The notes under the pieces are model-generated. The model searched no databases, had not been told where the DNA came from, and worked only from the letters and a program-made list of their open reading frames with translations. This document shows positions 1 to 37,553 of a stretch of DNA of 37,553 bases, one piece after another. The stretch is taken from positions 1-37,553 of the IMG/VR virus record IMGVR_UViG_3300005577_000380; one strand, written 5' to 3'. This DNA comes from a virus. Each line of letters begins with the position of its first letter. Positions within the stretch are counted from its first letter, which is position 1. The translations under genes were made by a program, and so were the position numbers.

Positions 1-850
1 TCCCGAGGCCTCCGTCGTCGAGATGGTGCTGACAGGAGGGGACCTATCCAAGCTCACCAGCGCCCAGCGCGTGAGCTACCTGAATGCCCTGTGCGAGTCG
101 CTCGGCCTCAATCCGCTCACCCGCCCCTTCGAACTTCTGCAGCTAAATGGGAAATGGGTTGTCTACGCTCGCCGGGACTGCACCGACCAGCTGCGCAAAA
201 TCCACAAGGTCAGCGTCCGGGTGGTGAGCCGCGAGAACGTCAACGACCTGCTCGTGGTGACGACGCAAGCCACGACGCCTGACGGTCGCGTCGACGAGAG
301 CATCGGCGCCGTTTCCATTGCTGGCCTCCGAGGCGAGAACCTGGCCAATGCCATGATGAAGGCCGACACGAAAGCGAAGCGCCGCGTGACGCTAAGCATC
401 TGCGGGCTGGGGTTCGTGGACGAGAGCGAGGTCGAGTCGATTCCGGGAGCGAAGGTGGTGCCGTTTTCTCAGGAGCTTCCGCGCATCGATCCGCATGATG
501 ACGGTGGCGAATATCCGGACGCTGACGGTAGCTCTTTCCACCCGCTACTTGACCAACTGCACCGCTGCGAGGCGCTACTCGAGCAATGTGACAGCTACGA
601 CAAGACGCTAGCCCTGCGTACGATTCTCGGCAGCAAGGCCAAGCAATCGGAGCTAACAAAGGCGATACAGGCCGCAAAGGAGGCACGGCTCATCACCCCC
701 GAGCAGCACAAGGAACTCAGCCGAATTTGGCAGAAGGTCAACCGCCAGGTCGAAAAGCTCGAGGTGAGCCTTAAGCCTGACGTAACGGCGTCGTTCATTG
801 ACCCGGAGCCTGAGGCTGACCCGGCTGACACATATGACAGGAGCTTGTGA
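1..850 (+). CDS. Putative single-strand annealing protein (RecT/Bet-like), 3' part; gene continues across the window ends
   Basis: The reading frame is open to the left window edge and matches in frame the open end at 37498-37553. The joined protein would be about 301 residues (299 if the shared terminal TCCCGA is counted once). It would act in the cytoplasm, pairing complementary single strands during phage recombination and replication. Visible features are a conserved-looking block GLNPLTRPFELLQLNGK, then YARRDCTDQLRK, then the segment KADTKAKRRVTLSICGLG, followed by an acidic, charged C-terminal half. This arrangement is what I remember from phage proteins assigned to RecT-like annealing families. 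The assignment is from memory of the pattern, not from a search. An internal ATG at position 23 is not the likely start, because the homologous-looking sequence begins upstream of it. The gene ends with a GTGA overlap with the next gene. MazG and a 60-residue protein lie directly upstream on the circular map. Confidence 0.6.
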   Translation, partial: PEASVVEMVLTGGDLSKLTSAQRVSYLNALCESLGLNPLTRPFELLQLNGKWVVYARRDCTDQLRKIHKVSVRVVSRENVNDLLVVTTQATTPDGRVDESIGAVSIAGLRGENLANAMMKADTKAKRRVTLSICGLGFVDESEVESIPGAKVVPFSQELPRIDPHDDGGEYPDADGSSFHPLLDQLHRCEALLEQCDSYDKTLALRTILGSKAKQSELTKAIQAAKEARLITPEQHKELSRIWQKVNRQVEKLEVSLKPDVTASFIDPEPEADPADTYDRSL

Positions 851-1179
851 GCATGACCCCATCGGTTAAAGAGGCGCTGGAGGCTCTGGCGGAATGGGAG
901 CCAGACGGCGACCGTGAGCTAGACGCCTTCCTGTTTGTGAAGGCTCACCTCGAGGCGCAGGCGGCTGAGGCTGCATGCTGGCTGGTGATTGAGAAATGGT
1001 GCCTGGAGCATCGCCTGGTTGGGTGCGAGTTATTCGCGAGCACGCGCCTAGACCCGGAATGGGTAGCTCGATTCAACAACGAGAGTGGCGACGAGATCGG
1101 TTCCGTGCCCGGACACCCCACCCGCCTCGAAGCTCTCCAAGCCGCAGCTGCATGGATCAAGAAAGAAGGCTCGAAGTGA
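847..1179 (+). CDS. Hypothetical protein, possible ABA-sandwich-like C-terminus
   Basis: This 110-residue protein starts at a GTG that overlaps the previous stop (GTGA); an ATG two codons later is an equally good start. The N-terminal half is acidic and helical. The C-terminal part, ending GHPTRLEALQAAAAWIKKE, resembles the tail of small phage proteins in which a substrate-like beta region precedes a helix with the pattern TRLEALxxAA. That is only a faint resemblance to the phage ABA-sandwich family. It sits in a run of small overlapping genes downstream of the annealing protein. Function unknown. Confidence 0.75.
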   Translation: MSMTPSVKEALEALAEWEPDGDRELDAFLFVKAHLEAQAAEAACWLVIEKWCLEHRLVGCELFASTRLDPEWVARFNNESGDEIGSVPGHPTRLEALQAAAAWIKKEGSK

Positions 1180-1376
1180 CCCAATCAACCGAAGAAGGCC
1201 AGGTGTTTGTGTTCGTCGGAACCGCTACCGTCAGCGTGACTTGCAGCGTCGAGGCGTCGTCCGAAGCCGAGGCTAGAGCAATGCTCGAAGCTGGCGATTG
1301 CGAGTGGGAGTGCGAGGAAGTCGACGGTGACGTTGGCGAGGTCGAGCTAGTGTCTGTAGACGGAGAGTTGAAATGA
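1176..1376 (+). CDS. Hypothetical small acidic beta-rich protein
   Basis: A 66-residue frame starts at GTG 1176, overlapping the preceding stop as GTGA. An in-frame ATG at 1152 would add eight residues and a longer overlap. The protein alternates hydrophobic residues (VFVFVGTATVSVTCSVEA) and is strongly acidic toward the end, with two Cys-Glu pairs. The start of the helix SSEAEARAMLEAG after a beta strand vaguely resembles DpnD/PcfM-like small folds, but I would not assign it. It overlaps the next gene by ATGA. Confidence 0.65.
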   Translation: MTQSTEEGQVFVFVGTATVSVTCSVEASSEAEARAMLEAGDCEWECEEVDGDVGEVELVSVDGELK

Positions 1377-1558
1377 CCGACTCAACCCCCACCGTAAAGG
1401 TGGACCCGCTGCTCAAGGCGCTGCTGGAGCTGTATGTGGCGGCTAAGAAGTGCGACCCCGCGCTGACTGACATGGCCCTCGAGGAGCCAGGGTTCAGTAT
1501 CGCGCGGGCAGTCGAGCGCGTAACCGATGCCATTCGCTCCGCACAAGAGAAGCCATGA
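1373..1558 (+). CDS. Hypothetical small protein with duplicated N-terminus
   Basis: A 61-residue protein starting with ATGA overlap. Its N-terminal sequence MTDSTPTVKVD is nearly the same as that of the next gene (MTADSTPTVKVD), and the identity extends to the DNA as a 28-bp direct repeat. The rest of the protein is a helical segment (LLKALLELYVAAKK) unrelated to the neighbour. The shared leader with different bodies suggests that a start cassette was copied between genes. Function unknown. Confidence 0.7.
   Translation: MTDSTPTVKVDPLLKALLELYVAAKKCDPALTDMALEEPGFSIARAVERVTDAIRSAQEKP
1379..1406 (+). repeat. 28-bp direct repeat, copy 1, with internal hairpin
   Basis: The stretch matches 1564-1591 at 27 of 28 positions. 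Inside it, CCACC-GTAAA-GGTGG (1389-1403) can form a five-base-pair stem. It lies just after the start codon of a small gene. A related hairpin, CCACCC-TAAA-GGGTGG, occurs at 31352-31367. Confidence 0.85.
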
Positions 1559-1887
1559 CTGCAGACTCTACCCCCACCGTAAAGGTGGACCTCGAGGAGC
1601 TGGAGCGCGTCATCAAGCAGGCGCTACCTATGACGATGCGCAATGAGTCGCCCTGCGAAGCTAGGGTCGCCCTCAGAACCCTCATCGCCGAGGTACGCGC
1701 TATCCGGGCTGAGCTGGAGAACTGGAAAGCGATGATGCGCCGCTTCGTCCCTTCCAATCGAGAGCCGAACCGCTGTCGTAATTGCGAAAGGCTTTACATG
1801 GATCATTACGGGGGACCATTCGCTGAACCTGATACGGCATACTGCTCGAGGTACGCTGTGCCCACTAAACCAGGGAGCGAGCCGTGA
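1555..1887 (+). CDS. Hypothetical protein with Cys pair
   Basis: A 110-residue protein with ATGA overlap at the start. The N-terminus carries the repeated leader MTADSTPTVKVD, followed by a helical region (ELERVIKQALPMTMR and LRTLIAEVRAIRAELENWK). The C-terminal third has CRNCERLYMDHY and a later Cys (YCSRY), a possible small metal site of the C-x2-C...C type. It ends PTKPGSEP, which is mirrored by the end of the next gene (PSPPRSEP) because of a 22-bp repeat at the gene boundary. Function unknown. Confidence 0.75.
   Translation: MTADSTPTVKVDLEELERVIKQALPMTMRNESPCEARVALRTLIAEVRAIRAELENWKAMMRRFVPSNREPNRCRNCERLYMDHYGGPFAEPDTAYCSRYAVPTKPGSEP
1564..1591 (+). repeat. 28-bp direct repeat, copy 2, with internal hairpin
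   Basis: Second copy of the repeat at 1379-1406, with one mismatch. The hairpin CCACC-GTAAA-GGTGG is at 1574-1588. It sits at the same place relative to the start codon as copy 1, shifted by one codon. Confidence 0.85.
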
Positions 1888-1895
1888 CCGAGAAG
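1874..1895 (+). repeat. 22-bp exact direct repeat at a gene boundary, copy 1
   Basis: The 22 bases from GGAGCGAGCC to ACCGAGAAG recur exactly at 2152-2173. They contain the end of one gene, a GGAG that can serve as ribosome binding site, the GTGA stop/start overlap and the first codons (MTEK) of the next gene. Confidence 0.9.
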
Positions 1896-2165
1896 CGTGC
1901 GCCAGAGGAGCGGGAGCGCCGCTCAGACTCATCACAACCGGCCACCGGTGGATGGGTGGCGTGTAGCGAACGGATGCCTGATATTGAGCACACCGAAGAA
2001 AACGACGGCTGTTCGAAATGGGTGCTCGTGTTTGCGCCAGCGCGAGGCAGAGACATGGCGTTCTGGGACGGCACCCGCTGGTATTGGGGCGGCGGAGGGT
2101 ATGCGATTCAGAGCGAGGTAACGCATTGGATTGACATGCCATCCCCACCAAGGAGCGAGCCGTGA
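1884..2165 (+). CDS. DUF551 domain protein
   Basis: A 93-residue protein with a GTG start in a GTGA overlap, preceded by GGAGCGAGCC. After a charged leader of about 20 residues it shows the DUF551 pattern. GGWVACSERMPD comes first, then a strand with VLVFAPARG, then MAFWDGTRWYW, then the closing VTHWIDMPSPP. This family is frequent in phage and prophage early regions and has no assigned biochemical role that I know of. The length and order of the blocks are normal for the family. The gene boundary on each side carries the same 22-bp repeat. Confidence 0.88.
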   Translation: MTEKRAPEERERRSDSSQPATGGWVACSERMPDIEHTEENDGCSKWVLVFAPARGRDMAFWDGTRWYWGGGGYAIQSEVTHWIDMPSPPRSEP

Positions 2166-2173
2166 CCGAGAAG
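2152..2173 (+). repeat. 22-bp exact direct repeat at a gene boundary, copy 2
   Basis: Exact copy of 1874-1895. Here the GTG start leads into a frame of only 19 codons (2162-2221), so the downstream body of a former gene appears to be missing or replaced. Confidence 0.9.
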
Positions 2174-2221
2174 TCGACTATGAGAAAAATCGTGACAGGT
2201 GAGTCATGGGTGAAGGCGTGA
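2162..2221 (+). pseudogene. 19-codon mini-ORF, probable remnant or leader
   Basis: GTG start with the duplicated GGAG-GTGACCGAGAAG initiation region, encoding MTEKSTMRKIVTGESWVKA and then a stop. It overlaps the next gene's start region (2206) in another frame. It may be the truncated remnant of a gene that shared its start with the DUF551 gene, or a translated leader that couples ribosomes to the next gene. Codon-level evidence for a functional peptide is absent. Confidence 0.35.
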
Positions 2222-2691
2222 ACGATATGGAAGACCGGAAAGAACCGTGGCAATTAGCTTGGGAGAACGCTTATCCAAGCGAGGCCGCAGGGCTTCCAGG
2301 AGACGAATCGCACGATGCTAGGAATGCGTTCCGTTGCGGCTACATCGCCGCCACCAAACGAGCTCCGGCCGTGCCTGGCGTGGTGACTAGGGAGCGGGCC
2401 GAATCGCCAATGCCACTCGATGAGCTGTGCCGCCGCCTGGACGCCGCTGGCTCACGTCTGAAGTTGGACCCGGTAAAGCTGCTGAAGCTTATCGACTCGA
2501 TTGCTGCGGAGCGGGCCGCGTTGTCCCCACCCGCTGACGAGGTAGCGGGGCTACTGGCTGACCTGGTGAAGGTTCGAGACGCAGTGAGCTTTTCGCGCTC
2601 CAAGCTCCAGGGCTACACGCTGCTCGGGCTAGACATTACCTATGCGCTCGACCGAATCGAAGCCTTCATCCGGAACTCGGGGCAGCGGTGA
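2206..2691 (+). CDS. Hypothetical protein
   Basis: A 161-residue protein. ATG 2206 has AGGTGA about five bases upstream; an ATG at 2227 (MEDRKEPWQLAWENAYP) is the alternative start and lacks a clear ribosome binding site. The N-terminal segment EPWQLAWENAYP through AFRCGYIAATKRA is of a kind often seen beside DUF551 proteins in phages. The middle and C-terminal parts are helical (DELCRRLDAAGSRLKLDPVKLLKLID). It ends with a GTGA overlap. Function unknown. Confidence 0.75.
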   Translation: MGEGVNDMEDRKEPWQLAWENAYPSEAAGLPGDESHDARNAFRCGYIAATKRAPAVPGVVTRERAESPMPLDELCRRLDAAGSRLKLDPVKLLKLIDSIAAERAALSPPADEVAGLLADLVKVRDAVSFSRSKLQGYTLLGLDITYALDRIEAFIRNSGQR

Positions 2692-3113
2692 GCATATGTC
2701 CCCGCTGCCACCCCCAGGAGTGCTGGTGCGAGCCACCGCCTCCAGATGCGCTCATCGGCGCTCTACACGATACCATTCATCCGCCTAGCGGCAGACTCAT
2801 TGCGTCGACTCATGTGCACAAAAGGAAAGTGATGGCTGAGAAGATTGAGACGGCGAGTGAATTCCTGCGAAAGCTAGGTGATTGGGCTCGTGTGGATTCC
2901 CCATTCGGCGGGTACCGAGCGCGCGCCGCGGAGTCGCTGATCGATAAGCGCGACTCCGCCATCACAGCCGCCGCCGAGCTTCGGGGTCGGCTGGCCACTA
3001 TCGAGCGGCTGGAGCGCTGCGCCGAGAACATGCGCTGGAACGACGACCGGAACATGCTCATCGGCATCTGCAAACTGCTGCGAGACGAACTGCAGTCGGA
3101 AGGCCAGCGCTGA
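2688..3113 (+). CDS. Hypothetical protein with N-terminal Cys cluster and possible internal start
   Basis: The frame starts at GTG 2688 (GTGA overlap) and gives 141 residues. The first residues, CPRCHPQECWC, could bind a metal ion. From about residue 49 a second unit, MAEKIETASEFLRKLG, begins at ATG 2832. It is preceded by AAGGAAAG at a good distance, so a shorter 93-residue product is likely made as well or instead. The C-terminal unit is helical (AAELRGRLATIERLERCAEN). The gene overlaps the next by one base (TGATG). Function unknown. Confidence 0.7.
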   Translation: MSICPRCHPQECWCEPPPPDALIGALHDTIHPPSGRLIASTHVHKRKVMAEKIETASEFLRKLGDWARVDSPFGGYRARAAESLIDKRDSAITAAAELRGRLATIERLERCAENMRWNDDRNMLIGICKLLRDELQSEGQR

Positions 3114-3400
3114 TGCCCACACCCGAGCTGGAGACTGCGGAGCAATTGGTGGAATCGCTCTGTGCGCACGTGGTCGGCCGGTATCCTGACACCGGCATCT
3201 ATGTCGATACGCCGCCAATGGCAGCGCTCATCGAAGCCAGAGACGCCGCCGTTGCGAGGCGGGTGCTGGATGAGGTCCGCGCATCGGCATTCGCGCTGGA
3301 CGACTCCGGGCTGCAGTTCACGTGGCGTGAGGCACTGCTGAAGGCAATCGGAGTGGTCGAGTGCAAGTACGCAGAGCCCTCTGGGCGGAAGGAGGAGTGA
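3113..3400 (+). CDS. Hypothetical protein
   Basis: A 95-residue acidic protein, TGATG-coupled on both sides. No motif is recognised. Sequence is consistent with a small alpha/beta protein (LETAEQLVESLCAHVV, then IEARDAAVARRVLDEVRAS). The end of the gene contains GGAGGAG, which serves as the ribosome binding site of the next gene. Confidence 0.7.
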   Translation: MPTPELETAEQLVESLCAHVVGRYPDTGIYVDTPPMAALIEARDAAVARRVLDEVRASAFALDDSGLQFTWREALLKAIGVVECKYAEPSGRKEE

Positions 3401-3603
3401 TGGCGAAGCGAAATCAGTTACTCGCGGACCTGAAAGCGGTGCGCGCAGCGGTAGCAGCCGGTTCTACCTTCTCAGCCGAAATGCACACAATGGTCAAGAA
3501 TTGGCCTCGGGAGCGGGGTATCGCCGTATGCAATGCGTTCGATGCGGTCGAGGAAGACCTGGCGATTCTAGACGCGGCTATCGAAACACAGAGGACCCGA
3601 TGA
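3400..3603 (+). CDS. Hypothetical small helical protein
   Basis: ATG 3400 is preceded by GGAGGAGTG, so the start is well supported although the frame is open further upstream. The 67-residue product is mostly helical (LLADLKAVRAAVAAG, then VEEDLAILDAAIE). It overlaps the next gene by ATGA. Function unknown. Confidence 0.72.
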   Translation: MAKRNQLLADLKAVRAAVAAGSTFSAEMHTMVKNWPRERGIAVCNAFDAVEEDLAILDAAIETQRTR

Positions 3604-4532
3604 CCAAACCGCTAATCCAGCAGCTAGCCGAGCGCGTCGGTTACGTGCCCGATAAGGTGTCAGCTGAAAGCCTCAGCGTCTACGCATGCGCCAAGCTCCT
3701 CTTCGAGCTGTGCGCCTACCTCGACGAATCGACATCCGGAACTGTGCGACCTTCGGGAACCACAGCGCCGGGGTCGACAACGGCAGCCGCTCCTTCGGTT
3801 AGCAGCAGCGTGGCCCCGGCTGTGCCGGATACGGGGCTCCTTCGGGATGCGGGTGCAACGTCGGCGGACGCGGACGCAGAGTCTGACCGCCAAGCGCTGG
3901 CCGTCTATCGCTCTGAGACGCGCGCTCTGGCTGACGGCGAAGAGGGCCCGTTCGCGCTGGCTAATGTTCGCCACATCCAAGCCAAGCTCGCCGCCTCAGA
4001 AGCCCGCGTTCAGGAGCTGACTGGAGAGCTGGAGGAGGCTATGCGCCACGGAAATGTGCTGGCTGACACCAGTGGGCCAGTCGTCAATGTTCTGAAGCGA
4101 CAGCTGGCAGAATCAGCTCGAACGATTGACAGCATGCGGGCAGTTGTGGAGGCGGCGCGCGCAAGGCTAACGCTAAAGCGCATCCAAAAGACCGCGACTA
4201 CTAACCTAGACGAGTGGCGTGACTACTTGCACAACCTGACGGTGCGCATCGACGAGGCGGTCTCAGCCCTCGACGCGCGGGTTGAGCCTGTGGGGGAGAG
4301 GGAGATTCCGGGACCGATTGGTGCTGGCGACACAGTGCTGTGCAACTTCGACACCCTCAAGACGCTGGGTAAGGTGATTCGAGTCGACGGCTCGGCTATT
4401 CCGTACCTTGTCGAGTATGAGACCACGGAGCTTGTGCGTCGCGAGACTTGGGCTGACGCGCGCCACCTAAAGCGACTAATAGCCGCCGACCCCGCTCCTC
4501 CAGTCAGCGAGAGCGCTACGAGGGAGGAGTGA
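3600..4532 (+). CDS. Hypothetical coiled-coil protein with SH3-like C-terminus
   Basis: ATG 3600 in an ATGA overlap is chosen over an upstream ATG in the same frame because of coupling to the previous gene. The 310-residue protein has a short helical head (about 1-43), a low-complexity Ser/Thr/Ala/Pro linker (about 45-85), and a coiled coil (about 120-225; AKLAASEARVQELTGELEEAM and later helices). The C-terminal beta segment (about 240-295) reads GDTVLCNFDTLKTLGKVIRV followed by YLVEYETTELVRRETW, the look of a Tudor/SH3-type barrel. It is the largest product of this small-gene run. Function unknown. Confidence 0.75.
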   Translation: MTKPLIQQLAERVGYVPDKVSAESLSVYACAKLLFELCAYLDESTSGTVRPSGTTAPGSTTAAAPSVSSSVAPAVPDTGLLRDAGATSADADAESDRQALAVYRSETRALADGEEGPFALANVRHIQAKLAASEARVQELTGELEEAMRHGNVLADTSGPVVNVLKRQLAESARTIDSMRAVVEAARARLTLKRIQKTATTNLDEWRDYLHNLTVRIDEAVSALDARVEPVGEREIPGPIGAGDTVLCNFDTLKTLGKVIRVDGSAIPYLVEYETTELVRRETWADARHLKRLIAADPAPPVSESATREE

Positions 4533-4771
4533 TGCCGACGATAGAGGAGGACTTGGACTACATAATCAGCACGCTCGTAGACCATGATTGCCCTTTCGAG
4601 GCGCGCGCGGCCCTCACCCGCATCCGCGCTGACAGGAAGCACCTGGAGGAAGGTGGGCGAGTTCTGGTGGCCTCGCACGAACTAGGACTGATTCGTGACA
4701 CGGCCTACGGTGCGGCGTTGGACCGATGGCTCAAAGCCGAGTGCGCTCGTCAGTCGGGGAAGGGTGGGTAG
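4532..4771 (+). CDS. Hypothetical small protein
   Basis: ATG 4532 follows GGAGGAGTG, the same initiation cassette as the gene at 3400. The 79-residue protein is helical and acidic at the start (IEEDLDYIISTLVDHDCPFEARAALTRIRADR). The fragment ALTRIRA also resembles the region around RVALRTLIAEVRAIRA of the gene at 1555, hinting at distant paralogy. Function unknown. Confidence 0.68.
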   Translation: MPTIEEDLDYIISTLVDHDCPFEARAALTRIRADRKHLEEGGRVLVASHELGLIRDTAYGAALDRWLKAECARQSGKGG

Positions 4772-4773
4772 TG

Positions 4774-4995
4774 ATGCGACAGGCGCCTAGCAATGTCCCT
4801 GCCGCAGGAACGCAATGGGTGGAATTGCTCCCTTTCGTGAAAGCCGCTCGTGTCGTCACGGTGGAGCACAACGGAGACCCGTTTACTGTGCACTGGGCAA
4901 GCGAGGACGGAGCGTTCGGTTCGTGTCCAACCGACATGTGGTCGTACTGGTTTGCTCCGGCTACCTCGCAAACCGAGCCGCCAAAAGCGCGGTGA
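4774..4995 (+). CDS. Hypothetical small protein, last gene of the rightward arm
   Basis: ATG 4774 (or GTG 4771, which touches the preceding TAG) gives 73 residues with a beta-rich core (WVELLPFVKAARVVTVEHNG). The C-terminus overlaps 35 bases with the convergent gene on the other strand. I see no terminator hairpin between the two arms, so transcripts probably run into each other. Function unknown. Confidence 0.6.
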   Translation: MRQAPSNVPAAGTQWVELLPFVKAARVVTVEHNGDPFTVHWASEDGAFGSCPTDMWSYWFAPATSQTEPPKAR

Positions 4996-5311
4996 CTCCA
5001 GCCGCAAGCAGGCCGATGCCTATGGCTGCCCATTTGGGTATTCCGGTAACCTTGACCGGGCCAATCTCGACCTCCCCCTCCAGCCTCAAGTCGGGATGGC
5101 TCGGGGTTCCAGCGTTCACTGTGACGTGGAAGTGCTGCTCTGGGAGTTGATGTCTAGCGGTGGACTCTTCCTCGCTGCCGTCGTAATCAGGAAGCCGCCT
5201 CAGCAGGTCCTTGGCGATATCACGAGCGTCATCAGCAGACTCGAGCGCGAGCTCCAGGTCATGCTTGCTACTCGGCGTCGGCGATACCGAGCGCTGCTTC
5301 AACCCTCTCAA
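4961..5311 (-). CDS. Hypothetical protein with C-terminal membrane anchor
   Basis: About 116 residues with a charged helical N-terminus and a beta-like middle (HFHVTVNAGTP, EGEVEIGPVKVTG). A single membrane segment at the very end (WAAIGIGLLAAGVTALLAARF) would make it tail-anchored. No ATG or GTG is available in frame. The only candidate starts are TTG at 5311 or 5302, both inside the end of the upstream gene. It follows the endolysin and a coiled-coil protein, so a role in lysis or envelope disruption is possible but unproven. Confidence 0.6.
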   Translation of the reverse strand: MRGLKQRSVSPTPSSKHDLELALESADDARDIAKDLLRRLPDYDGSEEESTARHQLPEQHFHVTVNAGTPSHPDLRLEGEVEIGPVKVTGIPKWAAIGIGLLAAGVTALLAARFAR

Positions 5312-5612
5312 GACGTTCGCCGTGTTCCTTCAGTGACGATTGTACCACGCGCAGATGCCGCTCGCTGTCTCGCTGTCGAACGCTGAAGGTTTCCATGTGC
5401 TTGAGTATCTCGGCGTTCTGGTCGTGTATCAACCCAAGCACGCGGTTCGTCTCGTTCTGAGAAGCGACCTGCTCTCGAACGACGCCGCCGATCCCCTGGT
5501 TCGACTCGGCTAGCGCCTTGATTGCTGTTGCGAGTTGACGCAGCTCGTCAATCTGAGAGTGGGCACGGTTTTGCATGTCTGTCTCGGTTGATGGTTTTAC
5601 GGCTGTGCCCAT
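5268..5612 (-). CDS. Coiled-coil protein downstream of the endolysin
   Basis: ATG 5612 lies two bases after the endolysin stop, giving 114 residues. From about residue 18 to the end the sequence is a long heptad-like helix (DELRQLATAIKALAESNQ, then NAEILKHMETFSVRQRDSERHLR). No signal peptide or membrane segment is visible. With the tail-anchored protein encoded next, it may form a membrane-associated pair. Coiled-coil proteins are typical of inner-membrane spanin subunits, but those carry an N-terminal membrane helix, which is missing here. Confidence 0.65.
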   Translation of the reverse strand: MGTAVKPSTETDMQNRAHSQIDELRQLATAIKALAESNQGIGGVVREQVASQNETNRVLGLIHDQNAEILKHMETFSVRQRDSERHLRVVQSSLKEHGERLERVEAALGIADAE

Positions 5613-5614
5613 GG

Positions 5615-6355
5615 CTACGCCTTGTCCTGGTCGGCAACTTCGCGCCCCGCGGTGTCCCATCCGAAGTGCGGCGGGTGAGCAGCAAGCGCCGCCTCTGCTT
5701 CGGCTTTTAGCGACCATTCCTTGTCTGTCGACTCAGGCACTACCCCGGGCCAGAAAAGCTGTTCATTTGGGTAATTCAGGGCAGCGGACTTGCGTGCATT
5801 GGCGAGGCACAGACGGTTCGCGGCGTTACGCGGAACAATGCCAGGGTTCCCCTCGGTCTTTATGCCGCACGCCTCAATCGCCCCACCGTAGTCGCCGTTA
5901 TTGAGCAACCGGGTGAAGTTACTGAAGATGGCTGGGAAACCAGCGCCGACTGCCCAGGCCATTGAGCAGCAACAAAGCTGAGCGTCTGCTGGCATGTCGT
6001 CCCAGTGTGGGAAGTGTTTACGCATGATGGCCTCGTTGGCCTTGAGGCGGTCATCGGCCACCTGGAGAATCCCGGCCTCGGTAAGGCGCATCGTCGACAG
6101 TCCGGCGGCAAATCTCCAATGAAGGCGCGGGTTGGCTTGCGTCTTCACGACTTGCCACTGGTGCGCGATATCCGCCTGTGATGCTGGCGAGCCATCAGGG
6201 AGCACCCAAGGTAGCGGTAGGGCTAGCGAAACTGGGTCGCAAAGGCAACCGATGCCGACGGTTAGCAGGCCCTTGATGTCAGCGTATAGCGATGGGACGG
6301 AGCCCTCGAGCGGAGTCGAGAATTTGACGAACGCATCGAGGACTGATTGATGCAT
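5615..6355 (-). CDS. Endolysin, T4-type lysozyme fold
   Basis: Cleaves the peptidoglycan glycan backbone at the end of infection. With the start at ATG 6355 (TAATG overlap with the small membrane gene; ATG 6367 is the alternative) the protein has 246 residues. The catalytic triad of GH24 lysozymes is visible as E17 (PLEG), D26 (YADIKG) and T32 (LLTVGIG). The spacings of 9 and 6 are identical to E11/D20/T26 of T4 lysozyme. No signal peptide is present, so release should need a holin. At about 246 residues it is longer than T4 lysozyme (164); the extra length lies in the middle and C-terminus (WAVGAGFPAIFSNFTRLLNNGDY and following). It lies in the lysis cassette 7095-4961. Confidence 0.88.
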   Translation of the reverse strand: MHQSVLDAFVKFSTPLEGSVPSLYADIKGLLTVGIGCLCDPVSLALPLPWVLPDGSPASQADIAHQWQVVKTQANPRLHWRFAAGLSTMRLTEAGILQVADDRLKANEAIMRKHFPHWDDMPADAQLCCCSMAWAVGAGFPAIFSNFTRLLNNGDYGGAIEACGIKTEGNPGIVPRNAANRLCLANARKSAALNYPNEQLFWPGVVPESTDKEWSLKAEAEAALAAHPPHFGWDTAGREVADQDKA

Positions 6356-6477
6356 TAGAGCGCCCATCGAATCAGGCAAATAACCCCAACGACCGCGGCG
6401 ATGAAAAGCGTCCCGATCAAATCGCCAATGGCATTTTCACGGCGCCTCGCTACCAGGATCGGGTGATTTCTGTTCAT
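6355..6477 (-). CDS. 40-residue single-span membrane protein, holin or antiholin candidate
   Basis: A short frame, ATG 6477 to TAA 6355, coupled by ATGA to the gene before it and by TAATG to the endolysin. The product begins with a basic stretch (VARRREN), then a membrane helix of about 20 residues (LIGTLFIAAVVGVICLIRW). Size, topology and position directly upstream of the lysozyme suggest a small holin, pinholin or antiholin. A two-span candidate is encoded at 6883-7095. Confidence 0.68.
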   Translation of the reverse strand: MNRNHPILVARRRENAIGDLIGTLFIAAVVGVICLIRWAL

Positions 6478-6662
6478 TGCCGCTTCAGCGCCTCGTCAAT
6501 GGCCCTATCGGTCGCCGCATCTGCCGCGTCCGCGATGACCGCTCGCAGCGCCCGCTCAGCAGCTGCCTTCTGGTCCCCGCTCTCCGCAATTCGATCCAAT
6601 AGTTCGATGGCAGCTGGCAGCGCGTCCAGCGCAATCTTTCCCAGCGCTCCACTTAGCGACAT
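6474..6662 (-). CDS. Hypothetical helical protein in lysis cassette
   Basis: ATG 6662 overlaps the previous gene by ten bases and yields 62 residues. It is Ala-rich and amphipathic throughout (ALGKIALDALPAAIELLDRI, then KAAAERALRAVIADAADAA) with no clear membrane span. It ends with ATGA coupling to the 40-residue membrane protein. Function unknown; by position it belongs to the lysis genes. Confidence 0.65.
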   Translation of the reverse strand: MSLSGALGKIALDALPAAIELLDRIAESGDQKAAAERALRAVIADAADAATDRAIDEALKRQ

Positions 6663-6886
6663 TCGGCAGCCTCCTCTTCCTTGCGCCGCTGTTCGCGTAG
6701 GGCTGGCGCATCCGGGCACTCGGCGAGTGACGGGTAGCCCTTGCAGGCCTTCAGCGCGGCCGCTGCATAGCGAGCCTCGATGGCGCTCAGCGTCTTCGCC
6801 GGGCAGCTCGGCTGGCAGCTAGCAGCCACAAGGCTAACCCCAATTCCCAGGGCCACGACCAGCGCCTCTGTGGAGCGGGCATTCAT
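6653..6886 (-). CDS. Small exported Cys-rich protein, possible lipoprotein
   Basis: 77 residues with a hydrophobic N-terminus (LVVALGIGVSLVAASC). VAASC could be a weak lipobox with Cys24 as the lipidated residue, but the -3 position is Ala rather than Leu or Val. The mature part has four further Cys residues and a charged helix (APALREQRRKEEEAAECR). It is located between a holin candidate and the endolysin, where outer-membrane spanin subunits are often found. It lacks the Pro-rich sequence of Rz1, so the spanin role is only a guess. Confidence 0.65.
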   Translation of the reverse strand: MNARSTEALVVALGIGVSLVAASCQPSCPAKTLSAIEARYAAAALKACKGYPSLAECPDAPALREQRRKEEEAAECR

Positions 6887-7095
6887 TTCCCGGCCTCTAG
6901 CTTATTGGCCACCGCTTCTTGCGTTCCGAGAGCGGGCCACGCGTGCACGATCGCGGTGTAGATGACGGGGCCCAGCACTGAAAGAATTGGGCCCGCGTGG
7001 AGCGCGTAGTCGTTGAGCGCAATCAATGCGCCAGTGAGCGCTGCCACCGCCGCAGCCGAAAACGCCTGTTTAACTTTGGGTGATAGGGTCGCCAT
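6883..7095 (-). CDS. Putative holin, two membrane spans
   Basis: 70 residues starting at ATG 7095 with GAGG five bases upstream. Two hydrophobic segments are visible, at about residues 11-28 (AFSAAAVAALTGALIALN) and 36-54 (PILSVLGPVIYTAIVHAWP). The C-terminus is short and charged (ANKLEAGK). Small size, two spans and first place in the lysis cassette fit a class II holin that opens the inner membrane to the lysozyme. It is coupled by ATGA to the next gene. Confidence 0.72.
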   Translation of the reverse strand: MATLSPKVKQAFSAAAVAALTGALIALNDYALHAGPILSVLGPVIYTAIVHAWPALGTQEAVANKLEAGK

Positions 7096-7138
7096 TTTGC
7101 CTCAAATCTGCCTTAAATTCTGCCTTTTGTCCAGTATG

Positions 7139-8629
7139 TTACGGGAGAGTGATTGTGATCTGCTGATTCGCGAACGTGGTCTGATGGGTGCCGTCCGACG
7201 TGTACTTGTTGGCGGTGCCATCGACCTTCCACTTTCCGCTGCGTGCTTGCTCCACGAAGTCAGCTAGCTCGATCGTGTTGTACCCGGCCAGACCCGCCCG
7301 AATGGCCGTGTTCAGCAGCTGTCTCTGCGCCTCGCTCGCGCCCACTGTTTGATTTCCCAGGGTGGCATATGAGTCGCTCGACGTGACGGCGACCGGTGCC
7401 GCCGTTCCGAGCGAAAGCCGCTTCCCCGGGAAGAGAGTCGCAAGGGATGTGTAGTTGGCCAGAATCGTCGCCGCCGTTGCGCCGCCGTTCAGGTCGTTCG
7501 CCGAGTAATCGATCACGATATCGGTGCAGTACGTGCCGAGCGCAACGCGCTGCGTCGCCTTCGTCAAGAATGTCGCCAGCGTCTCTCCTGTGCAACCTAG
7601 GCGGATCGACGCATAGGTCGGGTTCAGTGGGCGCTGGAGCTCGCCGTTGTCGCCCGTTGCGTCTGCTGATTGATCGAATAGCCCGTCAACCATCGAGTGA
7701 CCGAGCAGCAAGCATGAGCGCTTCGTGGTCTGCCCAACGATTGCGATCGGGAAAATCACGGCGGAGCTGTTGTTCGTAATGGTGCCACCCATCGTCATGT
7801 CAGACGAGCCGGCGTTCATGCACAAGTCACCGATCGCGGCGGACTTGTTCACGCCGTCCGCGTAGCAAATATTCGCGCTCGGGGCGAGAAACGACCGAAC
7901 CCAAAACGTCGCTCCATTCGGGATGCCGCCCGGGATTGCCGTGGCGTCGCTCAGCGGATTGCCGCCCGATGCGACCACAACCGAAGCCGACCCGCTCCAT
8001 TTCAGCTGCGTGAATGTCCCCGCTGGATACTCGATCGATGCCGTGACCGTTAGCGCCCCGGCGGGTGCCGTGTAGCCGCCACCGTTCGCCCCGTACCAGT
8101 TTGCCCAGGCCACTTGCACGCTCGTGATGGTGTCGCGGGCGATGTGCCCGGTGCGGTTCATGAACGTTGTGGCGGTGCCGAAAACGTTCAGATTCATCGA
8201 CGCGCGGGTTGCGACTTGGCCGAGATATCCGCTCAGCCCGAAGAAGTTGAAGTAGCCGAACACATCCGCTTGCGTCGGGTTGAAGAAATCACGGCTGAAC
8301 GCCCCCACGAGGGCCTTTTTCATCGTGATGTACTGTGCGCTGGTCGAGCTCATGGCGGAGCCAGCGTTGGCGTCTGCGGCGAGCGCCGTCCAGAAATCAA
8401 CAATGTTCGCGTCGGTCGGATTGCTGAAGTTGCCAGACAGAATCCCTCGCGCTATTTCGCCTGCCAAGAACTGGCTAGCGTTGCTGAGGGCTGTCGCGCC
8501 GACAGCGTCTGCGAGGAATTGCTTGAAAAATGTGAGCACATCCGTGTCGGTCGGGTTCGCAGAATCGACGGATAACGCCCCCCGGAACAGGTCGCGCATC
8601 GTGCGGTATTGGGCAGCAGTGAGAGCCAT
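7139..8629 (-). CDS. Tail protein with C-terminal SGNH/GDSL hydrolase domain
   Basis: A 496-residue protein, ATG 8629, coupled TAATG to its neighbour. The N-terminal 135 residues hold three imperfect repeats of about 45 residues, each with an NPT motif (N25, N70, N117) and an aromatic helix behind it. A beta-rich region follows (about 160-300). The C-terminal domain has the SGNH signatures: S312 in LLLGHSMVDG, N378 in YSANDLN, and D479/H482 in SDGTH. Enzymes of this fold remove acetyl or other acyl groups. On a phage tail the likely substrate is a surface polysaccharide, which would make this the receptor-recognising, O-deacetylating fibre or spike. The family is inferred from motifs; the substrate is unknown. 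A 43-base gap follows before the lysis genes. Confidence 0.82.
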   Translation of the reverse strand: MALTAAQYRTMRDLFRGALSVDSANPTDTDVLTFFKQFLADAVGATALSNASQFLAGEIARGILSGNFSNPTDANIVDFWTALAADANAGSAMSSTSAQYITMKKALVGAFSRDFFNPTQADVFGYFNFFGLSGYLGQVATRASMNLNVFGTATTFMNRTGHIARDTITSVQVAWANWYGANGGGYTAPAGALTVTASIEYPAGTFTQLKWSGSASVVVASGGNPLSDATAIPGGIPNGATFWVRSFLAPSANICYADGVNKSAAIGDLCMNAGSSDMTMGGTITNNSSAVIFPIAIVGQTTKRSCLLLGHSMVDGLFDQSADATGDNGELQRPLNPTYASIRLGCTGETLATFLTKATQRVALGTYCTDIVIDYSANDLNGGATAATILANYTSLATLFPGKRLSLGTAAPVAVTSSDSYATLGNQTVGASEAQRQLLNTAIRAGLAGYNTIELADFVEQARSGKWKVDGTANKYTSDGTHQTTFANQQITITLP

Positions 8630-8955
8630 TAGACGATCCCATCGAAAGTGTTATCGGCCGCGTAGGTGCCTGCCGAGAATTGGAGCGAAACCAGGGGCAA
8701 TAAAGGAAGGGAGACCGAGGCGCCTAGCGTTATCCCGATCTGCAGCGCGCCGCCGTTAACCGAGTACTGGAATGCACCAATTCCGAGAATCCCAGGCGTC
8801 AGTATTTGCACGTGAAGTCGAGAGTTCGAAAACGCTGACTCGACGACGGAGACGGCTGGCGGGCTAGTGCCAGCACCGAGCAGGCTAGGGGTGAATGCGC
8901 CAGCAAATGGCTCCTGCCCCTCGCGGCTCTCTACCGATCGGCGAGTCGGGGCCAT
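8629..8955 (-). CDS. Hypothetical virion protein
   Basis: ATG 8955 (TGATG coupling) gives 108 residues; an upstream in-frame extension lies inside the preceding gene and is rejected. The second half is beta-rich (ILTPGILGIGAFQYSVNGGALQIGITLG), like a small beta-sandwich. It is encoded between the ejection proteins and the SGNH tail protein, so it is probably a tail accessory protein or fibre adaptor. Not recognised. Confidence 0.68.
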   Translation of the reverse strand: MAPTRRSVESREGQEPFAGAFTPSLLGAGTSPPAVSVVESAFSNSRLHVQILTPGILGIGAFQYSVNGGALQIGITLGASVSLPLLPLVSLQFSAGTYAADNTFDGIV

Positions 8956-9362
8956 CAGCGACCGTCGCCAGTCACCAGGCCGGGGACGCCGGAGCCCTTC
9001 GTGATCCACACACCAGCGCCGGCCGCGTCGCCGACCCAGCAGAAGTAGATGGTTCTGTTTTGCCCGTTGAGCGCAATCCCAGGCACCACCACCGGAAGCG
9101 TGGTCCCATTGGCAACCGACTCACCGAGTGTAGCCGCTTGTTGCCCTGCTGCCGTCGGTACAGCCGCTACAATGGCCGCCGTCGGGCTTGTGGTGAAGAA
9201 GTATTGGAGGTTTGCTCCCATCGGACGGATGCGGACGAACTGATTGCAGAACGCTAGCGGGATCGCTGCGATCTGTGGAGTAGTCGTGAGCGTATATGCG
9301 ATCGTGTCGGTGATTGCGGTTCCATCGCCGAACGCCGGCTTTACGTCGAAATACTTTTCCAT
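8955..9362 (-). CDS. Hypothetical virion protein, beta-rich
   Basis: 135 residues from ATG 9362, with AAGG at a suitable distance. The sequence is rich in Thr/Ala/Val strands (DTIAYTLTTTPQIAAIPLAF, then NRTIYFCWVGDAAGAGVWI), typical of small beta-sandwich structural proteins on phage heads or tails. It is coupled TGATG to the next gene. The position, between ejection proteins and receptor-binding protein, suggests a tail or fibre-associated role. Not recognised. Confidence 0.68.
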   Translation of the reverse strand: MEKYFDVKPAFGDGTAITDTIAYTLTTTPQIAAIPLAFCNQFVRIRPMGANLQYFFTTSPTAAIVAAVPTAAGQQAATLGESVANGTTLPVVVPGIALNGQNRTIYFCWVGDAAGAGVWITKGSGVPGLVTGDGR

Positions 9363-9367
9363 TGTCG

Positions 9368-12298
9368 TTACCTTTGGCCTGGCGCATGTGCGCTTGGGAG
9401 TGTCATCGATTCGCCAGGCTGCATCGCCGGGCCTTTGAGTCGCGGCATTGCCGGTCCGCCTTGCGGCTTCTGTCCTTGCTGAAGCGGCTTGTCCATTTCG
9501 CCGATTGCGCTCTGCAGGCCGGCGAATCGCAGGCCGAGCGAGCTATCGCCCGGGATTTTCATCACGACCGATACATGCACCCGGCGCGAGTACGGAATTT
9601 CATCCTTGTTCGCCGAAAGGTACTGAAGCGTGGTCGTCTGCATCGCCTTGAACGTCTCGGGATAGACCTGCTCGAGCGCCTCAACGGCATCGCTGTCCAG
9701 CTTCCCGCGAGCGATATCGGCGATAACTGCTTCTGGCTCCATTACCGCGTTGACCTTGCTGAGAAACTTCTGCATTTCCCTCGGTGCTACCGAAGCCTCG
9801 CGAGCCAGGGGCGATAGCTGCGAACCGCCGCGTGGTTGTGGGAGCTGGCTAGCAAGGTACGCTTGTGCGCGAAGCAGCTGCTGGCTTAGGGCGCTAGCTA
9901 CCTCGGGGTATGCCGTCTGAATCTTGCCGGTCGCGTGCACCAGCTGGGCTTGCTGATGCTGGGGGTTCTGCAGCTCCTGAAGGCGCCCGCGGACTTCGGC
10001 AAAGTTGGCTTTCAGCTCGGTTTGCGTCGACGGGCGGTAGGGTGCCGGGCGCTCCGCTTCGATCACAGCTCGAGTCGCGGACGGCAGCACATTTTCGCCG
10101 ACACCTGACAGTGAGCGAGCTGCACCGTCGACAAGCGATGTCATGCGTGCGGCGCGTCGAGCAATCTGTGCGGCGATGGCATTGCCCTGCTCGCGTACGA
10201 TCTTGTTGCCGATCGCGGCCGCCCCGCCGAGCGCCATCGTCGCCAGGGCTCCAGCGTTGCCGCTAGCCATGTGAGTCAGCGCTGCGCCGATGCCGAGCAT
10301 GTGATCGGTCAGGCTTACGTGCCTGTTCTTGGCGACTCGGCCAGCCTCCTTTTCGGCCGCCTGTTGCATCGAAATCACCCCGGCGTAATCGCGGTGCAGT
10401 CGAGCTACGACGGCCCCGTCCTCGCCTGCTGCAGTCAACGCTTGTGCGGTGGCGTCTTTCAGGAAGTTGTTCGTCAAATCGGACACGCGCTTAAGCGCTG
10501 CCTGATTCTTGACAGCGATGGCCTGCATCGACTTGGCAACTCCCTTCGGGTTGAGCTGCGCCTCGAGGTTCTGCTGCCACTCGATGATGGCCCGATACGT
10601 ATCCGCAGCCGGAGGCGCCGCAGCAACCGCTGGCTTAATGCTAACTGGCCCTACCTCTTCCGAAATGATATTGCCCTCCGCATCATACGTGCGGATCTTG
10701 GCCAGAATCTTATCAGCGCCGGCTTCCTGAGCCGCCAGCAGCCGGTGCCGCCCGTCGTTCAGATGGATCTGCCCATCCGCCTCAATGTGCACAGATACCG
10801 GCTTAAATGGCTGGCTATCGTTCATCGTTGGACGCTTGCCCAGCGCTATCGCCTGAGCCTCTTCCGGAGTCGCTCCGGCATATCCTTCGCGTAACACGCG
10901 CATGTCGCGCATGCTCCCTGGGTCGCGGTTGAAATCGGCATTCTCTACGCCGAGCTCGTTCACCCTTTTCAGCGACGCAGACTCCGCGGATACTTCTTCG
11001 CCGCCAACCTCGGCAATTTTCTGCCGCAAAAGCTTCAGCTCGCGCTCTGCCGCTCGAGCCTGGCTCATGGCTCCAGACACGCCCTGCTTTCGCAGTGACT
11101 TTACAAGCGCGTCGCCATCGGCGAGCAGTTTCTCAACGTCAGGCGCTACGGTCGGATTCGCCTCCATAATCGCGGCCGCTTTCTCGCGAGTGGCGCCAAT
11201 CTCCGCGCCGATATCGCGCCGCAATTGCCCGATGTTGTCAGCGATGTCTTGAGGCTTTGTCGATGCCTCAAACACGGTCTTCCCGGCATTCGGGCCCTCA
11301 GCGATCTTGCGCTCGAGAAGCATCCCCGCGCTGGCATCTTTCCAGCCCTCAGCGACCTCGCGAGACTGACCCTTTCCGACATTCTCGAAGTCGCGACCCA
11401 GCTGTTTGCGGGCAAATCCAGTTGCCATCTCATCCAGCTTTTCGCTGGTCGGAAGCTTCCCAAGAACGGCACCGCCGAGTTCTCCAGCAGCCCCGATCCC
11501 AGCGCCCAGGACACCGCCGAACAGCGCTCCTTGCCCCATGCCGGCTGCTAGAGCTTCGGTTGTGAGCGGGTCACCCTTGAGTGCAGAATCCGATAGCGTC
11601 TGTCCCGCGCCGAAGATAGCGCCCTCAGTCGCCCCAGAAGCCCCGAGGCTGATGGCCTTGGACGCAACCCGTCCAGCTAGCGAGCTACCGACACCAGCCG
11701 CCTCTAATCCTCCAGATGCCAGCCCACCGACAGCCTCACCGACCGCGCCGACTGCGCGCATTGGCGCCCCCAGCACCTTGCCAGCGGTAGCCAGTCCTGA
11801 TCCGATACCAGCAGCCGCACTGCCAGCCTCAGCGCCCTCAGTTAGCGCTGCTCCACCACCAGTTAGCAACGCAGGAGCAACAATCCCAGCCACCTCGCCA
11901 GCGCCCGAGCTGATGGGGTTCTGTCGCTTAAGAGCTTCAAGTGAAGAAGCCGCCTCCTCGCCACCGATGGCTCGAGCCGCAACATCTGACAGACCTAATG
12001 ACGCCGCTCGTGCAGCGCCGGCCCCGAAAGCCTTTGCCTCATTGCCGAAGCCCCTGCCGTAGACGCGCTTTTCATTGATGGCCGCCACCTCTTCGGGCGC
12101 CAGCACCTTGACGCCCGGATGAGCGGCATCCTCGGGAGCGACCGTGATAAGCCGACCCTCGCTCGAGCGCGCAAGTATCTTGGCTCCCTGCTGGAAGAAC
12201 GCATTGCCGCTGGCGACTGCAGCTGGCACATCTTGCGGCGCGATCGCCTTGCCGTCTGCCGTGTAGGCTTGCGGCTGAACGAGGGGAGCGTCAGCCAT
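9368..12298 (-). CDS. Putative DNA ejection (internal virion) protein with ParB-like segment
   Basis: 976 residues, ATG 12298. The N-terminal part (about 85-285) is very rich in Gly/Ala with hydrophobic stretches (GVVAPALLTGGGAAL, FGGVLGAGIGAAGELGGAVLG), as in membrane-active ejection proteins of podoviruses. The middle and C-terminus are long helices. Unexpectedly, residues about 505-555 contain VHIEADGQIHLNDGRHRLLA, with the core N514-D515-G516-R517-H518-R519. This is the signature of the ParB/sulfiredoxin N-terminal fold. It is the third of three large genes between the nozzle and the tail proteins, the usual place for ejection proteins. I see no lytic transglycosylase motif. Confidence 0.72.
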   Translation of the reverse strand: MADAPLVQPQAYTADGKAIAPQDVPAAVASGNAFFQQGAKILARSSEGRLITVAPEDAAHPGVKVLAPEEVAAINEKRVYGRGFGNEAKAFGAGAARAASLGLSDVAARAIGGEEAASSLEALKRQNPISSGAGEVAGIVAPALLTGGGAALTEGAEAGSAAAGIGSGLATAGKVLGAPMRAVGAVGEAVGGLASGGLEAAGVGSSLAGRVASKAISLGASGATEGAIFGAGQTLSDSALKGDPLTTEALAAGMGQGALFGGVLGAGIGAAGELGGAVLGKLPTSEKLDEMATGFARKQLGRDFENVGKGQSREVAEGWKDASAGMLLERKIAEGPNAGKTVFEASTKPQDIADNIGQLRRDIGAEIGATREKAAAIMEANPTVAPDVEKLLADGDALVKSLRKQGVSGAMSQARAAERELKLLRQKIAEVGGEEVSAESASLKRVNELGVENADFNRDPGSMRDMRVLREGYAGATPEEAQAIALGKRPTMNDSQPFKPVSVHIEADGQIHLNDGRHRLLAAQEAGADKILAKIRTYDAEGNIISEEVGPVSIKPAVAAAPPAADTYRAIIEWQQNLEAQLNPKGVAKSMQAIAVKNQAALKRVSDLTNNFLKDATAQALTAAGEDGAVVARLHRDYAGVISMQQAAEKEAGRVAKNRHVSLTDHMLGIGAALTHMASGNAGALATMALGGAAAIGNKIVREQGNAIAAQIARRAARMTSLVDGAARSLSGVGENVLPSATRAVIEAERPAPYRPSTQTELKANFAEVRGRLQELQNPQHQQAQLVHATGKIQTAYPEVASALSQQLLRAQAYLASQLPQPRGGSQLSPLAREASVAPREMQKFLSKVNAVMEPEAVIADIARGKLDSDAVEALEQVYPETFKAMQTTTLQYLSANKDEIPYSRRVHVSVVMKIPGDSSLGLRFAGLQSAIGEMDKPLQQGQKPQGGPAMPRLKGPAMQPGESMTLPSAHAPGQR

Positions 12299-14142
12299 TA
12301 TTCGGTAATCTCCTGCGCAGAGTCAGGCAGGTCGTTCTCGGTCTCGTCCGGGGCATCGCTGCCGCCGCTACCCTTGCCCGCCGGGGCTAGGAACTTCTTC
12401 TGATTTCGGATCTCATCCTCCATTTGGCGCTTCAGCTCATCGAGCTTCGCGGCAGCAGACGGGTTTCGAAAGAACGCGGTCGGATTGCCGATCATTTCGT
12501 GCATCATATCTTTGGTAGCCTGCTGGAAGGTAGCCACGCCGATCGCGTCGTGAGCCTTGAACGTCAGGCCGCCAGCAAGAGTCTTCGCGCGCTCCTCGTC
12601 CTCACTGCCCCACGTGCGCGAGCTTGCGTCTTTCGTTAGCTGTTGCAGGCGAGCGATATCCTCAATTGCACCGTGAGCGCTGCGAACAATCTTCTGTGAT
12701 TGCGTCTTCTCTCTTGAGTTGCCGGCGAGACGCACAGAGCCATCGGGGAATCGAACCGCGAGAGGGGAGGCGTCTGCAGACTTGAGCGGCTTTCCGTTAA
12801 CGTCCGTGTTGCCCTCGAGGTAATCGAGACCCTTCTTTGCCTCAGCAGCTTTCTTGATTCGAGCGAACGGGTCATTCCCGCCTCCGCCGCCGGTCATCGA
12901 TAGCTTAGCGGTCACGTGCGCGCCTGCCAATTGCTGAGCTTGCGCCTGCAACTGCTCACGCTTCAGCTGGCTATCCTGTAGCGCTAGTTGGGCCTGACCA
13001 AGAGCGTCTTGCGTCCCGATTTGCTCGGCGGTGTTTTTGACGAGGGCATCCTTCGCGGCGAGCGCCTGGAGCTGCAAATTAGTACGAGCGAGCTCGGGGC
13101 TGCCGTACGTCGCCAGCGCATCTTTGTAGGCGTTGTTAGCTAGCGAAGCCTTGTCCTTCGCTGCGTTGTAAGACTGGATCTGGTCGTTCGTCCAGCGATC
13201 AATCATCTGGTTGACCATCTTATCGCCCTGATTTTCGCCACCCGTTCGGAGCGCAAGCTGTCCACCGAAAATCATGGCCACGCCAGCGGCGAGACGAACG
13301 CCGACGCCCTTGTCCTTCCAGAACTGGTCGACCTGTTTTGGCTTCGCGTTTGCTAGCTCATCTTGCGCCGTTTGAGACTTCGTGTTGAGTCGCTGGATCT
13401 CGGCGTCGATGGCCTGGCGGCGCTTGATTTGGTCCTGAACATTGAGGGCTTGTTGTCGCTCGAGTTCCGCTTGCTGTTCGAGATAGTCACCCTTGTGTAG
13501 CGCCTGGTCCTCGAGGGAGTTGCTTGTCGACTGGTCGAGCTCGTCTTGGCGCCTCTTGATGTCCTCAGCCAGCGCGGGGTCTACGCGACCAGGCTCGTTG
13601 TATTCGCGAGTTTCGCCAGTCACCGCGAGCTTCGGGCGGCCACCACCGCCGCCGCCTCCACCATTCTTGATGTAGTCGGCGAACAAGGGATCCATACCGC
13701 CGGCCTCTGGCGTTTCCGCTTGTCGTTTCTTGCCGGCGCCGACCTGCACCAAATCGGGAGGCTTCGGCGGGCCTCCGGCTTCCCCTGGTAGGCGCACATC
13801 GAACCTACTAGCCGGCGCCGTTTCATGTGAAACAGACTTCGGCGGAGCGAGCAACTGCTGAGCGACAACGCGCGGATCCGGAGGAGGCGGCTTCTCGGCG
13901 TAGACGCCAGCGCCCGCCATGGTGTCCACTGGGCCACCCCCAATGCCAGCCACAGCGTCAGGCGATTTCGACATGCTGTAGGGGTTGCTCATCTCGGGGG
14001 GCGCAAGAGCTGGCGCCTGCGAGGCATCCGGCTGCAGACCTTGCGCGAGCGCATCCTGCTCGGACATCGGCACGACCATGCTAGCGCCATCGTCTCTCGT
14101 GACGCTAAGCAGGCCCGGTTGCAGTGTGCGAAATGTAGCCAC
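12298..14142 (-). CDS. Putative internal virion (ejection) protein, coiled coil
   Basis: 614 residues from GTG 14142, which directly follows the preceding stop. The N-terminal 190 residues are Pro/Gly-rich and probably disordered, including an eight-Gly run at about residues 161-168. A long coiled coil (about 190-260; EDIKRRQDELDQSTSNSL and following) precedes a hydrophobic patch (GVRLAAGVAMIFGGQLAL) that could insert into a membrane. More Gln/Ala-rich helices follow (about 350-415), then an acidic tail. No enzyme motif is seen. Size, composition and gene order match podovirus ejection proteins. Confidence 0.7.
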   Translation of the reverse strand: MATFRTLQPGLLSVTRDDGASMVVPMSEQDALAQGLQPDASQAPALAPPEMSNPYSMSKSPDAVAGIGGGPVDTMAGAGVYAEKPPPPDPRVVAQQLLAPPKSVSHETAPASRFDVRLPGEAGGPPKPPDLVQVGAGKKRQAETPEAGGMDPLFADYIKNGGGGGGGGRPKLAVTGETREYNEPGRVDPALAEDIKRRQDELDQSTSNSLEDQALHKGDYLEQQAELERQQALNVQDQIKRRQAIDAEIQRLNTKSQTAQDELANAKPKQVDQFWKDKGVGVRLAAGVAMIFGGQLALRTGGENQGDKMVNQMIDRWTNDQIQSYNAAKDKASLANNAYKDALATYGSPELARTNLQLQALAAKDALVKNTAEQIGTQDALGQAQLALQDSQLKREQLQAQAQQLAGAHVTAKLSMTGGGGGNDPFARIKKAAEAKKGLDYLEGNTDVNGKPLKSADASPLAVRFPDGSVRLAGNSREKTQSQKIVRSAHGAIEDIARLQQLTKDASSRTWGSEDEERAKTLAGGLTFKAHDAIGVATFQQATKDMMHEMIGNPTAFFRNPSAAAKLDELKRQMEDEIRNQKKFLAPAGKGSGGSDAPDETENDLPDSAQEITE

Positions 14143-16164
14143 TCAGTAGCCCGCCTGGGTTTGCGGATAGAGTCCCGCCTGGTATGGCGCCGGCTGGGCA
14201 TGTCCGCCGCCCATTGCCTCGAGTTGCTGAATCTTGCGCTGCAGCTCGCTGATGGCCGCGGTATTGGTCATCGTGAGGCGCGGCGTATCGACCTGGAGCC
14301 CATGCCTGGTGTCGTGCACCGCCGGAGCCGCGGCCGTCTTGAGCAGGTCCTGAGCCATCGGGCCCACCTGTCGGCCAGGGACAGCGCCGGGGGCGCTCGG
14401 GTCCTTGTAGTTGTAGGCGTACCCCTTGGCTGCCGTCAGATCTACAGCCGGCCGCGGAGCCCCGCCTTGGCTCACATAGGCCTGATCTAGTGAAGCGGTG
14501 TCGGGCTGCTGAGGCGCGAACGAAGCTGTCGGCGGGCCCTGAAGAGCAGCTAATTGGGACTCGAGCTCGCGAATCCTGGTCTTACTGTGCGCATCACTGG
14601 CCACGAATGGGGTGGTGGAGATCGGCGCCGTTCGTTGTTGGGAAGCCATCGCGGGTGCCACTGACGATTGGTAAGGACGCCCCGGGTTAACCGCAGGCGC
14701 CGCCCCGGCGCGCTGTCCTGCTAGAAACGAAAGTAGCGACGACTGTGAAGCGCTCGGCCCAAACCCCGCGTTATTACGTCGGTTCAACGTATCCGCTCCG
14801 AGCTGCTGGTCAAGCGAGTGGTAGTAGTTCGCGCCGCTGATTTGGTTGAGATAACTTTGCGCCGCAGAAGGCGTCGGAGGAGGGCGATGGATTGTGGTTG
14901 CCTGTTGAAATGCTCCAGGATCCTGTCCGGCGGCGGGCGACACCTCCCCTCGAGATATCACCATCCCGGGTTCCGTCACTATCGCCTGCGGGCTGCCAGC
15001 GGGCACGAACCCGCCAGCATACCCCTGCTCGATCTGCGGCAGTTCAAGCGGTACGATGTCGGTCTTCTGACGCTCGTCGGAAGCGACGCCGCTCGCGCCC
15101 ACCTTTGCCGCGTCCTCAACCAACTGTAGTTGGCGGTTTTGCTTCGCGGCAGCCGCTGCATCGTCTGCCTGGTTATTAGCCATCGAAACAGCGGTCTTTG
15201 CGCCGCCAAGCGCCATGTTCGCGTTGAGCTGGGCGCCCATGATGTTGTCGTTTCGCTGCGCGCCCGCATTGAACGCGGCCTCACCCATTTGGTTGGCCTG
15301 CATCCCGAGATTTTGCTGACTAACGCCAAGATTGTTGTAAATCCCAGTCGTCGCGTTGTTGATTTGCTGCTGGTTCTGGCCAAGCGCCGCGTTTTGAGCC
15401 TGAACACCTTCGTTTCCGGTCCGAATCGTGGTCGCCTGGTTGCCGGCCTGCCCCGCGAGCGAACCGCCCTGCCCATAAGCATTGCCGGCCTGCCCAAGCG
15501 CACCCGCTTGGAACTGGTTGTAGGCGTTTTGCTCTTGGATCCGGGCAATCGCAGCAGCCTGGTTGGTTTGCTGGCTCAGCGCGGAGTTGTTGAACGCCGC
15601 CTGGTTCATTGCCGCCTGCCCGCTGCCTAGCGAGCGCCCCGAGCGCGCCATGCTGAGCTGCTGAGCCATGCCGCCGGCCAGTCCCTGCTGGAGTTGCGCG
15701 GCGGCGTAGCTGTCACCCATGGGTCGCGTGCCCAGCGCCTGCAACTGGTTGCCGACTTGGTTGACGTTGCCCATCGCGGCATTGGTCCCGCCGAGAGCTG
15801 CTAGCTGAGCTCGCTTGTCGGCGAGCGAGGTCGTGATCTGCGGGCCACCACGCATCTGAGCGGCGTTCGCGATATCGAAATTGCTGTTCGCCTGGTTGTA
15901 GAAGGCAGACTCGCGAGCCGCCTGGTCGCTCTGGTGCTGCAGTCCGGTGCTGTAGGCGTTCGCGGCAATGGCGTTCGCGTCGGCTGAGTTGGGTCCGTTG
16001 CCGTATTGGAAATTCTGCGGGTCAGGCGCGGCGGTCGGCGTAACCTGCGGCTTTCCCAGGATATTCCCATCCTCTGACGCGTATCTGTAAGCCTCGGAAC
16101 CACCGAACGTCCCTGCGGCCGCAGCAATCCGACCTAGATTCCATTTGCCGCCTAAAAATGCCAT
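14143..16164 (-). CDS. Putative internal virion protein with S74-like chaperone motifs
   Basis: 673 residues, ATG 16164, TGATG-coupled to the nozzle gene. Residues 60-340 are an extremely Asn/Gln/Ala/Gly-rich helical region. S362-D-E-R-Q-K-T-D-I is the opening motif of intramolecular chaperone (peptidase S74) domains. A second version, S523-D-A-H-S-K-T-R-I, follows after a Pro-rich insertion. The C-terminus has the rest of that domain: YAYNYKDPSAPGAVPGRQVG, then PMAQDLLKTAA, then a closing helix ISELQRKIQQLEAM. S74 domains cleave themselves at the Ser of SDxxxK and usually end tail spikes; here the protein sits among ejection proteins. It probably enters the cell with the DNA or caps the internal core. 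Confidence 0.7.
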   Translation of the reverse strand: MAFLGGKWNLGRIAAAAGTFGGSEAYRYASEDGNILGKPQVTPTAAPDPQNFQYGNGPNSADANAIAANAYSTGLQHQSDQAARESAFYNQANSNFDIANAAQMRGGPQITTSLADKRAQLAALGGTNAAMGNVNQVGNQLQALGTRPMGDSYAAAQLQQGLAGGMAQQLSMARSGRSLGSGQAAMNQAAFNNSALSQQTNQAAAIARIQEQNAYNQFQAGALGQAGNAYGQGGSLAGQAGNQATTIRTGNEGVQAQNAALGQNQQQINNATTGIYNNLGVSQQNLGMQANQMGEAAFNAGAQRNDNIMGAQLNANMALGGAKTAVSMANNQADDAAAAAKQNRQLQLVEDAAKVGASGVASDERQKTDIVPLELPQIEQGYAGGFVPAGSPQAIVTEPGMVISRGEVSPAAGQDPGAFQQATTIHRPPPTPSAAQSYLNQISGANYYHSLDQQLGADTLNRRNNAGFGPSASQSSLLSFLAGQRAGAAPAVNPGRPYQSSVAPAMASQQRTAPISTTPFVASDAHSKTRIRELESQLAALQGPPTASFAPQQPDTASLDQAYVSQGGAPRPAVDLTAAKGYAYNYKDPSAPGAVPGRQVGPMAQDLLKTAAAPAVHDTRHGLQVDTPRLTMTNTAAISELQRKIQQLEAMGGGHAQPAPYQAGLYPQTQAGY

Positions 16165-19100
16165 CAGGTATTCCTACTCAGTGGAGAGACCCGCTTCAGA
16201 CCTTCGCCTTGCTCATGTTCGAGGGTCATCGCGATCAGCGCGAGCCCTTCGGAAGTGCTCGTCTCATCATACTGCACCCGCACGCTCAAAGCATCCCGAA
16301 GCTCCGCATTTCCGAGCGATGTCTCGACGACCGTCAGGTCACCGATCTGCGCGTCGCCGGCTGCGAGAGTAAAGAAACGCTGCGACGTGTACGATCCGAA
16401 TTCTGTGGTTTTGGTAATGCTCAACAGGCACCCCGATCGCACCTCAGCCAGCAGGTCAACCTTGCTGATGACGCCCTGCGAGAGCACGCCGAACGGTCGC
16501 ATGTCACCGGTTCGAAGCTCCATTTGGATCGGGGTGTTGTTGGCGTCCGAATAGACACCATTGGACGCCTGAAGCCCGTTCGCGCCGGTCGTCTCCCCAA
16601 ATTGCGCGATTTCTCCGCCGATCCATTGCCCAATCCCGCACGGCGCGGTCCCATTTCCGGCTGAATCTACGTAATTGTCTACGCCCCACGACTTGTGCGC
16701 CATGTCGTACACGATTCGGATCCCCTGGGTCCCGCTCGTGTTGGAACACGTCCAAAGAACGCTCTGCTCTTGCTGCTTTGTGATGGTCGTCACGCCGGTG
16801 ATAATCGGGAAAGCCTGCAGCGAGGTCATCACGTTATCGCCAGCGGGCACCGGGGAGCCAAAGCCACGAGGCAGCAAATAAAGGCCGCGTGAGGTCTGAA
16901 AGAAGCAGCCGTCATCGATTACCTTGACGCTGCGCGGCTCGATGCAGCCGAGCTCGTAAGGCATACGGGTAACGTTGCCGAAGTCTCCGTTCCCGTCGTC
17001 TGCGGGGCCGTCGCCGCTGGCGATATAGATCCCCTCATCCGTGAACATCACCAGTACGTCGAGCCAGGCGAGCCCAGTGCATGGGGCCGGGAGCACAATA
17101 CGAAATGCGTCGTTGTCGGCGAAGCTCGGGGACTGGTCGCCAAAGATTAGCTTGCTCGCCTGGATCACGTCCGGGCGCATCAGGCCACCCAGGAACAAGC
17201 GCTGGCCGCCGACACAGCCGAAGCGTGCTGGGGGAGGGAACGAGTTGGCGAGAGTCTGCCCTACCTGGACGTACAGCGCCTTGTTGCCCTGGATGCTTGC
17301 GTCCGATGCCTGGTCAACGATGGTGTAGATTCCCTGACCGCCATCGATGACTGACGCCAAGTAGTAAGTCTGGCCATTCGAAAGCGTGCGGTAAATCTCG
17401 AGCTGGCAGCTTGTACGCGCCGATAGAGGCAGGCCGCTGACAGCAATCGTGACCTGCGTCTGACCGGCCCCCATCGTGACCTTGCGCGGCGTGGCCGGGG
17501 CTGATATCTCCACGCGCCCGAGGCTGGTGCGAGACACGTAGACGGCGGTGTAATAGTAGTCAGAGGAGGCGGTCATCGCTCCGCCGCCCGCTGGAGTTCC
17601 GATGCCGAACTGAGGTGCGGCGATGTATCCTTGCTCAACGCATCCGCGGTCGTCCACCCTAGTAAGCGCACCCATCGGGATAAACGATGACGAATCCGCG
17701 TAGATTGGCACAAGCGAGCGGGACTGCGCAGCGTCAGAGTAATGCGTCGCCTGCAGCGTCCTGAATTCGTGCCCGATAGTTACCGATCCTGGGATAGCGA
17801 AGTAGGTAGGCACCGTACACGCGAACACCGCTGAAGTACCGAGTTGGGCCACGGTCGGCACACCGCGCAAATCGGCTCCGGTCGTGAGCAAGCCATCGCT
17901 CACCACGTAATCCTGCACTGACATCTCGATTGGCAGAGAGATGTTGCTGTTAGAGGAGAACGAGTTTGGCAGCGGGAGCCGAAGTAGCGTCGCATATGCA
18001 GGGCCGCTCGTAGCCGTCTCGGTCCAAATGTAGACCTCGGTTCCCGCCTGAAACGGGAGCGAGATTGGGTACGCCCCGAACGAGGTCACCGTTATGATTT
18101 GTGCAGTGCCGGTAGCGTCAACATCCCGCACAAAGAATGAGCCGAACTTAGGATTACCGGTGTACGAAGCACCGAACACGGCGCGCACGCCGCCACCTCC
18201 GATGCCCAAAACCGTAGAGCGATACGAGAGCAGCGGCTTGGACGCTACGGTGGCGGTGAGCACACCGGTTCCGATGACTGCTCCGAGTCCAGCCGGGAAT
18301 ACTGCTACCTTGGTTGAAGTGGTAGCAGGGACACCGTACCCGACATAGATGCCGTTCGTATTGCCGAGCACAGTGCATTCGGTCGCGATTTCGCCAATTG
18401 TTCGCGTCGCAGCGATAGCCCAAGTAGCGACAGTAACTAGGTCTACGATTAGGTTCGCCGCCGTTCGCGTGTACGTCACCAGGAACTGCGTTGAACTATA
18501 CGAGCTCGCATCGTAGGACGTGATCGATGCCGCGGGGACGATTGCGGTCTCAGCGCCGAAACGGCCAGCAAGCGACGTTAGAAGGCGCCCCATGATCGCC
18601 GTAGTTGCAGCTCCAGACGTGTACAGGTACGTGAGGACCACCTGATTGCCGGCCACAATTAGCTTGGGGTAGGTAATGCCGCCGAAGCCATTCAGCGCGG
18701 GAGCGAAATCCTGCATGAACACCAGCGTCTGGTCAGCTGGATCCGTCGCGACGACGCGAATCATCTGATCGCCTAGCCCGGTCTGCTGCACAAATTGAAC
18801 AGCCGTCCACAGGTACCCGAGCGCGTAACAGCTAGAGCAGGGGGTGGTATTCTGCCCCTGCAGAGACTTGGCTGGCACAGGGAAAAAGCTGTTGTTTGGT
18901 AGCCACCCGCTAGCCGCACCAGCTACGCGCACCGTAGGATCCGCACCAATGGAACCGATTGGGAGACCGAGGATCGATAGCGAACGGTCGAAGAATGCGT
19001 TGGTTACGCTATCGAAATTGCTGCATTGGTCATCAACCAAGGCAAACGCGCTGTTGCCGGCCGAGCCTATTGCGCGAGGGCTACCACCGAGCTGCGCCGT

Positions 19101-19274
19101 TCCCAGCGTAGCTACGCTAAGCGCCGTATGCCCGTAGCGCTTACCCCACCGCGACCCCTTTCGCAGGCGCACATTGAACGCGATATCCAGCTGCGGCATT
19201 GGCAGCACTGCGCGCTCGATGCCCTGGTTTTGGCCAGAAGTGAGCAGGTTGTCGTTGATATCCGTGCCTGCCAT
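16164..19274 (-). CDS. Putative tail nozzle (tail tube B-like) protein
   Basis: ATG 19274 (TGATG overlap) gives 1036 residues; an upstream TTG would add only four. The protein is almost entirely beta-rich, with repeated strand-turn patterns, and begins with a stretch of the type expected for nozzle proteins (LDIAFNVRLRKGSRWGKRYG). Podovirus nozzle proteins (T7 gp12 type) are large beta-propeller-like hexamers placed after the adaptor gene, as here. Segments such as FTDEGIYIASGDG and VKVIDDGCFFQTSRGLYLL read like propeller blades. The assignment rests on size, composition and gene order, so the exact role is inferred. Confidence 0.68.
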   Translation of the reverse strand: MAGTDINDNLLTSGQNQGIERAVLPMPQLDIAFNVRLRKGSRWGKRYGHTALSVATLGTAQLGGSPRAIGSAGNSAFALVDDQCSNFDSVTNAFFDRSLSILGLPIGSIGADPTVRVAGAASGWLPNNSFFPVPAKSLQGQNTTPCSSCYALGYLWTAVQFVQQTGLGDQMIRVVATDPADQTLVFMQDFAPALNGFGGITYPKLIVAGNQVVLTYLYTSGAATTAIMGRLLTSLAGRFGAETAIVPAASITSYDASSYSSTQFLVTYTRTAANLIVDLVTVATWAIAATRTIGEIATECTVLGNTNGIYVGYGVPATTSTKVAVFPAGLGAVIGTGVLTATVASKPLLSYRSTVLGIGGGGVRAVFGASYTGNPKFGSFFVRDVDATGTAQIITVTSFGAYPISLPFQAGTEVYIWTETATSGPAYATLLRLPLPNSFSSNSNISLPIEMSVQDYVVSDGLLTTGADLRGVPTVAQLGTSAVFACTVPTYFAIPGSVTIGHEFRTLQATHYSDAAQSRSLVPIYADSSSFIPMGALTRVDDRGCVEQGYIAAPQFGIGTPAGGGAMTASSDYYYTAVYVSRTSLGRVEISAPATPRKVTMGAGQTQVTIAVSGLPLSARTSCQLEIYRTLSNGQTYYLASVIDGGQGIYTIVDQASDASIQGNKALYVQVGQTLANSFPPPARFGCVGGQRLFLGGLMRPDVIQASKLIFGDQSPSFADNDAFRIVLPAPCTGLAWLDVLVMFTDEGIYIASGDGPADDGNGDFGNVTRMPYELGCIEPRSVKVIDDGCFFQTSRGLYLLPRGFGSPVPAGDNVMTSLQAFPIITGVTTITKQQEQSVLWTCSNTSGTQGIRIVYDMAHKSWGVDNYVDSAGNGTAPCGIGQWIGGEIAQFGETTGANGLQASNGVYSDANNTPIQMELRTGDMRPFGVLSQGVISKVDLLAEVRSGCLLSITKTTEFGSYTSQRFFTLAAGDAQIGDLTVVETSLGNAELRDALSVRVQYDETSTSEGLALIAMTLEHEQGEGLKRVSPLSRNT

Positions 19275-19690
19275 CACGCCCACCAATCCGAGCCGTCGTA
19301 ATAAATCCAGTACACGCCGACCGCTGCGTAAGTTTTGCTCGTGGTCGCATTGATTCGACGAGCAACGCCGGCAGCCGAGAATCCACTAGAGAATACGTTC
19401 ACGTTATTGGCCGCGAAACGCTTGACCACAGCCGACCATCCCGGCGTCTTGTCTGGGGCGGAGAGTGTAACCGTCACGTTTCCCAGATTCGAATCGCAAA
19501 GAGCAATCTGGCCAGGAAGTACAGACGCAATCGTATCAGCGACGCTGGTGAACCTGAGCGGCACTAGCGCCGGCTGATACGTCGCGCGAATGTCGTCAGT
19601 CTCGGCTTTTACGTTACCCTCGAACGTGCTGAGCTGAGACGATAGGCGGCTGGCGCTCTCGGTGATGAACTGGTGGATCTGCTTGAGCAT
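19274..19690 (-). CDS. Hypothetical head or tail protein
   Basis: 138 residues with ATG 19690 directly after the preceding stop. A helical N-terminus (about 1-35) is followed by a small beta domain (VLPGQIALCDSNLGNVTVTL). That pattern is found in small domains that decorate phage fibres and head-tail connectors. It lies between the adaptor and nozzle genes, so it is probably part of the head-tail interface. Not recognised more precisely. Confidence 0.65.
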   Translation of the reverse strand: MLKQIHQFITESASRLSSQLSTFEGNVKAETDDIRATYQPALVPLRFTSVADTIASVLPGQIALCDSNLGNVTVTLSAPDKTPGWSAVVKRFAANNVNVFSSGFSAAGVARRINATTSKTYAAVGVYWIYYDGSDWWA

Positions 19691-20419
19691 TCAGATCCAC
19701 CGCCGATCGCCGACCCATTCCCCGATGAAGCTGTCCGGATTCACGTCGACAATACGCGGTGGCATGTTTGCCGAACGCTGGTCAGCGAGCCCCTTGATGC
19801 GCTCATGCTCCTCCGCGTAGCGCTGCGTAAGAAACCCAGGCGACTTGTCTGCTGCCATCCGCAGATCGAGCGCCGCGCCAAGCGCAACCAGTACCTCCCA
19901 GCCGTTCACACCGTCGAATGTCGCGTTGTCATCAGGGAGAGCTACAAATGCAGGGATATACCGAGCCGCGCACGAGACGACTACGGTCGGCGTCGGGAAG
20001 AACTCCAGGGTGCTCGCGCTCGCCGTTTGAACGCCTCGAAGCCGGTAGGCCTTCGGTGACCAGCGCGACCAGGTTTGCAGCCAGTTCTGGTAGTTGCTGC
20101 GCTGGAATACTGAGGTGTCCTGGACCGCCTCGATGTTCTGCGCGTCCCAGTTCAGCCGCACGTCGAGCAGCTGATAGAAAGGAGGCGTTAGAGCAGCAAA
20201 CGAGTAGGTCGGCGTACCGTTCGCGGTGTTGAAGGTGTAGTCGCTCGCGTAATATTCGTGGCCGCGAGCCGCTACGAGTAGATCGTAAAGGCTCGCGATT
20301 CGCAGGTTGATGAGACTATTCAGGTCCGTGTCGGACACGAACGCATTGGTTCCGCCTGGGTTTTGGTTGCTGTACACCCTGGCGAGCGTGCGCAGCTGCA
20401 CCAGGGTGATGCTGGCCAA
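19691..20419 (-). CDS. Putative head-to-tail adaptor protein
   Basis: 242 residues. The start is TTG 20419, immediately after the preceding stop. It is supported by the typical adaptor-like N-terminus (VQLRTLARVYSNQ, then DTDLNSLINLRIASLYDLLV). Helical N-terminal region, a beta region in the middle (YRLRGVQTASASTLEFFPTP) and helices near the C-terminus fit gp4/gp11-type adaptors that sit below the portal ring. Its position between capsid and nozzle genes supports this. Confidence 0.65.
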   Translation of the reverse strand: MASITLVQLRTLARVYSNQNPGGTNAFVSDTDLNSLINLRIASLYDLLVAARGHEYYASDYTFNTANGTPTYSFAALTPPFYQLLDVRLNWDAQNIEAVQDTSVFQRSNYQNWLQTWSRWSPKAYRLRGVQTASASTLEFFPTPTVVVSCAARYIPAFVALPDDNATFDGVNGWEVLVALGAALDLRMAADKSPGFLTQRYAEEHERIKGLADQRSANMPPRIVDVNPDSFIGEWVGDRRWI

Positions 20420-20638
20420 TCAGGCCTCCCCCTCGGAATCCTCTTCTGACATGCACGACATGGCGATTCGACGAATAATGTCCTTCAATGCCGCGCCATC
20501 TCGGTCCTTGATGGCATTCGTCAGATCCTCGGCGTCGGTATCGCTTTCCTTTTCGCCTCCCTCTTCCACTGGCCCAGCGCCGCCTTTCGGGGTGAGAGCC
20601 AGCAGAAGCGCGGCTTTGGTGTCTTTGCCGGCCATCAT
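20420..20638 (-). CDS. Hypothetical small acidic protein
   Basis: 72 residues from ATG 20638 (TGATG; another ATG follows at once). Strongly acidic in the middle and at the end (EEGGEKESDTDAEDL, SEEDSEGEA). It could be a virion-associated or assembly factor because it lies among head genes. Function unknown. Confidence 0.6.
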   Translation of the reverse strand: MMAGKDTKAALLLALTPKGGAGPVEEGGEKESDTDAEDLTNAIKDRDGAALKDIIRRIAMSCMSEEDSEGEA

Positions 20639-21042
20639 CACTCGGTGTAGGTGTCGACGATGGTCAAGACACCGTTGACGAACACGTTTGCATTTGCAGC
20701 AGGCGGGTCGGCTACGGCGCCGTTGACGAGGATGAACACAACCGCAGTTGGCGGCGATGCCGGGTTGTAGGCCGCACCGAACCCAGTCGTCGGTCCAGCC
20801 TGAGCGTAGGCGGTGCTAGCTGCGTTGAGCGCGAGCTCTGCGTAGAAAGCGCCAATGATGCACCCGGTATCGCGGAACGTCAGAGTGTAGACGCCTTGCG
20901 ATGTGCGCACGACACTGGCCACCCAGTTGTTGAGCGGGGCAGGCGCCAAGGTCGGCGCGTTTGCCCCGTCCACGAAGAACTTGAAGTTCAAGTCCTTCTG
21001 CATCGGGTTATTGGTAAACCCAGGATACCCGCCGCGTTCCAT
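20638..21042 (-). CDS. Hypothetical structural protein
   Basis: 134 residues, ATG 21042, TGATG-coupled to the previous gene. Beta-rich (NFKFFVDGANAPTLAPAPL, then VVRTSQGVYTLTFRDTG), ending in a predicted strand (VFVNGVLTIVDTYTE). Its position two genes after the capsid gene suggests a head fibre or decoration protein. Not recognised. Confidence 0.68.
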   Translation of the reverse strand: MERGGYPGFTNNPMQKDLNFKFFVDGANAPTLAPAPLNNWVASVVRTSQGVYTLTFRDTGCIIGAFYAELALNAASTAYAQAGPTTGFGAAYNPASPPTAVVFILVNGAVADPPAANANVFVNGVLTIVDTYTE

Positions 21043-21566
21043 CAGTACTCTCCGCGGCGGAGGCGAACCGTCGTGACCGAGGCTGGCACAACGACGCCAG
21101 CGCCGGACTTGGCGATATTGATGAAGAGATTCGCGCCGGGCAGGAGCGCGATGTTTGCGCCGGTAACCACCGTGAAGTTCTTCGCGATGAGGGTCGCCCA
21201 GTTACCCGAGTCAGTGATCGCGGTCGTAAGCGTCAACGCAATGCCGGTTGCGCCAGCCGCCGCGTTGTCAGTCTTGATCGTGATGGTAGCGAAATTGGTG
21301 TTGTCAGCCGTCAGGGTGCCGGCCGTCGCGACAATCTTCGCGGACTGCACATAGAGTGTGAAGTCGTACGGGTTGTTGAAGATGATCGTGTCAGCAGTCG
21401 CCGTGCCCGCCGCGCCGTCTGCCGCTTTGGTAAACGGCGGAGCGAACACGTCGAATGCCTGGTTAACAACGGGCTCGAGCACCGAGGTGCCTGGAAGCGG
21501 ACCGCCGCCCCGGCCTACGCCGAGACTGCCATCCACGCCCTTCATGAAATCGCCGATGTTTGACAT
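21042..21566 (-). CDS. Hypothetical structural protein, head-associated
   Basis: 174 residues, ATG 21566 one base after the capsid gene stop. After a Gly-rich leader (about 1-30) the protein is all beta (TIIFNNPYDFTLYVQSAKIV, then NFATITIKTDNAAAGATGIAL), a composition typical of jelly-roll head decoration proteins. The position right after the major capsid gene supports that. Not recognised by motif. Confidence 0.68.
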   Translation of the reverse strand: MSNIGDFMKGVDGSLGVGRGGGPLPGTSVLEPVVNQAFDVFAPPFTKAADGAAGTATADTIIFNNPYDFTLYVQSAKIVATAGTLTADNTNFATITIKTDNAAAGATGIALTLTTAITDSGNWATLIAKNFTVVTGANIALLPGANLFINIAKSGAGVVVPASVTTVRLRRGEY

Positions 21567-21567
21567 A

Positions 21568-22824
21568 TTACAGCGTCCCCACGATGGCTCGCGCCGGTTC
21601 TGCGTTTTCGAAATTCATGTAGCAGCCGTACCGGAATTGGTAATCGTCGCTGCCGGGGTTGCGGAGGAACATCTTGATCCCGTCAACGTCGAGCAGCATC
21701 GGCACATCGCCAGCACTGCGCATCGTCCACGTGCTCGGGTCGAGAGCCCAAGCGAAGCCGCGAGGGATCCAGGTCTCGGAGAACACGTTCATGTTCCCAA
21801 CGGCCGACTGCAGAGTCAGCGCGTTGTAACCGATCTTCACGCCGCTCACGTCCACGTCGATGGTCTTGAACGTCGACTGCTCCTTGAATGCGTCGCGCAT
21901 ATCGAGCGGGTTCATGAACACCGTCTTGATGCCGGTGAGCCCGTTCTGCTTGGCTTCCGCGCCCATGTCGATGAGCGTTTGCTGCTTCGGCTGACCAGTG
22001 CCGAGCACGCGCCATCCGGACAGGAAGTTGAGGTCGCCCGCGGTGAAGCGGTTGACGCCAAGGAACGAGTCCGAGACGGTCGGGTCGACCTGGGGAGCCC
22101 ACGCCGGAATGCCCGACGGGTAGCCCGCGTAATCGCCCGAGCGGAAGAGATAGCTGGAAGTAGTAAGGCCCGGGATTTGGTTCCAGTTGCCTGAAGCCAG
22201 GGTAAGCGAAGTCGTTCCGGTCGCCGCGTTCAGGCGCTGAACCTGACCGAGCTGAACCTGAATACCTGCACCGAGCACGCCAGCGGAGCCCGAGTAGCCG
22301 TCGTCAACCGCTGCCTGCACGAACATGTTCTTGAAGAACGCATTCGCATCGACGCGACTGGTGAGCGTAACCGTGGAGGTCGCGAGATTGGAGGTCGTCG
22401 CGATTTGGCCGCGAGCGCCGCCGCCGTTACCCCAGGCCGCACGGCTCAGGGTGACGCCGAAAGCCTCGAGGGCGCGGTCCATCGTGTGTCGAACGATGTC
22501 GACGATTGCACCCTTCTTATCGCGGCCGGCGAAGATGGTCTCACCGTCGATGCTGCCAACCTCATACAGCTTCTTGCGGGGAAGCTGAAAACGGACCTCT
22601 TGGGTGCTACCCTGGTTCGCGATTGCGGTAGCGATTGAGCTCGATCCGCCGGAGCCGGGGGCGATGCTGACAACAACGTACTTGGCGCCTTGGCCGTAGA
22701 ACGTCGTGTCTTTCTTCATCGAGCCTAGGAGATACGATTCTCCATAAAGTGGCTTCGAGATGCCGTCCGGGTAAAGTACTTTGAAGATGTTTGGTGCACT
22801 TGCAATGGATTCTGCGATTGCCAT
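21568..22824 (-). CDS. Major capsid protein
   Basis: 418 residues from ATG 22824 with GAGAAGG upstream. The place between scaffold and head genes and the length fit the HK97-fold coat proteins of podoviruses. N-terminal part has SKPLYGESYLLGSMKKDTTF and FQLPRKKLYEVGSIDGETI. The C-terminus has the elements expected of the P- and A-domains (LTLQSAVGNMNVFSETWIPR, then MKFL-like MFLRNPGSDDYQF). No protease is encoded nearby, so the protein is probably not cleaved, as in P22-like heads assembled on a separate scaffold. I assign it by position and look rather than by a diagnostic motif. Confidence 0.82.
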   Translation of the reverse strand: MAIAESIASAPNIFKVLYPDGISKPLYGESYLLGSMKKDTTFYGQGAKYVVVSIAPGSGGSSSIATAIANQGSTQEVRFQLPRKKLYEVGSIDGETIFAGRDKKGAIVDIVRHTMDRALEAFGVTLSRAAWGNGGGARGQIATTSNLATSTVTLTSRVDANAFFKNMFVQAAVDDGYSGSAGVLGAGIQVQLGQVQRLNAATGTTSLTLASGNWNQIPGLTTSSYLFRSGDYAGYPSGIPAWAPQVDPTVSDSFLGVNRFTAGDLNFLSGWRVLGTGQPKQQTLIDMGAEAKQNGLTGIKTVFMNPLDMRDAFKEQSTFKTIDVDVSGVKIGYNALTLQSAVGNMNVFSETWIPRGFAWALDPSTWTMRSAGDVPMLLDVDGIKMFLRNPGSDDYQFRYGCYMNFENAEPARAIVGTL

Positions 22825-22859
22825 TCGGGAGCCTTCTCAAGCGCCCGACGATGGCCTCG

Positions 22860-23930
22860 CTACATTCCAAAGTTTGCGAATAGGCCCATCTTTTCGAACG
22901 CTTCGATTTGCGCCTGCCTCAGCTCCGACTCGCTCAGGTGTCGATTAGTCGCACCCGGTTCGGTCGTGAGTGAAGTAGGCAGCGTGCGTTGCTGCGCTGG
23001 CGCACTAGGCGCCGTCACGGGCTTCGCAAATCGCTCAGGGTTCCCGGCCTGACCTGCCGCTGGGGCAGCAGCTCCTCTGTTTCCGTTCGGTTGGCCGCTG
23101 GCGCCGCCGGTACGCTGGAGCAACTCGTAATGAGATCGGATCTCGGTTTCGACCATATCACAAGCGGCCCGCAGGTCAAGAGGTTGCCCAGTTTGCTGGT
23201 AATGCTGCTGGCGAATGTCAACGATTCTCGCGTCGACTAGCGCCGGTTGCTCAGCAGCGAGAGAGCTCACATAGGGTAGGTCGATGTAGGACTTAGCCTG
23301 CTCCAGCTGGGCGACTCGCGCCTGGTAGATTTGTTGGTCGATCTGCGCTTCGGTTTGCTGCGCGACTTCGGCTTCCTTCTGAGCCTTCATCGCCTCGATT
23401 TCGCGGCGGAGCTCGAGCACCTCAGGGGGCAGCTCCTTCTTTATTGGCTTCCCGGTGGCGAGAGCAGGCGCCAGCTCACCACGCCAGAACTCATGGGCGT
23501 CGTCCTCGGATTTGCCACTGAGCCTGGCAATCGCCTTGATGAACCGAGCCGGATCACCGGACAGCATGTCCTCCCTCATTGCTGAGGTCATGTTGTTCCA
23601 GTTGCGCTGGGCTGCCTTCTCGGCGAGTACCTCCTCCTTCGTCTTCTTGAAGCGAGCCTCCTTGGCTTGAGCCTCAGCCCTCGCGTTGTGCGCCGCCTGT
23701 CGGATCTTGAGAGCCTCCTTGACTTGCTCTCGAAGCAGCTGGGCACGCTCCTGCACCACCTTCGGGTCCTTGAGCGCCTCATCGCTGAACAGGGACTCGT
23801 CGAGCGGGTCAACGAAGCCAGCAGGGGGCGACTTTGCGACTACCGGAGCGCTCGGGGCTTCCGCGTCGGGAGTGACCGCGGCGGCGTTTTGCTCGATGGC
23901 TTGTTCGATGATTTCGTCGGCTACGGTCAT
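22860..23930 (-). CDS. Scaffolding protein
   Basis: 356 residues, ATG 23930, ATGA-coupled to the portal gene. The protein is highly charged, with long helices (about 60-120 and 160-220: KEARFKKTKEEVLAEKAAQ, LELRREIEAMKAQKEAEVAQ), Pro/Ala-rich linkers (about 275-330) and a short terminal helix. Lacking any enzyme motif and lying between portal and coat, it fits a separate scaffolding protein that templates the procapsid and leaves or is degraded afterwards. Confidence 0.78.
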   Translation of the reverse strand: MTVADEIIEQAIEQNAAAVTPDAEAPSAPVVAKSPPAGFVDPLDESLFSDEALKDPKVVQERAQLLREQVKEALKIRQAAHNARAEAQAKEARFKKTKEEVLAEKAAQRNWNNMTSAMREDMLSGDPARFIKAIARLSGKSEDDAHEFWRGELAPALATGKPIKKELPPEVLELRREIEAMKAQKEAEVAQQTEAQIDQQIYQARVAQLEQAKSYIDLPYVSSLAAEQPALVDARIVDIRQQHYQQTGQPLDLRAACDMVETEIRSHYELLQRTGGASGQPNGNRGAAAPAAGQAGNPERFAKPVTAPSAPAQQRTLPTSLTTEPGATNRHLSESELRQAQIEAFEKMGLFANFGM

Positions 23931-25903
23931 TGCATTCCTTGGGGTGGAGGCATGTTCGGTGGGGGCGCTCCACCAGCATCAGGCGGCGGGACTGCGGCGG
24001 CCGCATTCAGCGCCTGCACATTGGCGCCAGCCGGAGCCTGATTGCCCGCGGCCGTGCCTTGCGCGATTGTCTCGTCGACCAACTCGAGCCACTGGGTCAG
24101 CGCGTTCACACTCTTCCAGTTGTCGGGCTCGTCAACCTGCAGCTCGTTCAACCGCTGGATGCCTAGCTGTTTCGCCAGCTGCAGATCCATATACGGTGTC
24201 GGCTGCTCGAGCTCGGTAACCTCTCCGCTCTCGATGATGGATTGCAGGCAGCGCTGGACGTTTTGCTCCATGGCCGCTCGATTGCCCATGAGTGCCTTGA
24301 TGTCCGGCGCATCGATGGCGTCGAAGTACTTCTCCGGCGGGAACAACCCCTTCTCGACCATATCTGCGATCTGGTCCGCGCGCTGAGCCGGGTCCTGTTT
24401 GAACAGGTTCGTTGGCCAGAGCTTCAACATGAAGAAGTTCGATAGCCGGATGTCCTTCCAGCGTTGGCGGATGAGCTTCTGGTCCTTCTCGAAAACGACC
24501 TCGAAGTCCGTGTCATTCTCCGCAAGCTCGTCGAAGCACCGGACGATATTCTTGTAGCAGTCGAGGTGGAATTCCTCCCACGCCTGGAACTCGTCGGTGT
24601 GACGCATCGACTCGGTGTCCGCGAGGAACGCCATGCCTGGCTCGTGGTTGATGCCAGTCGGCTTCTGAGCCTTCATCGACATCTCGCTCACGCCGCGCTG
24701 GTCGCGCATCCACTGCATGAGCATCTGGGTGCGCTGTAGCAGGTCGGTCGGGACGGCGGGCACGTTCTCCACTTGCACAGCGGTAGCGGCCGAGCCCTTC
24801 ACCTGATAGATGTTGTCCGGGTTGTTGTTCATCGAAGCCGGGTTGAGCCCCGAGTCCTTCGAAACGAACGTGCGCGGCACCGCGTGCTTGCGTATGATCT
24901 GATTAATTCGCGTGTTCCAACGGTTTACTTCGATTTGGGCGGTGGCCAGAATCTCAGGCTCTCCACGCCCCCAATAAGAACCCGGAACGAAGTTGGGTTT
25001 GAACCAGGCAACCGGGAAATGGTCATGAGGCCATGGCACGTCGACAAGCTCAATCGCCTCACCGTCATCTCCGCCGTCGAGAGCCACGACATGGCGGCCG
25101 TCGTGGTTTGCACGTACTGTTCGAGTGCCGTCTTCATTCTTTCCCCAAGCCTTATTGTCGTCCAAGTCGACACGCCCGCTCGGCAAGTGCCAGGCCTTGT
25201 ATATGACGACCTGGTCACTCAGCTTGGAAGCGTCGCGCATGTCATCGTTGGTGTCCTTCCAGTTGGCAGCCTGCGCGTTCTTGACGGCATCGCGCACCCT
25301 GGGAGAGGCAGAGGCTAAAAATGAAAGGAGCACACCTCTGTCAATCAGAAGCCTCGCGAATTTCTGCCGTGGCTCGCCGTGTTGCGCCTCGCGCTTCGAG
25401 ACGAAGAAGTTCCAGCACCACACCGGGGTAGCCACGATGCGAGAGTTGGCACAGTCAGCGAACCACTCGACTCCGCCGCCCTCGAAGATGTAGCCAGCCA
25501 TCGCCACGCCGCGGAGCTTTCGCCCTTGCAGCTTCTGTTGGTACATCACCCCGTCGCATGCGCGCTGCATGGCCTCGGCGCGTTGCTTCGTGTCGGTGTC
25601 GGCCCCATCCGTGACGAACATCGGGCGAACCCGGTTCTTCAGGATGGTGTTGACCTTCGTGTCCGTGATCGCTTGGATGCCGTTCTCGACGCCCGCCTCT
25701 GTAAGTACATCCACGAGGCCGAGCGGATTCGAGTTGCTGCCACGAAGGTTATGGCGAGTAGAACCGAGGTAAAGCGCAAGTGAATCCTCCGCGAGTGAGA
25801 TGCGCTCCTCACCCTGTTTCGAGTAGAGTTCGCGGCCTAGGCGCACGACTTCGGCGGCCGGGTCTGGCTGGTTGTACCAAAGCGTGATGGTTGGTTCAGA
25901 CAC
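23927..25903 (-). CDS. Portal protein
   Basis: 658 residues. It would form the dodecameric ring for DNA entry and exit at one capsid vertex. The head (EVVRLGRELYSKQGEERISL), the wing (VWCWNFFVSKREAQHGEP), the stem/crown helices (QIEVNRWNTRINQIIRKHAV) and the segment MRDQRGVSEMSMKAQKPTG look like P22/phage-type podovirus portals. The C-terminus is Ala/Gly/Pro-rich. It lies two small genes downstream of the terminase, as expected. It ends ATGA with scaffold. Length is normal for long podovirus portals. Confidence 0.85.
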   Translation of the reverse strand: MSEPTITLWYNQPDPAAEVVRLGRELYSKQGEERISLAEDSLALYLGSTRHNLRGSNSNPLGLVDVLTEAGVENGIQAITDTKVNTILKNRVRPMFVTDGADTDTKQRAEAMQRACDGVMYQQKLQGRKLRGVAMAGYIFEGGGVEWFADCANSRIVATPVWCWNFFVSKREAQHGEPRQKFARLLIDRGVLLSFLASASPRVRDAVKNAQAANWKDTNDDMRDASKLSDQVVIYKAWHLPSGRVDLDDNKAWGKNEDGTRTVRANHDGRHVVALDGGDDGEAIELVDVPWPHDHFPVAWFKPNFVPGSYWGRGEPEILATAQIEVNRWNTRINQIIRKHAVPRTFVSKDSGLNPASMNNNPDNIYQVKGSAATAVQVENVPAVPTDLLQRTQMLMQWMRDQRGVSEMSMKAQKPTGINHEPGMAFLADTESMRHTDEFQAWEEFHLDCYKNIVRCFDELAENDTDFEVVFEKDQKLIRQRWKDIRLSNFFMLKLWPTNLFKQDPAQRADQIADMVEKGLFPPEKYFDAIDAPDIKALMGNRAAMEQNVQRCLQSIIESGEVTELEQPTPYMDLQLAKQLGIQRLNELQVDEPDNWKSVNALTQWLELVDETIAQGTAAGNQAPAGANVQALNAAAAVPPPDAGGAPPPNMPPPQGMQ

Positions 25904-26144
25904 GAGGCTTGGCCTTTCCGGAGCGGATGGCCGAAGCGATTACATCCTCATTCATTCTGCACGCATGCTTGAGCGCGTTGTCGTCCCAGATCGGAAGCTC
26001 TGTGACCGCATAGTAGTCATGCGTCGACGAGCGATGCCGAAGCTCGTAGCCATCCATAGTCGGAGACTTGCTTACTCCGACAGTAACCAGGTCACCGGAC
26101 ATAGCGATGGCACGGCGCGTGATATCAGCGATCCTCTTATCCAT
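25896..26144 (-). CDS. Hypothetical small protein upstream of portal
   Basis: 82 residues from ATG 26144 (eight-base overlap with the previous gene). Sequence mixes beta strands and charged helices (DGYELRHRSSTHDYYAVTEL). No motif is recognised. It overlaps the portal start by eight bases. A gene of this size between terminase and portal often encodes a packaging or head accessory protein, but nothing supports that here beyond position. Confidence 0.62.
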   Translation of the reverse strand: MDKRIADITRRAIAMSGDLVTVGVSKSPTMDGYELRHRSSTHDYYAVTELPIWDDNALKHACRMNEDVIASAIRSGKAKPRV

Positions 26145-26418
26145 TACCAACCCCCGCGAGCTTCAGCGCATGTGACCTGCAGTATCCAGCCACAATCGGG
26201 CTATTGGCAGCATCTCCGCAGCCCTTGTATCGGCAGACACCTGGAGGCTTCTCCTCCTCGGGTTGCTCGGGCTCATCGAACGAGGGGGGAGCGGGGATGG
26301 TGTCGGAGAGTTCGACCTCGATAATCACCTGGTCCTGGCCCGGCTCGCTTTCCTGGAAGCGGATCTTCTTGATGCCGGCAGCGCGCATCTCGTCAGTCAA
26401 CTGGCGCATCGTGCTCAT
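26137..26418 (-). CDS. Small zinc-binding-type protein
   Basis: 93 residues, ATG 26418 in an ATGA overlap with terL. A helical N-terminus with several charged strands is followed by a Glu/Pro-rich linker (about 41-60). A putative zinc site C62-x4-C67-x12-C80-x2-H83 (CRYKGC...GYCRSH) comes next. This C-terminal knuckle is common in phage proteins that bind nucleic acid. Function unknown. Confidence 0.68.
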   Translation of the reverse strand: MSTMRQLTDEMRAAGIKKIRFQESEPGQDQVIIEVELSDTIPAPPSFDEPEQPEEEKPPGVCRYKGCGDAANSPIVAGYCRSHALKLAGVGNG

Positions 26419-27944
26419 AACTGGAACCCCGTCAGTCTGTTGGCAGCACCTTGGTCCCAGGTCCGCTGCTGTGATTGCAGGTAGTCGCACCAGCGAGCCT
26501 CGTCATCTCGATCGTCCACGACCTCAGGCGCTGGCTGTACTGGTAGCAACTGGGCGCCCAGCAACATGGCTGCGCCGTAGTCACAGTGTCGACCATCGTT
26601 CGTCTTGATGAGTACCACTTGGCTCCCGCCTGCAGCACGGGGCCGCGTTCTGATTGCAATGAGGTCTGTCTTGAGCTGACTCACGTTCGGGATGCTGATG
26701 GCGCTCTCCGCGAACAGATGCCGCAAACTCTGGATGGCCACGTCGTCGTTCCTTGTGGCGAGCTTCAGCGAAAAGCCGCAATTGGTCAGCTCGGCGATGT
26801 CCGAGAGGTGGTCATAGCCAGCTTGATCCGTGACGCACTCGGCGAGCTCGAACTGGCGTAGCTCCTCGTCGATCTCGGGCAGCACTTGGGACGCCTTGAG
26901 CGGAGCCGAGCGCGAGCCAATCCACTCACGCGCTACACACACCTCGTAGCCGCCTTGGGGCCGCGTGCCGATGATGACCAGCGTCCAGCCATTGCCGCGA
27001 GTAGCCGGGTCGATGACCGCAACGTATCCCTGCCCTGCCGTCCGTCCGATACGTTCGTCCCCACGGGTGCACGCGGTCACGTTCACAGAGGCTAGAAGGG
27101 CGCTAATCGGGTCGGCGAACCGCGACATGACATCCGCCTCGTAAGCGCGGTCGTCGGCCTTGCGGATGCGCTCGCAGTATTCGGGCGTGTAAAGCTCGGG
27201 GCGGAGCATCGGCCCGGTTGCCAGCATAACCACAAGGTCGGCGCCTGGCTTACCGTGGCGCTCGGTGACGTAGTTGAACACAGGGCCACGTGGGGCCCAC
27301 AGTGAGCCAACAAGGTCAATCTGTGCCCCTTTGCGCATGCGAGCTCGGATTGCCGACAGGGCGTCATCCAGGTTCACCACACCCTCGTCTTCACCGACCA
27401 TGCGAGGGGCCTCATCGGCAATGAACCCGAGTAGCCAGCGAGAGACGAGCGTCTTCCCGGCTCTAGCTCCAGCGACGACCTTGATCTCAACCGGCCACCC
27501 CGAGTGGTTGCGGATGGTCACGCTACCGTTTTGCGGCGGCTTCACGATGAGCTGCGCCAGCATTGGCGACGAGAGCAGGGCACCCTCTAGCTTGCTGAAC
27601 GTCTCGCGAGCCTTGTCCAGGTCGACGGATAGGATCGCAACCCTGGGAATCTCTCCCGGAGCCAGGCCTGTGCAGTCTCCGAGATAGGCGTTTCTGAGGG
27701 CTTTGGCGGCGACGATGGTTGACTTTCCGCAACGCACCGCCGCGCCAAGGACAAGCATGTCGGGCGCCTCGTCGGGGAGGGCTGCAATAGCCGAAGAACC
27801 ACCAAGCATGGTAACAACGTCTGGGTCATTGGCTAATTCCTCCAGTGGCTCGCCAGTCATCACGCGGCAGATGGCTCGCTGGACTCGGCTGATGCCGGTC
27901 ATGCCGAAGCCAGCCGGCGACGCAATGAGCTGCTCGAGGTTCAC
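26415..27944 (-). CDS. terL: Terminase large subunit
   Basis: Packages the genome into the procapsid: an ATPase motor with a nuclease. 509 residues from GTG 27944 (GTGA overlap). ATPase domain: Walker A GAAVRCGKS (residues 67-75) and Walker B LLGFIADE (171-178). The nuclease domain shows acidic residues D312 (VAVIDPATRG), D373 (CVTDQAGYD) and D455 (HCDYGAAM), placed like the RNase H-type catalytic triad. The length is within the usual 450-600. The small subunit is not obvious; candidates lie directly upstream. If packaging is headful, genomes would be circularly permuted, consistent with the in-frame window ends. Confidence 0.9.
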   Translation of the reverse strand: MNLEQLIASPAGFGMTGISRVQRAICRVMTGEPLEELANDPDVVTMLGGSSAIAALPDEAPDMLVLGAAVRCGKSTIVAAKALRNAYLGDCTGLAPGEIPRVAILSVDLDKARETFSKLEGALLSSPMLAQLIVKPPQNGSVTIRNHSGWPVEIKVVAGARAGKTLVSRWLLGFIADEAPRMVGEDEGVVNLDDALSAIRARMRKGAQIDLVGSLWAPRGPVFNYVTERHGKPGADLVVMLATGPMLRPELYTPEYCERIRKADDRAYEADVMSRFADPISALLASVNVTACTRGDERIGRTAGQGYVAVIDPATRGNGWTLVIIGTRPQGGYEVCVAREWIGSRSAPLKASQVLPEIDEELRQFELAECVTDQAGYDHLSDIAELTNCGFSLKLATRNDDVAIQSLRHLFAESAISIPNVSQLKTDLIAIRTRPRAAGGSQVVLIKTNDGRHCDYGAAMLLGAQLLPVQPAPEVVDDRDDEARWCDYLQSQQRTWDQGAANRLTGFQL

Positions 27945-28408
27945 GTGGCGCGGACCAACCCTAGCCGCTCGAGTCGCTCAGCATCGAGATACTCCGCCCG
28001 CTTCTCTCGGATCCCCTGCTCGATGAGCATCACGGTCTCCAAGCCCCCGAGCATCGTTCCGAACGGATGGCCGGCAACCCGCTCCTCATCGGGCAGCTTC
28101 AGGTCAATCTCATAGTCCCGCCCCTCAGCATCGATACCCTTGAAGCGAGCCCCGAGCCCCATCAGCTCAGGCCAGCAGCCGATAAGCCGAACCCCAATGC
28201 CGGCAAGCCGCGCGTTCACAGCTTTCGCCAGTTCAGCAAGCTCTCGTTCGCGTCGAGCAATCTCGTCAGATGCGAGTTCTTGACCCTGGAAGATTAGCTT
28301 CTGTCCGCCTTCAGCCCAATCGACTTGCGCGTGCAAGGTGTCGAGGATGGTGTCGTCCTCGCTCTTGACGATGCCGGGAGTGGGGCCGATTTCCGATTCG
28401 GCAAGCAT
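27941..28408 (-). CDS. Hypothetical protein upstream of terminase, possible small terminase
   Basis: 155 residues, ATG 28408 (TGATG overlap). Helical, with a long central helix (ASDEIARRERELAELAKAVN) and a C-terminal helix (VMLIEQGIREKRAEYLDAERL). Its place directly before terL is where the small terminase subunit usually lies, but no helix-turn-helix is evident, and I do not assign it. Function unknown. Confidence 0.65.
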   Translation of the reverse strand: MLAESEIGPTPGIVKSEDDTILDTLHAQVDWAEGGQKLIFQGQELASDEIARRERELAELAKAVNARLAGIGVRLIGCWPELMGLGARFKGIDAEGRDYEIDLKLPDEERVAGHPFGTMLGGLETVMLIEQGIREKRAEYLDAERLERLGLVRAT

Positions 28409-28686
28409 CACGGCTGCTCTCTATGCGGGTAGCCATTGTCAGCGCGCCACTCGTCACGTACCTCTCGGTACCATTTATTAACAGCCTCAAGCGGGACGCC
28501 CAGATCACTGAGTCTTTTCTCGGCATCCCAACAGGCGCGAGAGGCCTCGCGGTATGCAGTGAACATAGCCGGGGTCGTTAGGCTGAGGATGAATTCCTCT
28601 CTCAGTCTCTGAACGTCATCCGGCAAATGCCTGGTTTCTCTGGTGGCCACCACCGCGTCTAACAGCTTCTTCGCTAGATCAGACAT
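28408..28686 (-). CDS. Hypothetical small helical protein
   Basis: 92 residues, ATG 28686, TGATG-coupled. Helical and charged throughout (SDLAKKLLDAVVATRETR, then FTAYREASRACWDAEKRLSD). No motif recognised. It belongs to a run of small genes between the control block and the packaging genes. Confidence 0.65.
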   Translation of the reverse strand: MSDLAKKLLDAVVATRETRHLPDDVQRLREEFILSLTTPAMFTAYREASRACWDAEKRLSDLGVPLEAVNKWYREVRDEWRADNGYPHREQP

Positions 28687-28964
28687 CACGCAACCTTCGG
28701 TGGGCGCCCCGGGCCTCTACGAGCAACCTCACCGAGCGGAACCGTGAAGCTATCCGCCACAGTCAGCACATCGCACGAGCTAACCTGGCTCCACGGGAGC
28801 AACAATGGAAGCGCGCGCGAGTCATGCGTCGCGATCACCCCCAGCTCCGACGACTCCAGTTTCCAGCCCTGCTCAATCCCGAGCTGGAAGACCGATTGCG
28901 AAATATTGCGCCATTCGAGCTCGAGCCCTTTCGGGTCGGCCAGCCGTACTTTCGAAAACTGCAT
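28686..28964 (-). CDS. Hypothetical small protein with AT-hook-like tail
   Basis: 92 residues starting at ATG 28964, or 28967. Beta-rich middle (GWKLESSELGVIATHDSRAL). The C-terminus ends RRGPGRPPKVA, with the RGPGRPP core resembling an AT-hook (GRP flanked by basic and Pro residues). This suggests DNA binding, perhaps with the packaging machinery. The assignment is by a short motif only. Confidence 0.65.
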   Translation of the reverse strand: MQFSKVRLADPKGLELEWRNISQSVFQLGIEQGWKLESSELGVIATHDSRALPLLLPWSQVSSCDVLTVADSFTVPLGEVARRGPGRPPKVA

Positions 28965-29329
28965 CATTGCGCCTTTACCAAAGCCGGCCGGTCGAATGCC
29001 GACAGGTCCGGAGCCTTAACTTTTACCCGACGCGGCTCAATCGACAGAAGCCGGTGAGCGGTCTCGTCGATCTTCAATGCCGTGTATGTGTCCGGGTCCG
29101 GAGACTTGCCACGAGCCCTAGAGAGAGCCAGCGAATGCAGGTGGTCCAGCCGGTCCAGTGCCATGGCCAGACGCTCCACTGGGTCCTCCACCTTGTCTAT
29201 CTCGCGTAGAGACCGAAACAGCGGGCCACGGAGCTCGTCTCCGGTGAATAGTGATGGCTGAGGCACAAGCTCGCTCTGCCCTGCTAAGGGGGGATTAGGC
29301 GACAAAGGTGCTTGAGGGCGCTTAGCCAT
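28964..29329 (-). CDS. Hypothetical protein, possible small terminase subunit
   Basis: 121 residues from ATG 29329. A disordered Pro-rich head is followed by helices (PLFRSLREIDKVEDPVERLA, then MALDRLDHLHSLALSRARG). A basic C-terminal part follows (LSIEPRRVKVKAPDLSAF). Helical basic proteins three genes upstream of terL are plausible small terminases. The evidence is only position and composition, so the role remains open. Confidence 0.6.
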   Translation of the reverse strand: MAKRPQAPLSPNPPLAGQSELVPQPSLFTGDELRGPLFRSLREIDKVEDPVERLAMALDRLDHLHSLALSRARGKSPDPDTYTALKIDETAHRLLSIEPRRVKVKAPDLSAFDRPALVKAQ

Positions 29330-29370
29330 CACGGCTAGCTATGGCAGAAATCCCCAGCCTGGTCAAGCGG

Positions 29371-29661
29371 TCAGCGCTCAACCTTCGCGCAGCACCAGGT
29401 CCGATCGTTCGGATCGCCGCTAAAGCAGTCATACGCCTCATTAGCGAGCCCGGTGATGTTTTGGCCATCCAGGTCGGCCGCCGTGCCTTCGGCGCATTGG
29501 TAGGTCACTGAGGCGGCCCGTTGGTAGGTCAGCGACGCTCCGCAGTACTCGGCGGGCTCGGCCGCGATGTGGCAGTTCGGCTCTGGAGTCGGGTAGGCTA
29601 CTTGGCCGGCGCATGCTGACAGGGTGAGAGCGAGAGCTAATAAGGTGATGAACTTGTTCAT
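29371..29661 (-). CDS. Phage-encoded lipoprotein, Cys-rich
   Basis: 96 residues, ATG 29661. The N-terminus MNKFITLLALALTLSACAG is a clear lipoprotein signal with lipobox LSAC; the mature protein begins at Cys17. Eight Cys residues in all, mostly in the mature part, suggest disulphides in the periplasm. Gene is separated by 41 bases from the next and coupled by ATGA to the RHH gene upstream. Phage lipoproteins near regulators often alter the host surface, for example superinfection exclusion; whether this one does is unknown. Confidence 0.78.
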   Translation of the reverse strand: MNKFITLLALALTLSACAGQVAYPTPEPNCHIAAEPAEYCGASLTYQRAASVTYQCAEGTAADLDGQNITGLANEAYDCFSGDPNDRTWCCAKVER

Positions 29662-29849
29662 TCTGTGGGTACTTTCGTATGTTTGAGGGCGGGGTGGCTA
29701 CCTACTGCGACCGCGGCGTACATGTTCAGCGTGTCGGTCGCCCAGCGGTTCCAGCTGATGCCAGCGAGCTCGGCGGCTTGTTCCTGTACAGCGAATTCCG
29801 ACTCGGAAGCCCGCAGCGTCTTGCGGGCCCCCTTGTGCCGGTCGGTCAT
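29658..29849 (-). CDS. Small RHH-type DNA-binding protein candidate
   Basis: 63 residues, ATG 29849, ATGA-coupled to the HTH gene. After a basic N-terminus (DRHKGARKTLR), the helix-turn-helix pair of an RHH protein follows (ESEFAVQEQAAELAGISWNR, then WATDTLNMYA). It resembles the pattern used in CopG/Arc-like proteins (AAELAGIS-xxxW). The partner HTH gene is directly upstream, so the two are co-expressed from a promoter with a perfect palindrome (30027-30040). Confidence 0.65.
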   Translation of the reverse strand: MTDRHKGARKTLRASESEFAVQEQAAELAGISWNRWATDTLNMYAAVAVGSHPALKHTKVPTE

Positions 29850-30010
29850 TCTGCCCGCCAGGCCTCGGCTACCGCCTTCTTGCTGACACCCAGGTCACTG
29901 GCGATGTCGCTAATCGCCTTTGCATAAGCTGCTGGAAGCTTCATCCCAAAGTGACGGACGTTGATTCCGGCTTGGCCTTCGACTGCGGTTTTGATTGCTG
30001 CGTTGTTCAT
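29846..30010 (-). CDS. 54-residue HTH regulator
   Basis: Frame ATG 30010 to TGA 29846, coupled ATGA to the next gene. The second half carries a helix-turn-helix: ISDIASDLGVSKKAVAEAW, with the usual IASDLGVSKKAV turn. The N-terminal half (about 1-22, MNNAAIKTAVEGQAGINVR) could be a dimer or effector part. It lies just behind a candidate promoter overlapping a perfect 14-bp palindrome, so negative autoregulation is likely. Found by translating the gap; it is too short for common ORF cutoffs. Confidence 0.68.
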   Translation of the reverse strand: MNNAAIKTAVEGQAGINVRHFGMKLPAAYAKAISDIASDLGVSKKAVAEAWRAE

Positions 30011-30016
30011 GACCTA

Positions 30017-30046
30017 GGTATACGGCTGTGGACGTCCACAAGTAAA
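30017..30046 (-). promoter_or_regulatory. Candidate leftward promoter with a perfect 14-bp palindrome
   Basis: On the minus strand TTTACT (30041-30046) is followed, after an 18-base spacer, by TATACC (30017-30022), a weak sigma70-like pair. The spacer contains TGTGGACGTCCACA (30027-30040), a perfect palindrome that abuts the -35 element. This is a typical operator position for a repressor. It controls the HTH/RHH gene pair that starts at 30010. Confidence 0.6.
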
Positions 30047-30061
30047 CATAAATCGACCGTG

Positions 30062-30241
30062 CTATCGTTTTTTGTTTGCGTACAGTGTCAGCAGCGTCTG
30101 CTCGATGTAGGCAGAGCGGCCGGCCGGTTTGCGGAGTTCATCCAGCGCTGAGGTGGCGGTCTTGGTCATCCTGAGCTGAACCTTGACCGTGTGACGCTGG
30201 CTCTCGGGGATGCTGGCGCCTGACTTGCGTGGCTTGGTCAT
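30062..30241 (-). CDS. 59-residue RHH (CopG/MetJ-type) DNA-binding protein
   Basis: ATG 30241 (ATGA with the upstream gene) to TAG 30062. A basic tail is followed by the beta strand HTVKVQLRM and the two helices TKTATSALDELRK and RSAYIEQTLLTLYAN, the ribbon-helix-helix layout. It ends in basic residues (NKKR). The next gene downstream (HTH, 30010) has its own promoter 20 bases away; both could regulate that site. Just below the usual length cutoff; found by direct translation. Confidence 0.7.
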   Translation of the reverse strand: MTKPRKSGASIPESQRHTVKVQLRMTKTATSALDELRKPAGRSAYIEQTLLTLYANKKR

Positions 30242-30429
30242 TCACGTTCCGTGACCATGAGCATGTCGCGCTCTGCAGCCGCGTCTGCCATTGAGAAATC
30301 GAGCCGCGAGCGTAGGTCTCGCAACGTCCGCTCGACCATCACCTGCTGCTCTGCCGTCCCCTTGCCGCGACAGTTGGACCAATATTCGATTGCTGACTCA
30401 AGTCGCATTTCTTCTGCTAGCTGATTCAT
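30238..30429 (-). CDS. Hypothetical small helical protein
   Basis: 63 residues. ATG 30429 is fixed by a strong ribosome binding site, GGAGGAGC, eight bases upstream; frame extensions further upstream lie in a hairpin region. Helical (NQLAEEMRLESAIEYWSN, then QQVMVERTLRDLRSRLDF) and acidic at the end. ATGA-coupled to the RHH gene downstream. Function unknown; possibly a partner or modulator of that regulator. Confidence 0.72.
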   Translation of the reverse strand: MNQLAEEMRLESAIEYWSNCRGKGTAEQQVMVERTLRDLRSRLDFSMADAAAERDMLMVTERE

Positions 30430-30450
30430 TTTTGCTCCTCCAACGCGGCA

Positions 30451-30478
30451 AGCCCCGCGGCTGGGTAGCGGCGGGGCT
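30451..30478 (-). promoter_or_regulatory. GC-rich stem-loop in the gap before the gene at 30429
   Basis: AGCCCCGC (30451-30458) pairs with GCGGGGCT (30471-30478) around a 12-base loop. It lies between the stop at 30498 and the ribosome binding site of the next gene. There is no T-run after it on the minus strand, so it is not a standard intrinsic terminator. It may attenuate or protect the leftward transcript. Confidence 0.6.
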
Positions 30479-30497
30479 GATTTGCGTGGGGCGAGTC

Positions 30498-30695
30498 TCA
30501 CTCAGCGGTCATGTGCACGCGCCATTCCGCGCCGCTCTCGATCGTCCCCCAAAACTCGATCACGCCATTGGCTTCGGTCGAATCGTCGCAATCGCGTTGC
30601 AAGATCTCGGCGATCTGCATGTTGTACTCAGCGAAGTGCGCGATCTTGTTGTGGCGAATGCTGTCGGCGATGGCTTGCTCTGCGTTGGTGTACAT
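30498..30695 (-). CDS. Hypothetical small protein
   Basis: 65 residues. ATG 30695 is chosen because GAGGAG lies nine bases upstream; a longer frame upstream runs through a candidate promoter. Starts YTNAEQAIADSIRHNKIAHF, then NMQIAEILQRD, and ends in a beta segment (VIEFWGTIESGAEWRVHM). The N-terminal helix pattern is common in small phage proteins of unknown role. It is the first gene behind a candidate promoter at 30745-30773. Confidence 0.72.
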   Translation of the reverse strand: MYTNAEQAIADSIRHNKIAHFAEYNMQIAEILQRDCDDSTEANGVIEFWGTIESGAEWRVHMTAE

Positions 30696-30744
30696 TTGCT
30701 GGGCTCCTCTTTCGTCGCGGCGCGATTGCCTGCTGACAAGAGAT

Positions 30745-30773
30745 AGTATGCACCCACTGGGATACCAGCGCAA
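30745..30773 (-). promoter_or_regulatory. Candidate leftward promoter with CTGGTATCC motif
   Basis: On the minus strand TTGCGC (30768-30773) and CATACT (30745-30750) are separated by 17 bases, and the -10 element matches TATAAT at four positions. The first half of the spacer carries CTGGTATCC (30760-30768). The same nine bases occur at 31345-31353 in the repeat-rich region upstream of the HxlR-type gene. The shared motif could be a regulator's binding site. Confidence 0.5.
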
Positions 30774-30812
30774 GCCCTCACCACCGAAAATCGGCATCGA
30801 CCCGAAGTTCGG

Positions 30813-30950
30813 CTAGCCGGCCAGCGCCCGTTGCAGTCCCGCCACCTCATCGGCTGTCATGATTCCGACGTAACTGCTCGACAGCATCCAGTCTGCCCAG
30901 CGTGAGAGCTGGCTAGAGGTAGCTCGGGGGTTGAGGTAGGGCGAGGTCAT
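30813..30950 (-). CDS. 45-residue hypothetical protein
   Basis: ATG 30950, one base after the HxlR-type gene stop, to TAG 30813. GGAAAGG lies about ten bases upstream. The product is SPYLNPRATSSQLSRWADWM followed by LSSSYVGIMTADEVAGLQRA and a stop. Close spacing and a ribosome binding site support translation with the regulator gene. Too short for standard cutoffs. Function unknown. Confidence 0.55.
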   Translation of the reverse strand: MTSPYLNPRATSSQLSRWADWMLSSSYVGIMTADEVAGLQRALAG

Positions 30951-30951
30951 A

Positions 30952-31263
30952 TCAGTCTACCTTTCCGATAGGGTTACCCGGATGCGCGCGCGGGAGAGGG
31001 GCTTGATTCGACCACCCCATGACCGCCACCGCTTCGTCCGTAACGCTGTAGGTTACGCATAGGGGCCCTACACCAGAGCTATCTATCCTGCTCACAAGAC
31101 CGGCATCAGCCAGCTCAACGAGAGTAGCTGACAACATACGTTTAGAGCACCCTAGCACCAGTCTATTCAGCTCATTGAAGCGACGGGGGCCAATTTCCAA
31201 AACGCCCAGGATGGCTAGCGCCCATCGCTGCCCAAGCAACACGTGCAGTTCCTTATTCGTCAT
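30952..31263 (-). CDS. HxlR-type winged-helix transcription regulator
   Basis: 103 residues, ATG 31263. The HxlR layout is clear. GQRWALAILGVLEIGPRRFN is the first helix pair, NRLVLGCSKRMLSATLVEL contains the recognition helix, LADAGLVSRID leads into the wing, and LCVTYSVTDEAVAVM closes it. These proteins bind palindromic sites as dimers. Inverted repeats lie just upstream of the gene (31290-31303 and 31306-31420), so autoregulation is likely. HxlR regulators are bacterial in origin and unusual in a small podovirus; it may have been acquired from the host. The C-terminus is Pro-rich (APLPRAHPGNPIG). Confidence 0.82.
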   Translation of the reverse strand: MTNKELHVLLGQRWALAILGVLEIGPRRFNELNRLVLGCSKRMLSATLVELADAGLVSRIDSSGVGPLCVTYSVTDEAVAVMGWSNQAPLPRAHPGNPIGKVD

Positions 31264-31289
31264 TAGTAATTCTTAGCATACTAGTGGCA

Positions 31290-31303
31290 CACGGTAAACC
31301 GTG
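31290..31303. repeat. 14-bp perfect inverted repeat upstream of the HxlR-type gene
   Basis: CACGGT-AA-ACCGTG is a perfect inverted repeat with a two-base centre. It lies 26 bases upstream of the HxlR-type start. On the minus strand TATGCT, the best -10-like hexamer before that gene, follows 12 bases further on. The position suits an operator for autoregulation. Confidence 0.6.
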
Positions 31304-31305
31304 CA

Positions 31306-31420
31306 GGTGGTATCGGCCGACTGGAGTATCGGTGGTATCCGTATCTGGTATCCACCCTAAAGGGTGGAATACCAGTACTCCAGTATCCGGTACTACCCAA
31401 TACCAGTACGGTACCAGCCA
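31306..31420. repeat. Repeat-rich non-coding region: nested inverted repeats and GGTATC-type motifs
   Basis: No gene lies here. An inner stem, CTGGTATCCACCC (31345-31357), pairs with GGGTGGAATACCAG (31362-31375) around TAAA, with one bulged A. An outer stem pairs ACTGGAGTA (31320-31328) with TACTCCAGT (31376-31384). Direct repeats: GGTGGTATC at 31306 and 31331; AATACCAGTAC at 31368 and 31399; further GGTACCAG at 31410. The arrangement lies right behind the RepA-like helicase gene and upstream of the HxlR-type gene. It could be a replication origin with iteron-like sites, an operator array, or both. Confidence 0.7.
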
Positions 31421-32608
31421 TCAGAATAACTCCCCCGGGCCGAGCTCTTTAACGAGAGCGGAAACATCTAGCCTATAATCATATTTACCTACACGGACCA
31501 GCTCCCCAGCTGTCAGCATAACGTTTACTGTGGCTAGAACTGAGTTTCTGCTCTTCTTGGAAAGAAGCACGATGGCGTTGCCGCTCTTGGGTTCTGGTTG
31601 CTTGGCAAACACGTCGATGATTGCCTTGCGGATGCCGTCATACGCGGATGGCTTGCTTTCGCCATCTAGCGAGCCGTCTACGGGCTTCGGCTTAGCTTTG
31701 ACGGCGACTCCTGCCCGAGGGTCGTCGTCGACGGCTACGTCGAAAATGGAGATGTTAGCGGCGGCATTGGTCGTGCCTCGGTTGCGGGACTTTAGGTGGT
31801 GCAGAACCTTTTGTTCGCCCTGCCCACCTGTAAGAGCAAAAACTGAGGCGCAGGCATCGAACAGAGCCCCGCTGCCGCGGATATCCATGATTGGGTCGGC
31901 CTGTCGGTCGTTCTGTTTCTTCTTGGCGTGGTGAATGACCACGAAGCAGCACCCGGTCTTCTCGCTGACCCTTGTCAGCTTATCGAGCACGAGGCGCGCT
32001 TCCGAATCGTTCTCGTCAACCGTGGGCGAGCAGGCTCGGAAGCTATCGATTATCGCCATAGTGTAGCCAGCGCTGGCTTTTAGCAGGAAGGCCTCAGCAT
32101 CCTGAGCGTCGGCGTAGAATTGGGGCATAGAGACTAGCGTCAGGTTGTCACCTAGGTCAGCGGGCTTGAGACTCATGCCTGCTGACAAGCGCTGATAGCG
32201 CGCTCTGGTTAACCTAGCCCCCTGCTCGTAATCGACGTGCAGGACCTTCCCCTGCTTTACTAGCGGGTATTCGTCCCATACATTACCGCCAGATGCCACG
32301 CTTAGCGCCATCGACTGGGTAAGCATCGTCTTCCCTCCGAACCCATAGCCTGCAATCATGGTCGGAGCTCCGGGACAAATGTCCAAGGCCTCTGTCAGGT
32401 AATTGATTGGCTCGAGCTCACCAAAGATCTCCGGGACGCCCATTGCCGGCCAACGAGCTTTCAGCTCAATTGCCTGCTGCATCTCCCGGGTTTCCCTGTT
32501 TACCTGTCGGATGCGCTCAGCTTCCTCGATAGGTATTACAACGCGCTGGGGAGGTTTTCTTGTTTGCGCATCGATGTCGTAACTGTCGGGATCCCAATCC
32601 TCCGACAT
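31421..32608 (-). CDS. RepA-like hexameric helicase/AAA ATPase
   Basis: 395 residues from ATG 32608 (TGATG overlap). The RecA-like core is clear: Walker A GYGFGGKT (residues 87-94), then VLHVDYEQG (122-130) with a motif-1a acidic residue. Walker B AIIDSF has D188, followed by VVIHHAKKK (223-231) with the sensor His. This is the RSF1010 RepA/AAA_25-type helicase family found in many phages and plasmids. It would unwind DNA at the origin. N-terminal 60 residues are acidic; the C-terminal part (about 310-395) reads as a winged helix (KSRNSVLATVNVMLTAGELV). The small RHH gene directly upstream and the repeats downstream complete a compact replication module. Confidence 0.85.
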   Translation of the reverse strand: MSEDWDPDSYDIDAQTRKPPQRVVIPIEEAERIRQVNRETREMQQAIELKARWPAMGVPEIFGELEPINYLTEALDICPGAPTMIAGYGFGGKTMLTQSMALSVASGGNVWDEYPLVKQGKVLHVDYEQGARLTRARYQRLSAGMSLKPADLGDNLTLVSMPQFYADAQDAEAFLLKASAGYTMAIIDSFRACSPTVDENDSEARLVLDKLTRVSEKTGCCFVVIHHAKKKQNDRQADPIMDIRGSGALFDACASVFALTGGQGEQKVLHHLKSRNRGTTNAAANISIFDVAVDDDPRAGVAVKAKPKPVDGSLDGESKPSAYDGIRKAIIDVFAKQPEPKSGNAIVLLSKKSRNSVLATVNVMLTAGELVRVGKYDYRLDVSALVKELGPGELF

Positions 32609-32775
32609 CACGCCGCAACCTGGCTCTTCTGCTGCCGGCGTACGCGCTTCAGCTTTTCAAGCACAGCCTGACGCAGCGCGTCTACTATGGTCGTATTAAG
32701 GCGAGCGGCTAGCTCCTTAATATGTTCTAAGTCTTCAGGTTTCGGACGAATGTTTAACTGGAGTTGCGGGCGCAT
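32608..32775 (-). CDS. 55-residue RHH (CopG-like) protein upstream of the helicase
   Basis: ATG 32775 to TGA 32608, TGATG-coupled to the helicase. Strand PQLQLNIRPKP is followed by helix EDLEHIKELAARLNTTIVDA and helix LRQAVLEKLKRVRR, the ribbon-helix-helix pattern. Small RHH proteins control replication gene expression in plasmids (CopG type); the same role is inferred here. Too short for standard cutoffs. A TTGACA at 32811-32816 (minus strand) lies upstream of its start. Confidence 0.75.
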   Translation of the reverse strand: MRPQLQLNIRPKPEDLEHIKELAARLNTTIVDALRQAVLEKLKRVRRQQKSQVAA

Positions 32776-33056
32776 TTCGGGAGCATAGGCTTACTGCATA
32801 TGCGCGCAGGTGTCAACATTTCTGCCTCGATTAGTCGCATGTTAGCCCACACGCGCGGCATCCACATTGCTACCACCAGGCGCATGGACAAACGCTACGC
32901 CCCCGTTCTCGTCATCGCCGGCTTCTGGGGTCTCGCTCAGGTGGCCAGATTCTCGCTCGTACTGCGCAAGCTAGGCACACGTGGGCCGCTCGTCGAGCCA
33001 CTGGCGAGGCGCTTACTGTGGACTGTCTCCCGCTCCACAGGGGAGGATAGCCACGG
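32776..33056. other. Gap between the RHH-helicase operon and the SLOG gene
   Basis: A 281-base gap, one of the longest without a convincing leftward gene. It holds the candidate promoter at 32788-32816. A plus-strand frame runs through it to 33060, from ATG 32800 or 32884. Its product would be basic with a hydrophobic stretch (YAPVLVIAGFWGLAQVARF). It has no good ribosome binding site and is antisense to the surrounding operon, so I do not call it a gene. Confidence 0.5.
32788..32816 (-). promoter_or_regulatory. Weak promoter candidate for the RHH-helicase operon
   Basis: A perfect -35 TTGACA (32811-32816, minus strand) has TAAGCC (32788-32793) at a 17-base spacing, a poor -10. A better -10-like TATGCT lies too far downstream. 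The site may need an activator, or it is chance. It is the only TTGACA upstream of the operon in the gap 32776-33056. Confidence 0.3.
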
Positions 33057-33425
33057 CTAGCGAGCCTGATTCTTAGGTACGATGCGCACCGGGATCCCGT
33101 GAGCCACTGCGCGTCTGATCATGTCCAGCGTGCCTGCGCTGCATCCGTCCCAGAATGCTAAGCAAAGGTCAGCCCCGAGCTCCGCCATCCGTAGGTTTCT
33201 AGCCGGTCCTGCGCTCGGGCCTCGAGACCAGTCAGCCGGGTGGCGCTCCTCGATGCAGTGCCCCATTGGGCTATTAGCGAAGCGACTCGCGTAGTAGTCG
33301 GCTCCAGTCGGGCATGCGCCATGGACAATCATCAGCGGCCCCTTTGCGCTTACGAGCTGGTTAAGTCGGACTGAGATGATATTCGGGTCAGCCCAATCTC
33401 TGCAGCCGCAAACGATGACCCTCAC
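33057..33425 (-). CDS. SLOG-superfamily protein of the YAcAr/YspA type (DUF2493)
   Basis: 122 residues from GTG 33425 (GTGA overlap). The fold signatures are visible in order: RVIVCGCRDW at the N-terminus, then IVHGACPTGADYYASRFA. EERHPADWSRGPSAGPARN and LCLAFWDGCSAGTLDMIRRA follow, then GIPVRIV. This is the full-length DUF2493/YAcAr pattern. SLOG proteins bind nucleotides or nucleotide-derived ligands; in phages their role is not settled. It lies in the early block with a zinc-ribbon protein, so a nucleotide-sensing or counter-defence role is possible but inferred. Confidence 0.9.
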   Translation of the reverse strand: MRVIVCGCRDWADPNIISVRLNQLVSAKGPLMIVHGACPTGADYYASRFANSPMGHCIEERHPADWSRGPSAGPARNLRMAELGADLCLAFWDGCSAGTLDMIRRAVAHGIPVRIVPKNQAR

Positions 33426-33976
33426 AAACAGACTCGCTCATGCCGGCGATCGCGATAGATGAACATCTCCACCCTGAACGCCGGTTCCTCCTCATAGCTC
33501 TCCCCACACGCACACTTCCCAACCCGCGGGCGCCTATCCGTTATTCCGAAGCACTCCTCGCAATGCGCCTCCTTAGTTAGCTCCGCCCTCCTGTTCCGCT
33601 CGCGAGCATTCAGGCACAGCCGGCACTTCGCGCTTCGAACGACTCTGCCGCGTCCCTTCTGCTTCAACCTAAACTCACCAATCGGCTTGGTCCGCTTGCA
33701 TTGGATGCAGCATCGTTCCGTGATGCCGCGCTCCGTTTCCAGTCGCTTTTCTCGGGCTTCTGCCTGGACGCAGCCGCACGACGGGATGACTCCAGCGCGA
33801 TCGCTACGAAGCCGGTCCCACGACACAATGCAGTCCGCGCCACAGTCGCAGTGGCAATGCCATCGCGACTGGTTTCCGGCGAACGTGGCGCGACTTGTCA
33901 CGAGGAGTCGGCCGTGACGCTCACCAGTTCGATCTATGGCTTTACGGTGGGGAAGAGGCGATAGGAGAAAACTCAT
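33422..33976 (-). CDS. Multi-zinc-ribbon protein
   Basis: 184 residues, ATG 33976, ATGA overlap. Three Cys clusters are visible. First is a phage DNA-binding ribbon (GERHGRLLVTSRATFAGNQS, then WHCHCDCG and the closing PSCGC). Second is CCIQCKRTKPIGEF with KCRLCLNARE. Third is HCEECFG with KCACGESYEEE. The first block resembles the N-terminal domain of phage proteins with AP2/HNH fusions, but no HNH catalytic motif follows. It is probably a nucleic-acid-binding early protein. Confidence 0.75.
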   Translation of the reverse strand: MSFLLSPLPHRKAIDRTGERHGRLLVTSRATFAGNQSRWHCHCDCGADCIVSWDRLRSDRAGVIPSCGCVQAEAREKRLETERGITERCCIQCKRTKPIGEFRLKQKGRGRVVRSAKCRLCLNARERNRRAELTKEAHCEECFGITDRRPRVGKCACGESYEEEPAFRVEMFIYRDRRHERVCL

Positions 33977-34305
33977 TTTGATAGAACGCTTTCGGTTATA
34001 CGCATGGCCATGGTCCGTAGCTCCTGTTGAACCCCTTCAGATCGGTAAACGCGCCCCGCTTCGGTAACGTCTGCTTGCAACAAACACAGCGCGTAGGTAG
34101 AAGTCGCGACGTGGCTCAGCGCGCGTAGATACGTTTCGGTGAGGTCCTCCAAAAAGAGAGCCTTCCGTTGCGGATCGTCAGGTAAGCCGAGCGCATCGGT
34201 AAGAGTCGCGAGGTCGGTTGCTGCCCAGCGCTCCACAGCGTGAGCTACTGCTTTCCCGGTACGCATCACCAGGTCAGCAGCGCGTTCCTTTGCTGAGTCT
34301 TCCAT
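33973..34305 (-). CDS. Hypothetical helical protein
   Basis: 110 residues, ATG 34305 (TGATG). Helices throughout (KERAADLVMRTGKAVAHAVE, then LFLEDLTETYLRALSHVATS). No motif recognised. It lies in the early leftward block, between small genes that are all translationally coupled. Function unknown. Confidence 0.68.
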   Translation of the reverse strand: MEDSAKERAADLVMRTGKAVAHAVERWAATDLATLTDALGLPDDPQRKALFLEDLTETYLRALSHVATSTYALCLLQADVTEAGRVYRSEGVQQELRTMAMRITESVLSK

Positions 34306-34553
34306 CACAGCCCTACCTCCGTCCACTCAGGCTCATCATCGACCTTCACCATCCTCCGCGCAGCCCTCCCCGTCATGTCCACCACCTCTCCAGCCCACGG
34401 CTCCGCAGTCGACACTACTCGAACCGGATACTCAACACCCGGGTCGAATCCGATCACGCGGCAGTAGCTGCCATCCGAGCACCGGTAGAGCCCCGGCGGC
34501 AGGCTCGAGCGGGCTGCGTCGATATCGCGGAGCTTTGGTTTGCGGCGGGTCAT
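34305..34553 (-). CDS. Hypothetical small basic protein
   Basis: 82 residues from ATG 34553 (ATGA overlap); an in-frame upstream extension lies in the previous gene. Basic head (TRRKPKLRDIDAARSSL), then a beta domain (GLYRCSDGSYCRVIGFDPG, then YPVRVVSTAEPWAGEVVDM). The last strand set looks like a small SH3-like barrel. Function unknown. Confidence 0.68.
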   Translation of the reverse strand: MTRRKPKLRDIDAARSSLPPGLYRCSDGSYCRVIGFDPGVEYPVRVVSTAEPWAGEVVDMTGRAARRMVKVDDEPEWTEVGL

Positions 34554-34762
34554 AGGCGCTCCCAGTTCTTCGCGATCCACTCCTCGTGAAACCCTGGTGG
34601 CTCGCCATGCATTCGCAGGCTGGCCTCGCACCCGGCACACTTAGTCATTTTAGACACGCGCGACCTGTAGATATTGCGCTTGAAATGCAGGATACACCAT
34701 CGCCGCTGAAGGACCCACACGCACAGCACGATTGCGATCGCGTTCAGGATTACGTTGCTCAT
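34550..34762 (-). CDS. Small membrane protein with Cys motif
   Basis: 70 residues, ATG 34762, ATGA overlap on both sides. One membrane segment at the N-terminus (SNVILNAIAIVLCVWVLQ) is followed by a basic region (QRRWCILHFKRNIYRSRVSK) and a CxxC pair (KCAGCEASL). It would sit in the inner membrane with the C-terminal part in the cytoplasm. A host-interfering role is possible for an early membrane protein, but nothing shows it. Confidence 0.68.
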   Translation of the reverse strand: MSNVILNAIAIVLCVWVLQRRWCILHFKRNIYRSRVSKMTKCAGCEASLRMHGEPPGFHEEWIAKNWERL

Positions 34763-35232
34763 CTATCCACCTTTACAGCCTCTTTCGCCTTCGCCTGCAG
34801 CCGCTTATGTTCTCTCAGCAAGATACGCTCGACCACGACGGCAGCGTTAGCCGCGTCGCCGCAAAACCACGGGGTTATGCCCCAGTCGCTTGCAGCCGCT
34901 ATCAATGTACCTAGTACCGACAACGGATTGATTCGACTGCGCGACAGGCCAAGTAGCACATCATCCGCGGTGCACTCAATGACCAGGTGGCGCACGGGGA
35001 ATTCGCGCATGCGCTCTAGTTGCGCGATAAAGCGTTCCCTGTCTACGCCGGCACATGATTGGAGCTCGCCGTTACGCTTCCGTTCGATCGCTACATGCGC
35101 ACTCGCTCCGCGGAGGGAGTAGTCGCCGACATGCAGCAGCACCTTTTCGGTCAGCACGGCGGGCGTAAAGCGAAGCGGGATCTGCTCGCGTTGATCGACG
35201 AGAATGCAGGGCAGATCGACAGGGGCCTTCAT
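34759..35232 (-). CDS. ERCC4-type nuclease
   Basis: 157 residues, ATG 35232, ATGA overlap. The XPF/MUS81-type nuclease core is visible: D13 and R15-E16 in ILVDQREQIPLRF, G36-D37 in HVGDYSLRG, and E50-R51-K52 in VAIERKRNGEL. A helix follows (RFIAQLERMREFPVRHLVIE). The canonical ERKx3D motif has Glu in place of the final Asp. Enzymes of this type cut branched DNA. With the annealing protein and helicase, it suggests recombination-dependent processing of replication forks or concatemers. Confidence 0.85.
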   Translation of the reverse strand: MKAPVDLPCILVDQREQIPLRFTPAVLTEKVLLHVGDYSLRGASAHVAIERKRNGELQSCAGVDRERFIAQLERMREFPVRHLVIECTADDVLLGLSRSRINPLSVLGTLIAAASDWGITPWFCGDAANAAVVVERILLREHKRLQAKAKEAVKVDR

Positions 35233-35660
35233 TTGATCTGCGCCAGCGCGTCGCTGAAAGCCTCGCCAAAGTCTCCACCGAAGCCGTAAACCTTTTGGCC
35301 TAGCGCCTTGTTGTACAGGACGACGCGGGTCTCTCGACCGCGACCATCCGGCGAACGCAGACCGAAACGAGCCTCATAGCTCGAGCCCATCACATGCCAG
35401 CCCTTCGCCAGCAAGGCATCCAGCTCGCAGACTTCGGGCTCAGGCTTTCGCATGAAGACATCAGGCACGGGACCTGATCCGCCCATCATCTCCCACGCTG
35501 TCTGCCTAGGGATTAGGTCGCCTTCGATCAGCTCGCTGAGGTAATCAGCCTTCTCTAGCGGGCTCATGGCGGCGAATCGGCTAGCATCGTCGCGGTCGGC
35601 TTCGGGATCCATCGTGGCGTCGTCGTAACGGGGTTCGCTGAGCGGGTTGAACTGGGTCAC
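35229..35660 (-). CDS. Hypothetical protein
   Basis: 143 residues from GTG 35660 (GTGA overlap). The acidic first half (EADRDDASRFAAMSPLEKAD, then YLSELIEGDLIPRQTAWEMM) precedes a beta/alpha second half (GWHVMGSSYEARFGLRSPDG, then ETRVVLYNKALGQKVYGFGG). No motif recognised. Second gene of the leftward arm. Confidence 0.68.
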   Translation of the reverse strand: MTQFNPLSEPRYDDATMDPEADRDDASRFAAMSPLEKADYLSELIEGDLIPRQTAWEMMGGSGPVPDVFMRKPEPEVCELDALLAKGWHVMGSSYEARFGLRSPDGRGRETRVVLYNKALGQKVYGFGGDFGEAFSDALAQIK

Positions 35661-35935
35661 AGTTGGCCTCCCTTCCTAGCGCTCCAGATGCCGTCGCAGC
35701 AGACAATCAGCCCGTCGTTGCGCATCTGACCTAGCTCCTTGTGTAGATCAACCTCACCGCGATCGAACAGCTTCTGCGGTGTCAATCCGACGAGAGCTTT
35801 CGTGGTCAGCGAGGGTCGGCGGGGAGAATCGCCACGAGGCGGCTTCGGCTCATCCTTCTTGCGCTTCACCCTGACAGCGCTCCCCCAGTTGACCCTGCTC
35901 AGCACCCACTTGCGATAGTTTTCGGTTTGGCTCAT
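35657..35935 (-). CDS. Hypothetical protein, first gene of the leftward arm
   Basis: 92 residues, ATG 35935. An upstream TTG in frame lies in the promoter region and is rejected. Basic, Pro-rich middle (VKRKKDEPKPPRGDSPRRPS) and a C-terminal part like a winged helix (LFDRGEVDLHKELGQMRNDG, then LIVCCDGIWSARK). It could be an early DNA-binding protein. The candidate promoter at 35949-35977 would place the transcript start only about six bases before the ATG, leaving almost no leader. Confidence 0.68.
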   Translation of the reverse strand: MSQTENYRKWVLSRVNWGSAVRVKRKKDEPKPPRGDSPRRPSLTTKALVGLTPQKLFDRGEVDLHKELGQMRNDGLIVCCDGIWSARKGGQL

Positions 35936-35948
35936 GGCGATGCGATCC

Positions 35949-35977
35949 AAGGTAGCGCCACGCGCAGAGCAAGTCAA
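35949..35977 (-). promoter_or_regulatory. Candidate promoter of the leftward arm
   Basis: On the minus strand TTGACT (35972-35977) and TACCTT (35949-35954) are 17 bases apart. The first matches the -35 consensus at five of six positions, the second is weak (three of six). The site lies in the divergent gap between the two arms and directs transcription toward the gene at 35935. Confidence 0.6.
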
Positions 35978-35984
35978 TCCACTT

Positions 35985-36000
35985 GCATGCTTTTGTATGC
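35985..36000. promoter_or_regulatory. Imperfect palindrome in the divergent gap, operator candidate
   Basis: GCATGC (35985-35990) and GTATGC (35995-36000) flank a TTTT centre; five of six pairs match. The gap 35936-36019 separates the two arms and holds the promoter of the leftward arm. The RHH protein encoded next (36020) is a natural candidate for binding here. I find no convincing rightward -35/-10 pair. Confidence 0.45.
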
Positions 36001-36019
36001 CGTGCCATGGTGCCCTCCG

Positions 36020-36214
36020 ATGAAGACACAGGAAATGTGGAAGCTACAGGTACGGATCACCCCCACCCTTCGCGACCGTCTGCTGGCCCTCTCCGCTTCC
36101 GAGGCTCGCTCGTTGAAGACGATCGCGACCCGGGCGCTCGAGCGGGAGCTGGCGATCGCGGATGTTTCGAGCCAGAAAAGGCCGAAGCGCGAAAAAAAGT
36201 CACGAGGGGCTTGA
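36020..36214 (+). CDS. RHH (Arc/CopG-type) regulator, first gene of the rightward arm
   Basis: 64 residues. ATG 36020 is the likely start, although it lacks a ribosome binding site; a GTG at 36002 is the alternative. Strand MWKLQVRITP and helices TLRDRLLALSASEARS and LKTIATRALERELA form the typical ribbon-helix-helix. A basic tail (SQKRPKREKKSRGA) probably adds unspecific DNA binding. Its divergent position suggests that it controls one or both arms, like Arc-type repressors of other phages. No ORF precedes it on this strand for at least 1000 bases. Confidence 0.78.
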   Translation: MKTQEMWKLQVRITPTLRDRLLALSASEARSLKTIATRALERELAIADVSSQKRPKREKKSRGA

Positions 36215-36239
36215 CTGTGTATCCACGTGGGTACATATT
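36211..36239 (+). promoter_or_regulatory. Candidate promoter with CACGTG palindrome
   Basis: TTGACT (36211-36216) and CATATT (36234-36239) are 17 bases apart. The spacer is largely filled by GTATCCACGTGGGTAC (36219-36234), a 16-bp palindrome with one mismatched pair, centred on CACGTG. It starts inside the stop codon region of the RHH gene and lies just before the Cys-rich gene at 36249. A repressor bound here would block the promoter. Confidence 0.55.
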
Positions 36240-36248
36240 GGTTTGACG

Positions 36249-36527
36249 ATGTTAACCCCAGTCGAAAACAAGCCACTCTGCGACCGATGCTGTAACGATG
36301 ACCGGGACGGCGCGCTCAGGGCTCGCGGCGACATGCTGCTGTGCGTCGGGTGCTGGGAGGGCTGGCTGAGCGAATGTAACTGCTGCGGTCGCGAAGTTCC
36401 GGAGCTGACGCTGGTCGACTCCAGGCTGCTCGAGGGTGAGCGATACTGTCCGTGGTGTGCCGAGCTAGAGCAGAACGATTGCTCCTGTGAAGATGATTCA
36501 ACTGTTAGGGAAGGATTCGAGGAATGA
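36249..36527 (+). CDS. Cys-rich zinc-ribbon-type protein
   Basis: 92 residues from ATG 36249. Several CxxC pairs are visible: CDRCC near residue 11, CVGC and CNCCG in the middle (LLCVGCWEGWLSECNCCG), CPWC (YCPWCAEL) and DCSC near the end. These form probably two zinc knuckles. Acidic C-terminus (CEDDSTVREGFEE). The start is not supported by a strong ribosome binding site. It is the first gene behind the candidate palindromic promoter. Function unknown; zinc-binding early proteins often bind nucleic acids or host proteins. Confidence 0.68.
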   Translation: MLTPVENKPLCDRCCNDDRDGALRARGDMLLCVGCWEGWLSECNCCGREVPELTLVDSRLLEGERYCPWCAELEQNDCSCEDDSTVREGFEE

Positions 36528-36610
36528 CAAAGCAAACGAAAGCGCAACTGGCGATGGCTCGATACCTGGCCGCTGAGGCGTTGGCAAGGCTGCAAGGGGT
36601 TTGCAAATGA
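36524..36610 (+). CDS. 28-residue mini-gene
   Basis: ATG 36524 to TGA 36608-36610, overlapping ATGA on both sides with its neighbours, with AAGG nine bases upstream. The peptide (TKQTKAQLAMARYLAAEALA, then RLQGVCK) is an amphipathic basic helix. Tight coupling on both sides supports translation. Found only by direct reading; could also be a leader that couples the two neighbouring genes. Confidence 0.5.
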   Translation: MTKQTKAQLAMARYLAAEALARLQGVCK

Positions 36611-36972
36611 GCGATACGGAGCCGTGTCCGTCGCCAGATTGCTCATGCTTCTACCATGCGCCTGAACTGCACGGGAACGGCGGATGCCACATGATAGGGT
36701 GTACGTGCCAATGGGATGGAGTACTACGGGCGACGGCTGTCGAGTCTACCGTTACGTTTGGCAGTGGGCTGAAGCAGACTTTCGGTAGCCTAAGTTTCGC
36801 TGGAGGCGATGCAGCCATCCAGAAACCGACGCGCGCCGACCTGCTGCTTTCCTGCCGCCAATGGTCCGATGCTGTGCGCGACGCTATCGTCGACTGCGAG
36901 GAGGATGGCCGCGTGCTGGCGAAGCTCGAGCGGCTGAATGCGGTGCTGGCTGAACTGAAGGAGATGGGCTGA
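36607..36972 (+). CDS. Hypothetical protein with N-terminal Cys/His cluster
   Basis: 121 residues, ATG 36607 (ATGA). The N-terminus has CPSPDCSCFYHAPELHGNGG followed by CHMIGCTCQW, with seven Cys/His ligands that could bind one or two metal ions. The C-terminal half is helical (RADLLLSCRQWSDAVRDAIV, then KLERLNAVLAELKE). It is coupled by TGATG to the MazG-like gene. Function unknown. Confidence 0.7.
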   Translation: MSDTEPCPSPDCSCFYHAPELHGNGGCHMIGCTCQWDGVLRATAVESTVTFGSGLKQTFGSLSFAGGDAAIQKPTRADLLLSCRQWSDAVRDAIVDCEEDGRVLAKLERLNAVLAELKEMG

Positions 36973-37322
36973 TGGGATATCCTAATCAAAACGATACGCT
37001 GAATGAGTTTCACCGCGCTAACGTGGCTCGCCAACACGAAGCGTTTGCGCCTCCGCACTCAATCACTGCTCTCGTGGTGTGCGTTCAGGAAGAGGTGGGC
37101 GAGCTCGCTGCTGCTGTGCTCGGGGTGACCGGTGAAAAGAAGCGCAAGGCGCACCTAACGAATGACGATGTGCTTGATGCTGTGGCCGACGCCATGACCT
37201 ATCTTTCGCTTGTTGCCGCCGCTGCCGGATGCGACGACCTTGAACGGCTGCTGGGAAAAACGTTCAATATGGTGAGCGATCGTGCCGGTTCAAAGATTAA
37301 GACGACACTGGGGAGCCGATGA
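36972..37322 (+). CDS. MazG-like nucleotide pyrophosphohydrolase
   Basis: 116 residues from ATG 36972 (TGATG). The MazG signature is visible as E40-E41-x2-E44 in VQEEVGELAAAVLG, followed after a loop (about 52-64) by DDVLDAVADAMTYLSL. D69 and D73 are in the positions of the second metal-binding motif; the usual Glu of the ExxD box is not present in its exact position. A further conserved-looking tail (FNMVSDRAGSKIKT) completes the domain. Such phage enzymes hydrolyse NTPs or may lower host alarmone levels. The length is normal for the small MazG-like family. Confidence 0.82.
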   Translation: MGYPNQNDTLNEFHRANVARQHEAFAPPHSITALVVCVQEEVGELAAAVLGVTGEKKRKAHLTNDDVLDAVADAMTYLSLVAAAAGCDDLERLLGKTFNMVSDRAGSKIKTTLGSR

Positions 37323-37501
37323 CCCCCCTCGAAGCCGACCTCTCCGCCTCAGTGGCATGGATCCACGAGAACAACAAGCGACGCCGTGCCGGTATCGCCA
37401 AACCGCTGCCGAAGCCGATTATCCTGGTGGCGTGGCAGTTACCGACATCGTATGAGCTTGCGTCTGTAGGCTCGCAACTTGATGCATTGGTGACGAGATG
37501 A
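37319..37501 (+). CDS. Hypothetical small protein
   Basis: 60 residues, ATG 37319 in an ATGA overlap, ending ATGA with the annealing protein gene. Helical start (TPLEADLSASVAWIHENNKR, then RRAGIAKPLPKPIILVAW). No motif recognised. It lies between the MazG-like gene and the annealing protein gene. Confidence 0.65.
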   Translation: MTPLEADLSASVAWIHENNKRRRAGIAKPLPKPIILVAWQLPTSYELASVGSQLDALVTR

Positions 37502-37553
37502 CCGCAGCGAACCTAGCAAAAGTACCCTCATCCCAATTAGCCTCTCCTCCCGA
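37498..37553 (+). CDS. Putative single-strand annealing protein, 5' part; continues at position 1
   Basis: ATG 37498 overlaps the preceding stop (ATGA). The frame MTAANLAKVPSSQLASPP runs off the right end of the window. Joining the last base to base 1 keeps the frame and gives ...SPPDPEASVVEMVLTGGDLS. This N-terminus is of the disordered type expected before the conserved block. The same six bases, TCCCGA, end and begin the window; if they are one copy, the frame is still kept (...SPPEASVVEM...). Confidence 0.6.
   Translation, partial: MTAANLAKVPSSQLASPP

Follow-up and report, generated by a model that had tools for sequence, protein, structure and literature searches.

What is the role of a repeat-rich, 115-base non-coding stretch situated directly behind a RepA-like helicase gene on a phage genome? 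The stretch lies at 31306-31420 of virus record IMGVR_UViG_3300005577_000380, which was analysed over its entire length of 37,553 bp (referred to here as the window). For most environmental phages, to our knowledge, the site at which replication begins has yet to be located. A preliminary description of this DNA had read the stretch as a possible origin of the RepA type, with an operator array given as the alternative. Comparison with other phages supported the origin reading, because arrays recur behind homologous helicases in many phages that are otherwise unrelated, the hairpin recurs there and, in close relatives, helicase and array are swapped as a unit. The stretch thus probably acts in cis as the origin of replication of a helicase-linked cassette, or at the least as the site where its initiator is loaded.

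Genome context and features of the locus

Phage G001, a close relative possessing a 127-bp direct terminal repeat, was found to read across both ends of the window with a 6-bp overlap (1 / 37553). This suggests that the record is a nearly complete, circularly permuted phage genome that is unclosed. The features of the locus are as follows, with the strand given where a feature has one.

30951..32687, block swapped for a different replication cassette in G001 (similarity ends at window 32687 and restarts at 30951)
30952..31263, minus strand, HxlR-type winged-helix protein of 103 aa, within the exchanged block
31246..31290, short A+T-rich stretch adjoining the array (33% GC over 40 bp, among the most A+T-rich of the genome)
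31290..31303, additional small hairpin CACGGTAAACCGTG, just outside the array on the HxlR side, absent from the preliminary description
31306..31420, minus strand, repeat array of the TGGTATC / GGTACC / GTACTGG type, directly 3' of the helicase stop codon
31320..31384, outer stem of 9 bp, ACTGGAGTA (31320-31328) / TACTCCAGT (31376-31384), enclosing the inner stem
31345..31375, inner stem of 13 bp identified from the sequence, with bulge A31368 and loop TAAA at 31358-31361
31352..31367, minus strand, central hairpin of 16 bases, reading CCACCCTTTAGGGTGG along the strand of the helicase and CCACCCTAAAGGGTGG along the plus strand, recurring beside AAA_25 helicases
31421..32611, minus strand, RepA-like AAA_25 helicase of 396 aa (Pfam AAA_25, 2.7e-26)
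32611..32778, minus strand, small protein immediately 5' of the helicase, with a weak Pfam match, below cut-off, to an Rv0623-like transcription factor

The early region close to the helicase also contains a SLOG-family (YspA/YAcAr) gene (33057-33425) and an ERCC4-type nuclease gene (34759-35232). On the other side of the locus, a short non-coding or weakly coding block (30757-30889) is 96% identical in the related phage G002; within it, the small palindrome-like sequence GCTGGTATCCCAGC is retained in both G001 and G002.

Structure of the repeat array

The placement of the non-coding stretch between the helicase gene and the HxlR-type gene was borne out. Its repeats are oppositely oriented on either side of the central hairpin, the apex of which lies 61 bp 3' of the helicase stop codon, and on the helicase strand the core of the array reads GGTACCGTACTGGTATTGGGTAGTACCGGATACTGGAGTACTGGTATT-CCACCCTTTAGGGTGG-ATACCAGATACGGATACCACCGATACTCCAG. 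On the plus strand, CTGGTATCCACCC (31345-31357) pairs with GGGTGGAATACCAG (31362-31375). The inner stem and TAAA loop of the preliminary description were thereby recovered, with the correction that the pairing is interrupted by one bulged base; the outer stem was found to pair perfectly. The direct repeats previously described were also present. GGTGGTATC (31306 and 31331) and AATACCAGTAC (31368 and 31399) each occur twice and at no other position on the plus strand of the whole genome, while all three genomic copies of TGGTATC lie within 31306-31420.

The region ranked top for self-similarity among all 130-base windows of the genome: 43 pairs of its 6-mers are repeats or inverted repeats of each other, against a mean of 5.7 (sd 3.9). 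None of 1000 shuffles of the stretch matched its score. Folding of the region as DNA gave a z of -5.7 against dinucleotide shuffles and folding of the helicase strand as RNA a z of -4.3, with 0/200 shuffles equal in each case. An Rfam search of the region returned nothing, and a nucleotide search of the whole region against cultured phages gave no match.

Exchange of helicase and array among close relatives

Phages G001, G002 and G003 share 82-98% protein identity with the window for the terminase and portal. The block exchanged in G001 comprises the helicase gene, the array and the HxlR gene. In its place, G001 carries a gene for a D5_N-type primase/helicase (L014:6082-7512). Behind this gene is non-coding repeat DNA, in which three copies of CAGTGCA and three of the inverted TGCACTG flank an A+T-rich centre; this array ranks first for repeats within its own 10-kb locus. 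A VapE-like protein followed by GAGCACAC repeats was identified in G002, and in G003 three GATGCAGG-type repeats come after a replication-module protein for which Pfam gave no match. As the other replication genes of these relatives are each trailed by their own repeats, the array travels with the replication gene: it accompanies that gene, and each gene type has an array of its own. The preliminary description had held that absence of the repeats from related genomes would count against an origin; they were not absent, the close relatives having different repeats at the same place and distant relatives having the same layout.

The site is also a hotspot of replication-cassette exchange, with four closely related phages carrying four unrelated modules (AAA_25, D5_N, VapE-like and unassigned) between conserved flanks (window 30951-32687 against L014:5596-7772, L003:1-1156 and L004:4860-6600).

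The same layout beside homologous helicases

Helicase scans of viral and genome contigs using the window protein alone found no relative, nor did a scan of genome contigs using an alignment. Relatives with 33-44% identity to the window helicase were obtained from viral contigs using two-sequence alignments. For L022, L027, L028, L031, L032 and L035, the top self-similar stretch was located immediately 3' of the helicase stop codon. The repeat is not the same in any two of them (AGTACC, AACTGTGGTGG, CCGTTCC, AACTGCTTCCC, CGGTTCC, CCTCCC), and all six also have a GC hairpin, the small apex of which is mostly A/T-rich. The array of L029 lies 466 bp 3' of the helicase stop and that of L033 lies 5' of the helicase gene, with an array 3' of the AAA_25 gene missing from L030, L017, five actinophages, MW202711 and MW202444. 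The layout was also identified in cultured phages (Salicola CGphi29, Alteromonas PB15, Idiomarinaceae 1N2-2, Roseobacter CRP-811 and CRP-406) and in Manatee Spring record MW202867. Across the window and its relatives, a large stem-loop 3' of the replication gene is conserved in layout and not in sequence.

Twenty-five AAA_25 loci, the window included, were picked by protein homology alone, and the top repeat stretch fell within -40..+350 of the helicase stop in 15 of them (Poisson-binomial P 1.2e-11), L113 being a tie and L110 weak among these positives. When restricted to IMG/VR loci with the window left out, 6/10 had the top stretch behind the stop (P 1.9e-6). The fold of L109 was no better than shuffles (z -0.9), with most other loci folding better than shuffles.

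The arrays of PB15 and 1N2-2, two phages that are related, can be aligned with one another. GGTTCA occurs 13 times and GGTACA not at all in PB15, while 1N2-2 has 11 copies of GGTACA and one of GGTTCA. That dispersed copies differ in concert is best explained by their recognition by a protein that changes alongside them.

L023:5062-5520, situated behind a helicase of 31% identity, may be a divergent form of the element: its GTCTCA-TAGTTAAAC-like repeats lead into a very long G/C hairpin with a stem of 14 bp.

Search with the hairpin sequence

The CCC-TTTA-GGG core of the window hairpin was also found on the helicase strand of L029, L035 and CRP-811, and the exact 16-mer CCACCCTTTAGGGTGG was consequently used as a probe against 2.9 million viral contigs. 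This resulted in 71 stretches, which were examined with a helicase profile built without reference to the hairpin, and an AAA_25 helicase was found adjoining the hairpin in 31 of these. For 19 of the 31, the hairpin was situated 33-104 bp 3' of the helicase ORF (on the coding strand in 18 of the 19). For the remaining 12 (group B, namely L046, L058 and ten similar loci), it was situated 5' of a gene for an AAA_25 protein of 375-378 aa, on the opposite strand and beside TTAGTCC repeats, indicating a shift or inversion of the element with respect to the gene; the gene still lies on the 5' side of the hairpin in these loci. Clustering at 50% protein identity sorts the 31 loci into six groups, with 15 loci in a single group, and they thus represent far fewer than 31 independent events. 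Pfam AAA_25 was confirmed in representatives of every group except L062, which is a fragment.

The repeats around the constant hairpin were found to vary by group (GTTACC, GTACCCC, TTAGTCC, CGTCCCA). Judged from the sequences compared, the repeat units vary among phages while the hairpin core CCC-TTTA-GGG is often constant. Most of the remaining hits had no array, in keeping with chance matches to the 16-mer, and a few had an array on a contig with a remainder too short for a helicase. In the open-access literature searched, no paper was found for the 16-mer and no description of repeat arrays behind AAA_25 helicases.

The helicase and candidate binding proteins

For the predicted core of the window helicase, the structure that matched best was that of RSF1010 RepA, at Z 23.4 and an rmsd of 3.0 over 231 residues; the helicase possesses the AAA_25 / RecA-fold ATPase core of RepA-like replicative helicases. 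This match reaches approximately residue 322, beyond which lies a C-terminal extension (~322-391) that is absent from RSF1010 RepA. As the PDB structure alignment mainly covers residues 57-313, it says nothing on the fold of the extension. The extension is poorly conserved (~15% identity, compared to 23-69% over the helicase core). In a model based on a multiple sequence alignment it was predicted to form three helices and two strands, and its profile matched mostly winged-helix proteins, with the MarR family among the best at E 7e-4. Pfam matches of the extensions of relatives were below cut-off and mostly winged-helix, with none obtained for the window. When the last 80 residues were modelled from the single sequence, the structure had modest confidence and was not winged-helix-like. 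No correlation between repeat sequence and C-terminal domain similarity was found across families (Spearman 0.04), the test being crude and the repeats too divergent for it.

On the basis of the alignment-based model and profile, the winged-helix-like C-terminal extension of the helicase is most likely to be the part that binds the array. Two other proteins are candidates, one being the product of the small gene 5' of the helicase and the other the HxlR-type protein, which may act as a regulator or as a second array binder. The helicases of relatives were found fused to Prim-Pol or Toprim domains (Prim-Pol in L022 and L029), with no Prim-Pol in that of the window. Among the window proteins scanned (a subset of ORFs, using Pfam and PHROGs), no primase and no RepC or RepB' homologue was recognised.

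Alternative explanations

The operator array suggested previously would be bound by HxlR or another regulator and have no part in replication. The array does lie upstream of the HxlR gene and on the strand of that gene, HxlR proteins are themselves regulators of the winged-helix class, and a dimer would be well matched by inverted GTACT/AGTAC-like elements. However, the array is not kept beside an HxlR gene in relatives: G001 and G002 have no intact adjoining HxlR gene, the G003 homologue lies ~680 bp from the helicase and apart from the repeats, and distant relatives retain the layout and hairpin with other genes downstream. Furthermore, no sigma-70 promoter was recognisable at the array, and a constant hairpin with changing repeats beside one type of helicase is not expected of an HxlR operator. 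This alternative is weakened by these findings and is considered unlikely. A terminator, attenuator or RNA element ending the helicase message would agree with the stable RNA fold of the helicase strand and with the position immediately after the stop codon, but it appears highly improbable. No intrinsic terminator was recognisable at the array, the hairpin being without a T-tract; such an element has no need of multiple inverted DNA repeats, the concerted change of which points to recognition by a protein; and in group B the hairpin is 5' of the gene on the opposite strand. In pRN1, a terminator behind the replication gene was dispensable while the larger stem-loop was not (PMC4234260).

Cumulative GC skew, proposed earlier as a check on the location of the origin, did not point to the array, and this partly agrees with what the preliminary description had named as evidence against an origin here. 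The minimum falls at 36100, a distance of 4.7 kb from the array, and is conserved in G001, which would suit a true origin at ~36.1 kb with the array acting as an accessory site (e.g. for priming, regulation or copy control). Nevertheless, 36.1 kb is near a switch in gene orientation that shapes the skew, so GC skew is confounded with gene orientation here. The region is also absent from the top repeat stretches, and it is the array, not the 36.1-kb region, that is swapped together with the helicase gene. An origin at ~36.1 kb is accordingly regarded as quite improbable. Separately, the skew minimum (36100) and maximum (10180) occupy matching places in the window and G001 despite their different cassettes, and the maximum at 10.2 kb falls within a long minus-strand gene with no orientation switch there.

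A protelomerase/telomere-type palindrome was rejected on two counts, namely the asymmetry of the hairpin apex and the lack of a protelomerase among the proteins scanned. A rolling-circle origin was set aside, with no nickase recognised.

Proposed mechanism and implications

Under the preferred reading of the array as an origin, a sequence-specific DNA-binding domain would bind the repeats flanking the central hairpin. This domain would most likely be the winged-helix-like C-terminal extension of the helicase, encoded by the gene directly 5' of the array, and its binding would lead to the assembly of helicase rings. The hairpin, with its GC stem and small A/T-rich apex, may then open or extrude, providing single-stranded DNA for helicase loading and/or priming. 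The A+T-rich stretch at 31246..31290 is a possible unwinding region.

The recurrence described above could reflect a widespread class of phage origin, in which SF4 RepA-type helicases with their own winged-helix extension are paired with phage-specific inverted iterons and a near-invariant CCC-TTTA-GGG hairpin; we hold the existence of this class to be evenly balanced. Within it, recognition of the repeats would evolve fast, with the hairpin remaining fixed, perhaps as a priming or helicase-loading signal for common machinery. If true, an origin could be predicted from an AAA_25 helicase together with phage-specific short repeats in both orientations and a nearby CCC-TTTA-GGG-type hairpin, a rule that could be applied to many uncultured phages and to several marine phages in culture. 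A mechanistic question would likewise become testable, namely whether a ring helicase of the DnaB/RepA class can be its own origin-recognition protein, as has been described for D5-, SF3- and P4-type initiators and not for RSF1010 RepA.

Comparison with known replication systems

RSF1010 RepA is the closest solved helicase fold (Z 23.4). The iterons of RSF1010 are bound by a separate protein, RepC, making the analogy inexact; in addition, RSF1010 RepA has no C-terminal extension, and no RepC/RepB' was recognised among the window proteins scanned. The RSF1010 origin combines iterons with small hairpins (ssi) (PMC4234260).

A closer likeness in layout was found with SaPI Rep and SCCmec Cch2. According to PMC7581432, these proteins use a C-terminal domain to bind iterons directly downstream of their own gene. 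As in the window, iteron-like, element-specific repeats lie directly 3' of the helicase gene, and a variable C-terminal domain is the proposed binder. The window has the downstream repeat array of such helicase-initiator replicons, but its helicase is of the SF4 / RecA-fold AAA_25 type, not a D5/DUF927/SF3-type initiator, and its array is centred on a constant hairpin. Systems of the SaPI/SCCmec kind most resemble the cassettes of G001 (D5_N) and G002 (VapE-like).

In plasmid pRN1, a deletion construct regains replication when given the 100-nt stem-loop that lies behind orf904, and phage BIP-1 was noted to have a comparable stem-loop after its own replication gene (PMC4234260). Both share with the window a stem-loop directly behind the replication gene, conserved in layout and little in sequence. 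The winged helix at the protein C-terminus of pRN1 has a putative counterpart in the extension of the window helicase, and some window relatives likewise have a Prim-Pol domain. They differ in having an SF3 helicase where the window has AAA_25, the window protein being no Prim-Pol and SF3 helicase of the pRN1 type; the pRN1 stem-loop is moreover described as being without iterons (PMC4234260), while the window hairpin is flanked by repeats. The winged helix of the phage P4 alpha primase-helicase binds origin repeats, as stated in PMC4234260. P4 alpha is not of the AAA_25 RepA type, however, and has its own primase domain, which is absent from the window helicase.

The difference in helicase type places the window element outside the SaPI, P4 and pRN1 families. 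By analogy, it is likely to work as the SaPI/SCCmec, P4 and pRN1 origins do, and at the level of sequence it unites SaPI/SCCmec-like iterons and a pRN1-like stem-loop with a helicase of the SF4 RepA type.
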